Both the position numbers and the translations under genes were made by a program. A stretch of 58,309 bases of DNA, taken from positions 1 through 58,309 of the IMG/VR virus record IMGVR_UViG_3300032326_000971; one strand, 5' to 3'. The stretch's first letter is position 1, and the number at the start of each line of letters is the position of its first letter. Positions 1 to 58,309 of the stretch are shown piece after piece. Origin of the DNA: a virus. The notes beneath the pieces are model-generated. The model saw nothing but the letters and a program-made list of their open reading frames with translations. It did not search any database and was not told where the DNA came from.

Positions 1-72
1 CTGTTGGCTTATAGCTGTTTTGTGTTGTGGTCCTAGCGTTGGGGGTTCCCTTTCATGCAATTGCTTTGCGTG

Positions 73-111
73 GCTGTTATGCTGTTATGTAGGCTTATGC
101 TTATGTTTATG
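73..111. repeat. short tandem repeats beside the iterons
   Basis: GCTGTTAT is repeated back to back at 73-88, and GCTTATG, CTTATG and TTTATG follow at 93-111. With the iterons just downstream this looks like a control or origin region. No gene is supported between 1 and 218. Confidence 0.5.
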
Positions 112-131
112 TATTGAGGTAAGAGGAGGGG

Positions 132-218
132 TAATCGTAACAAAAATTTGCTTAATCGTAACAAAATACCTACCTTTATCGTAACAAATTGATTAATCGT
201 AACAACCAATCGTAACAC
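132..218. repeat. five iteron-like repeats, TAATCGTAACAA
   Basis: Five near-identical 12-mers occur at 132-143, 153-164, 176-187 (TTATCGTAACAA), 194-205 and 207-218 (CAATCGTAACAC), all in one orientation. Start-to-start spacing is 21, 23, 18 and 13 bases. The last copy ends at the ATG of the gene at 219. Repeated directly oriented boxes of this type are typical of replication-initiator or repressor binding sites; which one applies cannot be told from sequence alone. Confidence 0.7.
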
Positions 219-482
219 ATGAAAAACAGAACACCATTTTGCATTTATTGCAACGAAAGAATGGAGAGCGAAACATCAAAAAAGAAATTCTGCTCTGACA
301 AGTGCAGGGTATATTGGCATAGAAAGTACCCTAAAGGAAATATTGTTTCTCCCGTAGAATTAGCCTCAAAATTGGCAGATAATGCTAAAGTGGTAGAAAT
401 ACCTGTTGAAAGTCAAAAAGAGCCTCCTATTGGCTTAAAAGGTATAGATTTGACTATTTGGAAGGCGGAAAACTGGAAATAA
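219..482 (+). CDS. small zinc-ribbon protein
   Basis: An 87-residue protein with a C-x2-C ... C-x3-C zinc-ribbon signature in its first 30 residues (FCIYC, then FCSDKC), followed by basic YWHRKYPK. Such ribbons usually bind nucleic acid or partner proteins. The rest is a polar linker with no recognised domain. The ATG directly abuts the fifth iteron, so binding of any factor to the iterons would affect its expression. It could be a DNA-binding regulator or accessory replication protein; the exact role is unknown. Confidence 0.75.
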   Translation: MKNRTPFCIYCNERMESETSKKKFCSDKCRVYWHRKYPKGNIVSPVELASKLADNAKVVEIPVESQKEPPIGLKGIDLTIWKAENWK

Positions 483-498
483 TTCGTATCTTAGTGGT

Positions 499-654
499 AT
501 GAAAAGTAAATTAAAAATGATGAAGCGCGCAGATGGCTCATATTCACCTCGTGGATTATGGGATAATATTCGTGCGGCTGCTGGTTCAGGTAAAAAGCCT
601 ACGCCAGAAATGCTTAAACAAGAAAAGAAAATTAAAGCACAAGAAAAGAAATGA
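499..654 (+). CDS. small basic phage protein (51 aa)
   Basis: A 51-residue Lys-rich protein that starts MKSKLKMMKRADGSYSPRGL and ends in a charged helix (LKQEKKIKAQEKK). I recall short proteins with this SYSPRGLWDNIRAA-like core next to the DUF6321 family in other phages, but its function is not known. It starts 16 bases after the upstream gene and its stop overlaps the next start (ATGA), which supports translation coupling and a real gene. Confidence 0.7.
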   Translation: MKSKLKMMKRADGSYSPRGLWDNIRAAAGSGKKPTPEMLKQEKKIKAQEKK

Positions 655-1208
655 GTACACTAGAAAGAATATATGAAGAAAAGTGTAATACCTATTCTGA
701 TATAAACGAACATTTGCCTGTTCTAAAGAAATATACTGAAGAGTGCAATCATGTTACAGAAATGGGAGTTAGATGGGTTGTTTCTACATATGCATTTATG
801 ATGGGCAAGCCTAAAAAAATAATCTCCTATGATATAGAGCCAGTAGAGAAATGGGGAACTGAACAGAAATTTCTTATTGATTTAGCTAAAGAAAATGGAA
901 TAGATTTTGAGTTTCATATTGCAAATACATTAGATCTTGAAATAGAAGAAACAGACTTATTGTTTATAGATACTTTGCATAATTACAATCAGCTAAAAAA
1001 AGAATTAGAGTTACATGGTAATAAAAGTAATAAATATATCATTTTTCATGATACTACTACTTTTGAATGGAATGGCGAATCTTATGAAGGGAAAAAAGAA
1101 GTGGGTTTATGGCCAGCAATTGATGAATTTTTGAAAGAAAACGAGCATTGGGTAATACATGAAAGATTTACGAACAACAATGGATTAACGATTTTAAAAA
1201 GAAATTAA
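651..1208 (+). CDS. class I SAM-dependent methyltransferase (CmcI / Methyltransf_24-like)
   Basis: A 185-residue protein with a Rossmann-type methyltransferase pattern: motif I region TEMGVRWVVST (about residues 36-46, Gly39), an acidic residue at the end of strand 2 (SYDIEP, Asp61), and LLFIDTLHNY (Asp107, His110), followed by IIFHDTT near residue 126. This layout is seen in small methyltransferases related to cephalosporin hydroxylase/sugar O-methyltransferases, which often act on sugars or small molecules rather than DNA. Its start overlaps the upstream stop by four bases. It might modify a glycan made by the glycosyltransferase island at 44.8-49.3 kb, but that link is inference. Confidence 0.75.
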   Translation: MSTLERIYEEKCNTYSDINEHLPVLKKYTEECNHVTEMGVRWVVSTYAFMMGKPKKIISYDIEPVEKWGTEQKFLIDLAKENGIDFEFHIANTLDLEIEETDLLFIDTLHNYNQLKKELELHGNKSNKYIIFHDTTTFEWNGESYEGKKEVGLWPAIDEFLKENEHWVIHERFTNNNGLTILKRN

Positions 1209-1217
1209 ATATAAATT

Positions 1218-1502
1218 ATGTCAGGAGCTTGGCAAAGAAAAGAAGGCAAAAATCCCGAGGGCGGATTAAATGCAAAAGGTAGAGCATCTTATAATGCTGA
1301 AACCGGTGGTAATTTAAAAGCACCAGTAAAAGAAGGAACTAATCCTCGTAGAGTATCATTTGCGGCTAGATTCGCTGGTATTAAAGGGGCAATGAAAAAA
1401 CCTAATGGAGAACCTACTCGTAAAGCATTAGCCCTTAAAGCATGGGGGTTTGGAAGCGTTGAAGCCGCTAGGAAGTTTGCCAATGCACACAAAAAATCGT
1501 AA
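1218..1502 (+). CDS. small basic protein, DUF6321-like
   Basis: A 94-residue, Lys/Arg/Gly-rich protein with the core GGLNAKGRASYNAETGGNLK and later KPNGEPTRKALALKAWGF. This pattern matches what I recall of DUF6321, a family found mostly in phages. It is probably a nucleic-acid-associated or virion-associated small protein. It sits ten bases after the methyltransferase in the same operon. Confidence 0.7.
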   Translation: MSGAWQRKEGKNPEGGLNAKGRASYNAETGGNLKAPVKEGTNPRRVSFAARFAGIKGAMKKPNGEPTRKALALKAWGFGSVEAARKFANAHKKS

Positions 1503-1523
1503 ATTAGCGTAAAATATTACAGT

Positions 1524-2744
1524 ATGGCATTTAGTTTATCTGATTGGGATGGTATTGGTGGTGGTGGTAAACTACCTGCTAAAGCAGAATTAACAACATC
1601 TCCAGGAATTTCCGTTTTAGATGGGCCAACTACTAATGTTAGATCTGGAACACAAAAAAGCACTGTTAAAACAGCGAATAAAGCTGCCAAGACAAGGGCT
1701 ATGCGTAAAAGAGATTTAACGGCAGAAGAATATTTTAATCCACCAACACCAACTTATAGTAGTGGTGATGTGGGAATTAGTTTATTATCAAGGGTGCCTG
1801 GTATAACAAGTTTACCAATAATTGGTGAGAAAATAAAAAAAGCAGCTACTGAGCAAGAGGGTAAGATTGGCAGTATTGAATTAGACGTTCTTGCAAGAAA
1901 TCCTTGGTTATTTAATGTACCCGTGTTAGGAAATTACATAAAAGATAGAGCATTTAGAGCAGCATCAACGGGCGAAGGCACGGTAAAGACTGGCGAAAGT
2001 ATTGCGGCTAGTGATATGCAAGCAAAGGGGATGATGGATTATAAAAATTACAGAAATAGATTGAGTTTGCTAAGACAGTATATATATGGAGATCAAGATT
2101 TACCTAAAGCGCCTTTTACTCCATCTGATGATTATTATAAATTTCTTCCTACATATTCACTAAAGCAAAAATTGGGATCTTCAAGAATAAACGATTATTT
2201 TGGCAATATAGTTAAAATGTCTAATGCTCCTAATCAACCTATTAAATTTAATGATCGGGTAGATAAATTTTTACCAGTGCAACAAAGAAATTATGAAAGA
2301 TTTAAAGGCTTTCTTGCAGATTTGGAAAATGTTACAAAAACAGGTAAGCCAAAATTTTATAGCGGTACAACTACTAATACCAAAAATTTGCCATTAAATT
2401 TATTTTATAATAGCATCCCTGATTTTGGTCATTACAAAAGTGGATTTGCTATGGATAAAGAACTTAACTTGCCTTATGCTTTTGTTGCAGATGCTTGGGA
2501 TTTTTATCCTCAAGATTATGAAAAATTTTGGAATCAAGATGCAGATCCAAATAATCCCGAAAAACTAAATACAAATCCATATAGCACCTCCGCGTACCAA
2601 CAAGCTTTTTTAATGCACAAAGCTGGTAATCCATATAAAATATACGAAAGATCATATATAGACCCTAAAACAAAAAGAATTATATCTGACGAAGAAATAT
2701 TAAAACGCAGGAATATGTTGAGGTCAATGAAAAAAACAAAATAA
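1524..2744 (+). CDS. phage protein of unknown function (406 aa)
   Basis: No family is recognised. The N-terminal 40 residues are Gly/Ser/Thr/Pro-rich and look disordered. A basic stretch follows (KAAKTRAMRKRDLT), then a mixed segment with many aromatic residues (DYYKFLPTYS, DAWDFYPQDYEKFW). It has no signal peptide and no clear membrane segment. The size and disordered N-terminus would suit a minor virion protein delivered with DNA, but there is no direct evidence for this. Confidence 0.65.
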   Translation: MAFSLSDWDGIGGGGKLPAKAELTTSPGISVLDGPTTNVRSGTQKSTVKTANKAAKTRAMRKRDLTAEEYFNPPTPTYSSGDVGISLLSRVPGITSLPIIGEKIKKAATEQEGKIGSIELDVLARNPWLFNVPVLGNYIKDRAFRAASTGEGTVKTGESIAASDMQAKGMMDYKNYRNRLSLLRQYIYGDQDLPKAPFTPSDDYYKFLPTYSLKQKLGSSRINDYFGNIVKMSNAPNQPIKFNDRVDKFLPVQQRNYERFKGFLADLENVTKTGKPKFYSGTTTNTKNLPLNLFYNSIPDFGHYKSGFAMDKELNLPYAFVADAWDFYPQDYEKFWNQDADPNNPEKLNTNPYSTSAYQQAFLMHKAGNPYKIYERSYIDPKTKRIISDEEILKRRNMLRSMKKTK

Positions 2745-2762
2745 TTATATAAATATAACAAC

Positions 2763-3560
2763 ATGGCAATAGAAATGATGCAGTCTTTTGAATTACCAGA
2801 AGATCCAAAAAAACCAAAATCAAAAAAAATAGCAGGTACTGGGTTAAGTATATATGAAGGAGGTATTGAAAAAACTCCTACTGGCAAAAGCAATGCTTTC
2901 GCAAGTTCTGGAATAACTCCTGAAGAAGTAGTTTTACATGCGAAAAAACACAAATTGCCTACTACTTCCAATAGAGAATTTCAACAAGCTGCTATTGATA
3001 TGCTATCTTCTACTCCAGTAGGACGCCAATATTTAGCAGAAATGCAGAAAGTTTACGGAACAACTAGAGCTGGAACCTTTGTAGATGACATTCTTGGAGC
3101 AAGAACAAAATATTTATTACAGGGATTAGACACCGTTGATAATAGTAAAGAAGTTGATCAAAAAAATTATTTAGCAAATAGACCATACATTTATTCTGCA
3201 ACAATAGGACCTACCGAGGATAAGGGATTTAATCAATCAACAGATTGGGGTTGGGATTTTGGCAAGGACAAAGAAGCGTATGAAGATTACATGAAAGCTA
3301 GAGGTGATAATTTTTCTGCACTTAGAGAACAAATAGATAGCGCAGCAGAGGGTTTGGCTCCAAAAGGTGCAAGATTGTTAAATAAATTACAAGCCATGCG
3401 AAAATTTACTGAAGATACACAAGCTAATAGAGAATTTTTTAATAAATATGGAGAGTTCCCAGAACCAATGCATACATCTCCAAAAGGCACGACTGACAAA
3501 AAGCAATTATTAAGCGATTTCTTGAAATTTAGATACGGTAAAAATTATAAAGTAGATTAA
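2763..3560 (+). CDS. phage protein of unknown function (265 aa)
   Basis: No confident family. Residues about 65-120 (FQQAAIDMLSSTPVGRQYL ... FVDDILGARTKYLL) faintly resemble a peptidoglycan-binding repeat (DGxxGxxT with helices around it), which is weak evidence only. The C-terminal half is rich in charged helices. It lies 18 bases after the previous unknown gene and ends the first plus-strand block, so the two probably work together. Confidence 0.65.
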   Translation: MAIEMMQSFELPEDPKKPKSKKIAGTGLSIYEGGIEKTPTGKSNAFASSGITPEEVVLHAKKHKLPTTSNREFQQAAIDMLSSTPVGRQYLAEMQKVYGTTRAGTFVDDILGARTKYLLQGLDTVDNSKEVDQKNYLANRPYIYSATIGPTEDKGFNQSTDWGWDFGKDKEAYEDYMKARGDNFSALREQIDSAAEGLAPKGARLLNKLQAMRKFTEDTQANREFFNKYGEFPEPMHTSPKGTTDKKQLLSDFLKFRYGKNYKVD

Positions 3561-3617
3561 TTGTAAAAATTGACGGTAAATAATTTTAACCGAAAAGCCA
3601 TTAATTAAGTATTAATA

Positions 3618-3692
3618 TCAAGGCTCCTTATTCATATCATAAGAAACCCAAGCCGCTATTGCCATTAGTATGATTATTACTATAAATATCAT
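3618..3692 (-). CDS. tiny membrane peptide (24 aa)
   Basis: A 24-residue reading frame, MIFIVIIILMAIAAWVSYDM then NKEP, is almost entirely one hydrophobic helix with a charged end. It follows the other tiny frame (3694-3783) at once, with start and stop two bases apart (TAGTATG). The tandem arrangement and the good membrane helix support expression, but at this size chance cannot be excluded. Confidence 0.4.
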   Translation of the reverse strand: MIFIVIIILMAIAAWVSYDMNKEP

Positions 3693-3693
3693 A

Positions 3694-3783
3694 CTATTTA
3701 TCTTTTGTTTGCTTAAAAATATCTATTACACCTAAAATAGATATTGCTATAAATAATACTATTGTTATTATTCCTATTGTCAT
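3694..3783 (-). CDS. tiny membrane peptide (29 aa)
   Basis: A 29-residue frame beginning MTIGIITIVLFIAISILGVI and ending DIFKQTKDK: one transmembrane helix with a basic tail. It lies 18 bases downstream (on the minus strand) of the tRNA gene and directly upstream of a second tiny membrane frame. The function is unknown; such peptides can be toxins, superinfection-exclusion factors or lysis modulators. Confidence 0.4.
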   Translation of the reverse strand: MTIGIITIVLFIAISILGVIDIFKQTKDK

Positions 3784-3801
3784 ATTGATAGTTTTTATTT
3801 G

Positions 3802-3873
3802 TTACTGGTTTAGGACTTGAACCTAAAATGACAGAATCAAAATCTGTAGTGTTACCAATTACACCAACCAGCA
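3802..3873 (-). tRNA. tRNA-Gln (anticodon UUG)
   Basis: The minus strand folds as a complete 72-base cloverleaf: acceptor stem TGCTGGT/ACCAGTA (one G-U pair), D arm GTGT-AATTGGTA-ACAC, anticodon stem ACAGA/TCTGT with loop TTTTGAT giving anticodon TTG, four-base variable region CATT, T arm TTAGG-TTCAAGT-CCTAA, and discriminator A. CCA is not encoded. UUG reads CAA, the main Gln codon of this genome, and several virion proteins, notably the portal C-terminus, are very Gln-rich. Confidence 0.93.
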
Positions 3874-3880
3874 ATCATTG

Positions 3881-4171
3881 TTAAATTTCCTTAATATCCT
3901 CGTTACCTCCAGGTAATTGACTAGGATCTAAAATAGCTCTGCCAGCATCTGTTAATGGCCTAGCAAATATCCTTAATTTTTTACCAGTATTTGGGCATAC
4001 AAATGTAACTCCGGCATCTTGATAAGCCTTAATTATTAATTCAATTGCACCGTGCTCATCTGGACTTGCTCCAATTACATGAATGTCATCATAGTCAAAT
4101 TGCATACAAAAATCACATCCTTCTGTATATGCTTGTTTATCTTCTGGAATATTTGCTTTTTTCTTTGCCAT
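3881..4171 (-). CDS. small hypothetical protein (96 aa)
   Basis: No family recognised. It opens with a basic segment (MAKKKANIPEDK) and contains CDFCMQFDYDD and FVCPNTGKKLRIF, which give three cysteines that might bind metal with other ligands. Last gene of the minus-strand recombination operon, ending just before the tRNA gene. Confidence 0.6.
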   Translation of the reverse strand: MAKKKANIPEDKQAYTEGCDFCMQFDYDDIHVIGASPDEHGAIELIIKAYQDAGVTFVCPNTGKKLRIFARPLTDAGRAILDPSQLPGGNEDIKEI

Positions 4172-4174
4172 ATT

Positions 4175-4540
4175 TTATTGTTTTATTTCGTTTATGTCAA
4201 CTATTTTTACCTCTTCGCCACTTATCAATGCATCTAATGTAGATTCAATCATATCTCTTTGATCTGGAGTTAATAACGCTACCTTTTCAATAATTGCGGG
4301 CACTGCAAAAACATCACTTGCTATTTCTGTTTTAATTCCAATCCTGACTTGTTCTGTTAAAAATGGATTAGATATTAAATCTCCAAATATCCAACCTATC
4401 TTATCGCTATATTTCTTAAATAATCTTGATCCTTGCGAATTAGGGTATTGCCTACAAAAATCCTCAAATTGTTCTTGAGCCATTTTTAAATTTTGAATGG
4501 CATTTATAATGTTAGCACCGTTATTAACTTCAGGATTCAT
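4175..4540 (-). CDS. small hypothetical protein (121 aa)
   Basis: A 121-residue mostly helical acidic protein with no recognised domain. It is separated by one base from the nuclease gene upstream and three bases from the gene downstream, which is typical of a tightly packed operon. The context suggests an accessory role in DNA recombination. Confidence 0.65.
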   Translation of the reverse strand: MNPEVNNGANIINAIQNLKMAQEQFEDFCRQYPNSQGSRLFKKYSDKIGWIFGDLISNPFLTEQVRIGIKTEIASDVFAVPAIIEKVALLTPDQRDMIESTLDALISGEEVKIVDINEIKQ

Positions 4541-4541
4541 A

Positions 4542-5264
4542 TTACTTATTAAAGTTTAAATGTGTTTCTTCCAATTCTCTTAAAAACTCTCTTGCTCTTT
4601 CTACTTTCTGCTGGATGCGCAATATATCATCTTCATTTCTACCAACTTTAAACATAAGTACTCTTTCTTCTATTGAAATATCATCAAAAGACATGTTAAA
4701 TTCAATCTTCATTGCCTCTTTTACATACTCTGGATTTTCTTCAGTGGCTACATCCATCTTTTTAAGCATGTAATACTTCTCTTGCTCTATGATACTTTCA
4801 GGAGTATTTACTAAACAATAAGCAATTACAGCACTTTTTGTATTTGTCAACCACATGTAAGATTGCATTTGCCAATAGTATAAACTATCTAACTTATCTG
4901 GTATATTGCCAATAAACGTCCAAAGATCATAACTTGATTTAATATCAATTATTCTGTCATTATCAATAATATCAGGAAAACCAGTAATAAAATCATTGGT
5001 AAATCTTTGGTCATTCTTACTAAATGGCATTTTTAAGTACATAGAAAGTAAATCAATTGAATCTTGCTCTACTTCTATACCCTTTTTCATTTGCTTGGTT
5101 TGTATGTCTTTTCTGCGACCATACTTTTCGGCTATATAAACATCTAATAAATGCTTTTGAGCCGTTTTAGATAACAATCCAGCTTCTTTATCAGCTTTTG
5201 ATTGAGGTTCGGTCATTAAATAACCTACAGAGCTTGCTCTGATGTGTGTTTCATTCCATCTCAT
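4542..5264 (-). CDS. PD-(D/E)XK nuclease, YqaJ/RecB-like
   Basis: A 240-residue nuclease that probably acts as a phage recombination exonuclease. The N-terminal RASSVGYLMT resembles the start of YqaJ-type enzymes. A GxxVE-like helix lies at about 62-66. The catalytic core is ITGFPD (Asp98) followed by RIIDIKS (Asp107, Lys109), the D-x-K of the PD-(D/E)XK fold, then WQMQSYMW (Gln132, Tyr136), the Q-xxx-Y motif of RecB/Cas4/YqaJ nucleases. The neighbours (5267-5852, NinG at 6047) fit a recombination module, though no clear annealing protein is recognised. Confidence 0.85.
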   Translation of the reverse strand: MRWNETHIRASSVGYLMTEPQSKADKEAGLLSKTAQKHLLDVYIAEKYGRRKDIQTKQMKKGIEVEQDSIDLLSMYLKMPFSKNDQRFTNDFITGFPDIIDNDRIIDIKSSYDLWTFIGNIPDKLDSLYYWQMQSYMWLTNTKSAVIAYCLVNTPESIIEQEKYYMLKKMDVATEENPEYVKEAMKIEFNMSFDDISIEERVLMFKVGRNEDDILRIQQKVERAREFLRELEETHLNFNK

Positions 5265-5266
5265 AG

Positions 5267-5644
5267 TTAAAGTGTTTTCATTTTATTATTGTAGTGCATT
5301 AGTAATTCCGGATTACTTTTACTCATCAATTCCCAGGCCTTTAGCTCTTCTTTTGTTTTACATGAGTCAATAAACTCTTTGGTTTTTTCAGCTAAAGTCT
5401 TTTTTGACTGAGTAGGAATTACTTCTTCAGTAAGTATGTCATCATAATTAACACCTAAATACTCAGCAAGTTCTTTTTGTCTAGCTACATTTTTATTGTG
5501 ATATTCTTCTACCAGCTCTCTTGCGTGGTCAAGAGCTTTATTGGCTGACTCGCCTTCATTGAGGGCAAACTCAACGCCAATCTTTTCAGATGAATAGTTA
5601 CCTAAATTAAATGTTCTAGTGTAGTTAACGGTTTGGATGTGCAT
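5267..5644 (-). CDS. conserved phage protein next to nuclease (125 aa)
   Basis: I choose the start at MHIQTVNYTRTFNLGNYSSE: the frame is open to 5683, but that longer form would overlap the upstream gene, while this start leaves a ten-base gap and an A-rich leader. The RTFNLGNYSSEKI segment, followed by a helix (ANKALDHARELVEEYHN), recalls a small protein common beside phage recombination and SSB genes. The C-terminal half is helical and charged. The biochemical role is unknown; it could regulate or recruit the adjacent nuclease. Confidence 0.7.
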   Translation of the reverse strand: MHIQTVNYTRTFNLGNYSSEKIGVEFALNEGESANKALDHARELVEEYHNKNVARQKELAEYLGVNYDDILTEEVIPTQSKKTLAEKTKEFIDSCKTKEELKAWELMSKSNPELLMHYNNKMKTL

Positions 5645-5654
5645 ATATGTTGGT

Positions 5655-5852
5655 TTATTTAATTCGTGATACAACGGTAACACCGTCCGCGTGTTTAATT
5701 TTAAACAGCTTATCTTTGTGTGCTTCTTTCTTTTTTAAATTTGATACCATAACCATAACTGATGTATATGGATTATCTAATCTAATATTTTCTCCTAATG
5801 TTAATTCAGCAACCTTACTTGAAACCGAATCTGGACTAATGTTTCTTGCCAT
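5655..5852 (-). CDS. small basic protein (65 aa)
   Basis: A 65-residue protein with a basic middle (NLKKKEAHKDKLFKIKH) and no recognised family. First gene of the minus-strand nuclease operon. Its start is 16 bases downstream of a promoter-like TAATTTTA that is fused to the AT-only box shared with other promoters. It could be a small DNA-binding protein. Confidence 0.65.
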   Translation of the reverse strand: MARNISPDSVSSKVAELTLGENIRLDNPYTSVMVMVSNLKKKEAHKDKLFKIKHADGVTVVSRIK

Positions 5853-5868
5853 TTTTTAAATTTTTTTG

Positions 5869-5890
5869 TAAAATTAATTTAATTAATTTA
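5869..5890 (-). promoter_or_regulatory. promoter-like site for nuclease operon
   Basis: Reading the minus strand, TTAATTAAATTAAT runs into TAATTTTA (5876-5869), close to the Bacteroidota -7 element TAnnTTTG but with A for the last G. It lies 16 bases before the ATG at 5852. The same AT-only box adjoins the promoters at 7362, 44374 and 46938. Confidence 0.55.
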
Positions 5891-5919
5891 ATTAAAAAAA
5901 TAAATTTAATTAATTTTTG

Positions 5920-5927
5920 TATATTTG
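5920..5927 (+). promoter_or_regulatory. Bacteroidota -7 element TATATTTG
   Basis: An exact TAnnTTTG match in plus orientation. No plus-strand protein gene follows; instead a strong intrinsic terminator comes 35 bases later, so the promoter appears to drive a short untranslated RNA. Confidence 0.6.
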
Positions 5928-5933
5928 CATCTC

Positions 5934-5993
5934 ATATAGCAAGTGTTAACGGTTTAATCACGCCCTTCGTTTCTACGAGGGGCTCTTTTTTTT
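5934..5993 (+). ncRNA. putative small RNA (~60 nt)
   Basis: The RNA would start about seven bases after TATATTTG (5920-5927) and end in the U tract after the hairpin at 5962-5983. There is no ATG in this stretch. The region lies between two minus-strand operons, so neither hairpin nor promoter is needed for them in this orientation. The call rests on the promoter/terminator pairing; the 5' end is inferred. Confidence 0.5.
5962..5993 (+). terminator. intrinsic terminator, plus strand
   Basis: Stem GCCCTTCGT / ACGAGGGGC (9 bp with one T-G pair) around loop TTCT, followed by TC and eight T at 5986-5993. The T tract is only on the plus-strand side, so it ends plus-strand transcription. Confidence 0.75.
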
Positions 5994-5994
5994 A

Positions 5995-6020
5995 TAAACC
6001 CCCGCATAGAAATGCAGGGG
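5995..6020 (-). terminator. terminator-like hairpin, minus strand (after ninG operon)
   Basis: On the minus strand CCCCTGCAT-TTCT-ATGCGGGGG forms an 8-pair stem with one mismatch, then TTTATAAA. It lies 27 bases after the ninG stop. Its sequence resembles an inverted copy of the neighbouring plus-strand terminator (both share TTTCTA and the G run). Confidence 0.6.
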
Positions 6021-6046
6021 TATATTTACTATAAAAAACCGACAAC

Positions 6047-6586
6047 CTACTTTATAAATTTCTTTTTAACTAAAATAAGTTTAGCCCTATATTCTAAGAT
6101 CAAAGCTTTTAATTCTTCTCTTGTTGGCCTTGTTGGTTGCCTAGCTGTTTCTCTTAAATATTCTACCAAAGCTCCATTTTCTTCGTGTAGTTTATTTTCA
6201 AACTCTTCAATGTTTCCTGTTTTAAAATAATTACATTCCATACATTGTGGTTTACAATTTGACTCCATCCATCTTGTGCCCAAATTTGACCTGCCCATAA
6301 AATGTCCGCATTGTATTTCAGAAACAGTATGCTTATTTCCACAAGTATAACATTCTACTATTCCGATTTTATCGGCATGTTTATTTCTAATATACTGGCT
6401 AAATACGTGATCTAAATCCTGAACTAAATTATTAAAGCTTTCTGAATCATCTTCAAATTCATCCATCCTTTTTTGTGTTGATGCAATGGTGGCGCATTGC
6501 TTACACATCTTTTTTGAAAAATGGTAATCAATATTACCACAATTTATACAACGCTTTTTCTTAACTATTATTGTGCTATTTCTCAT
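6047..6586 (-). CDS. ninG: NinG-like recombination protein
   Basis: A 179-residue member of the lambda NinG (Rap) family, which in lambda promotes phage recombination through Holliday-junction cleavage. Seen here are an N-terminal zinc ribbon (CINCG ... CKQC), a helical linker, and the family core ECYTCGNKHTVSEIQCGHFM, then GRSNLGTRWMESNCKPQCME and CNYFKTGN, with an HNH-like arrangement of Cys and His. The C-terminus is a basic helix. It is the last gene of a minus-strand operon that begins at 7347. Confidence 0.88.
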   Translation of the reverse strand: MRNSTIIVKKKRCINCGNIDYHFSKKMCKQCATIASTQKRMDEFEDDSESFNNLVQDLDHVFSQYIRNKHADKIGIVECYTCGNKHTVSEIQCGHFMGRSNLGTRWMESNCKPQCMECNYFKTGNIEEFENKLHEENGALVEYLRETARQPTRPTREELKALILEYRAKLILVKKKFIK

Positions 6587-6783
6587 ATTTTTTCAATTGC
6601 GTTTTTTACATTTGACCAATAAAAGATTTCTTCAGAATTATTTTTATATAATTCTATTTGATTTTGAGCATGCGATATAGCATCATTTTTTGCTTTTATT
6701 ATTCTATTTTCAAAATCAGTTATTCTGTCTTTTAAAAAAAAGTTTAAGTATATTTTTATTGCTTTTGTTTGGTATGGCTCCAT
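6583..6783 (-). CDS. small helical protein (66 aa)
   Basis: A 66-residue, charged helical protein with no recognised family; its end overlaps the ninG start by four bases, so it is probably translationally coupled to ninG. Confidence 0.65.
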   Translation of the reverse strand: MEPYQTKAIKIYLNFFLKDRITDFENRIIKAKNDAISHAQNQIELYKNNSEEIFYWSNVKNAIEKI

Positions 6784-6784
6784 A

Positions 6785-6967
6785 TTAAAATGCTATTATA
6801 ACTCCTTCTTTCTTTTTATTTTTTGACACCCTATTAGCTAAAACAGTACATTTTTTACACTGATAATATCTTCCATATAATGCATCATGATCTCTAGCGA
6901 ACTCACTTACTGGTTTTTCTATCTTGCAAGTTGCGCACTTCTTTGTTATCGTCATTTCTTGTTTCAT
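6785..6967 (-). CDS. small zinc-finger protein (60 aa)
   Basis: Contains KKCATCKIEKPVSEF followed about 22 residues later by YYQCKKC, a two-knuckle C-x2-C zinc finger often found in phage HNH-associated proteins. The second methionine (residue 5, MTITKK) is an alternative start. Its first 65 bases overlap the end of the upstream gene (6903-7088) in another frame, so one of the two boundaries may be wrong. Confidence 0.65.
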   Translation of the reverse strand: MKQEMTITKKCATCKIEKPVSEFARDHDALYGRYYQCKKCTVLANRVSKNKKKEGVIIAF

Positions 6968-7088
6968 TTAATTTATGTAGTTTATTGTTAATGAATCTAA
7001 ATTTTCCAATGTATTCTCCTTTCTTTGTTACTTCAATTACCATGTCTAATCTCTTAGCCATATCGTATATTAATTCTCTATTCTGCAT
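6903..7088 (-). CDS. small hypothetical protein (61 aa)
   Basis: MQNRELIYDMAKRLDMVIEV starts 11 bases inside the end of the upstream gene. The first 40 residues look like a compact folded unit; the last 20 are charged and coincide with the zinc-finger gene in another frame. No family is recognised. Confidence 0.5.
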   Translation of the reverse strand: MQNRELIYDMAKRLDMVIEVTKKGEYIGKFRFINNKLHKLNETRNDDNKEVRNLQDRKTSK

Positions 7089-7347
7089 TAGCTATTTCAA
7101 TAAATTTTTTAATACAAGCAAGTTCTGCTTCTTCATATGAATTATTGTTTTGTAATAATTGCGTTGTTAATCCATAATGTATAACTGCAATATTTGTTCT
7201 ACCAATTGAATAAGTATATTCATACTTATCTCTAAAAAATCTAAATGCTTGTTGAAATAATGGAGGATAGGACATAATACACTCTTCATTAAAACCTAAT
7301 TCTGCTAGAGCTTGCGCTTGTTCAGAAGGGATAAATTCTTTAATCAT
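7078..7347 (-). CDS. conserved small phage protein (89 aa)
   Basis: The start is set at MIKEFIPSEQAQALAELGF; the frame stays open upstream but that extension is low-complexity promoter DNA. The form EFIPSEQAQALAELGF ... YSIGRT ... NNSYEEAELACIKKFIEIA is one I recall as common in phages and prophages of Bacteroidota, with no known function. First gene of the ninG operon, placed 15 bases after a TATCTTTG promoter. Confidence 0.75.
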   Translation of the reverse strand: MIKEFIPSEQAQALAELGFNEECIMSYPPLFQQAFRFFRDKYEYTYSIGRTNIAVIHYGLTTQLLQNNNSYEEAELACIKKFIEIANAE

Positions 7348-7361
7348 AATAATAATTTTAA

Positions 7362-7386
7362 CAAAGATAATTAATTTAATTAAATA
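7362..7386 (-). promoter_or_regulatory. promoter of ninG operon with AT-only box
   Basis: On the minus strand, TTAATTAAATTAAT leads into TATCTTTG (7369-7362), an exact TAnnTTTG -7 element, 15 bases from the ATG at 7347. The layout is the same as at 46938-46945. Confidence 0.7.
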
Positions 7387-7463
7387 ACAAAATAAATTTA
7401 TGGAAAAATAAATTTTGTAATTAAAAATATTATTCTTTACTTTGTGCTTCAATCAAATTATTT

Positions 7464-7661
7464 ATGGAAAAACAAAATGTAAAAGATTTAATTCTACTGC
7501 ATCTTGAAGCAGAAGAAAGGCCACTGGCATGGCTTTCAAGAAAAACAGAAATACCATATCCAACACTTTATTCAATCTTTATCCAGAGGATTATGAACCT
7601 TTCTGATAAAAATTTAGAAAAGATAAATGAGGTAATGGGAACTGATTTTACTAACGATTAA
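7464..7661 (+). CDS. Cro/XRE-like helix-turn-helix regulator (65 aa)
   Basis: A 65-residue protein whose middle (LAWLSRKTEIPYPTLYSIFI, then QRIMNLSDKNLEKINEVMG) has the spacing of an XRE-type helix-turn-helix and short helical cap. It lies opposite the ninG operon across a 116-base divergent region holding the AT-only box, so it is the obvious candidate to bind there and switch the two operons. No integrase or second repressor is seen, so it need not mean lysogeny. Confidence 0.7.
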   Translation: MEKQNVKDLILLHLEAEERPLAWLSRKTEIPYPTLYSIFIQRIMNLSDKNLEKINEVMGTDFTND

Positions 7662-7671
7662 GAATTTTAAA

Positions 7672-8367
7672 ATGCCAAAAGATACATTCTATTTCTCACA
7701 CGACTATAATGCTCGTAATGATGAGAAGATAAAAAGGCTAATAAGAAAACATGGCATGATTGGCTATGGTATATTTTGGTCTATTGTTGAAGATTTATAT
7801 AATAATGCGAACGCATTGCGAACGGATTACGAAGGCATTGCGTATGATTTAAGGTCGGATTGCGATATTGTTGCATCCGTAGTAAATGACTTTGATTTAT
7901 TCATTTTTAATGGTGATTTTTTTGGTAGTAATTCTGTTCAAGAAAGATTAGATCAAAGAAACAACAAAAGTGAAAGTGCAAGAAAATCAGCTAGTTATAG
8001 ATGGGAAAATGCGAACGCATTGCAAACGCAATCCGAAGGCAATGCTAAAAAGGAAAGGAAAGGAAAGGAAATAAAAGGAAAGGAAATAAAAATAAAATAT
8101 AAGGATAATATTCATTTGACTGAAAAAGAAAACGAAAAACTTATTTCTGAATACGGAAATGATGTAGTAAAAAAGTGCTATGATTTTTTATCTTCTTATA
8201 AAATTGAAAAGTCCTATTCTACAAAATCAGATTACCTAACTATTCGTAGATGGGTGCTAGATGCTGTTAATAAGCCAAATAAGACAGTTTCTCCGCAAAA
8301 TAGTGTTAACCCTTACCAACAACAATTAGAAGCCGCTAGAATGGCTTATAAAACAATTTCTGAATAA
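7672..8367 (+). CDS. DUF4373 (Lin1244/Lin1753 N-terminal) replication protein
   Basis: A 231-residue protein starting with the DUF4373 pattern YFSHDYNARNDEKIKRLIRK, then HGMIGYGIFWSIVEDLYNN (about residues 7-45), a winged-helix domain found in phage and plasmid replication proteins. The middle is a low-complexity Lys linker encoded by repeated AAAGGA units (8048-8090), and a C-terminal helical domain (LISEYGNDVVKKCYDFLSSY) resembles DnaD-like C-terminal modules. It directly precedes the primase-helicase (stop/start overlap), so it is likely an initiator or helicase loader. Confidence 0.8.
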   Translation: MPKDTFYFSHDYNARNDEKIKRLIRKHGMIGYGIFWSIVEDLYNNANALRTDYEGIAYDLRSDCDIVASVVNDFDLFIFNGDFFGSNSVQERLDQRNNKSESARKSASYRWENANALQTQSEGNAKKERKGKEIKGKEIKIKYKDNIHLTEKENEKLISEYGNDVVKKCYDFLSSYKIEKSYSTKSDYLTIRRWVLDAVNKPNKTVSPQNSVNPYQQQLEAARMAYKTISE

Positions 8368-10229
8368 TGATTACAATTTTTAAAAACATTTTTAGCAAGG
8401 AACCTCATTTTATAACCGTTGAAAAGGCACTAGAAAGAATAAAGCTTGGTGCAAGTAAGCAGTTGGTAATGGATATTAGATTGGCCCTGGATAAGGAAAA
8501 AGCCAATAAATTGAAGTTAAATCTGCCATCAATATGCTTTAGTGGTAAATTTGGTGCTGATAGGAAAGATGAGCAGCTTATTGAGCATAGTGGTTTTATT
8601 GTGCTTGATTTTGATGATATTTCTGATTTAAGGGATAAGCAAACCGAAATTATATCTAACACATTTGTTTACGCTTGTTGGGTTAGCCCTTCTGGTAACG
8701 GTTTAAAAGCATTGGTTAAAATAGCCGATGGTAAAAAACACAGAGAACACTTTCAGTCGCTTCAGGATGTTTTCCCTGAAATTGATAGAAGTGGTATTAA
8801 CGTAAGCCGAGTTTGTTATGAGAGCTTTGATCCAGATATTTACATTAACGAAAATGCAGAAGTATTTTCAAAGGCAAAAAAGATAGAAAAGGTAGTTGTA
8901 ACTGAAAATGAAAACGTAGATGATTCTGAGAATTTTCGTAGAATTTTGAAGTGGCTTACCAATAAAAACGATGCTTTTGTCACAGGTGAAAGAAACACTT
9001 ATATTTTCAAATTAGCTTCAGCTTGTTGCAGATTTGGTATTGGAGAAGATTCTGCACTAAGTTTAATTTCAACAGAGTACACGGTTAGTAATGACTTTAC
9101 AATGTCTGAAATGAAGAGTGCTGTTAAGAGTGGTTATAGGGCAAATAAAAACAATTTTGCAACTGCGTCAATACAAAAAGAAAAACTTGTAAGTAAAACC
9201 ACAAATTACGAAATTGATGTTAAAAAAGAGTTTACAGAAGAGTCTGGAGAAAATTATAGGGTTGAGGATGTTGTTTACGGTATAGATGTAAAAGATAGAG
9301 CATTATATATCAATGAAAATGGTTTTGACAGGGTAATGGGAATTGGAATACCTCAAATAGATTATTTATTTAAACCAAAAAGAGGTGAAATAACATTACT
9401 TACTGGTATTGGTAACTACGGTAAAACAGCGTGGCAAAAAGCTCAATTGCTAATGAGAATGGTTATGTTTGGAGAGAAGGTTGCAACATTTTCACCAGAG
9501 GATGTTCCGGCAGAAGAATACTTTCATGATTATGTTGAAATGCTTTTAGGTTGCGAATGTACTCCATACAATCCAAATAGACCTTCAAGTGAAATATACG
9601 AGGCTGCATATGATTTTGTTTCAAAGCATATTTTTTACATTAGTGCCGAAATGCTATCACCAACACCACAGTATATCAAGGAAAAATTCTTAGAGTTAAT
9701 AGTACAAGAAAAAGTAGATTACTGTTGTATTGATCCATTTAACCAGATGACAAATGATTACAAGGGATATAACGGTAGAACTGATAAATATCTTGAAACA
9801 CTATTAGCAGACTTTTCAAGATTTGCAAGAAAAAACGATATATACTTTTGGATAATTGCGCATCCTAAATTGATGGAAAGAGATAGAACTGGTAACTATA
9901 AATGCCCTGATGTATTTGATATTAATGATGGTGCTATGTGGTCAAATAAAATGGATAATATTTTAGTATATCATAGGCCGTTTGCGCAGACAGATCCAAA
10001 TAATCCTTTAGCAGAATTTCACTCCAAGAAGATTAAAAAGAAAAGCGTTGGTAGAAAAGGTTTTATGATGCTTGATTATGTATGGGAAAGAAGAAGGTTT
10101 TTCATAGAAGGTAAAGATATATTGCAAGAAATGTTAAATTCCAAGAAAATGGATTTTTGGAAAAGAAAAGAAGCAAGTCAATCTTGGCTTCCATATAAAG
10201 ATGAAAACGGAGAAGAAGTAATATTTTAA
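8367..10229 (+). CDS. primase-helicase fusion (BT4734-like N-terminus, DnaB-like helicase)
   Basis: A 620-residue two-domain replication enzyme. Residues about 12-165 match the BT4734-type N-terminal domain, related to archaeo-eukaryotic primases: FIVLDFDDIS (Asp81, Asp83) and WVSPSGNGLKALVKI (109-114). After a linker, residues about 320-600 form a RecA-type helicase: Walker A GIGNYGKTAW (Lys353), with Asn and Tyr where DnaB usually has Gly or Met; Walker B CCIDPFNQ (Asp456); and FWIIAHPK (His499). It would prime and unwind DNA at the fork. No DNA polymerase is encoded here, so the host enzyme is presumably recruited. Confidence 0.88.
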   Translation: MITIFKNIFSKEPHFITVEKALERIKLGASKQLVMDIRLALDKEKANKLKLNLPSICFSGKFGADRKDEQLIEHSGFIVLDFDDISDLRDKQTEIISNTFVYACWVSPSGNGLKALVKIADGKKHREHFQSLQDVFPEIDRSGINVSRVCYESFDPDIYINENAEVFSKAKKIEKVVVTENENVDDSENFRRILKWLTNKNDAFVTGERNTYIFKLASACCRFGIGEDSALSLISTEYTVSNDFTMSEMKSAVKSGYRANKNNFATASIQKEKLVSKTTNYEIDVKKEFTEESGENYRVEDVVYGIDVKDRALYINENGFDRVMGIGIPQIDYLFKPKRGEITLLTGIGNYGKTAWQKAQLLMRMVMFGEKVATFSPEDVPAEEYFHDYVEMLLGCECTPYNPNRPSSEIYEAAYDFVSKHIFYISAEMLSPTPQYIKEKFLELIVQEKVDYCCIDPFNQMTNDYKGYNGRTDKYLETLLADFSRFARKNDIYFWIIAHPKLMERDRTGNYKCPDVFDINDGAMWSNKMDNILVYHRPFAQTDPNNPLAEFHSKKIKKKSVGRKGFMMLDYVWERRRFFIEGKDILQEMLNSKKMDFWKRKEASQSWLPYKDENGEEVIF

Positions 10230-10250
10230 TAACAATAAAAACAAAAAACA

Positions 10251-10589
10251 ATGATTAGAATTTCAGTAATCGGAAGATTAGGACAAGATGCAGTGGTTAA
10301 TGAAGTGAACGGTAAGACGGTGATTAATTTCTCAATGGCCTACAGTGAAAAGTTTAAAAACCAACAAGGACAAGATGTAGATAAAACTACATGGGTTTCT
10401 TGTGCTTATTGGACAGACAAATTAAATGTTGTAAATTATCTTAAGAAAGGTACGTTGATTTACATGGAAGGTAAGCCAGAAGCTAAAAATTATTTAAACG
10501 ACAAGACAAAAGAAACTGTAGCTCAATTACATTCAAGAGTTACAAGTATTCAATTATTATCTAGTAAACAAGACGAAACTCCATTCTAA
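10251..10589 (+). CDS. ssb: single-stranded DNA-binding protein
   Basis: A 112-residue OB-fold SSB: MIRISVIGRLGQDAVVNEVN and TTWVSCAYWTDKLNVVNYLK are typical of bacterial SSB, as is LIYMEGKPEAKNY. The acidic end DETPF resembles the conserved C-terminal tail that recruits replication and repair partners. It is shorter than host SSB because the linker is nearly absent. Follows the primase-helicase. Confidence 0.92.
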   Translation: MIRISVIGRLGQDAVVNEVNGKTVINFSMAYSEKFKNQQGQDVDKTTWVSCAYWTDKLNVVNYLKKGTLIYMEGKPEAKNYLNDKTKETVAQLHSRVTSIQLLSSKQDETPF

Positions 10590-10813
10590 TGTATATACAC
10601 GAATTAACAAATATTATTGACGTAGAAACCCCTTTAGGATATGGAAAAGCAATTGCCTGGATTGACTACGGAAGCCAAACCAACACCGTTTGGAAAGTCG
10701 TATTATACGACAGTGGTATGGTGCGGAACTTTTATGATGATGACATCCTCGTACACCCCAATTTTATGGACGGTGGACAATTGAATTTAGATTATTTTAA
10801 AAACAAAAAATAA
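10589..10813 (+). CDS. conserved small phage protein (74 aa)
   Basis: The core VETPLGYGKAIAWIDYGSQT, followed by YDSGMVRNFYDDDILVHPN, matches a small protein I recall beside replication genes in Bacteroidota phages. Predicted mostly beta, perhaps an SH3-like barrel. Its start overlaps the ssb stop (TAATG). No function is known. Confidence 0.75.
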   Translation: MYIHELTNIIDVETPLGYGKAIAWIDYGSQTNTVWKVVLYDSGMVRNFYDDDILVHPNFMDGGQLNLDYFKNKK

Positions 10814-10817
10814 TACT

Positions 10818-11090
10818 ATGCAACAGGAATTAAGATTTGATGGGTCCGATTATAACCACGAACAAGATGGTAAAAGATTGGCTAAAAACCATTTTAAATT
10901 AAAAGATTTGATGAAGGATAGGGTATATAGAACATTGGGTGAAATATCTCATATTACCAATATACCCGAAGCTTCAGTATCAGCCGGATTGAGAGATTTT
11001 AGGAAAGAAAGGTTCGGAAGTCATATTTTGAATAAAAAATATTTAGAAAATGGCTTATATTCGTACCAATTAATCCTAAATAACGAATAA
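10818..11090 (+). CDS. winged-helix DNA-binding protein (90 aa)
   Basis: MKDRVYRTLGEISHITNIPE then ASVSAGLRDFRKERFGSH form a winged helix-turn-helix, and LENGLYSYQLILN fits the closing wing strands. Similar short proteins (FRTLxEIxxxTGxPxASVSAxLR) accompany replication genes in many phages. A regulatory role in DNA replication or transcription is likely. Confidence 0.8.
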   Translation: MQQELRFDGSDYNHEQDGKRLAKNHFKLKDLMKDRVYRTLGEISHITNIPEASVSAGLRDFRKERFGSHILNKKYLENGLYSYQLILNNE

Positions 11091-11091
11091 A

Positions 11092-11214
11092 ATGGCTAAA
11101 GTAAAATCAGATTCTAGGAAGGTTACATTTGGTAAAAGAAAAACTGGTAGTGCAAAAAAAACTTATAACAAGCACTCTCCAAAACCTAAAGAATATAGAG
11201 GTCAGGGGAGATAA
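11092..11214 (+). CDS. small basic protein (40 aa)
   Basis: A 40-residue protein rich in Lys/Arg/Gly, with FGKRKTGSAKKTYNKHSP and the terminal EYRGQGR. I recall this terminal KxYRGQGR type of small protein in many phages. It follows the winged-helix gene by one base. It is probably nucleic-acid-binding; no function is established. Confidence 0.7.
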   Translation: MAKVKSDSRKVTFGKRKTGSAKKTYNKHSPKPKEYRGQGR

Positions 11215-11223
11215 AATTAAATT

Positions 11224-11367
11224 ATGAATAACAAAGCTGCAAAGAAACTAAGAAGGTTGTCTGTTGTAATGGCCGCAGGAGCGGGTAAAACAATTGATGA
11301 TGCTGAAAGAATTTATAAAAACCTTAAAACGGTTTATAAAGAAAATAAAAAAGCCCCTAAAAACTAG
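11224..11367 (+). CDS. small basic helical protein (47 aa)
   Basis: A 47-residue protein, KKLRRLSVVMAAGAGKTIDD then AERIYKNLKTVYKENKK. The tight spacing and the natural-looking helix support it. Its last codons and TAG stop lie inside the stem of the terminator at 11352-11371, so translation and termination are physically tied. Confidence 0.65.
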   Translation: MNNKAAKKLRRLSVVMAAGAGKTIDDAERIYKNLKTVYKENKKAPKN

Positions 11368-11371
11368 GGGC
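11345..11371 (-). terminator. intrinsic terminator, probably bidirectional
   Basis: Perfect 7-bp stem GCCCCTA/TAGGGGC (11352-11358 with 11365-11371). The minus-strand side continues TTTTTTATTTTC, an excellent U tract for the two minus-strand genes; the plus-strand side has a weak tail. Confidence 0.8.
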
Positions 11372-11392
11372 TCATTTACATCTTTAAAAAGA

Positions 11393-11656
11393 TTAAGCAT
11401 TTGCTGCTGAATTAATCTGTGCTACTGTAGAAGTAGTATAAAATAATACCGGCACTTGATTTAAACCGGTTGGAACTACCTCAACAATTGAGTTCATAGT
11501 TACACCGTTTGCTAATGTTCCAGAAGGACATGGATAAGCTGCGAATCCCTCTACTGGGAATCCGTATTCAATACCAGATGTTGCTGGAGTTCCGTTTGCA
11601 TTTAATAAATCATATTGATTTCTGCGATATGCTGTAATTGATACTATACTTGCCAT
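11393..11656 (-). CDS. small predicted virion protein, paralogue of 11694-12041 (87 aa)
   Basis: Shares with the next gene the block YRRNQYDL-N-NGTPATSG and the block MNS-V--PTGLNQ, so the two are clearly duplicates. This copy lacks the poly-Thr tail. It has no signal peptide and looks all-beta. Small all-beta proteins with such sequences in this phage type are likely head decoration or fibre proteins, but this is inferred. Confidence 0.7.
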   Translation of the reverse strand: MASIVSITAYRRNQYDLLNANGTPATSGIEYGFPVEGFAAYPCPSGTLANGVTMNSIVEVVPTGLNQVPVLFYTTSTVAQINSAANA

Positions 11657-11693
11657 TTTTTAATATTTTTAATTGTTTTTAAATTTTTTTAAA

Positions 11694-12041
11694 TTAAGCT
11701 ACTGTTGTAGTTGTTGTGGTTGGAGCTACTGTAGTAGTTGTTGTGGTTGGAGCTGCTGTAGTAGTTGTTGTTGTTGCGATACCACCACCATTGATAGCTG
11801 CAATTAATCCAGCAACAGTTGCATTGCTGTATAACTTTTCAGCTGGTTGATTAAGACCACTAGGGTACAAAAGAATCAATGAGTTCATTTGTACGCCATT
11901 TGCTACTACTGTAGTAGGTTGAACTTGTAATCCAACAGTTGGTAATGAAAATAACACACCGCTAGTTGCAGGGGTTCCGTTTGGGTTTGATAAATCGTAT
12001 TGATTTCTACGATAAACATAAACCGATAAATGATTTGCCAT
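11694..12041 (-). CDS. small predicted virion protein with poly-Thr tail (115 aa)
   Basis: The start is placed at MANHLSVYVYRRNQYDLSN; the open frame reaches 12086 but the extension is not protein-like and the paralogue begins at the matching position. Residues 1-88 parallel the 87-residue paralogue. The C-terminal 27 residues are three Thr6 runs separated by AAP or VAP. Thr blocks of the same kind occur in 18172-18765, 24919-29217 and 44005-44346. Promoter TATATTTG at 12084-12091 and the terminator at 11345 make these two genes one unit. Confidence 0.75.
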   Translation of the reverse strand: MANHLSVYVYRRNQYDLSNPNGTPATSGVLFSLPTVGLQVQPTTVVANGVQMNSLILLYPSGLNQPAEKLYSNATVAGLIAAINGGGIATTTTTTAAPTTTTTTVAPTTTTTTVA

Positions 12042-12083
12042 TTTTGATTGTTTTTTTTTGTTATAAATTTTTTTTGGGCAATA

Positions 12084-12091
12084 CAAATATA
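12084..12091 (-). promoter_or_regulatory. Bacteroidota -7 element TATATTTG, minus strand
   Basis: Exact TAnnTTTG match, 43 bases before the ATG at 12041. The long leader contains A runs. It drives the two minus-strand paralogues. Confidence 0.7.
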
Positions 12092-12135
12092 AGATATTTT
12101 ATGCAATTTAAAATTGATTAAGTTAATAAAATCCT

Positions 12136-12143
12136 TACCTTTG
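12136..12143 (+). promoter_or_regulatory. Bacteroidota -7 element TACCTTTG
   Basis: Exact TAnnTTTG match 19 bases before the ATG at 12162. The leader contains AATTAAATTAATTAAATT, an AT-only box downstream of the -7 element instead of upstream. It starts the packaging/head transcript. Confidence 0.7.
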
Positions 12144-12161
12144 AATTAAATTAATTAAATT

Positions 12162-12827
12162 ATGAAACTGAAGGCTCCTGCAAACCGAGTTGTTATTAAA
12201 GTTGATTTAGAAAGTAAGAATAGCCACACATTTAAGGATGGTACTAAAATTAAGCTAGAAAGGCAGTATGATAATTTTAATATGCGTTATGTTAAGCCAG
12301 TTAATGCGGAAGTAGTAAATGGCAATGGAATACCAGAAGGTGCCGAAATATTGATACACCACAATTCCACCCATGATACATATAAAATATTCAACTACCA
12401 AAGACCTACGGCAGAGGCATCTTCCGATATGCAATATTTCTCTATTCCTATTGAAGAGTGTTTTATGTGGAGAACAGAGAAAGGTTCCACGTGGAACGCT
12501 TTAAATAATTTTATTACCGGATTGAGGGTATTTGAACCATATACTGGTTTTTTACAAGGAATAGAGCCTACTTTAGTAAAAAATAAGATTTACGTAACAA
12601 GTGGTGATTTGGCTGGCAATGTGGTTGGTACTGTAATATCAAGTGATTATGAGATTATATATCAAAATGATGACGGAACAGAAGGTAAGATAATAAGATT
12701 AAGATATTATCCTGATGGCAATGATAGAAATGAGGTAATATCGGTTGAGCATGAATTAACTGAAAAAGTTAAAAATGGAGATTTGTTAGTTGGATATAGT
12801 GTTTCTGATGCTAAAAAATTAAACTAA
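12162..12827 (+). CDS. protein with possible GroES-like N-terminus (221 aa)
   Basis: The first 85 residues (KAPANRVVIKVDLESKN, VNAEVVNGNGIPEGAEILIH, HNSTHDTYKIF) have the strand pattern of a chaperonin-10 barrel: an opening beta strand, a mobile-loop-like insertion, then V-x-x-G-x-x-I/V-P and a strand. This is suggestive only, and the remaining 130 residues are also beta-rich with no known family. First gene of the terminase operon. Alternatives are a capsid assembly factor or an unrelated beta-barrel protein. Confidence 0.6.
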   Translation: MKLKAPANRVVIKVDLESKNSHTFKDGTKIKLERQYDNFNMRYVKPVNAEVVNGNGIPEGAEILIHHNSTHDTYKIFNYQRPTAEASSDMQYFSIPIEECFMWRTEKGSTWNALNNFITGLRVFEPYTGFLQGIEPTLVKNKIYVTSGDLAGNVVGTVISSDYEIIYQNDDGTEGKIIRLRYYPDGNDRNEVISVEHELTEKVKNGDLLVGYSVSDAKKLN

Positions 12828-13216
12828 TGTCAGTAGAATTAGAAAATAAAATTAAAGATTTACAAAGGCAAATATCTTATCTTCAAAGTAAAAACGCTTA
12901 CTATGAAGAAGATGGTATTGGAAAGCTGTATCATGCTCTTAATAGGAAAGCAAATGAAATGGCTGAATTGCTTAATAAAACAAGTCTTACTGCGATTGAT
13001 ATTGACGATCCTAAGATTAAAACTTTTGAGAGGTTGCAGAAAATATGGGTAGATGCGGGTACGATTTCATCATCAATAAAGGCGTTAGAAGTGCTTGCTG
13101 GTATAAACCAAGAAGGTAAAGAAGATAAAAAAGAACAAGTTCAAATTACTAGAAAACCATTTTCTCCAGAAAACATGGCTGATGCTGTAGGCGAATTAGC
13201 TGGCAAAAGATATTAA
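12827..13216 (+). CDS. candidate terminase small subunit (129 aa)
   Basis: The first 50 residues form a coiled coil (LENKIKDLQRQISYLQSKN); the middle is helical and the end disordered (TRKPFSPENMADAV). It overlaps the previous stop by one base (TAATG) and ends two bases before terL, which is the usual place for the small terminase subunit. No DNA-binding motif is visible, so the assignment is by position and shape. Confidence 0.55.
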   Translation: MSVELENKIKDLQRQISYLQSKNAYYEEDGIGKLYHALNRKANEMAELLNKTSLTAIDIDDPKIKTFERLQKIWVDAGTISSSIKALEVLAGINQEGKEDKKEQVQITRKPFSPENMADAVGELAGKRY

Positions 13217-13218
13217 TT

Positions 13219-15267
13219 ATGTACGAAAAAATTGAAGGTGGTAGTGTTATAGATATTCAGGGGTTAAAATGTAATTTACCTCCTGAAGGCTATGTATTTA
13301 ATATAATTACAAAGCAAGTAGAATTTAGGGGTGTTTATAAAAGATCTGAAATTCAGTCAGAACAGTATTGGAAAAGGATGCTTTTGCCTGATTGGTATTT
13401 AGATACTATGAAAAGGTGGGATGAATTTGACAAAAAGAAAAAGGATGACGATGTAGAGTTTTATGACGAAAAGCTTGAGGAATTTAAAAAGCAAGAGTGG
13501 GATAGAAGATTAAATGGTTTTTGGTACATGAATAATGGAGTGCCTACTTTTTTAACGGGGTTGCATTATTTGTATTTACAATGGTGGCCAATAGATATTG
13601 GTTATCCTAAATTTCGTATTCCAGATTTAGAGAAATTTTATTTCATGGACTATTGCATCCAAGATCCATTATGTATGGGGATGCTAGAAGTTACTAAAAG
13701 ACGTTTTGGTAAATCATTTGTAGCAGGATTGTTTGTTACCGAATATATAACTAGGACAAAAATGACCAACGGTGGTATTCAGTCTAAAACAGGTTCGGAT
13801 GCCAAGAAATTCTTTGCTAAAACTGTTGTAAATCCATTTAGAAGGCTCCCTAAGTTTTTTAGACCGGAATACGATATGTCTTTGGGGGTAAATCCTAAAA
13901 CAGAGATGAGGTTCCAAAAAACCAATGTAAGAGGTAAAAAGGCAGAGGAGAGTGTAGATAAGGATGAATTGGGTTCAATTATTGACCATCAGTCAGCTGA
14001 TACGGTTGCATATGACGGACAGAAATTGCATAGATATGTTGCTGACGAGTGCGGTAAAACAACGGAGGTAAATGTTTACGATAGGCACGAGGTTGTCCGT
14101 TATTGTTTATTGGATGATGAGGGTAAAATCATTGGCAAGGCATTATATACTACAACGGTTGAAAAATTAACAACAGAAAAAGATGGAGTACAAGATGCGT
14201 TTAAATTATTATGGGAGGAAAGTAATCAGGATAAAAGGCAAGATAATGGCACAACTTCAAGTGGCCTTTATAGATTCTTTATGTCTGCTAAACGAACTAG
14301 AAACTTTGATGATTTTGGTTATCCTGATGAAAATAAAACCTTAGACCAAATATTGGCAGATAGGGAAACAGTTAAAAACAACCCAAGAGCATTATCTGCG
14401 CGTGTAAGAAAAGAGCCATTGACTATTGATGAAGCTTTTAGTACAGATTCTGATAAATGTATTTTTAATGTAATGAACATTGGTTCAAGAGAGCAATATT
14501 TAAAAGAAAATCCTGTATTAAAGAGACATGTTATATTTTATAGAGACTTAGACCAAACGGTTAGATGGAGAAACATTACAGATAAAGAAGAAGATTTTCA
14601 TTGGGTAATAACCCAATTCCCAAAACCAGGTGAAGAGAATAAGCACACATTTGATGTTAAGACTAGAAAGCCAGGAAGAGTACATGATGGAGCTATTGCA
14701 ATTGACGGGTATAGTAATAGTCAGGGTGGTAAATATGGTTCAAAAGCATCTGCTTGGATAGGTAGAAGATATGATTTGTTAAATCCGGAACAGACCGGTA
14801 AGGCAATAGGACATTTGTATGGAAGGCCTCCAATTAAAGAAATATTACACGAACAAGTCCTTTTAGCTGCCGAATTTTATGGGTATCAGGCTTGGTACGA
14901 GCATAATAGTGATGATTATTTATCATATTTTAGAGATAGAGGTAGGGTTGGGTATTTAGGTTCCTATCCCTTATCCACAATAGATCCATCAAAAAGGGAG
15001 ACGGCAGATAGGCACAAGGGATTTCCGACTACGCCATTTAGCTTAACTAAGCAAACCGATGTCGGCATTATGTATTTTGAGTCTCACATTGATTCAATTG
15101 ATTTTGAAAACTTGCTTGAAGATGCCAAAAAGTTTGATCCTAATAATAGAACAGACTATGACATTACAGTATCATTTTTGATGTTGATTGTTTGTTTAAT
15201 GGAGCCAATTCAGAAGCAGGTTAAAAGAGAACCGCTAGTTAAAAGTTATGTTCCTGTATTTAATTAA
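13219..15267 (+). CDS. terL: terminase large subunit
   Basis: A 682-residue DNA-packaging motor. ATPase: Walker A-like VTKRRFGKSFVAG (Lys165), adenine-binding region about 110-150 (GLHYLYLQWWPI), Walker B HRYVADECGK (Asp276, Glu277), and a coupling motif near YTTTVEKLTTE. Nuclease: GAIAIDGYSN (Asp496) starts the RNase H-like domain with further acidic residues after residue 600. It would cut concatemeric DNA and pump it through the portal encoded next. Length is within the normal range for large terminases of this lineage. Confidence 0.9.
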   Translation: MYEKIEGGSVIDIQGLKCNLPPEGYVFNIITKQVEFRGVYKRSEIQSEQYWKRMLLPDWYLDTMKRWDEFDKKKKDDDVEFYDEKLEEFKKQEWDRRLNGFWYMNNGVPTFLTGLHYLYLQWWPIDIGYPKFRIPDLEKFYFMDYCIQDPLCMGMLEVTKRRFGKSFVAGLFVTEYITRTKMTNGGIQSKTGSDAKKFFAKTVVNPFRRLPKFFRPEYDMSLGVNPKTEMRFQKTNVRGKKAEESVDKDELGSIIDHQSADTVAYDGQKLHRYVADECGKTTEVNVYDRHEVVRYCLLDDEGKIIGKALYTTTVEKLTTEKDGVQDAFKLLWEESNQDKRQDNGTTSSGLYRFFMSAKRTRNFDDFGYPDENKTLDQILADRETVKNNPRALSARVRKEPLTIDEAFSTDSDKCIFNVMNIGSREQYLKENPVLKRHVIFYRDLDQTVRWRNITDKEEDFHWVITQFPKPGEENKHTFDVKTRKPGRVHDGAIAIDGYSNSQGGKYGSKASAWIGRRYDLLNPEQTGKAIGHLYGRPPIKEILHEQVLLAAEFYGYQAWYEHNSDDYLSYFRDRGRVGYLGSYPLSTIDPSKRETADRHKGFPTTPFSLTKQTDVGIMYFESHIDSIDFENLLEDAKKFDPNNRTDYDITVSFLMLIVCLMEPIQKQVKREPLVKSYVPVFN

Positions 15268-15297
15268 TTAAAATTTTACTAAATTCTTAATATTTAG

Positions 15298-15305
15298 TAT
15301 ATTTG
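15298..15305 (+). promoter_or_regulatory. Bacteroidota -7 element TATATTTG before portal
   Basis: Exact TAnnTTTG match in the 56-base gap before the portal gene. The predicted start of transcription would leave a leader of only about ten bases. Confidence 0.65.
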
Positions 15306-15323
15306 ACGTAAAATATACTCAAA

Positions 15324-17798
15324 TTGGCAGATAGTCCTTTATACATATCAGCAGCAAATAGTAATGGGGAGGCTTTAAAAAAATTCCAAATTACTACAGA
15401 CGTATCTTCTAAAAAAGATTATACCTATGGTAAAAATGTTGCACAAAGCATTTATTCTACAATCTATGGTAATCAAACTTATTTTTGGTTAAGAAATAAT
15501 AGATTTAGAAAAAATAGACAAATCGCAAACGGTAAAATAGACATGAGTGTGTTTATGGATCGTTTAGAGATGAACAGTAAAGCTAACTTTGTAAATATCA
15601 ATTGGAAGTCAATTATTATTGGTAATACAATTGTTGCAAGATTAGTTGGATCATGGATGAGTAGAAATGAAAAGGTTACTGTTACAGCTACTGATAGCGC
15701 CTCTGCAATGCTTAAAAAAAATGCAGCAGATGAAGCAGAGTTTGTGTTTCAGAATAAAGAGATATTGGGACAAATTCAACAAGAGTCTGGAATACCAATT
15801 ATACCTCCAGACCAATTTGTTGCAGAAGATAAAGACGAGTTAGATAGATGGATTACTGAATTTAATCATTTACCAGAAGAGATACAATATAGTCTTGGTT
15901 GTAATAATGTATTAGAGGCTAATGGATGGAATGATGTTTTAAAACAAAGATTATTACACGATTCAGCAGAGGTTGGATTGGTATGTACTTATACATGGAT
16001 GGATGAAGAAGGTGAAATTCATGTTCAATGGATTCGCCCAGAAAATGCAATTTATTCTTATTCTGATTTTCCTGATTTTAGAGATACCACTTATAGAGGT
16101 CATATATTATCAATGAAGATTAGCGAAATAAGAGCAAGATATGGTAAGGCAAATGGCGGCAGTTTAACTGAAGAAGATATTTTTGCTTTAGCTCAGTCAT
16201 CAAAAGAATACCAATTAACAGATAAGATCAAGTGGATGCAAGATTGGAATGTTGCTTGGTTAAGACCATATGACGAATGGAATATTGATTTAATGCAATT
16301 TGAAATTAAGACTTTAGATTCTGATGGATATACTGTTACTAAGACGAAGAAAAACGGTAGCACTATCATAAGAAAAGGCAAGCCTGAAAAATTAGATGAA
16401 AATCAACAATATTTAGAGGAAAAAAAGTGGAATATATACGAAGGTGTATATTGCCCTGTTACTCAAAAAATGATTAAGTGGGATATTAAAAAGAATATGA
16501 TTCGCCCACAAGATCCAAAAGAAATTGGCAACGCAGAATTTTCTTATAGCTTCTATATGTATGATCCATATGACATGCGTAATGTAGCTGTGCCAGAAAA
16601 GATTGAAGAGCCAATTGAACAAATGATTTTAGCTAGATTAAAGATACAACAATTAGTAGCTAAGATGGTGCCGGCAGGTGCCGCTATAGATGTGGATGCA
16701 ATGCAGGAGTTAGATTTGGGACTGGGTGACTCTGTAAAGCCATTAGACGTTCAAAAGATTTGGGAACAAACTGGTAAGCTTTACTATCGTGGTAGAGATG
16801 CCGAAGGAAATAGAATACCTGTGCCAATTACAGAATTAGCAAATTCAGGATTTTCGCCTCAATTGCAATCTTTAATTCAGTTGTATCAATTCCATTATCA
16901 AGTTTTAAAAGACGAACTTGGTGAAGATCCTAATTTGATGAACCAAGCTGCTCAACCAAGAGTTGCTGCTTCAAATATTGAGGCATCAAGAGTTTTAGCT
17001 AATAATGCTACAGAATATATGTATGATGCATATATTTATGTTATGGAAGAAACATGTAAAAAAATAGCATGTTTATTAAATAAGAGCGTTACTTATGGAG
17101 CAAAGAAATACAGAAATTTATTAAAAGAGTCTGATGTTGTAGATAGAAACTTTGTGGCTACGGTTAGAATGTTGCCACAAGCTCAAGAAATTGCTAATTT
17201 GCAAATAATGATGAACAATGCTATGGCATCAAATCCTCAATTAGTAATGTATTTAGATCCATTTAAGATTGTTAGAATTGCTAAGGAAAATGTTGAATTA
17301 GCTGAATTATATTTTAGACAAGCGCAAAAAAGATTTATAAAAACTGAACAAGAAAACGCAGCTAACAATAGTCAGCAAAATGCTCAAATTCAACAAGCAA
17401 GTATGCAAGCTAAAGCTGAGGGTGATGCTGCTTTATTAGAAAAACAAACTCAAGCAAAAGAAAGAGCGATTGTTATACAAGGAATGTTTGATTTGGCTAA
17501 GGCTAATATACCTGTTCCGGTTGAATTAAGACCTTTGTTAGCTGAAATGTTGCAAAATGTTGAGATGCCATTAGTAATGGAAAATGATCAAATGGAAAAG
17601 CAAATGCAACAAATGCAAATGGAAGAAATGCAACAGCAACAAATGGCTATGCAAGAGCAAGGTCAAGTGGGGGCAGAAGGTCAGATGGAAGGGGAGGAGC
17701 AAATGGGAGAGGAACAAATGATGATGGAAGATGGTGAGCAAGAAGAAATGTCACCAGAAGAGCAACAAATGATTATGGAACAAATGCAACAACAATAA
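15324..17798 (+). CDS. portal protein (TTG start)
   Basis: An 824-residue protein following terL, with the length, helical stem-like region and position of a portal. Features include a beta-rich wing region with conserved Trp (WMSRNEKV, WMDEEGEIHVQWI) and a long helical crown region (about 530-680). The C-terminal 60 residues are almost only Met, Gln, Glu and Gly, encoded mostly by CAA for Gln. The start is TTG (15324); no nearby ATG suits as well, and the -7 element is 19 bases upstream. It forms the DNA entry channel. Confidence 0.85.
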   Translation: MADSPLYISAANSNGEALKKFQITTDVSSKKDYTYGKNVAQSIYSTIYGNQTYFWLRNNRFRKNRQIANGKIDMSVFMDRLEMNSKANFVNINWKSIIIGNTIVARLVGSWMSRNEKVTVTATDSASAMLKKNAADEAEFVFQNKEILGQIQQESGIPIIPPDQFVAEDKDELDRWITEFNHLPEEIQYSLGCNNVLEANGWNDVLKQRLLHDSAEVGLVCTYTWMDEEGEIHVQWIRPENAIYSYSDFPDFRDTTYRGHILSMKISEIRARYGKANGGSLTEEDIFALAQSSKEYQLTDKIKWMQDWNVAWLRPYDEWNIDLMQFEIKTLDSDGYTVTKTKKNGSTIIRKGKPEKLDENQQYLEEKKWNIYEGVYCPVTQKMIKWDIKKNMIRPQDPKEIGNAEFSYSFYMYDPYDMRNVAVPEKIEEPIEQMILARLKIQQLVAKMVPAGAAIDVDAMQELDLGLGDSVKPLDVQKIWEQTGKLYYRGRDAEGNRIPVPITELANSGFSPQLQSLIQLYQFHYQVLKDELGEDPNLMNQAAQPRVAASNIEASRVLANNATEYMYDAYIYVMEETCKKIACLLNKSVTYGAKKYRNLLKESDVVDRNFVATVRMLPQAQEIANLQIMMNNAMASNPQLVMYLDPFKIVRIAKENVELAELYFRQAQKRFIKTEQENAANNSQQNAQIQQASMQAKAEGDAALLEKQTQAKERAIVIQGMFDLAKANIPVPVELRPLLAEMLQNVEMPLVMENDQMEKQMQQMQMEEMQQQQMAMQEQGQVGAEGQMEGEEQMGEEQMMMEDGEQEEMSPEEQQMIMEQMQQQ

Positions 17799-17822
17799 AT
17801 AAAAATTTAAAAAAATAAAAAA

Positions 17823-18170
17823 ATGGCAACAGTAAGTAAGCTTTTAATAAGGCTACAAAAATTTAGCTCAAAAATAAGCACAGTTGTAGATGCAACTGAT
17901 TCATTTAATGCGAACAACAGCTTCTATCAGGATTTATCTGGATGGGATTCGGCTGTAGTTCAATTAGTAAGCCCTTCTGGTACAATTAATTTTACCACTA
18001 CAAATGATGATGGTGCTATTACTGGTCAATTATTGCCAGCACCTGAAGTGCCAATTAACTGGATATCTGTTTCTGGAGTAAATTTAACATCAAAAGCTGA
18101 TGTTACATCAATTGCTGCTAGTGGTTTAGTGGCATTTGGTATTATTGGTAAATATTTAAAAATAGAATAA
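17823..18170 (+). CDS. small predicted virion protein (115 aa)
   Basis: An all-beta 115-residue protein, rich in Ser/Thr/Val with Gly turns (DLSGWDSAVVQLVSPSGTIN). It sits between portal and scaffold genes and one base before the gene for another predicted decoration protein, so a minor head or head-decoration role is likely. No family is recognised. Confidence 0.7.
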   Translation: MATVSKLLIRLQKFSSKISTVVDATDSFNANNSFYQDLSGWDSAVVQLVSPSGTINFTTTNDDGAITGQLLPAPEVPINWISVSGVNLTSKADVTSIAASGLVAFGIIGKYLKIE

Positions 18171-18171
18171 A

Positions 18172-18765
18172 ATGGCAAATTCAATAGCATATGTATTATC
18201 TAAAAATACATACCCTGATGCTTTTCAGGCAAATCTTATAGGAGTTGAACAGGGCACTCAAATAGTATATACTACAACAAGCACTTTAACAACTGCTAAT
18301 GTATTATATGCTGATAGTAGATTAACACAACCTATTTATGGAGATGGAACAAGTTGGTATGGTGTTCAGTTATTGACAAATACATCTGTACTATATGCTA
18401 TTACTATAAGTGAGAGTGGCGTAATAGCAATTGGTTCTGGAACTACTACTACTACAGCAGGTCCAACTACAACTACAACTGCTGCGCCTACTACTACAAC
18501 CACAACAGCAGCATTGCCTACCTTGTATGTTGATGCAAGCTCTTCTGTAGCGTGTTCTGGAACCTCAGTTTCTTATACTATTACCAATTATACATACAAT
18601 GGGGGTTCTGGGTTATGTAACTGTGTATCTCTAAATTCTGCTAATGTAGCTGCAATACCTAATGGTACTTTCTTTGTGTCTGATGGAACTAATGTAAGAG
18701 AAATGACTTGCTTAGGAGGCGGTACAACTTTATTAGAAGTGTCAGGTAGTTGTTTCTCATGTTAA
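18172..18765 (+). CDS. predicted head decoration/fibre protein with poly-Thr linker (197 aa)
   Basis: Three parts can be seen: a beta-rich N-terminal domain (1-88), a poly-Thr linker with AGP, AAP and AALP breaks (about 90-114), and a C-terminal domain with six cysteines (ACSGT, LCNCV, MTCLGG and the end SCFSC) that could pair in disulphides or bind metal. The architecture suggests an exposed, stalked module on the head. Thr codons are mixed (ACT, ACA, ACC), so the run is held at protein level, not by simple DNA slippage. Confidence 0.75.
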   Translation: MANSIAYVLSKNTYPDAFQANLIGVEQGTQIVYTTTSTLTTANVLYADSRLTQPIYGDGTSWYGVQLLTNTSVLYAITISESGVIAIGSGTTTTTAGPTTTTTAAPTTTTTTAALPTLYVDASSSVACSGTSVSYTITNYTYNGGSGLCNCVSLNSANVAAIPNGTFFVSDGTNVREMTCLGGGTTLLEVSGSCFSC

Positions 18766-18786
18766 AAGTTATTTAAAAATAAAAAA

Positions 18787-18820
18787 TAAAGACCACATCA
18801 ATCGGGTGTGGTCTTATAAA
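18787..18820 (+). terminator. hairpin between decoration and scaffold genes
   Basis: An 11-bp stem, AAGACCACATC with GGTGTGGTCTT (18789-18799 with 18805-18815), loop AATCG. The tail TATAAAAA is not a good U tract, so it may be a partial terminator or an RNA processing/stability element. Confidence 0.55.
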
Positions 18821-18842
18821 AATAGAAACCAAATCAGCATTT

Positions 18843-20015
18843 ATGCCAGAGAATACAGACATGTCAGCACCAATTACGCTGGCAGAAGGTTACAATCCTT
18901 TCGGGGATGAAGATGTTGTGTTACAACAACAAACAGCGGTAGATGTAACCCCTACTGCTGCAAATGAGTCAAGTAACGAACAAGTTACGGCTCAACCGGA
19001 ACAGCAACCGGAACAATCAGAGCAACAAAACAGCTCTCAGTCATTTGATCCAAATGAATTTGTAAGAGAAAGGTTTGGCTTTGAAAGCGTTGAAGAGGCT
19101 GAAAACCAATTTAGAAGGCTTAAAGAAGAGCCTAGTTTTGAGTTTAAGGACGATGTAAGTAAAACATTGTTTGATGCAATTAAAGAAGGCAAAGCAGACG
19201 ATGTGTATCAAGTTTTAAATCAGCAGAAAAAACTAGAAAGATTAACTACTGCTGAATTAGATACTGAATTAGCCATTGAAGTTGTAAAAGAAAATCTTAG
19301 ACAAAAACACAAGGAGTTAAATGAAGAAGAGGTGGAACTTTTATTTTATGATAAATTTTTCGTACCTTTAAAACCAGAACAGGGATTTGATGAAACTGAT
19401 GAAGATTATGCTAACAAGGTAAAGAATTGGGAGGCTCAAGTTGAATATACCGAAAGGAAGTTGATGATTGAGGCTAAAACAACTAGATCTGAATTGGCAA
19501 AATTGAAAAGTGAAATTCAATTACCAGATATTTATAATGAGGCAGGCAGACAAGCTCAATTTCAAGAAGAATATGAAATGATGCAATATGCTAGATCAAA
19601 TTATGAAAAAACACTTGACTCTGATTTTAAATCATTCAACGGATTTAGTGTATCGGTAAAAGACGAGGATGTTGAAATACCGATTTCATTTAATGTGGGG
19701 GATGAAGAAAAAAGCGCAATGAAGAGTCAATTAGAGGATTTTGACACGGACAGTTATTTTGAAGGCAGATGGTTTAACGAGGATGGTAAGCCAAATGTTC
19801 AACAAATTATGGCAGATAAATATCTGTTAGAAAACCGTGATAAAATATTCTCAAAAATAGCAAATGAGGCGGCATCTCAAAGATTGCTTGCTCATTTTAA
19901 AAAGAGTGGGAACATAAACATCAACCAAACCGCAACTCCTCAAGGAGCGAAACCTGATCTTAGTGGCGTTGAAGCTGAAAGGCAGAGACTAGCAGAGTGG
20001 GCATTTAGTTCGTAA
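18843..20015 (+). CDS. probable scaffolding protein
   Basis: A 390-residue acidic protein directly before the major capsid gene. It has a disordered Gln/Glu/Pro/Ser-rich N-terminus (to about residue 65), a long charged helical middle with coiled-coil character, and a small basic C-terminal helix (RLLAHFKKSGN). Position, acidity and helix content fit a capsid scaffold. No protease motif is apparent. Pure sequence cannot exclude another head morphogenesis role. Confidence 0.7.
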   Translation: MPENTDMSAPITLAEGYNPFGDEDVVLQQQTAVDVTPTAANESSNEQVTAQPEQQPEQSEQQNSSQSFDPNEFVRERFGFESVEEAENQFRRLKEEPSFEFKDDVSKTLFDAIKEGKADDVYQVLNQQKKLERLTTAELDTELAIEVVKENLRQKHKELNEEEVELLFYDKFFVPLKPEQGFDETDEDYANKVKNWEAQVEYTERKLMIEAKTTRSELAKLKSEIQLPDIYNEAGRQAQFQEEYEMMQYARSNYEKTLDSDFKSFNGFSVSVKDEDVEIPISFNVGDEEKSAMKSQLEDFDTDSYFEGRWFNEDGKPNVQQIMADKYLLENRDKIFSKIANEAASQRLLAHFKKSGNININQTATPQGAKPDLSGVEAERQRLAEWAFSS

Positions 20016-20063
20016 CTTGATATTGCCTTTGGAGGAGGCGTTAAAAACAAAAACTAAAATATC

Positions 20064-21476
20064 ATGGCAGGAATACCTACCTCAAATATTTTGCAACCGG
20101 GTAGTATCTCGTTGCAAACCCAGAATAGGCAACTTATGGTTGACCTACAATTATTAACTCCACAGTACTACAAGCAATACACTCAAAAGTATGGCAACGA
20201 AGATTTTACTTGGTGGTTAGCTGCTCATAGCGGAATGGAAGAAGTTAAAAACTTAAACTACTTCTGGTTTGAAAACCGTGGTAAATTAATGCCAGGTGTT
20301 ACAAACGAATCTACAGTTTCAGCTGGTCTTGGCGCTACTTTAACTTTAACATTAGGACAAGAAGCTTATTACAACAATGGTACTCAGACTCCATTAAGAG
20401 TTAACGAAACATTGCGTGTTGCTTCTTCTAACATTGAAGGGGTTATCATCTCTATTGACGATAGCGTAGCTTATGCATGGACTTTCCAAGTTGCTCCTAA
20501 GCAAACTGGTCAAAGATTTGCTTCTGCTGGCGTAAATCAATTGTTAGCAGGTGAGGTTTTATTATTCGGTGGTGATGCCGATGCTGGTGAAGCTTCTCAA
20601 GCAATCAATCCTTTAATCCAATTGGATCAAAGATATGACAACTATGTAACTGAAATTCGCGATGGTTGGTCTAACACTGACTTAGCGCAAATGGCTGAAA
20701 CTTACTATGAGTTCCCAGTATCTCCAGATATGGCTCAAAACGGTGTTACAGCTTTCACTTACAAAGGTATGTACAAAACATTGGTACGTTTCAAGAACAA
20801 CGTAGAGGCTAAATTAATGCGTGGTGATTTACAAAACAACGCCGCAATTGATTCTAACTCTCAAGGTTCAGTAGGTATCATCCCTAAAGTAGTTGCTGAC
20901 GGTGAAACTGTTGGTTACACTCCAGGTACATTAGATATCGCTAAATTACATGAAATCACTCGTATCATGGACGTTAACGGTTGTGCTAAGCAATCTGCTT
21001 GGTTAACTGACATCTTCCAAAGACAAGATTTCTCTGATGGTATCTTCGCTGCTTACCCAGCTGGTGCTTTCGTTTATGGACAAGGCGAGAAGTCTAAAGA
21101 AGCTTCTGTTGCTTATGGTTTCCAAGAAATCTACATTGATGGATATTTATTATCTGTTAAGAAGTACTCTCAATTCAACACTGAGGTTACAACTGGTTTA
21201 ACTCCTCAAAATGATTACTTCCGTAATTTCGGTTTAATCTATCCAATGGGAGAAACTAAGGATGCTAAAACCGCTCAAGTTTACAAGAATATCACTATTA
21301 TGTATCAACAACCTCCTCAAGGTGGTACTGTTGGTAACGGTATTCGTGTATGGCAATATGGTGGTGGATCTCCTAATCCAACAGATGGTACAATGACTAA
21401 TCAAATCGCGATGATCACTTACCGTGGTACTCGTGTTTGTGCAGCAAACCAATTCATCATCGTTCAAGGTAGCTAG
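20064..21476 (+). CDS. major capsid protein
   Basis: A 470-residue protein in the standard place after the scaffold. The opening AGIPTSNILQPGSISLQTQN, LTPQYYKQYTQKYGNEDFTWW, and the late MYKTLVRFKNN and AYPAGAFVYGQGEKSK regions suit an HK97-fold capsid protein of crAss-like Bacteroidota phages. Codon choice differs sharply from neighbours: CGT for Arg, AAC, TTC and ATC are frequent where other genes use AGA, AAT, TTT and ATT/ATA. That is the mark of the most highly translated gene and supports the call. Confidence 0.88.
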   Translation: MAGIPTSNILQPGSISLQTQNRQLMVDLQLLTPQYYKQYTQKYGNEDFTWWLAAHSGMEEVKNLNYFWFENRGKLMPGVTNESTVSAGLGATLTLTLGQEAYYNNGTQTPLRVNETLRVASSNIEGVIISIDDSVAYAWTFQVAPKQTGQRFASAGVNQLLAGEVLLFGGDADAGEASQAINPLIQLDQRYDNYVTEIRDGWSNTDLAQMAETYYEFPVSPDMAQNGVTAFTYKGMYKTLVRFKNNVEAKLMRGDLQNNAAIDSNSQGSVGIIPKVVADGETVGYTPGTLDIAKLHEITRIMDVNGCAKQSAWLTDIFQRQDFSDGIFAAYPAGAFVYGQGEKSKEASVAYGFQEIYIDGYLLSVKKYSQFNTEVTTGLTPQNDYFRNFGLIYPMGETKDAKTAQVYKNITIMYQQPPQGGTVGNGIRVWQYGGGSPNPTDGTMTNQIAMITYRGTRVCAANQFIIVQGS

Positions 21477-21499
21477 TCTATTTAGGACATTATAATTCG

Positions 21500-21535
21500 G
21501 GTAGGGGCAACTTTATTGATTGTCCCTACCTATTT
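21500..21535 (+). terminator. terminator-like hairpin after capsid gene
   Basis: 11-bp stem GGTAGGGGCAA / TTGTCCCTACC (21500-21510 with 21520-21530) with one G-T pair, followed by TATTTTAAAC. Likely partial terminator lowering expression of downstream genes relative to the capsid gene. Confidence 0.65.
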
Positions 21536-21556
21536 TAAACATTTTAAAACCATTTT

Positions 21557-22450
21557 ATGGCACGTTTAAAGGCAGTAGGTTTAGCGGAAGCTAACTTTTC
21601 ACAACAAGGTGAAATAAAGGTACAAAGACAACATGAAGAAGCAGCTCAGGCCATTGATTTAGCCCCTGCTTCCAATAACGGAACTACATTCAAGATTTTC
21701 AAATTATCAGATACTAAGAAGAATGGTAAATACCATATGGAAGGTATTGATGATGTTTGGAATGAAAAGAAAGGTAGAATGGAAAGAATTAGACTTTTGA
21801 GAGGATATCCAAGTATTTGGGTAGAGGATCAAAAAGGACTTGAAAAATCATTTGTAGAACAAAACAGAAGAAGCTTAATTTTTGACCGTAGGGTTTTAAG
21901 GGTAGCTGATTATGATATTGAGGCACTTGAGTTTTTAAGTCTTTGTAATGCTAATTTAGATAATGCAAATAGAAAGGGAACCAGAAAGGTTACTTTCTTC
22001 CAATGGAATCCACAAAGAACTGCTGAACTTGAAAGGGCAAAACGCGTTGCTAAGGTTGAGGCTATTAAGTACGCTTCATTAGCTTCTGACGAAGAAATGC
22101 GTAAACATTGTAATTTCTTGGGAATTTCGTTTGTAGATGACTTAGGTATGCCTAAATCTATGGAAGCATTAAGAAACGACTATGAACTTTACGCTGAAGC
22201 TCAACCTAATAAGTTTATGCAAAGTGCTGGTTCTAAAGAAGTTGAAATTGCATTTATAGTTAAAAAAGCATTGATTGACAATAAGATTGATACAACAACT
22301 AAGAAAGGATCAGCTTATTGGGCAAATAATGGTGGCTTCATTTGCAAGATACCAGCGGACAAAAAGCCGCATACTTATTTAGTTGATTTTGCTATGTTCC
22401 CTCAAGACGAGAGTAAGGCATTTTTAGAGCAATTGAAAAAATTGGTATAA
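21557..22450 (+). CDS. unknown protein following the capsid gene (297 aa)
   Basis: No family is recognised. It is a soluble, charged protein with mixed alpha/beta composition. The N-terminus (AEANFSQQGEIKVQRQHEE) is hydrophilic. Its position between the capsid gene and the first connector gene suggests a head-completion or auxiliary capsid protein. Confidence 0.65.
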   Translation: MARLKAVGLAEANFSQQGEIKVQRQHEEAAQAIDLAPASNNGTTFKIFKLSDTKKNGKYHMEGIDDVWNEKKGRMERIRLLRGYPSIWVEDQKGLEKSFVEQNRRSLIFDRRVLRVADYDIEALEFLSLCNANLDNANRKGTRKVTFFQWNPQRTAELERAKRVAKVEAIKYASLASDEEMRKHCNFLGISFVDDLGMPKSMEALRNDYELYAEAQPNKFMQSAGSKEVEIAFIVKKALIDNKIDTTTKKGSAYWANNGGFICKIPADKKPHTYLVDFAMFPQDESKAFLEQLKKLV

Positions 22451-22471
22451 ACTTCCCCCTCTAAATAAAAT

Positions 22472-22503
22472 AGCCCTGTAGCCTAAAAATTACGGGGCTT
22501 TTT
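22472..22503 (+). terminator. intrinsic terminator at end of capsid operon
   Basis: 9-bp stem AGCCCTGTA / TACGGGGCT (22472-22480 with 22491-22499, one T-G pair), then TTTTT. It is followed within three bases by a new promoter, so the head and connector genes are transcribed separately. Confidence 0.85.
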
Positions 22504-22505
22504 CG

Positions 22506-22513
22506 TATATTTG
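22506..22513 (+). promoter_or_regulatory. Bacteroidota -7 element TATATTTG before connector genes
   Basis: Exact TAnnTTTG match directly after the terminator and 18 bases before the ATG at 22531. Confidence 0.75.
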
Positions 22514-22530
22514 TTATATAACTTATTTCA

Positions 22531-23226
22531 ATGAATGTTAATGACATGTATCGTATTTGCCAGTTTGCGATTAATAAAGCGCAGAATGGTTATTTGACAC
22601 CAGCTGAATTTAATCTTGTCATAAATCAAGCACAGATTTCGTATCAAGATTATTTATTGGGTGAGTTTCAGCAATATCAATACGGAAGGCCACAGGCTAG
22701 GGTTAATTATAGCCAAAATGAAAATATAAGACAGAGATTAACTCCTTTGATTACCGAATCTACATTAACTATTAATGCGACTACAGGGGAAGCACCATAT
22801 CCTGCTGATTATCTGCAAGCGGATGCAATAATTACACCTGATTTTAAAAGAGTTAGATTTGTTCAGCAAGACAGTTTATATTCTTATTATAATAGCGAAA
22901 TTGATCCTGTTGTAACTAATCCTATTTATTTAATAGAGCCAAACAAATTTCAGTTTTATCCAAAAAATCTTGGTAGCGCTATTTTAACTTATGTTAAAAA
23001 TGCACCAGATATTGTATGGGCATATACAACAGTAAGCGGAAGGCCAGTTTATGCTCCAACCCAAACAGGTGCTGGAGTTACTCCTACTACGGGTACTGTT
23101 CAGCCAGTATGGGATGATGTTGATTTATTGGAAATTATTACGCGTGCATTGAAGTTAATTGGTTTAAACTTAAAAGATGGTATGGTGCAGCAATATGCTA
23201 ATCAAATAACACAAACAGGACAATAA
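22531..23226 (+). CDS. predicted connector (ring/adaptor) protein (231 aa)
   Basis: A 231-residue protein: N-terminal helices (MYRICQFAINKAQNGYLTPA), a beta-rich middle with YLIEPNKFQFYP, and a C-terminal helix. This helix-beta-helix plan and the location just after the capsid operon resemble ring/adaptor proteins that dock on the portal in crAss-like phages. It starts the connector/tail operon and overlaps the next gene by one base. Confidence 0.65.
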   Translation: MNVNDMYRICQFAINKAQNGYLTPAEFNLVINQAQISYQDYLLGEFQQYQYGRPQARVNYSQNENIRQRLTPLITESTLTINATTGEAPYPADYLQADAIITPDFKRVRFVQQDSLYSYYNSEIDPVVTNPIYLIEPNKFQFYPKNLGSAILTYVKNAPDIVWAYTTVSGRPVYAPTQTGAGVTPTTGTVQPVWDDVDLLEIITRALKLIGLNLKDGMVQQYANQITQTGQ

Positions 23227-23852
23227 TGACTAGATATGCGCTTATAGAAAGGATATTAAGACAGATATATAACGGACAACCATCCGATGATTCAAATATT
23301 ACTTTTAATTTGGTAAATCAATGGCTGAATGATGCTGTTGGTATGGCCGTTAAAAAGAATTACACAGACAATATTCAAATTGACGGTATTTCATATGTAA
23401 ACAATTCGTTTTACACTACATTTACCAATATAGATATTAATGCTGAAACTGTAGATACTGTTACTTATAGCATTGATTTGCCGGTAATTCCATACGCATT
23501 GGGTAAAAACGAGGGCGTTGCAATGTTGCAATTTGTGGGTGATAAAAAGACATCGCAAACGGCTATACCTTTGAGCATGAATCAAGTTGCTTATCAAGAG
23601 CAATTAAGACCAATTCAAAATAAAATTCTTTACTGGATTGAAGGTAAGAATATTTATGTAAAAAGTTCTATACCTTTGACAAGCTATAAGGCAACATTAA
23701 GAATGATTAGTGGTGGTGATTCAACTGACTTAACATCTACGTTAATAGTTCCAGATGATTACATGCCAATGATTATTGAATATATTAAAGGTCAATTAGC
23801 TTTTGAGAAATCAAGGCCAATAGATCAAAGTAATGATGGCGTAGATAATTAA
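23226..23852 (+). CDS. predicted connector (ring/adaptor) protein (208 aa)
   Basis: Begins with RYALIERILRQIYNGQPSDD, a helical opening resembling the previous gene's, followed by a beta-rich body (ILYWIEGKNIYVKSS) and a final helix. The shared plan with 22531-23226 and 24142-24912 suggests a stack of related rings under the portal. TAATG overlap with the previous gene. Confidence 0.65.
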   Translation: MTRYALIERILRQIYNGQPSDDSNITFNLVNQWLNDAVGMAVKKNYTDNIQIDGISYVNNSFYTTFTNIDINAETVDTVTYSIDLPVIPYALGKNEGVAMLQFVGDKKTSQTAIPLSMNQVAYQEQLRPIQNKILYWIEGKNIYVKSSIPLTSYKATLRMISGGDSTDLTSTLIVPDDYMPMIIEYIKGQLAFEKSRPIDQSNDGVDN

Positions 23853-23866
23853 AATTAAGAAAACAT

Positions 23867-24139
23867 ATGAGACCAATTAGAGATTTTGTTTTAGTAAGAC
23901 CATTTGCACCTGAAGAAATTACGGAGGGCGGATTGTTTTTGCCTGAAGGATTTAGAGAAAGAAATTGTAAAGCACAAGTTGTTTCTGTAGGCAATGGTAC
24001 TGCTAAAATTAAGATGGAAGCAAAGAAAGATGACGTTGTTTTTCACATAAAAGGAGCAGGAGAGCCTGTCATTGTAAATAATGAATTGCACTTTTTGATC
24101 CGACATAATGATATATTAGCTTACTTATCAAATAATTAA
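23867..24139 (+). CDS. GroES-like co-chaperonin
   Basis: A 90-residue chaperonin-10 homologue: MRPIRDFVLVRPFAPEEITE matches the opening strand, GGLFLPEGFRERNCKAQVVS contains the mobile-loop region and G-x-V-V-x-V-G, and the end LHFLIRHNDILAYL matches the last strand (DILA is a hallmark). In T4, gp31 of this type lets host GroEL fold the capsid protein; the same role is likely here. Unusually, it is lodged between connector genes, 2 bases before the next. Confidence 0.88.
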   Translation: MRPIRDFVLVRPFAPEEITEGGLFLPEGFRERNCKAQVVSVGNGTAKIKMEAKKDDVVFHIKGAGEPVIVNNELHFLIRHNDILAYLSNN

Positions 24140-24141
24140 AA

Positions 24142-24912
24142 ATGTCACAAGTTAGAAATTATATTACACTAGATTCAGTAATCAATGATTATATTGATGA
24201 AAGTGAGCAATCAGTACATAAGTATGCGAAGCTATACAACATAGCTGTTCGTGGTATGGAAAAATTAGGACTTGACTTTTTTTATAAAATAAGAACAGTA
24301 AAAGTTGCAATTGACACAACTAATTTTACGGCTCAATTGCCAAACGATTATATTAGCTATACTAAAATTGGGGTTTTAAATTCAGTTGGAGAAATTATAC
24401 CTTTGAAATTTAATCCTAAAATGACATTTTATGGAGACCAGCAACCGGATAGATTGGCTTTGACACAAGACAATACCCTAGCAGCTTGGTATCAATCTGA
24501 CTTGCCGGTATGGTTTAATTATTGGGATGGTTATGGTTTTAATAATATTTATGGCTTACCAAGTGGATCTCCATTTGTAGGTCAATTTAATATTGATGAT
24601 TCTAATGGAGTGGTTCTTTTAAATCAATATTTTTATTATTCTTATTTGATGATAGAATATTTATCTAGTGGTAATCCAGAAGAAACATTTTCTATTCCAA
24701 TTCAATTTAGAGAGGCTATGCTTGCTTGGTTAGCTTGGAGAGATATAGTGAATATGCCTACTACAAGAAGAGGTAATTTGGGAGACAAGAGAGATAGAAA
24801 ATCAGAATTTTATAATCAAAGAAGATTAGCAAATGCTCAATTTAAGCCATTGTACTTAATGCAAGCATATGAACAAAATTTAGACACTCAAAGAATGACT
24901 GTAAAAGCATAA
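24142..24912 (+). CDS. predicted connector (ring/adaptor) protein (256 aa)
   Basis: A 256-residue protein with N-terminal helices (YIDESEQSVHKYAKLYNIAV), a beta-rich aromatic body (WFNYWDGYGFNNIYGLPSG) and a C-terminal helical segment (FREAMLAWLAWRDIV). Plan and location fit another ring protein linking portal and tail hub. No catalytic motif is visible. Confidence 0.65.
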   Translation: MSQVRNYITLDSVINDYIDESEQSVHKYAKLYNIAVRGMEKLGLDFFYKIRTVKVAIDTTNFTAQLPNDYISYTKIGVLNSVGEIIPLKFNPKMTFYGDQQPDRLALTQDNTLAAWYQSDLPVWFNYWDGYGFNNIYGLPSGSPFVGQFNIDDSNGVVLLNQYFYYSYLMIEYLSSGNPEETFSIPIQFREAMLAWLAWRDIVNMPTTRRGNLGDKRDRKSEFYNQRRLANAQFKPLYLMQAYEQNLDTQRMTVKA

Positions 24913-24918
24913 TAACAA

Positions 24919-27900
24919 ATGCCAATAATAAATAACCCATTTAATGGTAAGCTCAATTTAGACGTTGCCGAGTATAGAATATCTAATGGTGATTATATTG
25001 ATGCGCTTAATATAACAAAAGATGCGCAAGGTCGTGGTCAGGACAGGGTAGTATCAAATATTCTTGGTAACACTTTAATACCATACACACTGCCAGCTGG
25101 TACGAATAAAATTATTGGTTTTTATGCCGATAGGGTAAGAAATAGGGCGTATTATTTTCTTTGGAATAGTAATGGATATAATAGCATTTTGTATTATGAT
25201 TTAAGCAATGATACAATAACAAAGGTATTAGAAAGCAAAACAGATAGTGATGGTATTGATATTTTAAATTTTAACCCATCTTATAAAGTTTTATCAGTAA
25301 ATATATTTTATAGGGATGTAGAAGGTGATATTTTATTTTTTAATGATGGTTTTAATCCTCCAAAAAATATAAATGTACTTGGAAATTATGGTACAAGCTG
25401 GAAGCTTGAATATATATTAGTAGCCAAAGCTCCTCCGGTAATGCCTCCAAAAGTAGTTTATGAAAATGATACTACTATAACTATTAATAATTTAAGAAAC
25501 AAATTATTTCAATTTTCTTACAGATATGTTTATGATAACAATGAAAAATCTGTGTGGAGTTCAAGAAGCATTGTGCCATTACCCCAGCAACCATCATTAA
25601 CACTTACAGATAATACTGCTACAAATAATGCAAGAATAGCTGTATTGTTATCAACTGGTGGGCCAGATGTAAAAGCTATTGAGCTTTGTTTTAGAGAAAC
25701 AACAAATGGTTCAACAAGCGATTGGTTTTTAATACAATCTTTTGATAAGCAGCTTCTTAATATATCAGATAACATCATTTATATTTATAAGTTTTACAAT
25801 GATTCAGTATATACGCAAATAGATGTTATTGAAAGTTCCCAATTACAAGATTATGTACCTCAAAAGGCAAATGCGGCAGAATTGGCAAATGGTAATGTTT
25901 TGTTATATTCTGGAATTACAGAGGGTTACGATAAAACAAATGTAAGTTTAAGTATTAATTCATCCCCAAATGCATATACTTATTTTTATGAACAAAATGG
26001 TTTGCTATTTCTTGCTACGGTAAATGGCGCTGATAGCGGTCCTGGTACTCAAATGAGTATATATCTTTATGGTACCGGTACAAATACAGGTGGAGAGGTT
26101 ACGACATTAAATAATGCGGCAGGTGGTTATTATATAAATTCATTCGCATCAAATGGAACAGATTTAAGTACATCTTTTACAACGTCAGGTTTAACAACTT
26201 CATATTTGGTTTCTGATATATTAGCTGGAATATCTGCTGCAATGGTGTTGAAAGGTTATACTCAAGTATCATTGGTTGGGAATAAATTGGTTATGAATTA
26301 TTCAAGTGGGTTTGTTTTGACCTCTGTAGGATTTAAAACATTAACTTTATTGAGTAATGATAATACTAGTTTTGCATATGTATGGAACTCGGGTTATCAA
26401 TATGCAATTCAATATTTTGATGCCCAAGGAAGAACGATAGGTGCGCAAACAGAAATTGGAGGTGCTATAAATACCCCAAGTTTTACGAATTTGCCAAGTG
26501 ATCAGCCACTTGTAAAATATCCTCAAATAACTTTAAGCATACTGAACAAGCCTCCATTATATGCTACGTATTATCAAGTTTTAAGGTCAAATAATACTAC
26601 TTACAATAAGAGATTATGTTGGATAAGCGAGTCTGCATACGCTGGCATAACGAATAATGTAGATAATTCAAGATATTTTTATATTGGAATTGATAACATA
26701 GCGGCATATAATGAAGCTATAAGTTCAACACAGGGTGTTGTTTCCTATAATTACACAGAGGGAGATAGAATTAGATTTATTGCTAGATATAATGTTAGTA
26801 ATGAGATAGTTTATTTGCCACAATATGATTATGAAATAGTTGGTACCGTATCTACATTTGAATATAACATACAGTGGCCTGTGCCAATAGCTCCAGATAA
26901 AAATACATATACAGCTAATGGTAATTTCTTAAAAATAAGATACCCAGATGCTGATATAAGTGCTAATTTCCAATTCCCTGGAACAACAGATTTTCAGCAT
27001 TATGAAATACTTGTATATAATTATTCATCCAATGCAGATTCAAATCAGAGGTTTTATTATGAATTTGGTAAACAATATGGAATAGGCAATCCAGGGACGG
27101 AAAATAGATACCATTTTGGCTTAACACAGTTGCCAAACGGGGGAGCAACAATACCTGTTACAAATGGAGATTTGTTTTACAGACTTAGAAAAGTACCGTT
27201 TTCGGATAGTTATAATTTTAATTCTACCTCATTTGACACAAATACAAATGACCCTAATGAAACTAGGTCTGAATCATTCCCTATTAATGTGCCAAGAACA
27301 ATAGATAATGCTGCATATAAGATACAATCTCAATTAAATATTCCTGTAGATATAACCGGAGCTGGCGCACCAACTTGGGCTACTGATGGATATTTTTTTT
27401 ATAATAAATCAAGTACAGCCGAGAGAATACTTTCAATAAAGGGGACATTGAGATTTACAACAAGTGGTAATTCTACTTTTTCTGTTTATGCATTAATTTT
27501 AACAGATGTAGCCTTTTTGGATTTAAAATATACTGTTTCACTATTGCCTGTAGAGGTTAATTCTCTTAACTCAACTACAAATAATTTTAATGTAACTTTT
27601 GATATTGATAAAAGTTTTGCAGTCCCTCCATCGGGTAAAGTTTGGATAGTTGCTAGTTCCACAAATGACGCTACTGGTAGTAATATTCTTGTTCTTCAGC
27701 CAATGAATTTTGATTTTAATGTAGTAAAAGATAAATCTATTGGAATTATTGAAAAAAGCTTTAATGATACATACAATTTAGTTACAAATAGTAATGGAAG
27801 GCCTTCTGTAGTTGAGGTAAATGCTAAAAAAACTTACTTCCCAACGCTAATTAGATTTGGTGGTGCTTATCAAGTAAATACAGATATAAATCAGATTAAT

Positions 27901-29217
27901 AATTTTAAGTATGAAAATTTTGATGAGTATGATAGAAGTTTCGGAGATGTAATTAGATTGCATGTTAGAGATAGGTATTTAAAAGTTTATCAGAAATTCA
28001 AAGTTGGAAATGTGCCTATTTTAACGCAGATTGTAAAAGACAGTGCAAATAATCCATTGCAAGCAAATACGGATCAGTTAATTAATAAAATTCAGTATTA
28101 CGCTGGAGATTATGGTATTGGTGATGCGGGCACTAGTTTGGCTTGGAATAATTTTTCTGATTATTTTGTAGATAATTATAGGGGTGTTGTATGTAGATTA
28201 AGTCAAGATGGAATTACTCCATTAAGTATCTTGTATGGCACAAACGCTTTTTTTGTTCCATTGTCACAAGAATACAGGCAAGAGTTGAATAATGGCATTG
28301 TGCCTGAAGGTCAGGTATATACAGGAAACCCTTGCATATATGGTGTTTTTGATGCTTATACTAATAAGTATATTATTGCTATGGAAGAGATAAATAGATA
28401 TGATATAGTTACAACTTCAACTACTACCACAGGAGGGCCTACTACTACGACTACAACAACAACTAGTACGACTACCACTACAACAGCGGCTCCAACTACT
28501 ACTACAACAACTATACCTTGTAACTGTGTTCAATTTGTAAACATTGAAGTAACAGGAGCAGGAAATGTAACATATGTAGATTGTAATGGTTCAGCACAAT
28601 CACAACCGGTAGGACTTGGGCCAGAAGTTATTGGTTCTTCTCCAAATTGTGTGCAAAGAAACACATTAGGTGGAACTGCAACATTTACAATTGACTCATA
28701 TGGACCTTGTTGTGCACCTGAAACAACTACAACCACAGCGGGGCCTACAACAACTACTACAACAACAACGGCTGCACCTACTACAACTACTACTACAACT
28801 ACCGCTGCGCCTACAACAACTACAACAACGGCTGCGCCTACGACTACAACCACGGCTGCACCTACTACAACTACAACGAGTACCACAACTACAACACTAG
28901 CAAATGCGTTTGTAGATATTACTAACAATACTGCTGGTACAGATATTACTGATATTACAGTAAATGGGGTGCAAGTGACTGGTGTAGTATTCCCGGTAGT
29001 AGCTGGTGATGGAGCGTCTGGTTCAACTACACAGACTGGTGCATCTACAACAATTGTTGTATCTTATACAAATATAAGTGGTGACTCTGTTGAAGTTATT
29101 GATACTGCATCTAACGTTACCTGTTTAAGTGCAACTTCAACGGATAGAGTATTTAGCGGACAAGTTGTAGCTATTGGAGGTACAGTTTCTATACAAATGT
29201 TTGACGGTTCTTGTTAG
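24919..29217 (+). CDS. muzzle-like tail hub protein with poly-Thr linkers and added domains (1432 aa)
   Basis: The opening (PFNGKLNLDVAEYRISNGDY, then ALNITKDAQG) and the long beta-propeller/Ig-rich body resemble the large tail muzzle/stabilization proteins of crAss-like phages. Three extra parts lie at the C-terminus: poly-Thr linker 1 (about residues 1165-1198), a cysteine-containing beta domain (about 1199-1267), a longer poly-Thr linker 2 with AGP/AAP breaks (about 1268-1325), and a final Ig-like domain (about 1327-1432). The ends were probably added by recombination at the Thr-coding repeats. The product likely closes the portal channel and displays the added domains. Confidence 0.75.
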   Translation: MPIINNPFNGKLNLDVAEYRISNGDYIDALNITKDAQGRGQDRVVSNILGNTLIPYTLPAGTNKIIGFYADRVRNRAYYFLWNSNGYNSILYYDLSNDTITKVLESKTDSDGIDILNFNPSYKVLSVNIFYRDVEGDILFFNDGFNPPKNINVLGNYGTSWKLEYILVAKAPPVMPPKVVYENDTTITINNLRNKLFQFSYRYVYDNNEKSVWSSRSIVPLPQQPSLTLTDNTATNNARIAVLLSTGGPDVKAIELCFRETTNGSTSDWFLIQSFDKQLLNISDNIIYIYKFYNDSVYTQIDVIESSQLQDYVPQKANAAELANGNVLLYSGITEGYDKTNVSLSINSSPNAYTYFYEQNGLLFLATVNGADSGPGTQMSIYLYGTGTNTGGEVTTLNNAAGGYYINSFASNGTDLSTSFTTSGLTTSYLVSDILAGISAAMVLKGYTQVSLVGNKLVMNYSSGFVLTSVGFKTLTLLSNDNTSFAYVWNSGYQYAIQYFDAQGRTIGAQTEIGGAINTPSFTNLPSDQPLVKYPQITLSILNKPPLYATYYQVLRSNNTTYNKRLCWISESAYAGITNNVDNSRYFYIGIDNIAAYNEAISSTQGVVSYNYTEGDRIRFIARYNVSNEIVYLPQYDYEIVGTVSTFEYNIQWPVPIAPDKNTYTANGNFLKIRYPDADISANFQFPGTTDFQHYEILVYNYSSNADSNQRFYYEFGKQYGIGNPGTENRYHFGLTQLPNGGATIPVTNGDLFYRLRKVPFSDSYNFNSTSFDTNTNDPNETRSESFPINVPRTIDNAAYKIQSQLNIPVDITGAGAPTWATDGYFFYNKSSTAERILSIKGTLRFTTSGNSTFSVYALILTDVAFLDLKYTVSLLPVEVNSLNSTTNNFNVTFDIDKSFAVPPSGKVWIVASSTNDATGSNILVLQPMNFDFNVVKDKSIGIIEKSFNDTYNLVTNSNGRPSVVEVNAKKTYFPTLIRFGGAYQVNTDINQINNFKYENFDEYDRSFGDVIRLHVRDRYLKVYQKFKVGNVPILTQIVKDSANNPLQANTDQLINKIQYYAGDYGIGDAGTSLAWNNFSDYFVDNYRGVVCRLSQDGITPLSILYGTNAFFVPLSQEYRQELNNGIVPEGQVYTGNPCIYGVFDAYTNKYIIAMEEINRYDIVTTSTTTTGGPTTTTTTTTSTTTTTTAAPTTTTTTIPCNCVQFVNIEVTGAGNVTYVDCNGSAQSQPVGLGPEVIGSSPNCVQRNTLGGTATFTIDSYGPCCAPETTTTTAGPTTTTTTTTAAPTTTTTTTTAAPTTTTTTAAPTTTTTAAPTTTTTSTTTTTLANAFVDITNNTAGTDITDITVNGVQVTGVVFPVVAGDGASGSTTQTGASTTIVVSYTNISGDSVEVIDTASNVTCLSATSTDRVFSGQVVAIGGTVSIQMFDGSC

Positions 29218-29238
29218 TAAGATATAAAATAAAATAAA

Positions 29239-29784
29239 ATGACAAATTTAACATATCACCAGGATCCATTTACAATTAGCTTTGACGAAGTGGCTAACGC
29301 ATTTGAGTCTTTTTACTCTTATTATCCAGAGTTTTATGGATGCTTGAATACCAAGTTGTTTTCTTTTAAAAATGGCCAAATTTGGGCTCACGACAATAAT
29401 AGCACATATTGCAATTTTTATGGAGTTCAGGGGAAGGCGTATATAACCACCGTGTTTAATACAGGCGCATTAGACAAAAAAACTTGGGTTTCTATTATGG
29501 AAACTGGTAATACCGTATGGGCTTGTCCTTTAATATATACCCAAATGGATAATGGGTCAGTTAAGCAGCAAAGTGAGCTTGCGGAGTCTGATTTTGACAC
29601 TTTAGAGTCCGAATATCAGGCCTCTTTTTTAAGAAATTCCAATAGTCCTGGGGGGTTAATTGAGGGGGATGCTTTAAAAGGCGGATATATTGTAATAAGA
29701 TTTGAGAAATTAAATGCAAATTCTTTCGTATATTTGAACAGCGCAACAACAAAACATATTGATTCACCATTGAATAATAGATAA
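29239..29784 (+). CDS. predicted tail protein (181 aa)
   Basis: A 181-residue beta-rich protein that starts TNLTYHQDPFTISFDEVANA and ends TKHIDSPLNNR. Similar ends occur in tail hub proteins of crAss-like phages as I recall them, so it may be a detached C-terminal tail module. It follows the muzzle-like gene closely. Function otherwise unknown. Confidence 0.65.
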   Translation: MTNLTYHQDPFTISFDEVANAFESFYSYYPEFYGCLNTKLFSFKNGQIWAHDNNSTYCNFYGVQGKAYITTVFNTGALDKKTWVSIMETGNTVWACPLIYTQMDNGSVKQQSELAESDFDTLESEYQASFLRNSNSPGGLIEGDALKGGYIVIRFEKLNANSFVYLNSATTKHIDSPLNNR

Positions 29785-29786
29785 TT

Positions 29787-30551
29787 ATGGACCCACTTAC
29801 TACAATTGGATTAGTAACCGGAGGTGCACAAGCTTTAGCTGGTGGCTTGCAAAGTATTTTTAGCGGAAGAAAAAAAAGAGAACGTGATTTAGAGAACTAT
29901 GCTAAAGAAAGTCCTCTTTATACTCCCAATAAAGCTATTAGTGATTATTATCAACAAGCAGTAAATAGATATAATGAAAATCCTTATCAATCTGCTCTTT
30001 ATAAAGAAGGTCAAAGGAATGTACAAAGAAGTGGTGCTAGTGCTTTAAATGCATTGCAAAACCGCGCCTCTGCCCTTGGTGCAGCAGGTAGAATTGCTTT
30101 AGGTCAAGATAGCGCTTTGGCTAACTTGGGTGTTCAAGCTGAGGCTCAAAGAAATGCTAGATTTGGACAACTTGGACAAGCTGCGCAAGCAAAATCTTCT
30201 GAAGATTATAGAGCTTTTGATATTAATAAAATGACTCCATATAATCGTCAGTTGCAATTAAGACAATTGGCTGCACAAGCTGCAAATGATAGATTTAATT
30301 CAGGATTGAGTATGGCGGCTCAAGGAGTTGGGAATATGGCTCAAATATATAGCGCTAGTAAATATAATACTGAAAAACCAGGCACTAAAACTAATGATAC
30401 GAAAGCTCTCACTACTCCCATCACTACAGGAAATTTAATTCCAAATTTAAAATATGGCGCATACGGAGTCCAGCCAGGCGGTAGTTATGTTAACTTTGGG
30501 TCTTATAAGCCAAAAATAAATCCTTTTACAGGTAAACCATACGGTTTCTAA
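29787..30551 (+). CDS. predicted internal virion (ejection) protein (254 aa)
   Basis: A Gly/Ala-rich start (TTIGLVTGGAQALAGGLQSI, then FSGRKKRERDLE) suits a membrane-active segment followed by a basic stretch. Then comes an Ala/Gln-rich helical region and a disordered C-terminus (about 190-254). The composition is like internal proteins that leave the virion with DNA and form a channel in the cell envelope. Inference from sequence character and position. Confidence 0.65.
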   Translation: MDPLTTIGLVTGGAQALAGGLQSIFSGRKKRERDLENYAKESPLYTPNKAISDYYQQAVNRYNENPYQSALYKEGQRNVQRSGASALNALQNRASALGAAGRIALGQDSALANLGVQAEAQRNARFGQLGQAAQAKSSEDYRAFDINKMTPYNRQLQLRQLAAQAANDRFNSGLSMAAQGVGNMAQIYSASKYNTEKPGTKTNDTKALTTPITTGNLIPNLKYGAYGVQPGGSYVNFGSYKPKINPFTGKPYGF

Positions 30552-30569
30552 ACCATAAATAATATAAAA

Positions 30570-31811
30570 ATGGCATCTACAGGTTTATTAGGAATAAATC
30601 CATATCAAAAAGGCGTAAACTTAGATTTCTCATCTAAGCCGGTTGCTTTAGCTATTCAATTAGAACAAAAGGAAGCAGCTAAAAGAGATGTGTTGGATAA
30701 ATACTTTATGGACTATGAGAAAAACATAGATCCAAGTGTTATGCGATCTCAAGATAGAAATATAGTATTAGGAAAGTTAAACCAAAATAAAGAATTTTAT
30801 TTAAAAAATAGAGATAAGATTTTAAATCCAACTAAATATGGTGCTGATTTCCAGTCTCAATATTTAGCAAATTATAAAGATATAATGTCTGACATTTCTA
30901 GGTCAAAAGAGGCTGCTAAAAATGATGAATTAGTAGTAAGACATTGGTCATCTCAGAAAGGATTAAATGCTCCAAAAGGATTTGATCAAGCTGTTGCAGC
31001 AAGTCATTTACCTGTAAATGATCCAAATTATAGACCTGTGGATGTTATGAAATATTCATTTTATAAAACATTTGATCCAGTAGATTATACTAAAAAACTA
31101 CAACCTTATTCAGTAGCCGGTCTGCCTATTGTAGAAACTGATAAAAGTGGTAAATGGTACACTAAAAAAACATATAAGGTACAGCCTCAAGACGAGTCAA
31201 AGGTGATGCTGGTTGGAATGATGGATTATGATAATACAAAAAATCAAGGTTTTGTTGATTTTATTGATGAAAAATTTAATGATGGCATTACGGTTCAGAA
31301 ATTACAACAAAAATATCCAAATAAACCTATTAAAAGCCCAAGAGACTTAGCTGGAGTGTTTGCGCTAGATTTTGTGCCTGTGAAAGAAACAACTACCCCA
31401 ATGCAGACACCAAAAACAGGAAGAACAGGAGGAAGAGGAGGAACTGGAGGAACGGGAGACGTGACTGCAGGTATATTGAGTAATGTATGGGATAGTGGTA
31501 AATCCGAAACAAGAATTATTGGAGGTCAATCCGTACAAGGTAAAATAGTGACCCTTCCGCAATCTGTTGCAGATATAGGTAATAAAAGAGTGAGAGGACG
31601 TATTGTTGCTCCTGATGAATATTTTATGGATTTAGAAGGTAATACCACTCCAATATTTAAAGGCGTTGCTGGTAGTCCTATCCCTCAGTTTAATTTAAGG
31701 CTACAACTTGGTAAGGATTACGGAAGCTCAAAAGGAGCATTGAAATTTACTAATACCCCAGGAACAGGTGGCAAAAAGAAAAAAACAGGCGCAGGCATAT
31801 TAAATGATTAA
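30570..31811 (+). CDS. predicted internal virion protein (413 aa)
   Basis: A 413-residue soluble protein: helical N-terminal third, alpha/beta middle (YKVQPQDESKVMLVGMMDYD), and a Gly/Thr-rich hinge at about 275-290 before a beta-rich end. No family is recognised. It lies between two predicted ejection proteins, three bases before the next gene. Confidence 0.6.
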   Translation: MASTGLLGINPYQKGVNLDFSSKPVALAIQLEQKEAAKRDVLDKYFMDYEKNIDPSVMRSQDRNIVLGKLNQNKEFYLKNRDKILNPTKYGADFQSQYLANYKDIMSDISRSKEAAKNDELVVRHWSSQKGLNAPKGFDQAVAASHLPVNDPNYRPVDVMKYSFYKTFDPVDYTKKLQPYSVAGLPIVETDKSGKWYTKKTYKVQPQDESKVMLVGMMDYDNTKNQGFVDFIDEKFNDGITVQKLQQKYPNKPIKSPRDLAGVFALDFVPVKETTTPMQTPKTGRTGGRGGTGGTGDVTAGILSNVWDSGKSETRIIGGQSVQGKIVTLPQSVADIGNKRVRGRIVAPDEYFMDLEGNTTPIFKGVAGSPIPQFNLRLQLGKDYGSSKGALKFTNTPGTGGKKKKTGAGILND

Positions 31812-31814
31812 TAA

Positions 31815-34800
31815 ATGACAGAAGAATTATTCCCATCAGAGCAAGTAGATGCAGTATCTCAGCAAGGAGATCCTGTAGTTCAACCACCAAAAAAAGATCC
31901 TTATAAAAAAAAGGTGTGGGGCATATTGTCTAGTAATTTTGAGGATTTTAAACTTTCTGAAGATGATTTTTATAAAAAACTTGCTTCAGACAAAACTTAT
32001 GCTAATAAGGTTTACGATGTATTAGCTAGTAGTTTTGAAGATTTTACTAAACCTAAAGATAAATTTATACTTGATATAAATTATGAAGAGCCTGTAAAAA
32101 AAAAAGATGGTACGAAGGCTCTTGGATTTTCTCCATACGATTTTCTAAATGTTGGAAAGCCATCTTCCCGTACACAATTACCATTAGTAGGAGAGTATAG
32201 TCAAGTACAAGAGTCAAAAGCTGCTCCAAAGGCTAAAGAATCTTCAAAAGACGCGATACAAAATTTACTAGGATTTATCAAAAGTGGTGGCAAGCCTACA
32301 AAAGGTGGTGGAAAAACTAATCAAGTTGCCAAGAGTACACAGCCGACTGTAAGTCAAAATGTAAGAGAGCAAGCTGCATTAGGTAGATTGGGTAAAGCTC
32401 TTGTTGACCCTGTAACAGGCACTAAGATTGATAGGAAAACAGGGCTACCTACTGCATATGTAAATGAATTAAATAAGAAAAGCACGTTTAGTGCGCCACA
32501 AATATCAGAAGAAGATAAGTCTATTTATTTACAGTCATTGGGTTTAAATCCTAATGCTACAGATGTTGAGGTGTTAAATACACCTGATTTCAGGCAATTT
32601 AAACAAACCGTTGAACAAGAAAAGAAAATAAATCAAGCTATTGATAATTATTGGAAAAGGCAAGACGCAATTGATATGCAAAAGCGAGCCGGATTTTCTG
32701 GCCCTTTTGTTAGTTCAAGAACTAGTGCTTTAGGTTTTGACGAAGATTTAAGAAAAAGATTAAAGTCAGGAGATTTAGTTATTACAAATGACGAGGTAAC
32801 TGGTGAGCCAATAATTGGCAAACCTGATTATAATCCAATAACATCCTTTCTTAATTTATATAATAAATCTTATGACCAAAAAGCTGAGGAGAAATATACT
32901 CAAAATTTATCAGCAGCAGACAAAATAAAAAATAAAGAAGCTAAACAATATTTGGCATCATTAAATAATGAAATACCATCTGTGCCTTCTGGATTCTTTG
33001 GTAAATTGGGAGCCACAGCTGGATCTTTTGCTCAAGCCTTAGCAGAGCCTACTATGATGGGTATTGGTTTATATGCGACAGGTGGAACGATTGGCGCACC
33101 TGCATTGGGTACTGAGGCTGCTTTTGCAGCTGCTAAGGGTTTACAAAGTGTTGGAGATGTTGTAGGCTGGATGAATGAAATAGGTAACGATTCTTATGAG
33201 CCAACTTGGGATAAGGTTTATAATGGAAATCTTAAGAATATAGAAAACCCAACATATCAGCAAAAAATAGACGCAGCAAATAAAGCGACCGAGGCTGCTA
33301 GTTATGCAAAATCAGTAGGTGCATTAGAAGGTATGTTTTTTGGTATTCCTTTGGGTAGTTTAGGCTCATCAATTAAGCCTTCAGTAACAGGGTATCTTAA
33401 TACACTTAAATCAATAGGAAGAAGTAGTCTAGCGCAAATGCCTCAAATGACTGGAGCTTCATTTTTAGGTCAAGTTGGGAAGGGTGAGGTTGGTAGGCAA
33501 TTTGGTTCAAATGAGACGCACTCGCAAATTATTCAACAGGGGTTAGAGAATGCATGGGAAACAGCCAAGTTTGTTGGAGGGATGGGATTCGTACATGCTG
33601 CTCAAGCATCAATACCACACGCATTTGCATTGCTTACAAATCCTGCAGAAAGCCCTTCAAAGGCATTGACAGCAAAGGCAAAATCAATCGTAACTAAATT
33701 CCCAGAGGAAGTTGTTGCAGATGTTTATGCTAAGGCTGAACAAGAAGGTGTAATACCTCCTGGAAAAGCAAATGAAATAATAGTTGATTTACAGAATTAC
33801 AAAGAGTCTGAATCTCAAGTTCCTAAGACAGTTGTAGATGTTGATGCAAAAGATGCAATAGCTGGTAAGATTCAAAAAAGAGATAAATTAGACCAAGAAC
33901 TTAAGGAGACAAAAGTAAATGCAAGAAAGGAAGAGATAAAGCAAGAAATAGCTCAAATAGATGCTGAAATAGATAACATATATAAAGGAGATGATGTTTT
34001 AGCTAACGAATATGATATTAATGGTATTCCTTTAAATCAAGATTTACCTGCTCCTAAACAAAGGCCATCAATTATGCCTCTTGAAAATGTTGAAGCTGTT
34101 CCTGCTGAAAAATTATTAACTGAAGAAGTTAAGCCAACTGAAGTAAAAGCAGAAGTTGAGCCAGTTGAAATAAAAGCACAGAATGAGCCAACTAAAGAGC
34201 CTGTTATTGTTGTTCATGGCACTGGTGATAATGGATTTGTATTGGAACATAATGAAGGTATTGACAAAAAAGGTATTGTGATGCCAGAAGATGTTAGACG
34301 TACAACTGTAGAACAAAAAGATTTAACAATTGAAGAAAAAAATGAATTAAATAAAACTGGTTCTTTAGTTAAAGATAATGAAGCGTTAAATAATGGAAAT
34401 AAAAAAGTTTCCATTTTTACAAAACATTCTGATTCATTTGGTAGATCCGGTGGATCAAGATTTGACATTGTAATACCAGAAAATAATTCATCTACAGCAA
34501 AGGGGGTAAAAGATGTACTTGATAAGTTATATGATGAAAATCTAATTAAAAACAGAAAAGGAAGCGAATATATAAAAGAAGCTGTAAAAAGAGTTAAGGA
34601 ATATATAGATTCAAATAAAACTGAAGCTATAAAAGAAGAAGTTAAACCAACTGAAGTAAAAGCAGAATTTAAGCCTACTGAAGTTGAAGTAACTGAAGAA
34701 GTTAAGCCAATAAGACAATTGGGAACGGGGTCTAATGTTTATTTTGAAAATAATAAATATAGGGTTAACGATATTTCTAAAGGTAAAGTTATATTAAATA

Positions 34801-35948
34801 TAGAAGGGAAAGAAGAGGGCGGTATGGCTATTGCTAATATTGAATTTAATAATCCAAAAGAAGCCGTAGAAGTAGCTAAAGAATTATCTAAAATATACCC
34901 AAAAGGGATTCCTGATGCTGTATTAATTGATAAAGTTGTAGATAATATTAGAAATAGAATTAAAGAAGGTATTAAAACAGAAGTTAAACCAACTGAAGTA
35001 AAAGTAGAAGTTAAGCCATCTGAAGTAAAGAAAGAGGTTTTTAAAAGCTCTCAGGGTAATACCGTAGAGCTTGAAAATGGTAAATTGGTAGTTAAGAGTA
35101 AAAGCGGAGAGGTTTTATCTGAAAGGGCTAGTAAAAAAGCAATAGAAGAATATGCTGAGAATTTTGATTATTCAAAAGGCGATAAGGTTCCTGATGTGCC
35201 TTCAGAAATAACAAATAGCAGAGATGCAGCTAGGTATGTAATAGAGGAATCAAAAAACCCAACAGAAATAGCTGAAATTTATGCTAGCGAAGATTTGTTA
35301 CCCAAAGAAAGCAATCCTAAGTTTCAAGCTATTGCAGAATATGGATTAGGTAGAATTAAGACATCAAGCTATAAGAATCTAGGAGATCCAAATAAGATTG
35401 AGAAATCAATGTATCTTAAAATATTTAGCGAAGAGAGGGGTACACCAATTGATGTATTAGCTAAGTCAATATCTGATAAATATGAAGGTTTAAATATTGA
35501 GCCTCAAGATATTGTAGATTATATTGAAAGATATTCAAGAGGCGATAAGAGTGCATTAGAATTTAAAGAATCAGATGTTGCATTACAAGCAGCAGATAAA
35601 TTTAATAAATTAACTGGATTAGATTTAAATTCAGAATTAGCCAATAAAATAATAGACAATAAATTAGGTAAAGCAAATAAAGATCAATTAGAAATTATAA
35701 AAGAAGATTATGAAACAGCAAAACAACTTGAAGATGCCTACTGGGCAGAGTACAAAAAAACTGACGGATTTACAAAAGAAAGCAATATTGGCGAGGTTGA
35801 TAGGCCAGAAGCCGCCCAAAAGCCAGAAAAAAGTTTAGAAAAAGCTTATAAAGACTTGACAAATATTGAAAAAAGACAAATAATTAATAGTAAATTTGAT
35901 AAATTACTTGAAGAACTTAAAATAGAAAAAATATGTCCAACGGATTAA
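31815..35948 (+). CDS. very large predicted internal (ejected) virion protein (1377 aa)
   Basis: The N-terminus has two copies of a SSxFEDF...F motif (SSNFEDFKLSEDDFYKKLAS and SSFEDFTKPKDKF), seen also at the start of large proteins in other Bacteroidota phages. A Gly/Ala-rich hydrophobic stretch at about 395-455 could cross membranes. After residue 760 there are three imperfect copies of EVKPTEVKAE (DNA at 34122-34162, 34635-34675, 34978-35017), acting as linkers between small domains; one of these (about 970-1050) is beta-rich. A final helical domain overlaps the next gene by 16 bases. It probably travels inside the capsid and is delivered to the cell. Confidence 0.7.
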   Translation: MTEELFPSEQVDAVSQQGDPVVQPPKKDPYKKKVWGILSSNFEDFKLSEDDFYKKLASDKTYANKVYDVLASSFEDFTKPKDKFILDINYEEPVKKKDGTKALGFSPYDFLNVGKPSSRTQLPLVGEYSQVQESKAAPKAKESSKDAIQNLLGFIKSGGKPTKGGGKTNQVAKSTQPTVSQNVREQAALGRLGKALVDPVTGTKIDRKTGLPTAYVNELNKKSTFSAPQISEEDKSIYLQSLGLNPNATDVEVLNTPDFRQFKQTVEQEKKINQAIDNYWKRQDAIDMQKRAGFSGPFVSSRTSALGFDEDLRKRLKSGDLVITNDEVTGEPIIGKPDYNPITSFLNLYNKSYDQKAEEKYTQNLSAADKIKNKEAKQYLASLNNEIPSVPSGFFGKLGATAGSFAQALAEPTMMGIGLYATGGTIGAPALGTEAAFAAAKGLQSVGDVVGWMNEIGNDSYEPTWDKVYNGNLKNIENPTYQQKIDAANKATEAASYAKSVGALEGMFFGIPLGSLGSSIKPSVTGYLNTLKSIGRSSLAQMPQMTGASFLGQVGKGEVGRQFGSNETHSQIIQQGLENAWETAKFVGGMGFVHAAQASIPHAFALLTNPAESPSKALTAKAKSIVTKFPEEVVADVYAKAEQEGVIPPGKANEIIVDLQNYKESESQVPKTVVDVDAKDAIAGKIQKRDKLDQELKETKVNARKEEIKQEIAQIDAEIDNIYKGDDVLANEYDINGIPLNQDLPAPKQRPSIMPLENVEAVPAEKLLTEEVKPTEVKAEVEPVEIKAQNEPTKEPVIVVHGTGDNGFVLEHNEGIDKKGIVMPEDVRRTTVEQKDLTIEEKNELNKTGSLVKDNEALNNGNKKVSIFTKHSDSFGRSGGSRFDIVIPENNSSTAKGVKDVLDKLYDENLIKNRKGSEYIKEAVKRVKEYIDSNKTEAIKEEVKPTEVKAEFKPTEVEVTEEVKPIRQLGTGSNVYFENNKYRVNDISKGKVILNIEGKEEGGMAIANIEFNNPKEAVEVAKELSKIYPKGIPDAVLIDKVVDNIRNRIKEGIKTEVKPTEVKVEVKPSEVKKEVFKSSQGNTVELENGKLVVKSKSGEVLSERASKKAIEEYAENFDYSKGDKVPDVPSEITNSRDAARYVIEESKNPTEIAEIYASEDLLPKESNPKFQAIAEYGLGRIKTSSYKNLGDPNKIEKSMYLKIFSEERGTPIDVLAKSISDKYEGLNIEPQDIVDYIERYSRGDKSALEFKESDVALQAADKFNKLTGLDLNSELANKIIDNKLGKANKDQLEIIKEDYETAKQLEDAYWAEYKKTDGFTKESNIGEVDRPEAAQKPEKSLEKAYKDLTNIEKRQIINSKFDKLLEELKIEKICPTD

Positions 35949-36433
35949 AATCCTTATTAAGCTCAAGCATGAGAAAAGGCATGCAAGATGCAGTTTATAT
36001 TGAATTGTATCAATCTAACTTATGGAAAAGTTTAGCTAACCAATTGCAAAGATTGGGTTATTTTGGTAGCCAGAAGTATTTTTTAGCAGAAAGTGCTGAG
36101 GAATTAACGCATTACCAAATGCACGTAGATTTCATGAATGATATGAATGATTGCGCTGACTTGCCTAAAATTGATGCTGTTACCGATAAGATAGAAGATA
36201 TTGGAGATGCATTAGAAATAGGTTATAATATTGAATTAGATGTATATAAGCAATACAAAGATTTCTATAAAAAAGCAGAAGATGAGGATGTAGCAGTTGC
36301 TCAGTATATTTTACAATTCATTGAAATTCAACGCAAAGCTGTTGGTCATTATGGTGACTTATTGGCTAAATACAAAATAGCAGAAACAACAAAAGAATTA
36401 TTAGAATTTGACGAACATATATCAGATGTATAA
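35933..36433 (+). CDS. ferritin-like protein
   Basis: A 166-residue four-helix protein that aligns along its length with non-haem ferritins of FtnA type. The ferroxidase residues of FtnA (Glu17, Glu50, His53, Glu94, Gln127) correspond to Glu24 (YIELYQ), Glu57 and His60 (EELTHYQ), Glu101 (NIELDVY) and Gln133 (FIEIQ). Glu130 of FtnA is Ala136 here. Iron oxidation and storage are therefore plausible. ATG at 35933 lies inside the end of the 1377-residue gene, and its stop overlaps the 1165-residue gene, so it is coupled to the predicted ejected proteins. Both virion packaging and intracellular use are possible. Confidence 0.8.
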   Translation: MSNGLKSLLSSSMRKGMQDAVYIELYQSNLWKSLANQLQRLGYFGSQKYFLAESAEELTHYQMHVDFMNDMNDCADLPKIDAVTDKIEDIGDALEIGYNIELDVYKQYKDFYKKAEDEDVAVAQYILQFIEIQRKAVGHYGDLLAKYKIAETTKELLEFDEHISDV

Positions 36434-39400
36434 TGGCTAGAAAAAACCCTTGCAAATACCTTTTTGAAATCAAGCCCGGAGAATTTAAAGAGTTCACCGA
36501 GGCGGAGCTTAAAGATTATTTATTAGAACAGGATTTATCAAAATTCAAATCAGTACAAGATGCCTTACAAGAGCGAAGCGCAAAGGAAGAAGTTCCATTT
36601 GCTACTAAACCAGGGAAAAATATCCCCGAAAGTAGTGAAAGAATACGATCAAGCCAGCAAAGGGTTGAAGCTTCCGAAGAAGCTCAAGGTTATGAAGAAG
36701 CCCTAAGAGGTATTACTAAGGCTGATAATCAAGCTAGAAGAGAAGAATTAGGATTGCCTGTTTATAAGGGTGAGGTTGTAACTGATGCTGAAATAAGACA
36801 AAGAGCAGCGGATGAATTAGCTAAAGGTTATGACTATGAGTCATTGATAAAAAGAATGGAGCAGGGAAATCCAACAAGTGCTGTTGAGTCTGAAATATTA
36901 AAAATGTATGCATCTGAATTAGATGCTAGATTGCAAAAAGATCCGTATAATAAAGATGTTCAAAAGGCATTAGCTCGTTTTACTGAGGCTAAATTGATGT
37001 CTGGATCTACAATGGGTAGAGATTTTAGGGCGCTACAAGGAACCGCTGCTTCTCCATTAGAGCAGTTGCAAACTCTTAGTGATTACGTAACTGTAGCTAG
37101 AGATGCAAATGGCGTTAATGAATTGACTGATACTCAAATGAAAAAGGTAGTACAAGAGTATGAGAAAATTCAGAAAGAGGTTGCAAAGTTAAAAGAGCAA
37201 AAAGAGGAATTAGAAAGATTAAATACAGAATCTTTAGCTCAACAAGAATTTAACAGGGCTAGAAAAGAAGCTCAAAAAACAAAGAGTGTTAAAAGAGATT
37301 ATAAAAAAGAAAGGGAAGATGTAATATCTATTATTAAAGCTAAATTAAAACAATCAAGAGAGAGTGGTAATTTATATTCTTCTCCTATACCATATAAGCC
37401 AGTTGTTGACTTAGTTAAGATTTCTCCTGAAATTGCAAAGCTTGTAAAAATATATGCCGAAGAGGGTATTCAAAAATTAGACCAAGTAGTAAAAAATATT
37501 CATGACTTATTAAAGGATGAAGTAGAAGGTTTAACCGAAAGAAATGTTATTGATGCAATTGCAGGTAAGTTTAATAAGCCAGCTAAACCACTTAGTGAAG
37601 AAAAAGCCAATTTATTAAATTTAAATAGAGAAGCAAAGTTGGCTTCAAGATTATTAGATTTAAAATATGGTAAAGAGTCTGAATTTGCTGCTAAAAATAA
37701 AGTAGAAAAGACCGAGGATGTAAAGCAAAGAGAAGAGCAATTAAGAAAAGAAAAGCTAGTTCAATTAATTCAGGGGGCTAAAAGTGGCGAAAAGGCGCAA
37801 GAAAAAAAGCAAGTAACCAAAAACAGGGAAATTGCGGAACTTGAGAAACAATTAAAGGAAGCAAGAAAAGAAAGTGGGTATTATGATGAATCTAAGTTAA
37901 GGGCGCTAATTAATAGGAACGAAGCTAGGGCTAAGGAAATTCAACAAAGAATAGAAAATAAGCAATTTGAAGAAAAACCAAAACCTGAAACCTTTATACA
38001 AAACCCTGAAATAAAGAAAAAATATCCAGAACTGTATAATGAATGGCTGGACACAAGTAATAAGGTAGATGATTTGAAGCATGATTTTATATTAGAAGCA
38101 GAAAAAGACAGGCTTGAAAGACAAGGGCTTTGGGGCAAAACAAAAGAAGGTGGGGAAATGTTTGTCAATACAGTTAAGTCTTTAAAGGCTGGTATAGATA
38201 ACTCGGCTGTGTTTGTTCAGAATCATACAGCAATGCTACGTCCATCAAATTGGGGATTAAGTGTCAAAAAACAACCTGGCAAGCTTTTGCCTAAATTTTC
38301 TTTTGGTGAAAGTTCCGCAGCAAAAGCATTGAAATTTCAATGGAAAGCGTTTGCAAGTGAAGCTGCATTGAGAAGAAGAATTACTGAAATGTACGAAAAT
38401 AAGCCAGTGTGGGATATGATTGAAAAGTCTGGTCTTGATATATTAGATCCATCGGGGTTCAAGTCAACAATGAGAGAGGAGTCGGTAGGTGGCAGAAATT
38501 TATTAGAAAAAAAATATTTTGGCGTACAGCCTTCAAAATATACAACAGCGCCATTTGAAAGATTATTTACAGGATTTAGTAATGAGATAAGATATAGTTT
38601 ATTTAGTGAAGGAGCTAAAAATTTGTTAGAACAAGGTAAAACCATAGAAAACAGCTTGCAGGATTATAAGGATTTGGCTAGCAGGATTAATAACATGACC
38701 GGTAGAGGTAAGATTATGTCAAAAGGAGCAGAGCCATATTTGAATTTTTTAATGTGGTCTCCCAAGTTGTTTGCTTCAAATTTAAATAAGTTAGGATTAA
38801 GTGATATTGTATCTAATAAACTTTGGGGTAAGAGAGATTCCGAGGGTAGGCCTAGAGGCTATTATAGTAATATGAACCCCGCAGGAAGAGCCAAGGCTAT
38901 TTCAGCAACAGTAGAAAGTCTTTCAACTGCAATTTTATTGATGTCAGCTCTTTCATTACGTAAGAATACCGAAGTTGATTGGGACCCAGAAAGTGTGACT
39001 TTTGGACAAGTAAAAGATACAGAAACTGGATGGAACGTTAATTTTTTTGGGCCATATAGTTCCATAGCTAGATTCTTGGTTATGATTGGATCTTCTGCAA
39101 CGAGTCCTCTAACGGGTCGCGCCCCTGTTAAAAAGATAGGTGGTAGAGCGCAAAAGGTTGATGCGATAGAAGAAACATATAAATTTTTTAGAGGTAAGGC
39201 TAATCCATTAACCGGAGTTGGTGCGGATATAATTTTCAATAAAACATTTAGCGGTAAGGATTACGATTATAGCAATCTGCCTAGTGACTTATTTGAACCT
39301 TTATTCATAAAAGACTTTAGAAGTCAATTTAAGGCATCCGGCGCAAGTGCGTTTTTATTTGCAATACCTACTTTTTATGGGTTAAAGGTGCAAAATGATA

Positions 39401-39930
39401 AACAATATGATCAAAGAGATTTAAAATCTTTGATAGATAATAATGTTTATTCTACTAATTTTGATCCAAGTACGATTTTTAATTATAATGATGGAGGCAG
39501 ACCTATTAATAAATCAGAATTTGAGAACTTTAAAAAGACAAGGGATAGTATTTTGAAAGACTTGATTACCAATATGAGCAAAAATGGATTCCCGGTATCA
39601 GAAAATGGCAAAAAAGTTCAAAAGGTTATAGAGGGTACTGGTCCGAATGTGGCTACTAAGGATCAGTTATACGAAATAATGAAAAAATTAAAATCAGAAG
39701 CTACTAGAGTGGCAAAATTGAAGCTGTTTGGGGTAAAAGAGAAGGACGAAGATGATGCGGATTTGGATGTAAAAGATGCCATGTACGATCAGGGATTAAA
39801 AATAGAGTATATAGAAGATGAAATTGAGGATGAGAAGGTTATAGATAATAAAGAAGATGAAGAGGAAGAAGAGCCAAAGGTGAAAGTAGAAGAAGAAGAG
39901 GAAGAGGAAGAGCCGGAGGAAGATGAATAG
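36433..39930 (+). CDS. very large predicted internal (polyvalent) protein with acidic tail (1165 aa)
   Basis: An 1165-residue protein with an N-terminal unit (NPCKYLFEIKPGEFKEF) of a kind I recall at the start of large polyvalent phage proteins, a long coiled-coil region (about 235-285 and 440-560), a probably globular centre including aromatic/Trp-rich and hydrophobic stretches near 820-840, and a final acidic tail of Glu-rich residues interrupted by PKVKV. Encoded right after the ferritin-like gene. It is likely delivered with the DNA; an unmatched acidic tail could act as a chaperone-like or DNA-mimicking end. No enzyme motif is recognised. Confidence 0.65.
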   Translation: MARKNPCKYLFEIKPGEFKEFTEAELKDYLLEQDLSKFKSVQDALQERSAKEEVPFATKPGKNIPESSERIRSSQQRVEASEEAQGYEEALRGITKADNQARREELGLPVYKGEVVTDAEIRQRAADELAKGYDYESLIKRMEQGNPTSAVESEILKMYASELDARLQKDPYNKDVQKALARFTEAKLMSGSTMGRDFRALQGTAASPLEQLQTLSDYVTVARDANGVNELTDTQMKKVVQEYEKIQKEVAKLKEQKEELERLNTESLAQQEFNRARKEAQKTKSVKRDYKKEREDVISIIKAKLKQSRESGNLYSSPIPYKPVVDLVKISPEIAKLVKIYAEEGIQKLDQVVKNIHDLLKDEVEGLTERNVIDAIAGKFNKPAKPLSEEKANLLNLNREAKLASRLLDLKYGKESEFAAKNKVEKTEDVKQREEQLRKEKLVQLIQGAKSGEKAQEKKQVTKNREIAELEKQLKEARKESGYYDESKLRALINRNEARAKEIQQRIENKQFEEKPKPETFIQNPEIKKKYPELYNEWLDTSNKVDDLKHDFILEAEKDRLERQGLWGKTKEGGEMFVNTVKSLKAGIDNSAVFVQNHTAMLRPSNWGLSVKKQPGKLLPKFSFGESSAAKALKFQWKAFASEAALRRRITEMYENKPVWDMIEKSGLDILDPSGFKSTMREESVGGRNLLEKKYFGVQPSKYTTAPFERLFTGFSNEIRYSLFSEGAKNLLEQGKTIENSLQDYKDLASRINNMTGRGKIMSKGAEPYLNFLMWSPKLFASNLNKLGLSDIVSNKLWGKRDSEGRPRGYYSNMNPAGRAKAISATVESLSTAILLMSALSLRKNTEVDWDPESVTFGQVKDTETGWNVNFFGPYSSIARFLVMIGSSATSPLTGRAPVKKIGGRAQKVDAIEETYKFFRGKANPLTGVGADIIFNKTFSGKDYDYSNLPSDLFEPLFIKDFRSQFKASGASAFLFAIPTFYGLKVQNDKQYDQRDLKSLIDNNVYSTNFDPSTIFNYNDGGRPINKSEFENFKKTRDSILKDLITNMSKNGFPVSENGKKVQKVIEGTGPNVATKDQLYEIMKKLKSEATRVAKLKLFGVKEKDEDDADLDVKDAMYDQGLKIEYIEDEIEDEKVIDNKEDEEEEEPKVKVEEEEEEEEPEEDE

Positions 39931-39972
39931 GCTTTTTAGATAATTTTATGCCATAGATAGGCAAAAAAATCT

Positions 39973-39980
39973 TATATTTG
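39973..39980 (+). promoter_or_regulatory. Bacteroidota -7 element TATATTTG before tail/fibre genes
   Basis: Exact TAnnTTTG match 16 bases upstream of the ATG at 39997, in the 66-base gap after the 1165-residue gene. Confidence 0.7.
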
Positions 39981-39996
39981 GGTAAAATTTAAACAA

Positions 39997-40515
39997 ATGC
40001 CTCTTGTACCCAATTTTACGGCAAGCCAATATAGCGGTACGCCCTCAGTCATAACTTTGACCGATACTTCAACCGGCTCTGATGTTACTATTGCCAAGCG
40101 TAGAGTATATTTATTACAAGCTAATGGTACATTTTTAGTACCTGCTGGAACTACTACAGATTATATTCAATGGGACTTAGTAGATACAAGTATCAATTTA
40201 GATGTTCTATCTCAAGATAGTGCATTAAGTATAACTGTTCAATGGTTAACTTCTGCAAACGCGGTGGTTACGTCAAAAACAATTTCATTTGCATTTACTG
40301 CATACAATGAAACTTTTTACTACGGTCTTACAGAAAGCCAAGTAGCAAATTCAAATCTTAGTGCAAGTACCAATTGGTATCAAACAAAATTAGTATTGAG
40401 AGTTGAAATTGATTCGGCTGATCAAGCAATTACATTTGCATCTGATATTTATTCAGCACAAGCTGCATTAAACAGAGCGACATATATATCTACTAACCAA
40501 GCATTATTCTTCTAA
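39997..40515 (+). CDS. predicted tail protein (172 aa)
   Basis: A beta-rich 172-residue protein (SVITLTDTSTGSDVTIAKRR, IQWDLVDTSINLDVLSQDS) with aromatic-rich strand FAFTAYNETFYYGL. It starts the fibre operon and probably forms part of the tail or fibre base. No family confidently identified. Confidence 0.65.
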   Translation: MPLVPNFTASQYSGTPSVITLTDTSTGSDVTIAKRRVYLLQANGTFLVPAGTTTDYIQWDLVDTSINLDVLSQDSALSITVQWLTSANAVVTSKTISFAFTAYNETFYYGLTESQVANSNLSASTNWYQTKLVLRVEIDSADQAITFASDIYSAQAALNRATYISTNQALFF

Positions 40516-40517
40516 TC

Positions 40518-41051
40518 ATGTTAGATCCACAAACAGTAGTATCAATAGCGGAGATTTCACAATACTTGTGGAATGATGCAATACCAAAACAAAATGTTTT
40601 TTTCAATGGAAGTATTGATCCAAGAAAGGCTCAACAACTTTACATGGAAAGAAAAGCATTGCAATATGGCATTGACCAAAACCTAAGTGGATTACCAGGT
40701 ACGTCAAATTATGTATATGCTTTATGTGGTGCAAAACTACAATTGGCAATAGAGATATTAGGAAATGGAACAGGTGGTGGTGGTGTAATACCTGGCGGTG
40801 GTGGAAACTTTAGTGTATATGAATATACTACTAATGCAGTAGGTGGTTCATTTACAGTTTATTTCCCTGAAGCTGTAGGCAAAAGATGTATAAACGCCTT
40901 TAGACAAGGTAACAATATTGGAGCTATTTTAACATCAGGAACTCCAACAGGCAATCAAGTCGTTTGGAACTCTGCTGCTGGTAGTTTAACAGTAGCTTCA
41001 AGTGTTCCTTTTTATGCTAATGAGTTTGTGAGAGTGATTGTTCAACAATAA
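40518..41051 (+). CDS. predicted tail protein with C-terminal beta domain (177 aa)
   Basis: Helical N-terminal 85 residues (TVVSIAEISQYLWNDAIPKQ), a Gly-rich hinge (GTGGGGVIPGGGG, about 95-108), then a compact beta domain. The hinge-plus-beta plan suits an attachment or fibre protein. Lies two bases after the previous gene. Confidence 0.65.
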   Translation: MLDPQTVVSIAEISQYLWNDAIPKQNVFFNGSIDPRKAQQLYMERKALQYGIDQNLSGLPGTSNYVYALCGAKLQLAIEILGNGTGGGGVIPGGGGNFSVYEYTTNAVGGSFTVYFPEAVGKRCINAFRQGNNIGAILTSGTPTGNQVVWNSAAGSLTVASSVPFYANEFVRVIVQQ

Positions 41052-41062
41052 AATATTTTATA

Positions 41063-44005
41063 GTGGCGATACAAAATTTAATCAGCGGTGATTTAAAACT
41101 TAGAGATGAAAATGGTATTTTAATTGCCGTTAATGGTATTGTATCGGCTGATACTAGTGGAACAATAGGGACTTCGGGTACCTCGGGAACTTCAGGGACA
41201 AGTGGGACAACTGGTACTTCTGGAAGCAGTGGGACAAGTGGGACATCGGGGACAAGTGGTACTACTGGTACATCAGGTTCTTCTGGAACTGATGGAACGA
41301 ATGGTACTTCAGGTAGTAATGGTAGTAATGGAACTAGTGGATTATCGGGTTCTTCTGGTAGTTCCGGTACTTCAGCAACATCTGGAACTGATGGCACTTC
41401 TGGTTCTTCAGGTACAAGTGGATTTTCTGGCACAAGTGGCACTGATGGCACAAGTGGCACTTCAGGCTCTTCTGGAACATCCGGCACAAGTGGTACTGAT
41501 GGAACTTCCGGTACAAGCGGTACTGATGGCACAAGTGGTACTGATGGTACTTCTGGAACTGACGGCACTTCGGGTTCTTCTGGAACTGACGGCACCTCTG
41601 GTTCTAGTGGGACAGATGGCACAAGTGGAACTTCCGGATCTTCGGGGACAGCTGGTACTAGTGGTATTAGCGGGGTGTCTGGCGGTCAGGTATTTTATAT
41701 GAACCAATCGCTAAATACAAGTAGTGCTTTTGGTACTCCAACATATAAACAATTAAGTCCAAACCCTTCCGGAGCTGCTCAACAAATTGTGTCTATTACG
41801 GTACCTGCTAATACAACTGCTACATTAGTTACATTTGCGACTGATAGCGGCGTGCCTGGTTTAACTTCTTTGCCTGCTGGTAATTGGGGTTTTACAACTC
41901 ACTTTTTGACAAGTACTAATAATGCAGAATGGAATATATATTGTGAGCTTTGGAAATATACAACAGGGGGCGTATCTACATTGTTAGGTACAACTAATGA
42001 TGTGTTAATTGTTGCAAATGCTGCCATAGTGCAACAAGTTTATGTTGATTCATTTATAGCAGGACAATCATTAAATGCTTCAGATAGACTTTATGTAAAA
42101 GTTATTGGTATTAATTCAAGCAATCAATCACATAGTATTAATTTTTATACAGAAGGTTCTTCTTTTTATTCATACGTTCAAACAACTTTTACAGCTCCAT
42201 CAGGAACAAGTGGAACAAGTGGGACTACAGGCACAAGTGGATCTTCTGGAACTGACGGCACTAGTGGTTCTTCAGGTATTAATGGCACAAGCGGTACTTC
42301 TGGAGTTAATGGTGCAAGTGGCCTAAATGGAACTTCTGGTTCTAGTGGTACTTCAGGAGCCAATGGCTCTTCGGGTATTAACGGAACTTCAGGAACCGAT
42401 GGCACAAGTGGCACAGGTGGCACAAGTGGTATTAATGGTACTTCAGGTAGCTCTGGATTAACAGGAACTAGCGGTACTTCTGGAGTTAATGGGACTTCTG
42501 GAGTATCTGGTACTAGCGGAACTTCAGGTTCTAATGGTGTAAATGGTACTTCAGGCGTATCAGGAACTAGCGGTAGTAGTGGCGTAAGTGGTACTAGTGG
42601 CACAGCTGGTACAAGTGGTACATCTGTTGCTGTATCAGGGACCACAAACACAATGACTAAATTTACAAGTGCAACTACTATAGGTAATAGTGCATTAACT
42701 GATAATGGTTCAACACTTTCATATAATGGTAACACAGTTTTAAATGCAGCAAATTATAACTCTTATTCTCCTACATTAACTGGAGGGGGCGCTTCTGGTA
42801 CATGGAGTATTAATATTACAGGAAATGCAGGTAGTGCTAGTTCTGTAGCATGGGGCAACGTTTCTAGTAAGCCATCTTTGATAATGTATTATCAAGGATT
42901 TACTCTTAATGCTGACACTATGGACTCTAATAGTACAGGATTCACATATTCTGTCAATGCTCCTTGGACAGGCCCAATAGCTAGACTTAGTGCAGGGGGT
43001 AGTTATGATTTACAGCTAAATGCTAGATATAATGCAGGAGGAGTTCAAATATCATATAGAACAAGAAACGGAGATGCGGGTACTTGGAACTCTTGGTTTG
43101 AATTTATTAGTACTGCTAATATTGGTTCTCAAACTGTGAGTGCTGCATCTAGTGCAACATTTTTAAATAGTAATAATTATATTCAGCAAACAGGTTCTAC
43201 AGGATCTTGGAACAATGATTTTACAAACACACCTGCAGGAACTGCGAGATATAGTGGTGACGTTGGTGCGAATGGAACAAATGGACCAGGAGGGACTTGG
43301 TGGATTCAACAAAACTTTAGGCATACAAATGGAAATAGCTTTTGGGGAACACAAGTAGCCTGGGGATGGGAAGATAATGCAAATAGATTAGCTACAAGAA
43401 ATGTTTCAGGTGGTTCTTTTGGAGGATGGGTTTATTACATGAATACTAACGCATATCCTTATGCAGCTAATATGGATCAGTATGTAAGAACAACCGATGG
43501 TGTAACATTTGGGTCTATTTACTCACCTGGCAATTTGCAATGGGCTGGACAAGAATATTTTCAAGGAAGGTACAAGTATTTATGGTATGGGTATTGGAGT
43601 CAATGGTTAGATATTTATGGCGGTATAGGTGGTGGTAGCTTGTTTTACATGGACACACTTTATGCTACCTATGGTTCTGTTTCAGATATGAGATATAAGA
43701 AGGAAGTATCTAAATTGACTTATGGACTTAATGAGTTATTGCAAATGGACACAATTAAGTTTAAGTACGATTTGCCAGATAATCATGTATCAAAGGGTGA
43801 TAAAACTTTTCACTTAGGTTTTTCTGCACAGCAGTTACAAGATTTGATACCAGAGTTGATAATTGAAGATAAAAATTTCAACATGTTGGCTATTACACAA
43901 ACAGAATTATTGGCTGTAGTTGTTAATGGAATGAAAGAGCAACAAGAGATTATTAAAAATCAACAATTAGAAATCAACAATATAAAACAATTAATAAATA
44001 AATAA
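41063..44005 (+). CDS. collagen-like tail fibre with S74-type chaperone end (GTG start)
   Basis: A 980-residue fibre. Residues 33-208 and 380-521 are G-x-y repeats (mainly GTS, GSS, GTD), which fold as collagen triple helices in phage fibres. Between them is a beta domain (about 209-379), and after the second block comes a beta-rich receptor-binding-like region (about 560-860). The C-terminal 110 residues (SDMRYKKEVSKLTYGLNELL, then FHLGFSAQQLQDLIPEL) are a Peptidase_S74-type intramolecular chaperone that trimerises and cuts itself off. GTG (41063) is the start, 12 bases after the previous stop. Confidence 0.85.
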   Translation: MAIQNLISGDLKLRDENGILIAVNGIVSADTSGTIGTSGTSGTSGTSGTTGTSGSSGTSGTSGTSGTTGTSGSSGTDGTNGTSGSNGSNGTSGLSGSSGSSGTSATSGTDGTSGSSGTSGFSGTSGTDGTSGTSGSSGTSGTSGTDGTSGTSGTDGTSGTDGTSGTDGTSGSSGTDGTSGSSGTDGTSGTSGSSGTAGTSGISGVSGGQVFYMNQSLNTSSAFGTPTYKQLSPNPSGAAQQIVSITVPANTTATLVTFATDSGVPGLTSLPAGNWGFTTHFLTSTNNAEWNIYCELWKYTTGGVSTLLGTTNDVLIVANAAIVQQVYVDSFIAGQSLNASDRLYVKVIGINSSNQSHSINFYTEGSSFYSYVQTTFTAPSGTSGTSGTTGTSGSSGTDGTSGSSGINGTSGTSGVNGASGLNGTSGSSGTSGANGSSGINGTSGTDGTSGTGGTSGINGTSGSSGLTGTSGTSGVNGTSGVSGTSGTSGSNGVNGTSGVSGTSGSSGVSGTSGTAGTSGTSVAVSGTTNTMTKFTSATTIGNSALTDNGSTLSYNGNTVLNAANYNSYSPTLTGGGASGTWSINITGNAGSASSVAWGNVSSKPSLIMYYQGFTLNADTMDSNSTGFTYSVNAPWTGPIARLSAGGSYDLQLNARYNAGGVQISYRTRNGDAGTWNSWFEFISTANIGSQTVSAASSATFLNSNNYIQQTGSTGSWNNDFTNTPAGTARYSGDVGANGTNGPGGTWWIQQNFRHTNGNSFWGTQVAWGWEDNANRLATRNVSGGSFGGWVYYMNTNAYPYAANMDQYVRTTDGVTFGSIYSPGNLQWAGQEYFQGRYKYLWYGYWSQWLDIYGGIGGGSLFYMDTLYATYGSVSDMRYKKEVSKLTYGLNELLQMDTIKFKYDLPDNHVSKGDKTFHLGFSAQQLQDLIPELIIEDKNFNMLAITQTELLAVVVNGMKEQQEIIKNQQLEINNIKQLINK
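41159..41685 (+). repeat. collagen-like G-x-y coding repeat, block 1
   Basis: About 58 triplets of Gly-x-y, mostly GGN-ACN-TCN/AGY. Codons are mixed, so the repeat is held at protein level. Confidence 0.9.
42201..42626 (+). repeat. collagen-like G-x-y coding repeat, block 2
   Basis: About 47 triplets of the same type, with more GVN/GIN units than block 1, in the middle of the same fibre gene. Identical short stretches between the blocks could allow recombination. Confidence 0.9.
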
Positions 44006-44346
44006 TGAAACAAATACAACCAGTAACAGTATGGTCTAATGGTCAAGAGGTGCAAGCAGATGGATTGAACGCTTATGTTGTAAGTGATAACTTATTAAAT
44101 CAAGCTGTTTTTTATTACGGTATTGGAACTATAGTTTATAATTTATATCCAGCATTGCCATCAGTAAATGTATTAGCTTCAGGTAAACTTACAATGACAG
44201 GTCAATCTTATGAAGATTACCAAACAAATCAATATGCTTGGGATTGGGTAGCGCAACAGCTTAATTTAACTATTGTAGGTGATATTACAACCACTACAAC
44301 TACTACTGAAGCTCCTATAAATACAACTACTACAATAAATCAATAA
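44005..44346 (+). CDS. predicted fibre-associated protein with poly-Thr tail (113 aa)
   Basis: The ATG overlaps the fibre stop (TAATG). A 113-residue protein with a beta-rich first part (QPVTVWSNGQEVQADGLNAY, YYGIGTIVYNLYP) and a Thr-rich end (about residues 94-113, T runs broken by EAPIN). The same tail type occurs in three other predicted virion proteins. It may be a small accessory capping or linking the fibre. Confidence 0.65.
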   Translation: MKQIQPVTVWSNGQEVQADGLNAYVVSDNLLNQAVFYYGIGTIVYNLYPALPSVNVLASGKLTMTGQSYEDYQTNQYAWDWVAQQLNLTIVGDITTTTTTTEAPINTTTTINQ

Positions 44347-44373
44347 ATATTTGTCCAATATAATTAATTAAAT

Positions 44374-44381
44374 TAATTTTG
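44374..44381 (+). promoter_or_regulatory. Bacteroidota -7 element TAATTTTG with AT-only box
   Basis: TAATTTTG (exact TAnnTTTG) directly after TTAATTAAAT, forming the shared TTAATTAAATTAATTTTG arrangement, 16 bases before the ATG at 44398. Confidence 0.7.
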
Positions 44382-44397
44382 AACAAAATATAATTAT

Positions 44398-44829
44398 ATG
44401 AAATTAACACTAGGCGAAATTGCTACAATGTTTGATGAATTAAACGGGAGAGTTATTAACCAACAAACTGGAGAAAGAAGTAGTACTGGATTACTTTCAC
44501 AGAGGTTATCTATTAAAGTTAAATACATTTTAAATAATCAAATCAATAAAAAGATTGTTGATGAAAAGAAAGCTTTTGATGAAAGTTGTTTAGATATATT
44601 TAAAGAAATGATTGCTGAGGGTAAGGGGGAAGAAAGAGAAGGGCAATATTTAATTCCAGAAGAGCATACTCCTGAGTTAAGATCTCGTTTATCAGAATTA
44701 GAAAAAATTGAAAAGGATATTGAGGTTCCTGAATTATATATTGAAGATTTGTTTAATATAGAAACAGAGGATTATTACCCTGTTTTATTAGAAAAGTTTC
44801 TTAAAAAAGAAGTTTCTACTAATCCATAA
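44398..44829 (+). CDS. helical phage protein of unknown function (143 aa)
   Basis: An acidic, mainly helical 143-residue protein opening with KLTLGEIATMFDELNGRVIN. It has its own promoter with the AT-only box used for non-structural genes, so it may be an early/regulatory gene even though it lies after the fibre genes. I recall phage proteins starting in a similar way but no function. Confidence 0.6.
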   Translation: MKLTLGEIATMFDELNGRVINQQTGERSSTGLLSQRLSIKVKYILNNQINKKIVDEKKAFDESCLDIFKEMIAEGKGEEREGQYLIPEEHTPELRSRLSELEKIEKDIEVPELYIEDLFNIETEDYYPVLLEKFLKKEVSTNP

Positions 44830-44834
44830 AAATA

Positions 44835-44860
44835 AAGCAGGCTAAAAACCTGCTTCTTTT
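44835..44860. terminator. bidirectional terminator between convergent genes
   Basis: 7-bp stem AAGCAGG / CCTGCTT (44835-44841 with 44849-44855) with loop CTAAAAA. CTTTTATTTT follows on the plus side and TTATTTTTATGG on the minus side. The stem covers the stop and last codons of the minus-strand gene at 44842. Confidence 0.75.
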
Positions 44861-46923
44861 ATTTTATCTATAACCATATCTGATGTAATAGAAAGTTGAC
44901 ATTCCCATTGTCTATCTGTTCCTAAATGTATAGGGCAATAATCCCACTCGCCATTATATTTAAAATTAGGATTATTCCAACATCCATGACATACATTTTT
45001 ATTGGCTATTCTTGTGCAGTTGTGGGTAAATTCATTCCATTCTTCGGTGAAATTGGCAATCATATAGACAGGTTTGTTTAACGCCCATGCAACCCAGCTT
45101 AATCCTGAACTTAACCCTATAAAAAATTCACTACCTGCTATCCAATCCATCTTAGATTCAAGTGAAGGGGTAGTTATTTGTATGCAATTATCAAATGGAT
45201 TTGGTTCCAATGATACATTATAAACTTCATAGCCACCTTCAAAAACTAACCAATTTATTAGATCTTGCCATTGTGGTTTACCCCAGAACTTCATCCCTGC
45301 CGTAGAATTGGTTGAAATAGTCACATATTTGCCCATTTTCGGCACTTCTGGTATATAGGCTAGCTTAGGTACTATTTCTTTATAATCTAGTCCTAAAATG
45401 GTTGTAGCGACTTTTTGTAATGGTAGTGTAACTGGATTGACGGGCAATTTATTTAAGTCATAAAAATAACCAACTCTATAAAGTGCATAAAGGTTATTTA
45501 CTGTTGTGCCTGGTTCCGCAAAAGAAACATTAGGGGCTTCGTCAAATAATCGGTTCCAAAATGTACTACAAATAACCGTACATTCATGTTTTCTTTGAAA
45601 CTCAAAAACATACGGAATCCAAGCTAATGTATCTCCTAAAGCTTTGCTTTCAAATACTATATAAACACGCTTATCTTTTAAGTCTAGTACTTCATCATGG
45701 ATGAGCTTGTCGTTCTCCCATACTTTTGTATGCCATTTGGTATAATATTGCCTGTTAAGTTTTACCCAATGATTTGATTTTATTGTATTTTCATAAGCAA
45801 TACTGCCATCTTCATCACAAAATTGAACTTTAAAATCAATATCAGGAATACCCTTAATTTCTAGGAAAGGATTGTCCACAAAATGATGCGAAATACTGGA
45901 CAATTGTTTTCTAATAGAAAACTTTAGTATCTTTTTATAGGCTTCTTCATGTCTTAATGCGAAGGTCAATGAGGTACAATCGTTTGGTATAATATAATGC
46001 TGTTCCGAGTGTATTAATCCTAAGTATATGTCTAATGGCAAAATGTATTTATCGTACATGCCTGCGTATTGTAACAATTTTCGGCCTATAATTGGCAGTC
46101 CATAGCTGATGGCCTCCCTGATAACCAATGGATTAAGCTCTAATGTAGAGTTAAACATAAAAATATCTGCCGCCATCATAAAGTCAGGTATATCTTCTCT
46201 TTCTCCCCATACTTTTACATTTTTTGGTAAGTCTTTCATTAGTGGCTCCCAATAAGATTGAAAGTTCCCAGCCTGATTACCAATAAAATGAAACATCATA
46301 TCGGGGTATTTGCGTGCAATTTCAATCCCTTCTGCTTGGTTCTTGCCGGGTGTCCATAAGCCTACGTTGATAATATGCTTTTTATCAGGTTCAAATCCTA
46401 GCTTTGCTCTAGCTACAAATTTATCTATATCTGTTATTTTAACACGATCTATTGGATATGGAATTGTCACAAATTGGGAGTCCATATTGGCAAATATATC
46501 CTCATGCCAAGGGGTGCAGAATAGATATAAATCAGGATGAAATGCCTTTTGTGTATCTGGTTTGAATGAGGAGTTGTGGCAGGTTTCAGCTACTCTCCAA
46601 GTTCTGTCATTGCCGTATATTTTCTTAAATAATTCATTATTACCCATTAATTCGGGCATTTCGTCTAAATGAATAATATCCGGATTAATTGATTCTATGA
46701 TACGATAAGCCTCCATTTTGTTGTCACCAAGACTATAAAATTTATCTCCTAATAATTGCATAATTTGATTTCTTTGTACTGGAAAATGCTTACCATAATC
46801 AGCATACTCAATAACAAATATTTCAAAATCAGTATAATCTAATAGCGTTTTAATACGTTTAAGTACAAATTGGGGCATACCACCTGTGCTAAGGTGAGGC
46901 ATCAAGTATAATAATTTAATCAT
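44842..46923 (-). CDS. GT4 glycosyltransferase fused to TibC/Aah-like O-heptosyltransferase
   Basis: A 693-residue two-domain glycosyltransferase. Residues 1-345 form a GT4-type GT-B enzyme: LMPHLSTGGMPQF near the start, NVGLWTPGKNQ (about 187-196), and STLELNPLVIREA (about 259-271) containing the conserved E-x7-E pattern. Residues about 352-693 match the TibC/Aah family (autotransporter strand-loop-strand O-heptosyltransferase): VKLNRQYYTKW, YIVFESKALGDTLAWIPYVF (about 421-440), TVICSTFWNRLF, and the Cys set C645-HG-C648, C663, C675, which in TibC binds iron. Such enzymes glycosylate Ser residues of proteins. The family assignment of the second domain is strong; the acceptor here is unknown. 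Confidence 0.88.
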   Translation of the reverse strand: MIKLLYLMPHLSTGGMPQFVLKRIKTLLDYTDFEIFVIEYADYGKHFPVQRNQIMQLLGDKFYSLGDNKMEAYRIIESINPDIIHLDEMPELMGNNELFKKIYGNDRTWRVAETCHNSSFKPDTQKAFHPDLYLFCTPWHEDIFANMDSQFVTIPYPIDRVKITDIDKFVARAKLGFEPDKKHIINVGLWTPGKNQAEGIEIARKYPDMMFHFIGNQAGNFQSYWEPLMKDLPKNVKVWGEREDIPDFMMAADIFMFNSTLELNPLVIREAISYGLPIIGRKLLQYAGMYDKYILPLDIYLGLIHSEQHYIIPNDCTSLTFALRHEEAYKKILKFSIRKQLSSISHHFVDNPFLEIKGIPDIDFKVQFCDEDGSIAYENTIKSNHWVKLNRQYYTKWHTKVWENDKLIHDEVLDLKDKRVYIVFESKALGDTLAWIPYVFEFQRKHECTVICSTFWNRLFDEAPNVSFAEPGTTVNNLYALYRVGYFYDLNKLPVNPVTLPLQKVATTILGLDYKEIVPKLAYIPEVPKMGKYVTISTNSTAGMKFWGKPQWQDLINWLVFEGGYEVYNVSLEPNPFDNCIQITTPSLESKMDWIAGSEFFIGLSSGLSWVAWALNKPVYMIANFTEEWNEFTHNCTRIANKNVCHGCWNNPNFKYNGEWDYCPIHLGTDRQWECQLSITSDMVIDKIKEAGF

Positions 46924-46937
46924 AATATATATTTAAA

Positions 46938-46945
46938 CAAAACTA
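46938..46945 (-). promoter_or_regulatory. minus-strand promoter TAGTTTTG with AT-only box
   Basis: On the minus strand TTAATTAAATTAAT leads straight into TAGTTTTG, exact TAnnTTTG, 15 bases before the ATG at 46923. The box is shared with the divergent promoter at 46966. Confidence 0.7.
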
Positions 46946-46965
46946 ATTAATTTAATTAAAACTAC

Positions 46966-46973
46966 TATCTTTG
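46966..46973 (+). promoter_or_regulatory. plus-strand promoter TATCTTTG close to the ATG
   Basis: Exact TAnnTTTG match that ends only four bases before the ATG at 46978. Transcription would begin at or next to the start codon, so this mRNA is probably leaderless or nearly so. Confidence 0.65.
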
Positions 46974-46977
46974 TTTT

Positions 46978-47910
46978 ATGAAAAACTTAAGATTTATTTG
47001 CGCACAGCCGACTTCCTTGTTCTATGCATGGCAGGTAGAAGTATTAGTTAATAATTTTATTGACATGGGTATCAATCCTAATAATATTGATATTGTTAGT
47101 TGGAAAATCAATGGTGTAATACCTGTTGAATGGGTAAAACTTACTCAAAAATATCCTGTTAATTTTTATTTTTATAACGACACTAGGGAAACAAAGCATT
47201 ACATTTCATCTATCCGACCAAATATTTTAAAACAGCACTTTACTGCGCATCCTGAATTAGAAAGCGAGGCTATATTATATCATGATTGCGATATAGTATT
47301 TACAAAACCAATTGATTGGAAGCAATTTTTAGAAGATGATAAGTGGTACGGATCAGATACAAGATGGTACATTGCGCACAGTTATATTTTGGGTAAGGGT
47401 CAAGACATAATGGATAAAATGTGTGAGATAGTAGGCATAGAAGAGTCAGTCGTAAAGGATAACGAGCTTAATTCAATCGGTGCGCAATATTTAATGAAGG
47501 GCATCAATGCGGAGTTCTGGGCTAATGTAGAAAGAGATTGTGAAAATTTATTCAAGGATATAACTGCGATTAATAATGCCAAGAAAATGGAAAATCCTCA
47601 ATACCACGAACTACAAATATGGTGTGCAGATATGTGGGCAGTACTTTGGAATGGATGGAAATTGGGTAAAGAAACAGTTTGTCATCCTGATTTAGAGTTT
47701 GCATGGGGTACCAGTTCAGAAAGCGATTATGATAGGTTGAATATATTGCATAATGCCGGTGTAACTACTTCGGCTGATGGCTTGTTCTACAAGGCTGAAT
47801 TTATGAATAAATTGCCTTACAATCTTGATTTGAAAATAAAAGAAGGGACTGCTTCTAAAAAATATTATGAAATTATTCAAAGCGTAGAGAAAAAATCGGT
47901 ATTATTATGA
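46978..47910 (+). CDS. GT-A-fold-like glycosyltransferase
   Basis: A 310-residue protein with ILYHDCDIVF (DxD residues Asp103 and Asp105), the usual metal/nucleotide-sugar site of GT-A enzymes, and GAQYLMKGINAEFWAN and WCADMWAVLWNGWKLG later in the fold. The layout is like glycosyltransferases with a hydroxyproline-arabinosyltransferase-type plan, though I cannot name the subfamily. Diverges from the fusion enzyme at 46923. It probably builds the same glycan. Confidence 0.75.
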   Translation: MKNLRFICAQPTSLFYAWQVEVLVNNFIDMGINPNNIDIVSWKINGVIPVEWVKLTQKYPVNFYFYNDTRETKHYISSIRPNILKQHFTAHPELESEAILYHDCDIVFTKPIDWKQFLEDDKWYGSDTRWYIAHSYILGKGQDIMDKMCEIVGIEESVVKDNELNSIGAQYLMKGINAEFWANVERDCENLFKDITAINNAKKMENPQYHELQIWCADMWAVLWNGWKLGKETVCHPDLEFAWGTSSESDYDRLNILHNAGVTTSADGLFYKAEFMNKLPYNLDLKIKEGTASKKYYEIIQSVEKKSVLL

Positions 47911-48485
47911 TATTAGAATTTATAATACCTACTTACAACAGAATGAATAATTTAAGCGGTATGTTATTTTCATTGATAAATCAAAATAATAAAAATTGGA
48001 TTGCTAATGTTGTAATAGATAACGAACATTTACAAATGTATGATGATATAATAACAAGTTTCCAAAAAGAAGATAGAATTAAATTTAGTTTTATGGGAGA
48101 ACGTAGCAATGATTTTGGACATACACCAAGAAACTATGGATTAAAAAATTCATCCTCTGATTGGATAATTATGACTGGTGATGATAACTATTATGTTCCG
48201 ACTTTTGTAAATGAAGTAATGAATGCCATTGATAAAGATGTTAGGTTTATATATTGTGATATGATTCATAATGGGTACGATTATAAAATGTTTAATTGCC
48301 ATCACTCTTCCCATCATATAGATATTGGGAATATGGTTATGAAAACGGAATTGGCAAAAGACTTTGAATTAAAGACAAATAAGATAGATGCAGATGGGAT
48401 GTTTTGTAACGATTACATAAATAAACATTGCAAAAAAGAAGAAAATATTAAAAAAATAAACAAAATATTGTATGTTCATAATTAA
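47907..48485 (+). CDS. GT2-family glycosyltransferase (short)
   Basis: 192 residues, GT-A fold: IIPTYNRMNNLSG at the start, and WIIMTGDDNYYVP (Asp92/Asp93 as DxD-equivalent). At 192 residues it is shorter than most GT2 enzymes, and the usual catalytic ED/QxxRW part is not visible, so it may act with partners. Its ATG overlaps the stop of the previous gene by four bases. Confidence 0.8.
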   Translation: MILEFIIPTYNRMNNLSGMLFSLINQNNKNWIANVVIDNEHLQMYDDIITSFQKEDRIKFSFMGERSNDFGHTPRNYGLKNSSSDWIIMTGDDNYYVPTFVNEVMNAIDKDVRFIYCDMIHNGYDYKMFNCHHSSHHIDIGNMVMKTELAKDFELKTNKIDADGMFCNDYINKHCKKEENIKKINKILYVHN

Positions 48486-49335
48486 AGCTACTTATGGAGG
48501 TGTAGATTGTACTAATGTGTTACAGAGCAAATTAGTTGCTGGTAAATTAGTTATTAGATCCAACAATGATATAATAGGAGATCCATCAGTTGGGAATGTT
48601 AAGTATTTAGAAGTTGAATTTGAGGACGGCCATAAGGAGAAAGTGAGAGAAGGTGATACTTTGGTCTATCCTAAGTCCAAAAATAGAAAATTGGGTATCT
48701 TTTATTCAAATAACAACAATCATAAGATATGGCCTGCAATATATAAGTCCTTAGATACAATAAAGGAGGCAAGCGAAGGGGTAGCAGATATTGTGGTTTG
48801 TACTTGGGAGCCTATGTCGGACGTGCCATTTCAGCAAGTAAGAAGCTGGTACACTAGCCAATCTCATTTGAATCAGTTGTTGCAAATAATGCAATGTCTA
48901 TATACAGCTAAAACAATGGGTCAATATGACTATGTTTCTTTACTAGAGCATGATGTAATGTACCCCAAGGGTTATTTTGATTTTCCTGATTTCCCTAGTG
49001 GCCAGGTTCTAACTAATATGAATTATGGGGGTGTTTGTAAGAGTGGATGGCAAAACCGTACACAAAATGATGAGCCATTTCATCAAATGACCATGCGTTT
49101 TGATGATGCTATTGCTCATTGCTTATCCATATTACCTAACGCATTGGTAACAAATAGTGGTATGATAGAAACCCAGACGCTAAAAAGAAGCCAATGGGAT
49201 TGCCCTAATCAAGCGGTGCATATCAATCATGGAATCCATTTTACAAGTCATAACTCAATTTATGATAAACGAAATTTAACTGAAATTCATCCATATTGGG
49301 GTAATATTAACAATTATGAAAATTTATTTATATGA
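48472..49335 (+). CDS. DUF3395-like domain fused to glycosyltransferase-like domain
   Basis: Residues 3-67 (KATYGGVDCTNVL, LVIRSNNDIIGDP, YLEVEFEDGHKEKVREGDTL) resemble the DUF3395/DnaJ-C11-type beta domain. Residues about 72-287 look like a glycosyltransferase: QYDYVSLLEHDVMYPKGYFD (Glu159-His160-Asp161), then TNSGMIETQTL and HINHGIHFTSHNSIY. The start lies 14 bases inside the preceding gene. The fusion could place the enzyme on a particular acceptor. The second-domain assignment is weaker than the first. Confidence 0.65.
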   Translation: MFIIKATYGGVDCTNVLQSKLVAGKLVIRSNNDIIGDPSVGNVKYLEVEFEDGHKEKVREGDTLVYPKSKNRKLGIFYSNNNNHKIWPAIYKSLDTIKEASEGVADIVVCTWEPMSDVPFQQVRSWYTSQSHLNQLLQIMQCLYTAKTMGQYDYVSLLEHDVMYPKGYFDFPDFPSGQVLTNMNYGGVCKSGWQNRTQNDEPFHQMTMRFDDAIAHCLSILPNALVTNSGMIETQTLKRSQWDCPNQAVHINHGIHFTSHNSIYDKRNLTEIHPYWGNINNYENLFI

Positions 49336-49559
49336 ATCAAGTAAAAGAAATTCTATTGTCTTACATTGCTAAGTACAACAATCCAAGTGATGAGCAGAAA
49401 GAAATAGCTGAAAAAAGGCTTGAAATATGTTCTGGATGTGAGTTTTGGGTTCAATCTGCCATAAGGGATTATTGTAGCAAATGTGGTTGTACTACAAGTG
49501 CAAAGGTGTTTAGTCCCAAAGGTGCTGACGCTTGCCCTGAAAAAAAATGGACAGTTTAA
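49332..49559 (+). CDS. DUF6171-like small zinc protein
   Basis: 75 residues with RLEICSGCEFW, YCSKCGCTTSAKVFSPKGAD and ACP, a Cys-rich fold of the type called DUF6171 (C-x2-C / C-x2-C-x-C / C). It overlaps the previous gene by four bases and is the last gene of the island. The role is unknown. Confidence 0.75.
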   Translation: MNQVKEILLSYIAKYNNPSDEQKEIAEKRLEICSGCEFWVQSAIRDYCSKCGCTTSAKVFSPKGADACPEKKWTV

Positions 49560-49581
49560 TATTATATAACTAAATTAATGT

Positions 49582-49589
49582 TATATTTG
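49582..49589 (+). promoter_or_regulatory. Bacteroidota -7 element TATATTTG before the lysis genes
   Basis: Exact TAnnTTTG match 13 bases before the ATG at 49603, preceded by CTAAATTAATG, a partial form of the AT-only box. Confidence 0.7.
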
Positions 49590-49602
49590 GGAAAAAATTG
49601 AG

Positions 49603-49785
49603 ATGACTAATCATAATCAAGCTGACATATCTGCAACAGTTAGTATTTTAGGAGCGGTTGTTACAGTAAGTAACATACAGCCAATTGTTAGTCTTTTTGC
49701 AGGTTTGGTGGCAATAGTTTCAGGTATATTTGCAATCAGATATTACTACTGGAAAACTAAACATTTAAACAATGGCAGCAATTAA
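49603..49785 (+). CDS. small membrane protein, holin-like (60 aa)
   Basis: 60 residues with hydrophobic segments at about 12-25 and 27-45 and a basic end (YYYWKTKH). The two-helix topology and its place at the head of the lysis cassette make a holin or antiholin plausible. No family recognised. Confidence 0.65.
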   Translation: MTNHNQADISATVSILGAVVTVSNIQPIVSLFAGLVAIVSGIFAIRYYYWKTKHLNNGSN

Positions 49786-50344
49786 GAATATACTTATAAT
49801 CTTATTACTTTTGGTAATAGGATTTTTTATTTTTAGTGATCCCAAGTACATTGGTGACAATACTTCTGCTATTATCATTACAAAAAGAGATACTCTTTAT
49901 AAGACTGATACATTAACAAAATACAAGAAAGGGGATCAAATACCTTATTATATTTTAGATTACGATATTCATACTGTAGAATTTCACGATACAATTCACG
50001 ATACAGTTGAAGCTTTAAAGGATTTTACAGCTGTAAAAGTTTACACAGATACATTCCGTATAGATACAGCTAATTATGTATCAGTTCAAGATACTGTTTC
50101 TAGAAATAAAATATTAGGCAGACTTTACGGTTCTCATTTCACTCAAAAAACCATAGTGGTAACTAATGATATATACCATAAGCCCAAAAACGAGTTTTTT
50201 GTGGGTTTAATTGGCGATTTAAGGCGTTTTGATAACAAAATAGGTGTAGGGGTGGGATTGAATTATAAGAAGCCACATGAGTCATATACGATTAATTTTA
50301 CCACAAATCAAATTAGTTTAGGATTATATAAAAAATTATTTTAA
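49772..50344 (+). CDS. N-anchored membrane protein with beta-rich C-terminus (190 aa)
   Basis: An N-terminal membrane anchor (about 7-24) is followed by a Thr/Asp-rich region with repeats of DT-x-YKTDT type, then a C-terminal 50 residues of alternating strands ending in Phe (VGLIGDLRRFDNKIGVGVGL to LYKKLF), like the last hairpins of an outer-membrane beta protein. The N-terminal half is like DUF6808 proteins of Bacteroidota. A fused spanin spanning both membranes is an attractive but unproven idea. Overlaps the previous gene by 14 bases. Confidence 0.6.
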   Translation: MAAIKNILIILLLLVIGFFIFSDPKYIGDNTSAIIITKRDTLYKTDTLTKYKKGDQIPYYILDYDIHTVEFHDTIHDTVEALKDFTAVKVYTDTFRIDTANYVSVQDTVSRNKILGRLYGSHFTQKTIVVTNDIYHKPKNEFFVGLIGDLRRFDNKIGVGVGLNYKKPHESYTINFTTNQISLGLYKKLF

Positions 50345-50649
50345 TGGCAACGACTAAAAAAACAAGCGTAACTCCTTCATTACTGCCAATGGATTTTAAA
50401 ACATTCGCTAAAAATCCAGTAGTAGCTACTTTATTCATTGTACTGGGAGCTATTGGCTATTTATATATTGACGTAAGAAGCACTTTTAAGGAACAAGCGG
50501 TATCACAAGGTGCTAGAATTGAGAAGATTGAGGGCAGATTGGATCTTGTTCAGGACGCACTAAGAAGAAGCGATTCGGTTAAAGCGGTTACTAGCACTCA
50601 ATTAAGTACTTTAAGGGAAATGGGTGCCATAAAATCTACTGTAAAATAA
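50344..50649 (+). CDS. membrane-anchored coiled-coil protein, i-spanin candidate (101 aa)
   Basis: 101 residues: short cytoplasmic part, one membrane helix (PVVATLFIVLGAIGYLYIDV, about 25-44), then a coiled-coil tail (EKIEGRLDLVQDALRRSDSV). It overlaps the preceding stop and the next start (TAATG). The topology is that of an inner-membrane spanin subunit. Confidence 0.6.
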   Translation: MATTKKTSVTPSLLPMDFKTFAKNPVVATLFIVLGAIGYLYIDVRSTFKEQAVSQGARIEKIEGRLDLVQDALRRSDSVKAVTSTQLSTLREMGAIKSTVK

Positions 50650-50987
50650 TGAAGTGGATTTTTGCTATATTTGTCTTAGGTGCTTATAGTTGTCAATCAA
50701 CAACGGCACAAAAACAAGATGAATCATTAAAAAAAGATGCTGATTTTGAGAGTTTGATGAAACAAGTGAAAGCTACCGATGAGCTTACTTTTAAGATTAG
50801 CGCAGAGGCTACCAAAGAGCAGAAAAAAATAGTAGAAGAGACAGTAAATAAGATTGTAACTTTGAAGGAGGAGAATAAAGATTTAAAAAAAGAATTAGAT
50901 GAAGCAAAAGCAAAGCTTGATAGTGCTAGTGTTGATACTCTTATCCCATTCCATATTAGCCCAATATCCAATAAAAAGGATTTTTAA
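50649..50987 (+). CDS. probable lipoprotein, o-spanin candidate (112 aa)
   Basis: 112 residues with a hydrophobic signal sequence ending GAYSC (Cys15 as the modification site). The -3 residue is Ala instead of the more usual Leu, so the lipobox is weak. A helical/coiled-coil body follows, then a polar end. Its last 89 bases also encode the signal peptide of the next gene in another frame. Confidence 0.65.
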   Translation: MKWIFAIFVLGAYSCQSTTAQKQDESLKKDADFESLMKQVKATDELTFKISAEATKEQKKIVEETVNKIVTLKEENKDLKKELDEAKAKLDSASVDTLIPFHISPISNKKDF

Positions 50988-51315
50988 GGGTGATTCGGTG
51001 GTTATAATGAAAGTATCGCAAGCTGACACAATTAATCTATTATATAAAACTTATAACGACACAATAGCAGATTTAAAAAATTCAATTACTCAAAAAAGAT
51101 TTCAATATGATAGCATTAATCAAGAAATTCGTATTAAGCAAGATAGCTTGTTTAATTGGAAATGGAAATACGAAGCAAATAGAAAAGCTTATACCGAAAG
51201 ACAAAGCGACTACTGGCAAACCGAAAAAATCCACGAAGCGAGCAAAATCATCCTTGTCGCAATAATATTATTGCAATTTCATACAATTTCCTCATTGCAG
51301 AATAAGGTACGATGA
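50899..51315 (+). CDS. signal-bearing coiled-coil protein with C-terminal membrane helix (138 aa)
   Basis: 138 residues: signal-like MKQKQSLIVLVLILLSHSIL at the start, with a possible cleavage site after Ala-Gln, a periplasmic coiled coil (DTIADLKNSITQKRFQYDSI), and a C-terminal membrane helix (KIILVAIILLQFHTI). The gene starts within the lipoprotein gene, 89 bases before its stop, in another frame. Both products are well-formed, so the overlap is probably genuine and looks like an Rz/Rz1-type spanin pair. Confidence 0.6.
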   Translation: MKQKQSLIVLVLILLSHSILAQYPIKRIFKGDSVVIMKVSQADTINLLYKTYNDTIADLKNSITQKRFQYDSINQEIRIKQDSLFNWKWKYEANRKAYTERQSDYWQTEKIHEASKIILVAIILLQFHTISSLQNKVR

Positions 51316-51345
51316 GTTTATTAAATATTAAAAAATAAAAATAAC

Positions 51346-51573
51346 ATGAAACAGTTTTTTTGTGACGAATCAGGTCAATTAAGTATGAAACGAATCTGCG
51401 GTTTGTTTTGTACTATATCATTATGTGTTACTATGTACCATAATAGTTTTAGTGATGAGCATACGGTGCCATCTACAGTTTTAGTGCAATCGGTGGCTTT
51501 ATTGGCATTTGGGTGCTTAGGTTTAACATCAGCAGAAAAAATATTTAAAAAAGAAAATAAAATAGAAGAATAA
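51346..51573 (+). CDS. holin candidate (75 aa, two membrane segments)
   Basis: MKQFFCDESGQLSMKRICGL and two hydrophobic segments (about 17-31 and 43-60) with a basic end. This order, a short charged start with a D/N-x-x-G-x-x-S-x-x-R pattern then two helices, is one I recall from Bacteroidota phage holins. It lies directly before the endolysin with one base of overlap. Confidence 0.75.
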   Translation: MKQFFCDESGQLSMKRICGLFCTISLCVTMYHNSFSDEHTVPSTVLVQSVALLAFGCLGLTSAEKIFKKENKIEE

Positions 51574-52211
51574 TGATAACAGCAGAACAATTAAAGAAAA
51601 TTTGCCCTAATCTTAAATTAGAAAGAGCAACTACATTGGCAGAACTTATCAATAAGGTATGCCCTAAGTATAATATTAACAATCCAGCAAGATTGCAAGC
51701 CTTTATTGCACAAATCGCACATGAAAGCGGTGGGTTTACAATTAAGCAAGAGAATATGAATTATACTACTCCTGCAAGACTTGTAGCTATTTGGCCATCC
51801 AGATTTAATTTGACTGGTGAAGGTGGTAAAGCAAATGCTAATAACTATGTTCGTAATGCGGAAAAATTAGCTAACAAAGTTTATGCTAACAGAATGGGTA
51901 ATGGCGATGCAGAGAGCGGGGATGGTTACAGATATAGAGGTGGCGGTTTTATGCAATTGACTGGCAAAGAGTCTTATGAGGCTTACGCAAAGCATATCGG
52001 AATGGATATAGCAAAAGCGGCCGAATTGGTACATGATACTGATGAATACGCATTGGATTCAGCATGTTGGGAGTTTGCAATTGATAAAAAATTAAATGAC
52101 GATGCTGATGCGAAAGATTTTGTTACTATAACAAAGAGAATTAATGGTGGCACAATTGGTTTGACTGAAAGATTAAAATACTATAATCAAGCTCAACAAG
52201 TCATCGTTTAA
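51573..52211 (+). CDS. GH19 endolysin (chitinase-like lysozyme)
   Basis: A 212-residue glycoside hydrolase of family 19 that would cut peptidoglycan at lysis. AQIAHESGGF contains the first catalytic Glu (Glu51) and KQENMNY the second (Glu60). YRYRGGGFMQLTGKESYEAY is the family's conserved R-G-x-x-Q-L-T block. No signal peptide, so release would depend on the holin. The start overlaps the holin stop. Confidence 0.9.
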   Translation: MITAEQLKKICPNLKLERATTLAELINKVCPKYNINNPARLQAFIAQIAHESGGFTIKQENMNYTTPARLVAIWPSRFNLTGEGGKANANNYVRNAEKLANKVYANRMGNGDAESGDGYRYRGGGFMQLTGKESYEAYAKHIGMDIAKAAELVHDTDEYALDSACWEFAIDKKLNDDADAKDFVTITKRINGGTIGLTERLKYYNQAQQVIV

Positions 52212-52220
52212 AATCAACAT

Positions 52221-53228
52221 ATGGCATCCACAAATGGTAATGCAAAAATATCAAGGGAATATAGGAGTAAATATCCTGATATGCCCTCTAAAAAATTAGC
52301 TAGAATTATTTACAAAGAGAATAATTTGGCTTTCAAAAATTGGGAGTCGGCTTTATCTTCATTGAGATATATTGAAGGCAAATTCGGTGAAAAGCACCGA
52401 TTGAAATCTACTGTAAAAAACAGCGAGTATTTTAAGGAAGAAGAAAGAGCGAGAAACCCGTACAAATTGCCTGCTTCGGATGAAACAGCATTTGAGCCAT
52501 ATGTATTTAAAGGGCATAAGAAAGTTTTAATTCTTTCCGATATCCACGTTCCGTACCACAGTATAGATGCGATAACGGCCGCCATTCAGTACGCCAAGAA
52601 AAGCAAGCCAGACGCTCTCCTTTTAAACGGAGATACAATAGACTGCCATAGGCTTAGTCGGTTTATAAAGGATCCCAAGAAGCGTAACTTTAAGCTAGAA
52701 TTAGACACGTTCAAGGCTCTATTTGATGTATTTGAAAAGGAATTAAAGTGCAAAATATATTTTAAGATAGGGAACCACGAGGAGAGATATGAGCATTTTC
52801 TTTATGAGAAAGCCGGAGAGCTAGTGGGCATAGAAGAATTTGAATTTGAGAATATTATCAAGGCCAGGGCCAGGGGCATAGAAATCATTGGGGACAAAAG
52901 GCCAATGAAATTAAACAACCTTTGGGGAATACACGGACACGAATACGTGGGCGGGATATCTGCTCCAGTAAACCCTGCTAGGGGATTGTTCCTAAAAGCT
53001 AAGGTTAGTACTTTTCAAGGTCATAATCATCAAACGAGTGAACATACGGAGCCTACCTTGACTGGTAAAATGGTTACAACTTGGTCTTTGGGTTGTCTAA
53101 GTGAATTGCATCCAGCATACATGCCACTTAACAAATGGAACCACGGCTTTGCAGAGGTGGATTTAGATCCTAACGGAGAAGATTTTGAATTTAATAATAA
53201 GCGTATCTTTAAGGGCAAAATATTATAA
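52221..53228 (+). CDS. metallophosphoesterase with N-terminal HTH-like domain
   Basis: 335 residues. N-terminal 70 form helices like an HTH (PSKKLARIIYKENNLAFKNW). The main domain has a calcineurin-type set: LSDIHVP (Asp107, His109), NGDTID (Asp138), GNHEER (Asn185, His186), HGHEYV (His240) and QGHNHQ (His268, His270). Phosphodiester, nucleotide or DNA-end hydrolysis is possible. It follows the endolysin in the plus strand; its role in the phage is not known. Confidence 0.85.
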   Translation: MASTNGNAKISREYRSKYPDMPSKKLARIIYKENNLAFKNWESALSSLRYIEGKFGEKHRLKSTVKNSEYFKEEERARNPYKLPASDETAFEPYVFKGHKKVLILSDIHVPYHSIDAITAAIQYAKKSKPDALLLNGDTIDCHRLSRFIKDPKKRNFKLELDTFKALFDVFEKELKCKIYFKIGNHEERYEHFLYEKAGELVGIEEFEFENIIKARARGIEIIGDKRPMKLNNLWGIHGHEYVGGISAPVNPARGLFLKAKVSTFQGHNHQTSEHTEPTLTGKMVTTWSLGCLSELHPAYMPLNKWNHGFAEVDLDPNGEDFEFNNKRIFKGKIL

Positions 53229-53231
53229 TGT

Positions 53232-53645
53232 ATGAAGCCGAAGTTATACAAGACTTACACGTATAAAATACCCACTTTTTACGTTACCCTTAAAATAATG
53301 GTGGCAGAGAAGATGGCCAATATGCTGACTGATAAAATTTTTGAATTAGATGATAACAGAGATAGCTATGCAAAAACAGCAGCAGCCTTGTGTTTAACCT
53401 ACAAAGATGATATTTATATCTGTCTGCCAACGGAGGGTAAATTTGCTACGGAGTTTATGTTCCACGAGATTATCCACGCTAAAAACTTTATATACTCAAA
53501 GAGAGGTGTCAAACTTGATGTAGATAATGATGAGAATGAAGCATACCTTGTTCAATATATTTATAGCAAATGTGAGGACGCTAAAAAGAAATTCGCTAAA
53601 TTTACTTTAAATTCTCAACCCCCTCCCAACAATGCGAGCTTATAG
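53232..53645 (+). CDS. zincin-like metalloprotease (HExxH)
   Basis: 137 residues with FMFHEIIHAKNFI, an HExxH zinc site (His78, Glu79, His82), and ENEAYLVQYI at 101-110, where Glu103 would be a third ligand. No signal peptide; small cytoplasmic zincins of phages and mobile elements can be antirestriction or host-takeover proteases. Substrate unknown. Overlaps the next small gene by 14 bases. Confidence 0.75.
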   Translation: MKPKLYKTYTYKIPTFYVTLKIMVAEKMANMLTDKIFELDDNRDSYAKTAAALCLTYKDDIYICLPTEGKFATEFMFHEIIHAKNFIYSKRGVKLDVDNDENEAYLVQYIYSKCEDAKKKFAKFTLNSQPPPNNASL

Positions 53646-53802
53646 AGTATATTTCAAAAAGAACGGCATAAACCTAACTAAATTGGTCTATGCCGAGTCT
53701 TTATTAGAAGTGCTTAATCAATTTAAGGGTATTGATGTTTTAATGGTTAAGGAAATTGATATGCTCCCAGATGGCGATATTGATATTATTTCTTTGAATT
53801 AA
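53632..53802 (+). CDS. small hypothetical protein (56 aa)
   Basis: 56 residues (MRAYRVYFKKNGINLTKLVY, then AESLLEVLNQFKGIDVL), an alpha/beta pattern with an acidic end. Start overlaps the zincin gene; end overlaps the convergent methyltransferase stop by four bases. It is probably real, with no known function. Confidence 0.65.
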   Translation: MRAYRVYFKKNGINLTKLVYAESLLEVLNQFKGIDVLMVKEIDMLPDGDIDIISLN

Positions 53803-54419
53803 CCCCACTGTTCAGCTATTGCCTTTGCTATCCCAATAAAAGTTTTACTTCTTAATTTTCTTCTATCTTCCGCAGTTTTTGAATTTGCTAAAGCATCTGC
53901 ATACCATTTAGGATGGCTTTTGCCGCTTTTAAAAACAGTCCGTTCTCCTTTGCCTACTATATTAGTGGGCCTTAAAAGTGGTAAATTTTTAAGCCATAAA
54001 CAAGTAGTTTTTGTTGCTTCATCTCCAAACATCCAAGGCTGTATAATTTGATCAGGTTTTCTAATTTTGCTAGATATAACCGAAACGGGGTTTTCTATTG
54101 CAATTTTAGGGATATCGGCATCCATTAATTTTTGAACAAAATTTAAGGCCTCTAATTGATTTCTAGCCCTATCCTGATTTATACTTCCATCTTTATTATA
54201 CATATGCCTTGCGCCACTAACGGATAAAAAAGTACAAGGAGGATGTGCAATCATCATATCATACCCCCTCCCTATAAATTCAAAAATATCACCTTGTAAA
54301 TGCCATTCAGGGTGTCCTCCAGAGCAGGGCAAAATATCACAAGAATAAGCTTCATGTCCTAATAATCTAAATTCCTTGGTTATTGTTTGCGATTCTTCAC
54401 ATGCAATTATAATTTTCAT
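53799..54419 (-). CDS. C5-type DNA cytosine methyltransferase-like protein
   Basis: 206 residues. KIIIACEESQTITKEFRLLG is the SAM-binding opening, MMIAHPPCTFLS (Pro60-Pro61-Cys62) is the catalytic Pro-Cys region, and IAIENP (109-111) is the ENV-like motif of C5 methylases. No target-recognition domain is seen; short phage proteins of this family exist. It would protect phage DNA from host restriction, or modify host sites. Last gene of a minus-strand array. Confidence 0.8.
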   Translation of the reverse strand: MKIIIACEESQTITKEFRLLGHEAYSCDILPCSGGHPEWHLQGDIFEFIGRGYDMMIAHPPCTFLSVSGARHMYNKDGSINQDRARNQLEALNFVQKLMDADIPKIAIENPVSVISSKIRKPDQIIQPWMFGDEATKTTCLWLKNLPLLRPTNIVGKGERTVFKSGKSHPKWYADALANSKTAEDRRKLRSKTFIGIAKAIAEQWG

Positions 54420-54610
54420 ATATCAATTTTAATAATTAGTTCATAAGTATCAATGCCATTTGGTTTTACTTCTGCGTTCCATATTTTCAACATTCTTCTT
54501 CTGTGATATACATTATGGAACGTATATTCTCTAATTAGCTTACCGCTTTTAAACAACTGCATTGTCCCTTTTATTGTGTTCCCCCAGTCTTTCGGCTTCT
54601 TTTTCGTCAT
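54416..54610 (-). CDS. small hypothetical protein (64 aa)
   Basis: 64 residues, basic start (MTKKKPKDWGNTIKGTMQLF) and strands after it. Four-base overlap with the methyltransferase start, and partial out-of-frame overlap with the upstream gene. No family. Confidence 0.55.
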   Translation of the reverse strand: MTKKKPKDWGNTIKGTMQLFKSGKLIREYTFHNVYHRRRMLKIWNAEVKPNGIDTYELIIKIDI

Positions 54611-54728
54611 ACTTTTGTTTTAATTCTTTGTAGTCAGCAATTAACTTTTTAATCTTTTCTCGCAAAGCTTCGTTCTCTAGGTTGAGAATATAGTTTTGGC
54701 CTATTTCGTATTTATTTTTCATTTTCAT
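54549..54728 (-). CDS. small coiled-coil protein (59 aa)
   Basis: Start chosen at MKMKNKYEIGQNYILN; a longer open frame to 54857 would lie inside the upstream gene. The remainder, ENEALREKIKKLIADYKELK to the end, is a coiled coil of charged residues. Overlaps the next gene by 62 bases in a different frame. Confidence 0.5.
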   Translation of the reverse strand: MKMKNKYEIGQNYILNLENEALREKIKKLIADYKELKQKYDEKEAERLGEHNKRDNAVV

Positions 54729-54957
54729 CTGCTTCTGGGTTTGGCAATATAAATTTCCTATCGGACAATGGGTTGTTTGCCCATTTGTTATATAGATCAT
54801 ACATTTCCTCAAATCTTTCTTGATCATACCAAGCGTTGTGATATAGTTCTGCCACAATCATTTGTCTCTCATACGGAGTAAAGTCAGCAAAGGTTGTGAA
54901 ATTTTGAGGCTGTATTGGTGTTCCCAATATTTGTTCTACTACTGAAGTTTTTTTCAT
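54712..54957 (-). CDS. small hypothetical protein (81 aa)
   Basis: 81 residues, helical with many aromatics (AELYHNAWYDQERFEEMYDL). The acidic tail overlaps the next gene's start by 17 bases. No family recognised. Confidence 0.65.
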   Translation of the reverse strand: MKKTSVVEQILGTPIQPQNFTTFADFTPYERQMIVAELYHNAWYDQERFEEMYDLYNKWANNPLSDRKFILPNPEADENEK

Positions 54958-54973
54958 TTTGTTTGTTTTAAGT

Positions 54974-55177
54974 TTAAAAATTTACATCTACGGTTAACAC
55001 GTGTACTTTGCCAACTCTATTATATTTAATTACTTCTGGCAATATCATATTTTTTTTTATGCGATATTTTATAGCTTGTTGAGTTAATGAAGCACTAGGG
55101 TTTTTACGGTTTGCCCTAAAATGCTCTGGGTTTACTTTGGTAGCATATTCTTTTACGCTAATTTGTTTAGTTTTCAT
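54974..55177 (-). CDS. small HTH-like protein (67 aa)
   Basis: 67 basic residues; SLTQQAIKYRIKKNMILPEV followed by a strand-rich end (VHVLTVDVNF) resembles a winged-helix/MerR-like DNA-binding fold with a missing first part. Could bind DNA. No family confirmed. Confidence 0.55.
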   Translation of the reverse strand: MKTKQISVKEYATKVNPEHFRANRKNPSASLTQQAIKYRIKKNMILPEVIKYNRVGKVHVLTVDVNF

Positions 55178-55310
55178 TTTTTACTCTGTTATATATTTTT
55201 ACTAATTTAACTAACTCGTTATAATCTTCTGTCTTTACTATCTCTTTGTCTATTTGTCTAAGTTTTTTTCTTTTCTCCCTTTCTTTCTGAGAAAAATATT
55301 TAGTTATCAT
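55167..55310 (-). CDS. small Lys-rich helical protein (47 aa)
   Basis: 47 residues, ITKYFSQKEREKRKKLRQID and so on, mostly one charged helix. It overlaps its neighbours on both sides by 11 bases, fitting the packed array. Moderate support. Confidence 0.5.
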   Translation of the reverse strand: MITKYFSQKEREKRKKLRQIDKEIVKTEDYNELVKLVKIYNRVKNEN

Positions 55311-55512
55311 TTTTATCATTTATTTCCAATGTTTTAAGTATTTCAATTTTTGTTTCTGGTAAATAGCCTTGCATAATTTTGTCAAATTGTTCAGTAGCTT
55401 TTTCTAAGTTTTTTGTATAAGTTTCGTTTACGTGTACCCCATCTTTTGTAATGTGATACCAATTTGTACCGTCAATTTGTGTTTCTTTTACTAATTCGTA
55501 CTTTGTTTTCAT
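55300..55512 (-). CDS. small hypothetical protein (70 aa)
   Basis: 70 residues; KYELVKETQIDGTNWYHITK then helix, a small alpha/beta shape of a type I recall in Bacteroidota phages (short strand pair with a following helix). No function known. Confidence 0.6.
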   Translation of the reverse strand: MKTKYELVKETQIDGTNWYHITKDGVHVNETYTKNLEKATEQFDKIMQGYLPETKIEILKTLEINDKNDN

Positions 55513-55524
55513 AATTATTAATTT

Positions 55525-55767
55525 TTAGTTATTAAAATATTTGTCAAAAATTGGTTCAAATACGCTGAATTTATTTGAAGCCACCGAATTTATCTCCTCT
55601 GTAAATTCTTCCCATTCGCTATCACTAATGTATATTTGCCAATGATCGGCCAGGGATTGCCACATTACAATCAAATCTTCCATATCTACGTATGGCAAAG
55701 AATTGCCTTTAAACATACGATACATAGTATCACATAGCATAGCTTGTTTCGTTAGGTTGTTATCCAT
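55525..55767 (-). CDS. small acidic protein (80 aa)
   Basis: 80 residues, strongly acidic with Trp-rich helices (IVMWQSLADHWQIYISDSEW). No family. Its start lies 16 bases inside the tiny membrane gene upstream. Confidence 0.6.
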   Translation of the reverse strand: MDNNLTKQAMLCDTMYRMFKGNSLPYVDMEDLIVMWQSLADHWQIYISDSEWEEFTEEINSVASNKFSVFEPIFDKYFNN

Positions 55768-55889
55768 TTTATTATTCTTTTAAGTTCAAAAAATAGGTGA
55801 GCAGTTAAGTATAAGCTAATGGCTAAGGGGAAGCCAATAATAAATAAGTGCAAGAATTGAAGCATAGTCTTAATAGATAGCTTAATCAT
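55752..55889 (-). CDS. small membrane protein (45 aa)
   Basis: 45 residues with one long hydrophobic segment (MLQFLHLFIIGFPLAISLYL) and a basic end. Upstream lies an AT-rich stretch with AATTTAATTTATTTTG, like a degenerate form of the promoter box used elsewhere. Small size lowers certainty. Confidence 0.5.
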   Translation of the reverse strand: MIKLSIKTMLQFLHLFIIGFPLAISLYLTAHLFFELKRIIKWITT

Positions 55890-55971
55890 AGTGTCTGGTT
55901 TGGTTTGTAAAAATAGGTATTATTTTGTTTATAGCAAAATAAATTAAATTAATAAACTTGCTACTCTGGGT

Positions 55972-56226
55972 TTATGAATATACTTGAAATCTCTCAATAA
56001 CACTATAATACTTATCGTATAGATCGTTGAATATATCTTGTGCTCTTTCCGAGTACCTAGTGCCGTTATCATCTTCAACAATCATACTACCCAGTCTGTA
56101 ATCCCAATTTATTTTCATTTCCATTTCGGCTAGTTCACTAGCTAATTCTAGTATATTAACGGTAATATTACCCTTTAATTCAACTATTTCTTTTTGGTAT
56201 TTTAAAATATCTTGTTCGTTTGTCAT
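55972..56226 (-). CDS. small acidic helical protein (84 aa)
   Basis: 84 residues, heavily helical (QDILKYQKEIVELKGNITVN, ELASELAEMEMKINWDYRL). It has the repeated leader (copy at 56224) directly before its ATG. Followed by a TAAACCCAGAGT sequence after the stop. No family. Confidence 0.6.
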   Translation of the reverse strand: MTNEQDILKYQKEIVELKGNITVNILELASELAEMEMKINWDYRLGSMIVEDDNGTRYSERAQDIFNDLYDKYYSVIERFQVYS

Positions 56227-56238
56227 AAAATTTAGTTT

Positions 56239-56559
56239 TTAGTTAGAAATTCTCTTTTGAGTTTGGAAATTTTCTGCGTCAATGTAATGGCACAAATCCT
56301 CAATTTCCTCCAATAATTCAATGCTTAATTCTTCATAGGTCAAATAGTAAGGGTTGCTAACTGGATCGCTTGTAAAACTATTGGAGTCGTAAATGTTAAT
56401 CTCTACGCTATCTTTGTAAAAGTGTTCGGCTAATGCTACTAATGTCCCCATTTGATTAACAGCTGGTAATGAGGCAATATCTTCATATTCACCAATTGAA
56501 AAGCTACCATTTTCTTGTATAATTTTTTTAATGTAGGTAATTGTATTTTTTTTGCTCAT
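56239..56559 (-). CDS. small acidic protein (106 aa)
   Basis: 106 residues, helical start (TYIKKIIQENGSFSIGEYED) then acidic segment YEELSIELLEEIEDLCHYID. The start has the repeated leader. No family recognised. Confidence 0.6.
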   Translation of the reverse strand: MSKKNTITYIKKIIQENGSFSIGEYEDIASLPAVNQMGTLVALAEHFYKDSVEINIYDSNSFTSDPVSNPYYLTYEELSIELLEEIEDLCHYIDAENFQTQKRISN

Positions 56560-56569
56560 AAAATTTAGT

Positions 56570-56755
56570 TTAATTGTTTGTTAATTCAGCCATATTGTTA
56601 TTAATTAAATAATCAGCTATGTCTTTGTTAGTTTTTACATACCAATTATTGTTGCTATTTGTTATTATTGCTTCTAGTGGATTTATATCCCATTCTTCGG
56701 TATATCTATCCCAATTATCAATACTTACGAGTAGCTTTAATTTAATTGTTCCCAT
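56570..56755 (-). CDS. small hypothetical protein (61 aa)
   Basis: Start chosen at MGTIKLKLLVSIDNWDR, directly after the repeated leader; the frame is open to 56782 but the extra residues are translated leader sequence. A compact alpha/beta protein. No family. Confidence 0.6.
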   Translation of the reverse strand: MGTIKLKLLVSIDNWDRYTEEWDINPLEAIITNSNNNWYVKTNKDIADYLINNNMAELTNN

Positions 56756-56765
56756 AAAATTTAGT

Positions 56766-56999
56766 TTAATTAGTAAAATCAATTGAGTTTCCGTCTTGGT
56801 TTAATACTTCCACTACATCCATATCTTCTAGGGTATCGTGCAAATATTCATACTCATCTAAGTCCTCAAATATTTCCCCTGCTTGATACTGGGTTTTTAG
56901 TATATTTTCGGCTTCCTCGTAGGTTTCAGCTTCAATATGTTTGGTACTTCGTGTCCACATTGTAATTTTCTGGTCAATGTTAAATGTAAATTCTTTCAT
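56766..56999 (-). CDS. small acidic protein (77 aa)
   Basis: 77 residues; EFTFNIDQKITMWTRSTKHI then ETYEEAENILKTQYQAGEIF, a strand-helix pattern followed by acidic residues. The leader repeat precedes the start. ETYEEAE is similar to LEEA segments in the gene at 57228, so the two could be distant paralogues. Confidence 0.6.
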   Translation of the reverse strand: MKEFTFNIDQKITMWTRSTKHIEAETYEEAENILKTQYQAGEIFEDLDEYEYLHDTLEDMDVVEVLNQDGNSIDFTN

Positions 57000-57009
57000 A
57001 AAATTTAGT

Positions 57010-57201
57010 TTAATTGTTTAGTAATATTGCAAGTTTATTTTTTTCTAATTCTAATGCAATTTCTTTTGAATTTGTTTGTATATAATATTCCTTGTTTTCC
57101 GTAAAAACACAATAAATTTTTTTAGTTTTATTTAAAATCAAATTTAGTTTAGCAAACGGAATAGGCCATATCAGTTCTAATTTGTAAATATTTTGTTCCA
57201 T
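57010..57201 (-). CDS. small hypothetical protein (63 aa)
   Basis: 63 residues with IYKLELIWPIPFAKLNLILN and a helical end (ALELEKNKLAILLNN). Leader repeat present. The end resembles that of the gene at 56570 (DIADYLINNNMAELTNN), hinting at paralogy. Confidence 0.6.
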   Translation of the reverse strand: MEQNIYKLELIWPIPFAKLNLILNKTKKIYCVFTENKEYYIQTNSKEIALELEKNKLAILLNN

Positions 57202-57227
57202 AAAATTTAGTTTAATTGTTTAAGGTT

Positions 57228-57410
57228 TTATTGTGTAGTTTTCTGTTTATTTTTTAAAAAAGTTTCTTCATACATTAACATAGCTTCTTCAAGCGTTTCA
57301 GCTTCAACTTCGCACCATTCTTCACTTTCGTAAGATGCTTTTTTTTTATCAGTATATAAGGTTAAATTAATACTATCAAAACTTTCATATCCAAGAATAA
57401 ATTTTTTCAT
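57228..57410 (-). CDS. small acidic protein (60 aa)
   Basis: 60 residues, KKFILGYESFDSINLTLYTD strands then VEAETLEEAMLMYEETFLK helix. Similar in plan to the gene at 56766. Leader repeat precedes the ATG. Confidence 0.6.
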   Translation of the reverse strand: MKKFILGYESFDSINLTLYTDKKKASYESEEWCEVEAETLEEAMLMYEETFLKNKQKTTQ

Positions 57411-57420
57411 AAAATTTAAT

Positions 57421-57606
57421 TTAATTTTTTAATAATTTAATGTCAATAACTAATACTTCGTTATTCCAAAAATTTTGATAGGCCATCTTAATTTTATTAA
57501 CCGTTTTAAGGTTTTTAAAAATTTCGTTTTTTACTAGATTAATTTTTTCAGTTCTAGTAATTTTACCATTTGTTGCGGTTACTTCTGCAAATTTGTAGTT
57601 TTTCAT
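57421..57606 (-). CDS. small basic protein (61 aa)
   Basis: Start set at MKNYKFAEVTATNGKITRTE after the leader repeat; the longer open frame to 57630 includes the repeat itself. Lys-rich and beta-like. No family. Confidence 0.6.
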   Translation of the reverse strand: MKNYKFAEVTATNGKITRTEKINLVKNEIFKNLKTVNKIKMAYQNFWNNEVLVIDIKLLKN

Positions 57607-57638
57607 AAAATTTAATTTAATTTTTTGCACTCTGGGTT

Positions 57639-57866
57639 TTAGTTATCAGTAAATTCAATAATATACTTCTTATCGGTAGTATCATAAACAGCCATTAATA
57701 AGGTAGGCCTATATCTATCCTTGCTTATTGTATGCTCATTAAATTCTTCTGGTAAGTCTAGGTGCGGTGTGCTATTTTTGATTTTTTGGTTTACAATCGT
57801 TAAAAAGATAATAAAGCCAACTAAGAAAAATAAAACGCCAACCGATAAAATGTCGTGTTTTTTCAT
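57639..57866 (-). CDS. small membrane-anchored protein (75 aa)
   Basis: N-terminal membrane helix (VGVLFFLVGFIIFLTIVNQK, about 9-28) followed by a 45-residue polar domain ending in strands (AVYDTTDKKYIIEFTDN). Leader repeat present. The TAAAACCCAGAGTGC after its stop resembles that after the gene at 55972. Topology suggests an envelope protein, perhaps superinfection related. Confidence 0.6.
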   Translation of the reverse strand: MKKHDILSVGVLFFLVGFIIFLTIVNQKIKNSTPHLDLPEEFNEHTISKDRYRPTLLMAVYDTTDKKYIIEFTDN

Positions 57867-57884
57867 AAAATTTAATTTAAAGGT

Positions 57885-58076
57885 TTATTTGTTTTCATTG
57901 TTATAAGTAAATAAGGTTATATAATTTTCAATATCAATATCCCAAATTTCAACCTCTTGGCATAGATAATCTAATTCTTCTACTTCTCCGCCATAACTGG
58001 TATTTGCAATTACTTTTACTTCAGCATTTTGGTTTGGGTGCTTAGATAATTCTTCAATAAGTTCTTTAATAGTCAT
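57885..58076 (-). CDS. small acidic protein (63 aa), common phage type
   Basis: 63 residues starting TIKELIEELSKHPNQNAEVK, a start I recall in many phage proteins (MTIxELIExLxxxPxxxxV) of unknown function, then an acidic EELDYL... end. Leader repeat present. Confidence 0.65.
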   Translation of the reverse strand: MTIKELIEELSKHPNQNAEVKVIANTSYGGEVEELDYLCQEVEIWDIDIENYITLFTYNNENK

Positions 58077-58081
58077 AAAAT

Positions 58082-58285
58082 TTAATTTAATTGTTTAATA
58101 TATTGGTTTCTTAAATAATTTACTATACATTCATACAAGCCGAATTTATCCGTATTAAATTCGCTATTTTCAAATTTTTCGTATCGTGTTAATGCTTCGG
58201 CATATTGCAGGTCGTATGGCATTTCAGCAAAATCAAAGTCAAATAAAGCCAGTAATTGGCTGAATAAAAATTGTTCGTAATTCAT
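58082..58285 (-). CDS. small acidic protein (67 aa)
   Basis: 67 residues, helical and aromatic (NYEQFLFSQLLALFDFDFAE, YAEALTRYEKFENSEFN). Its C-terminal IKQLN codons and stop lie in the leader repeat of the next gene. The repeat before its own ATG runs to the window edge, so either another gene or a leader-only segment lies beyond. Confidence 0.6.
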   Translation of the reverse strand: MNYEQFLFSQLLALFDFDFAEMPYDLQYAEALTRYEKFENSEFNTDKFGLYECIVNYLRNQYIKQLN

Positions 58286-58309
58286 AAAATTTAATTTAAT
58301 TGTTTAATA

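What the first reader, a model, noticed from the sequence alone, without database searches (positions are those of the whole stretch)
39997..49559. Possible phage-encoded virion O-glycosylation system
The glycosylation island (four enzyme genes, 44842-49335) abuts the fibre genes. The virion proteins carry dense Thr/Ser tracts: collagen-like GTS/GSS blocks in the fibre and poly-Thr linkers in four other proteins. One island enzyme contains a TibC/Aah-type domain, whose known members attach heptose to Ser of surface adhesins. Collagen-like Thr residues are O-glycosylated in some bacterial collagens. Together these suggest the phage glycosylates its own fibres or linkers. That the acceptor is a phage protein, not host LPS, is inference.
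Basis: partly seen in the sequence, partly recalled or inferred. Interest (0 to 1): 0.85.

Follow-up and report, generated by a model that had tools for sequence, protein, structure and literature searches.

The report
Phage sugar-transferase paired with collagen-like fibre
This virus of bacteria carries a relative of the enzymes that attach a sugar to serines of bacterial adhesins, and comparison across hundreds of phage and bacterial genomes indicates that its target is the phage's own collagen-like tail-fibre repeat, so many phages probably sugar-coat their fibres.

Summary
44842-46923(-) encodes a GT4 domain fused to a TibC/Aah-type O-glycosyltransferase (BAHT; TIGR04414 226 bits, cut-off 200; PDB TibC E 1e-40). 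It converges on a collagen-like fibre gene (41063-44005; 105 Gly-X-Y triplets, 70% Ser at Y). All 23 BAHT-bearing relatives examined keep this order. The link extends far beyond them. BAHTs split into two clades: one partnered with autotransporters (GTS-repeat gene nearby 0/10), and one dominated by viruses whose neighbour is a GTS/GSS-repeat gene (34/39, excluding contigs chosen for GTS). The second clade includes bacteria where the repeat is a small secreted protein. Viral contigs with GTS collagen carry a BAHT in 21/50; other collagen, 1/50. Poly-Thr does not track BAHT. Another island glycosyltransferase, without BAHT, shows GTS in 1/34 loci. Known BAHTs modify Ser, not Thr. The likely acceptor is therefore Ser at Y of the fibre, not the poly-Thr linkers. 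The sugar is uncertain: the adenine-contacting Arg is lost in most of this clade (Lys here). No glycan has been observed; this is comparative genomics. Phage virion glycosylation is known (mycobacteriophages), but a BAHT-collagen pair appears undescribed.

The parts
44842..46923 (-). Fused glycosyltransferase, 693 aa: N-terminal GT4 domain and C-terminal BAHT (TibC/Aah-type O-glycosyltransferase)
44854..45849 (-). BAHT domain (residues 359-690); catalytic Asp431 (TibC D110), iron-finger Cys645/648/663/675 and the TibC Thr226, Lys230 and Trp305 equivalents kept; TibC Arg286 is Lys, TibC Pro300 is Ser
46084..46416 (-). GT4 (Glycos_transf_1) core, residues 170-280; presumed second-sugar transferase
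   Evidence: E 4e-11
41063..44005 (+). Collagen-like tail fibre with C-terminal S74 intramolecular chaperone; presumed acceptor
41159..41374 (+). Gly-X-Y run, 24 triplets (GTS/GSS type)
41384..41689 (+). Gly-X-Y run, 34 triplets
42203..42625 (+). Gly-X-Y run, 47 triplets
44834..44856 (.). Terminator-like hairpin on both strands between the convergent fibre and BAHT transcription units
   Evidence: consensus match only; about as many expected by chance
39997..40515 (+). Conserved gene upstream of the fibre (gA172), kept with gB177 and the fibre in 23 relatives
40518..41051 (+). Conserved gene upstream of the fibre (gB177)
46978..47910 (+). GT-A/GT8-like putative glycosyltransferase (phrog_4417); variable cargo, not tied to GTS repeats
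47907..48485 (+). GT2 family glycosyltransferase; variable cargo
48472..49335 (+). Unknown; N-terminus like rhamnose-binding (SUEL) lectins, C-terminal part with an EHDVMYP motif that may be a GT-A Asp motif (inference)

Best explanation
The gene encodes a two-domain protein glycosyltransferase. During infection its BAHT domain attaches a sugar in the cytoplasm to Ser residues, most likely the Y position of the Gly-Thr/Ser-Ser triplets of the phage's own collagen-like fibre, before or during trimer assembly; the fused GT4 domain probably adds a second sugar. Shown here: domain identity, kept catalytic and iron-binding residues, and a specific genomic pairing with GTS/GSS repeats across phages, bacteria and archaea. 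Inferred: that the repeat is the acceptor, that Ser at Y is the site, that GT4 extends the glycan. Open: the donor sugar (a heptose is the family precedent) and the benefit (fibre stiffness or triple-helix stability without proline, protection from proteases, or a changed surface for host binding).
For: Domain: TIGR04414 226 bits over the equivalog cut-off, TibC 1e-40; Asp110, Lys230, Trp305 and four Cys equivalents kept in 64-66 of 66 clade members. Same-genus relatives: collagen fibre then convergent BAHT in 23 of 23. Distant viral BAHT loci: GTS gene within 6 kb downstream in 40/47, upstream in 5/53. GTS-collagen contigs carry BAHT 21/50, non-GTS collagen contigs 1/50 (p 9e-7). In BAHT windows from GTS-selected contigs, 14 of 22 have a GTS gene within about 10 kb, some convergent, some codirectional. 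Bacteria and archaea: in 11 of 14 genomes (1.7-9.2 Mb) every long G[ST][ST] run lies inside the 5-17 kb BAHT locus, several within 8-172 bp of BAHT, in small proteins with signal peptides or lipoboxes by eye. Methylococcales: 6 of 7 GTS-type BAHTs adjoin a GTS gene, the seventh adjoins an apparent orthologue whose repeat is poly-Ser; Ser/Thr runs in about 6 of 194 other genomes (p 7e-8). Tree: 99% split between an autotransporter clade (AIDA/PF03797 partners checked in 3; GTS 0/10) and the GTS clade (34/39). Ser at Y is 67-72% in every BAHT-linked set, using both Ser codon families. Isolated Microcystis phage Mel-JY01 has the same pair.
Against: No glycan has been seen; all evidence is association. 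About a third of GTS-positive contigs of 50 kb or more lack a TIGR04414 match (7 of 22), so the repeat can exist without this enzyme or with another. Nine clade members show no GTS gene in the held flanks. Ser at Y is as frequent in GTS contigs without BAHT (78%), so Ser is not itself a mark of the enzyme. The adenine-contacting Arg is missing. Contigs are not independent, so p-values are too small. The BAHT gene is transcribed opposite to the fibre, so coordinated expression is not shown.
Confidence: 0.8

Rival explanations
1. Same enzyme and acceptor, but the donor is not ADP-heptose: the clade has changed nucleotide or sugar specificity. (This competes with the heptose precedent only, not with the acceptor claim.)
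For: TibC Arg286, which contacts adenine N1 and is needed for activity (PMC4358343), is 21/21 Arg in the autotransporter clade but 16/66 in this clade (31 Thr; Lys in the window). The window and nearly all phages tested lack an ADP-heptose adenylyltransferase; 1 of 46 over cut-off.
Against: Thr226, Lys230, Trp305 and Asp110 are kept; the donor can come from the host. The Arg contact is described as weak.
Confidence: 0.45
2. The enzyme modifies a host surface molecule (LPS or a surface protein), for example to block superinfection; the fibre is a bystander.
For: Phage glycosyltransferases that alter host antigens are known (own knowledge; mentioned in PMC12619734); GT9 relatives act on LPS core; the gene is not in the late operon.
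Against: Pairing with GTS repeats recurs in bacteria with no phage context evident. The domain passes the protein-specific BAHT cut-off while LPS heptosyltransferase I scores 18.9 bits against a cut-off of 185. Non-GTS collagen phages do not carry it.
Confidence: 0.07
3. Linkage without function: BAHT is cargo that sits in the tail-fibre region, where glycosyltransferases and collagen fibres both accumulate.
For: Tail modules of phages often carry cargo; within the genus both genes are simply conserved.
Against: A different glycosyltransferase from the same island shows no GTS link without BAHT (1/34); gene order differs among lineages while linkage stays; bacterial pairs.
Confidence: 0.08

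Closest known systems
BAHT family (TibC, AAH; TIGR04414)
   Same: Fold family, catalytic Asp, iron-finger Cys, donor phosphate and sugar contacts; genomic pairing with a repeat-rich Ser/Thr surface protein
   Different: Partner is a collagen-like or GSS-repeat protein, not an autotransporter; mostly viral; fused to GT4 (and FkbM, other GT in relatives); adenine-contacting Arg mostly lost; separate clade at 99% SH-aLRT
Mycobacteriophage virion glycosylation (Freeman et al. 2023, PMC10527164, as cited in PMC12619734)
   Same: Phage-encoded glycosyltransferases presumed to modify virion proteins
   Different: There capsid and tail tube C-termini; here a collagen-like fibre and a BAHT enzyme. No glycan shown here
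Glycosylated collagen-like proteins of spores (BclA; reviewed in PMC8968730)
   Same: Gly-X-Y repeat as presumed glycan acceptor
   Different: Gram-positive collagens favour Pro at X and Thr at Y; here Thr/Ser at X and Ser at Y, almost no Pro
Giant-virus collagen glycosylation (mimivirus, mentioned in PMC8968730)
   Same: A virus that glycosylates its own collagen
   Different: That is an amoeba virus modifying hydroxylysine (own knowledge); unrelated chemistry

Membership tests
BAHT (autotransporter O-heptosyltransferase) | TIGR04414 equivalog score | tested here: met
   226.1 bits, cut-off 200
BAHT (autotransporter O-heptosyltransferase) | Catalytic Asp (D110) and Thr226, Lys230, Trp305 | tested here: met
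   All four present in the window
BAHT (autotransporter O-heptosyltransferase) | Arg286 contact to adenine of ADP-sugar | tested here: not met
   Lys in the window; 16/66 Arg in the clade, 21/21 in the autotransporter clade
BAHT (autotransporter O-heptosyltransferase) | Four-Cys iron finger | tested here: met
   Cys645/648/663/675
BAHT (autotransporter O-heptosyltransferase) | N-terminal TibC beta-barrel domain (PF21129) | tested here: inconclusive
   12.8 bits, below cut-off 27; TIGR04414 covers from position 24
BAHT (autotransporter O-heptosyltransferase) | Adjacent autotransporter substrate | tested here: not met
   Neighbour is a collagen-like fibre; no autotransporter family among the ten genes scanned next to it
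BAHT (autotransporter O-heptosyltransferase) | Dodecamer and heptose transfer to Ser | not testable with these tools
   Needs biochemistry
Phage virion glycosylation system | Glycan detected on a virion protein | not testable with these tools
   Needs mass spectrometry of virions
Phage virion glycosylation system | Glycosyltransferase genes genetically linked to virion protein genes | tested here: met
   23/23 genus members; wide linkage
Collagen-like tail fibre | Gly-X-Y repeats and a trimerising or chaperone domain | tested here: met
   PF01391 E 3e-41, PF13884 E 3e-8

The most novel reading that the evidence does not exclude
There is a separate, virus-dominated subfamily of BAHT enzymes whose dedicated substrate is the proline-poor Gly-Thr/Ser-Ser collagen-like (or poly-Ser) repeat; phages use it to glycosylate tail fibres and bacteria to glycosylate small secreted repeat proteins, with the glycan on Ser at Y doing for these collagens what hydroxyproline does in animals.
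Probability: 0.5. Interest if true: 0.88.

Novelty: new variant of a known kind. Interest (0 to 1): 0.78.

Why it matters
It gives a named substrate prediction for a large family of environmental phage glycosyltransferases, and it could explain how proline-poor Gly-Thr-Ser collagens are stable: a sugar on the Y residue. If true, glycosylated tail fibres are common in aquatic phages, which bears on host range, receptor evolution and phage stability, and offers a cytoplasmic enzyme that decorates a simple repeat peptide, a useful tool for making glycosylated collagen materials. It is directly testable with one enzyme and one peptide.

Tried and rejected
Island as a functional unit: rejected, since 46978-type genes without BAHT have no GTS link and the island genes vary among relatives. 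Poly-Thr as acceptor: rejected on co-occurrence. Own ADP-heptose pathway in the phages: adenylyltransferase absent except in one of 46; the Mel-JY01 'cytidylyltransferase' looks like another nucleotidyltransferase by eye. Structure of 48472-49335: failed. Guessing contig identity from accession numbers (as in notebook entry 4) was abandoned after one search placed the Methylobacter BAHT on a different contig from its extra repeat; L208 and L203 are therefore counted as repeats outside the BAHT locus. Contig G010 (IMGVR_UViG_3300032323_002596) holds two inverted copies of the terminase region and was left out as a likely chimera. Searches were input errors. Literature: no paper joining O-heptosyltransferase and phage, or heptosyltransferase and collagen-like, on this point; the library holds open-licence papers only.
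Full report
What is there. The window is a 58.3-kb virus record. Its terminase is 81-100% identical to 79 IMG/VR loci, and its nearest cultured relatives are Flavobacterium and Cellulophaga phages at about 28% identity, so a Bacteroidota host is likely. The fibre gene 41063-44005 encodes collagen repeats and an S74 chaperone. The gene 44842-46923 on the opposite strand encodes a GT4 domain and a BAHT domain that passes the NCBIfam equivalog cut-off for hepto_Aah_TibC and matches the solved TibC structure sequence at E 1e-40. The two transcription units converge on a terminator-like hairpin at 44834-44856 (consensus only).

Is the active site intact? The TibC paper (PMC4358343) names Asp110 as catalytic base, Arg286, Trp305, Thr226 and Lys230 as donor contacts, four Cys in an iron finger, and Pro300 as a stereoselectivity switch. 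Mapped on an alignment of 87 BAHTs with TibC, the window keeps all but Arg286 (Lys) and Pro300 (Ser, as in AAH). In the clade that holds the window, Asp110, Lys230, Trp305 and the Cys are kept in 64-66 of 66, Arg286 in only 16. Transferase chemistry is therefore probably kept; donor identity is not assured.

What is the partner? In 23 relatives with the gene, the order gA172, gB177, collagen fibre, then convergent BAHT is constant, while 46978-49335 genes vary. This alone proves little, as the relatives are close. In the 80 best viral loci a GTS-type collagen gene lies within 6 kb downstream, on the opposite strand, in 40 of 47 with enough flank, against 5 of 53 upstream.

Controls. Contigs picked for GTS collagen without regard to BAHT carried one in 21 of 50 (15 of 22 at 50 kb or more). 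Contigs picked for other collagen (proline-rich or mixed) carried one in 1 of 50 (1 of 19); the latter sample includes some shorter contigs, hence the length-limited comparison. Contigs picked for poly-Thr linkers, a sample that selects for neither, had BAHT in 3 of 42, all among the 5 with GTS. Loci picked for the neighbouring glycosyltransferase 46978-47910 had GTS in 1 of 34 when BAHT was absent. In GTS-selected contigs the BAHT-GTS arrangement is convergent in some and codirectional in others, so linkage outlives rearrangement.

Beyond phages. The bacterial and archaeal BAHTs closest to the phage ones (Methylobacter, Methylomicrobium, Polaromonas, Arenicellales and others) lie beside short GTS/GSS-repeat proteins, several with signal peptides or lipoboxes by eye, at distances of 8 to 172 bp in the tightest cases. 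A whole-genome pattern search found long G[ST][ST] runs in 14 of 19 such genomes; in 11 every match lay inside the BAHT locus, in one more 12 of 13, and in two (L208, L203) outside it. Some of these contigs, chiefly from MAGs, may themselves be viral. In 201 Methylococcales genomes, 7 have the GTS-type BAHT and 6 of these have a GTS gene as next neighbour; the seventh (L643) has an apparent orthologue, judged by its signal-peptide region, whose repeat has become poly-Ser; 4 genomes have high-scoring BAHTs (about 655 bits) without GTS in the 4-kb locus. The poly-Ser case suggests that Ser, not the triple helix, is what is retained.

Two clades. A tree of 87 BAHT domains (quick method, SH-aLRT only, mid-point drawing) separates 21 bacterial rows from 66 rows (47 viral) at 99%. 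Next to the first group stand AIDA/autotransporter genes where checked (L246, L231, L247). GTS presence is 0 of 10 in the first and 44 of 53 in the second, or 34 of 39 without the GTS-selected contigs (counts, Fisher). Two rows were set by hand from the pattern positions.

Which residue? BAHTs transfer to Ser and not Thr. In the window fibre Ser is 70% of Y and Thr 66% of X; Y-Ser is 67-72% across all BAHT-linked sets, written with both TCN and AGY codons, so it is kept at the protein level and is not just a copied DNA repeat. GTS contigs without BAHT have the same bias, which may mean other enzymes, an incomplete contig, or a role for Ser independent of glycosylation.

Extension. Relatives carry next to BAHT a methyltransferase-glycosyltransferase-like gene of about 450 aa (by eye), or one polypeptide with FkbM methyltransferase, sugar-transferase, GT4 and BAHT domains. 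Fusion suggests consecutive steps of one glycan: BAHT first, GT4 second, then further sugar and methyl caps (inference). The window has the GT4-BAHT pair only.

Verdict. The phage very probably glycosylates its own collagen-like fibre with a BAHT-derived enzyme. Membership in the BAHT sequence family is met, but two features of the characterised members, the autotransporter partner and the adenine-contacting Arg, are not, so it should be called a sister subfamily and not an autotransporter heptosyltransferase. Phage virion glycosylation has precedent in mycobacteriophages. P-values quoted treat contigs as independent and are optimistic.

Noticed in passing
window 48472-49335: Residues about 27-76 of this unknown protein resemble L-rhamnose-binding (SUEL) lectins by profile (5h4s, E 1.7e-11), fused to a region with an EHDVMYP motif: perhaps a lectin-glycosyltransferase.
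   Followed up: partly
L099 3847-7317, L124 6707-11050, L116 4750-8430: BAHT fused in single polypeptides of 1156-1447 aa with methyltransferase, other glycosyltransferase and GT4 domains: assembly-line-like glycan enzymes in phages, including isolated Microcystis phage Mel-JY01.
   Followed up: partly
L643 2650-4000 (-): In one Methylococcales genome the secreted neighbour of BAHT has poly-Ser in place of GTS repeats, a natural variant that points to Ser as the kept feature.
   Followed up: partly
L216, L200: Records titled as archaea (Nitrosotalea, Thermoplasmatales) hold a GTS-type BAHT near a GTS collagen gene; L216's BAHT groups with a viral one (L633), so these may be archaeal virus sequences.
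   Followed up: no
L196, L198: A viral collagen-like gene (3117 aa) with an uninterrupted run of 684 Gly-X-Y triplets beside BAHT.
   Followed up: no
G063, G081: Viral contigs with more than one BAHT match, of distant types.
   Followed up: no
G067 144669-145088: One GTS and BAHT phage contig carries an HldE-II-like ADP-heptose adenylyltransferase over the curated cut-off.
   Followed up: no
L101 3772-4149 and relatives: A DUF6165 gene next to the BAHT cluster in many relatives; absent from the window's island as read.
   Followed up: no
window 651-1208: Methyltransferase-like gene far from the island (by eye; no Pfam match), perhaps another glycan-modifying gene.
   Followed up: no
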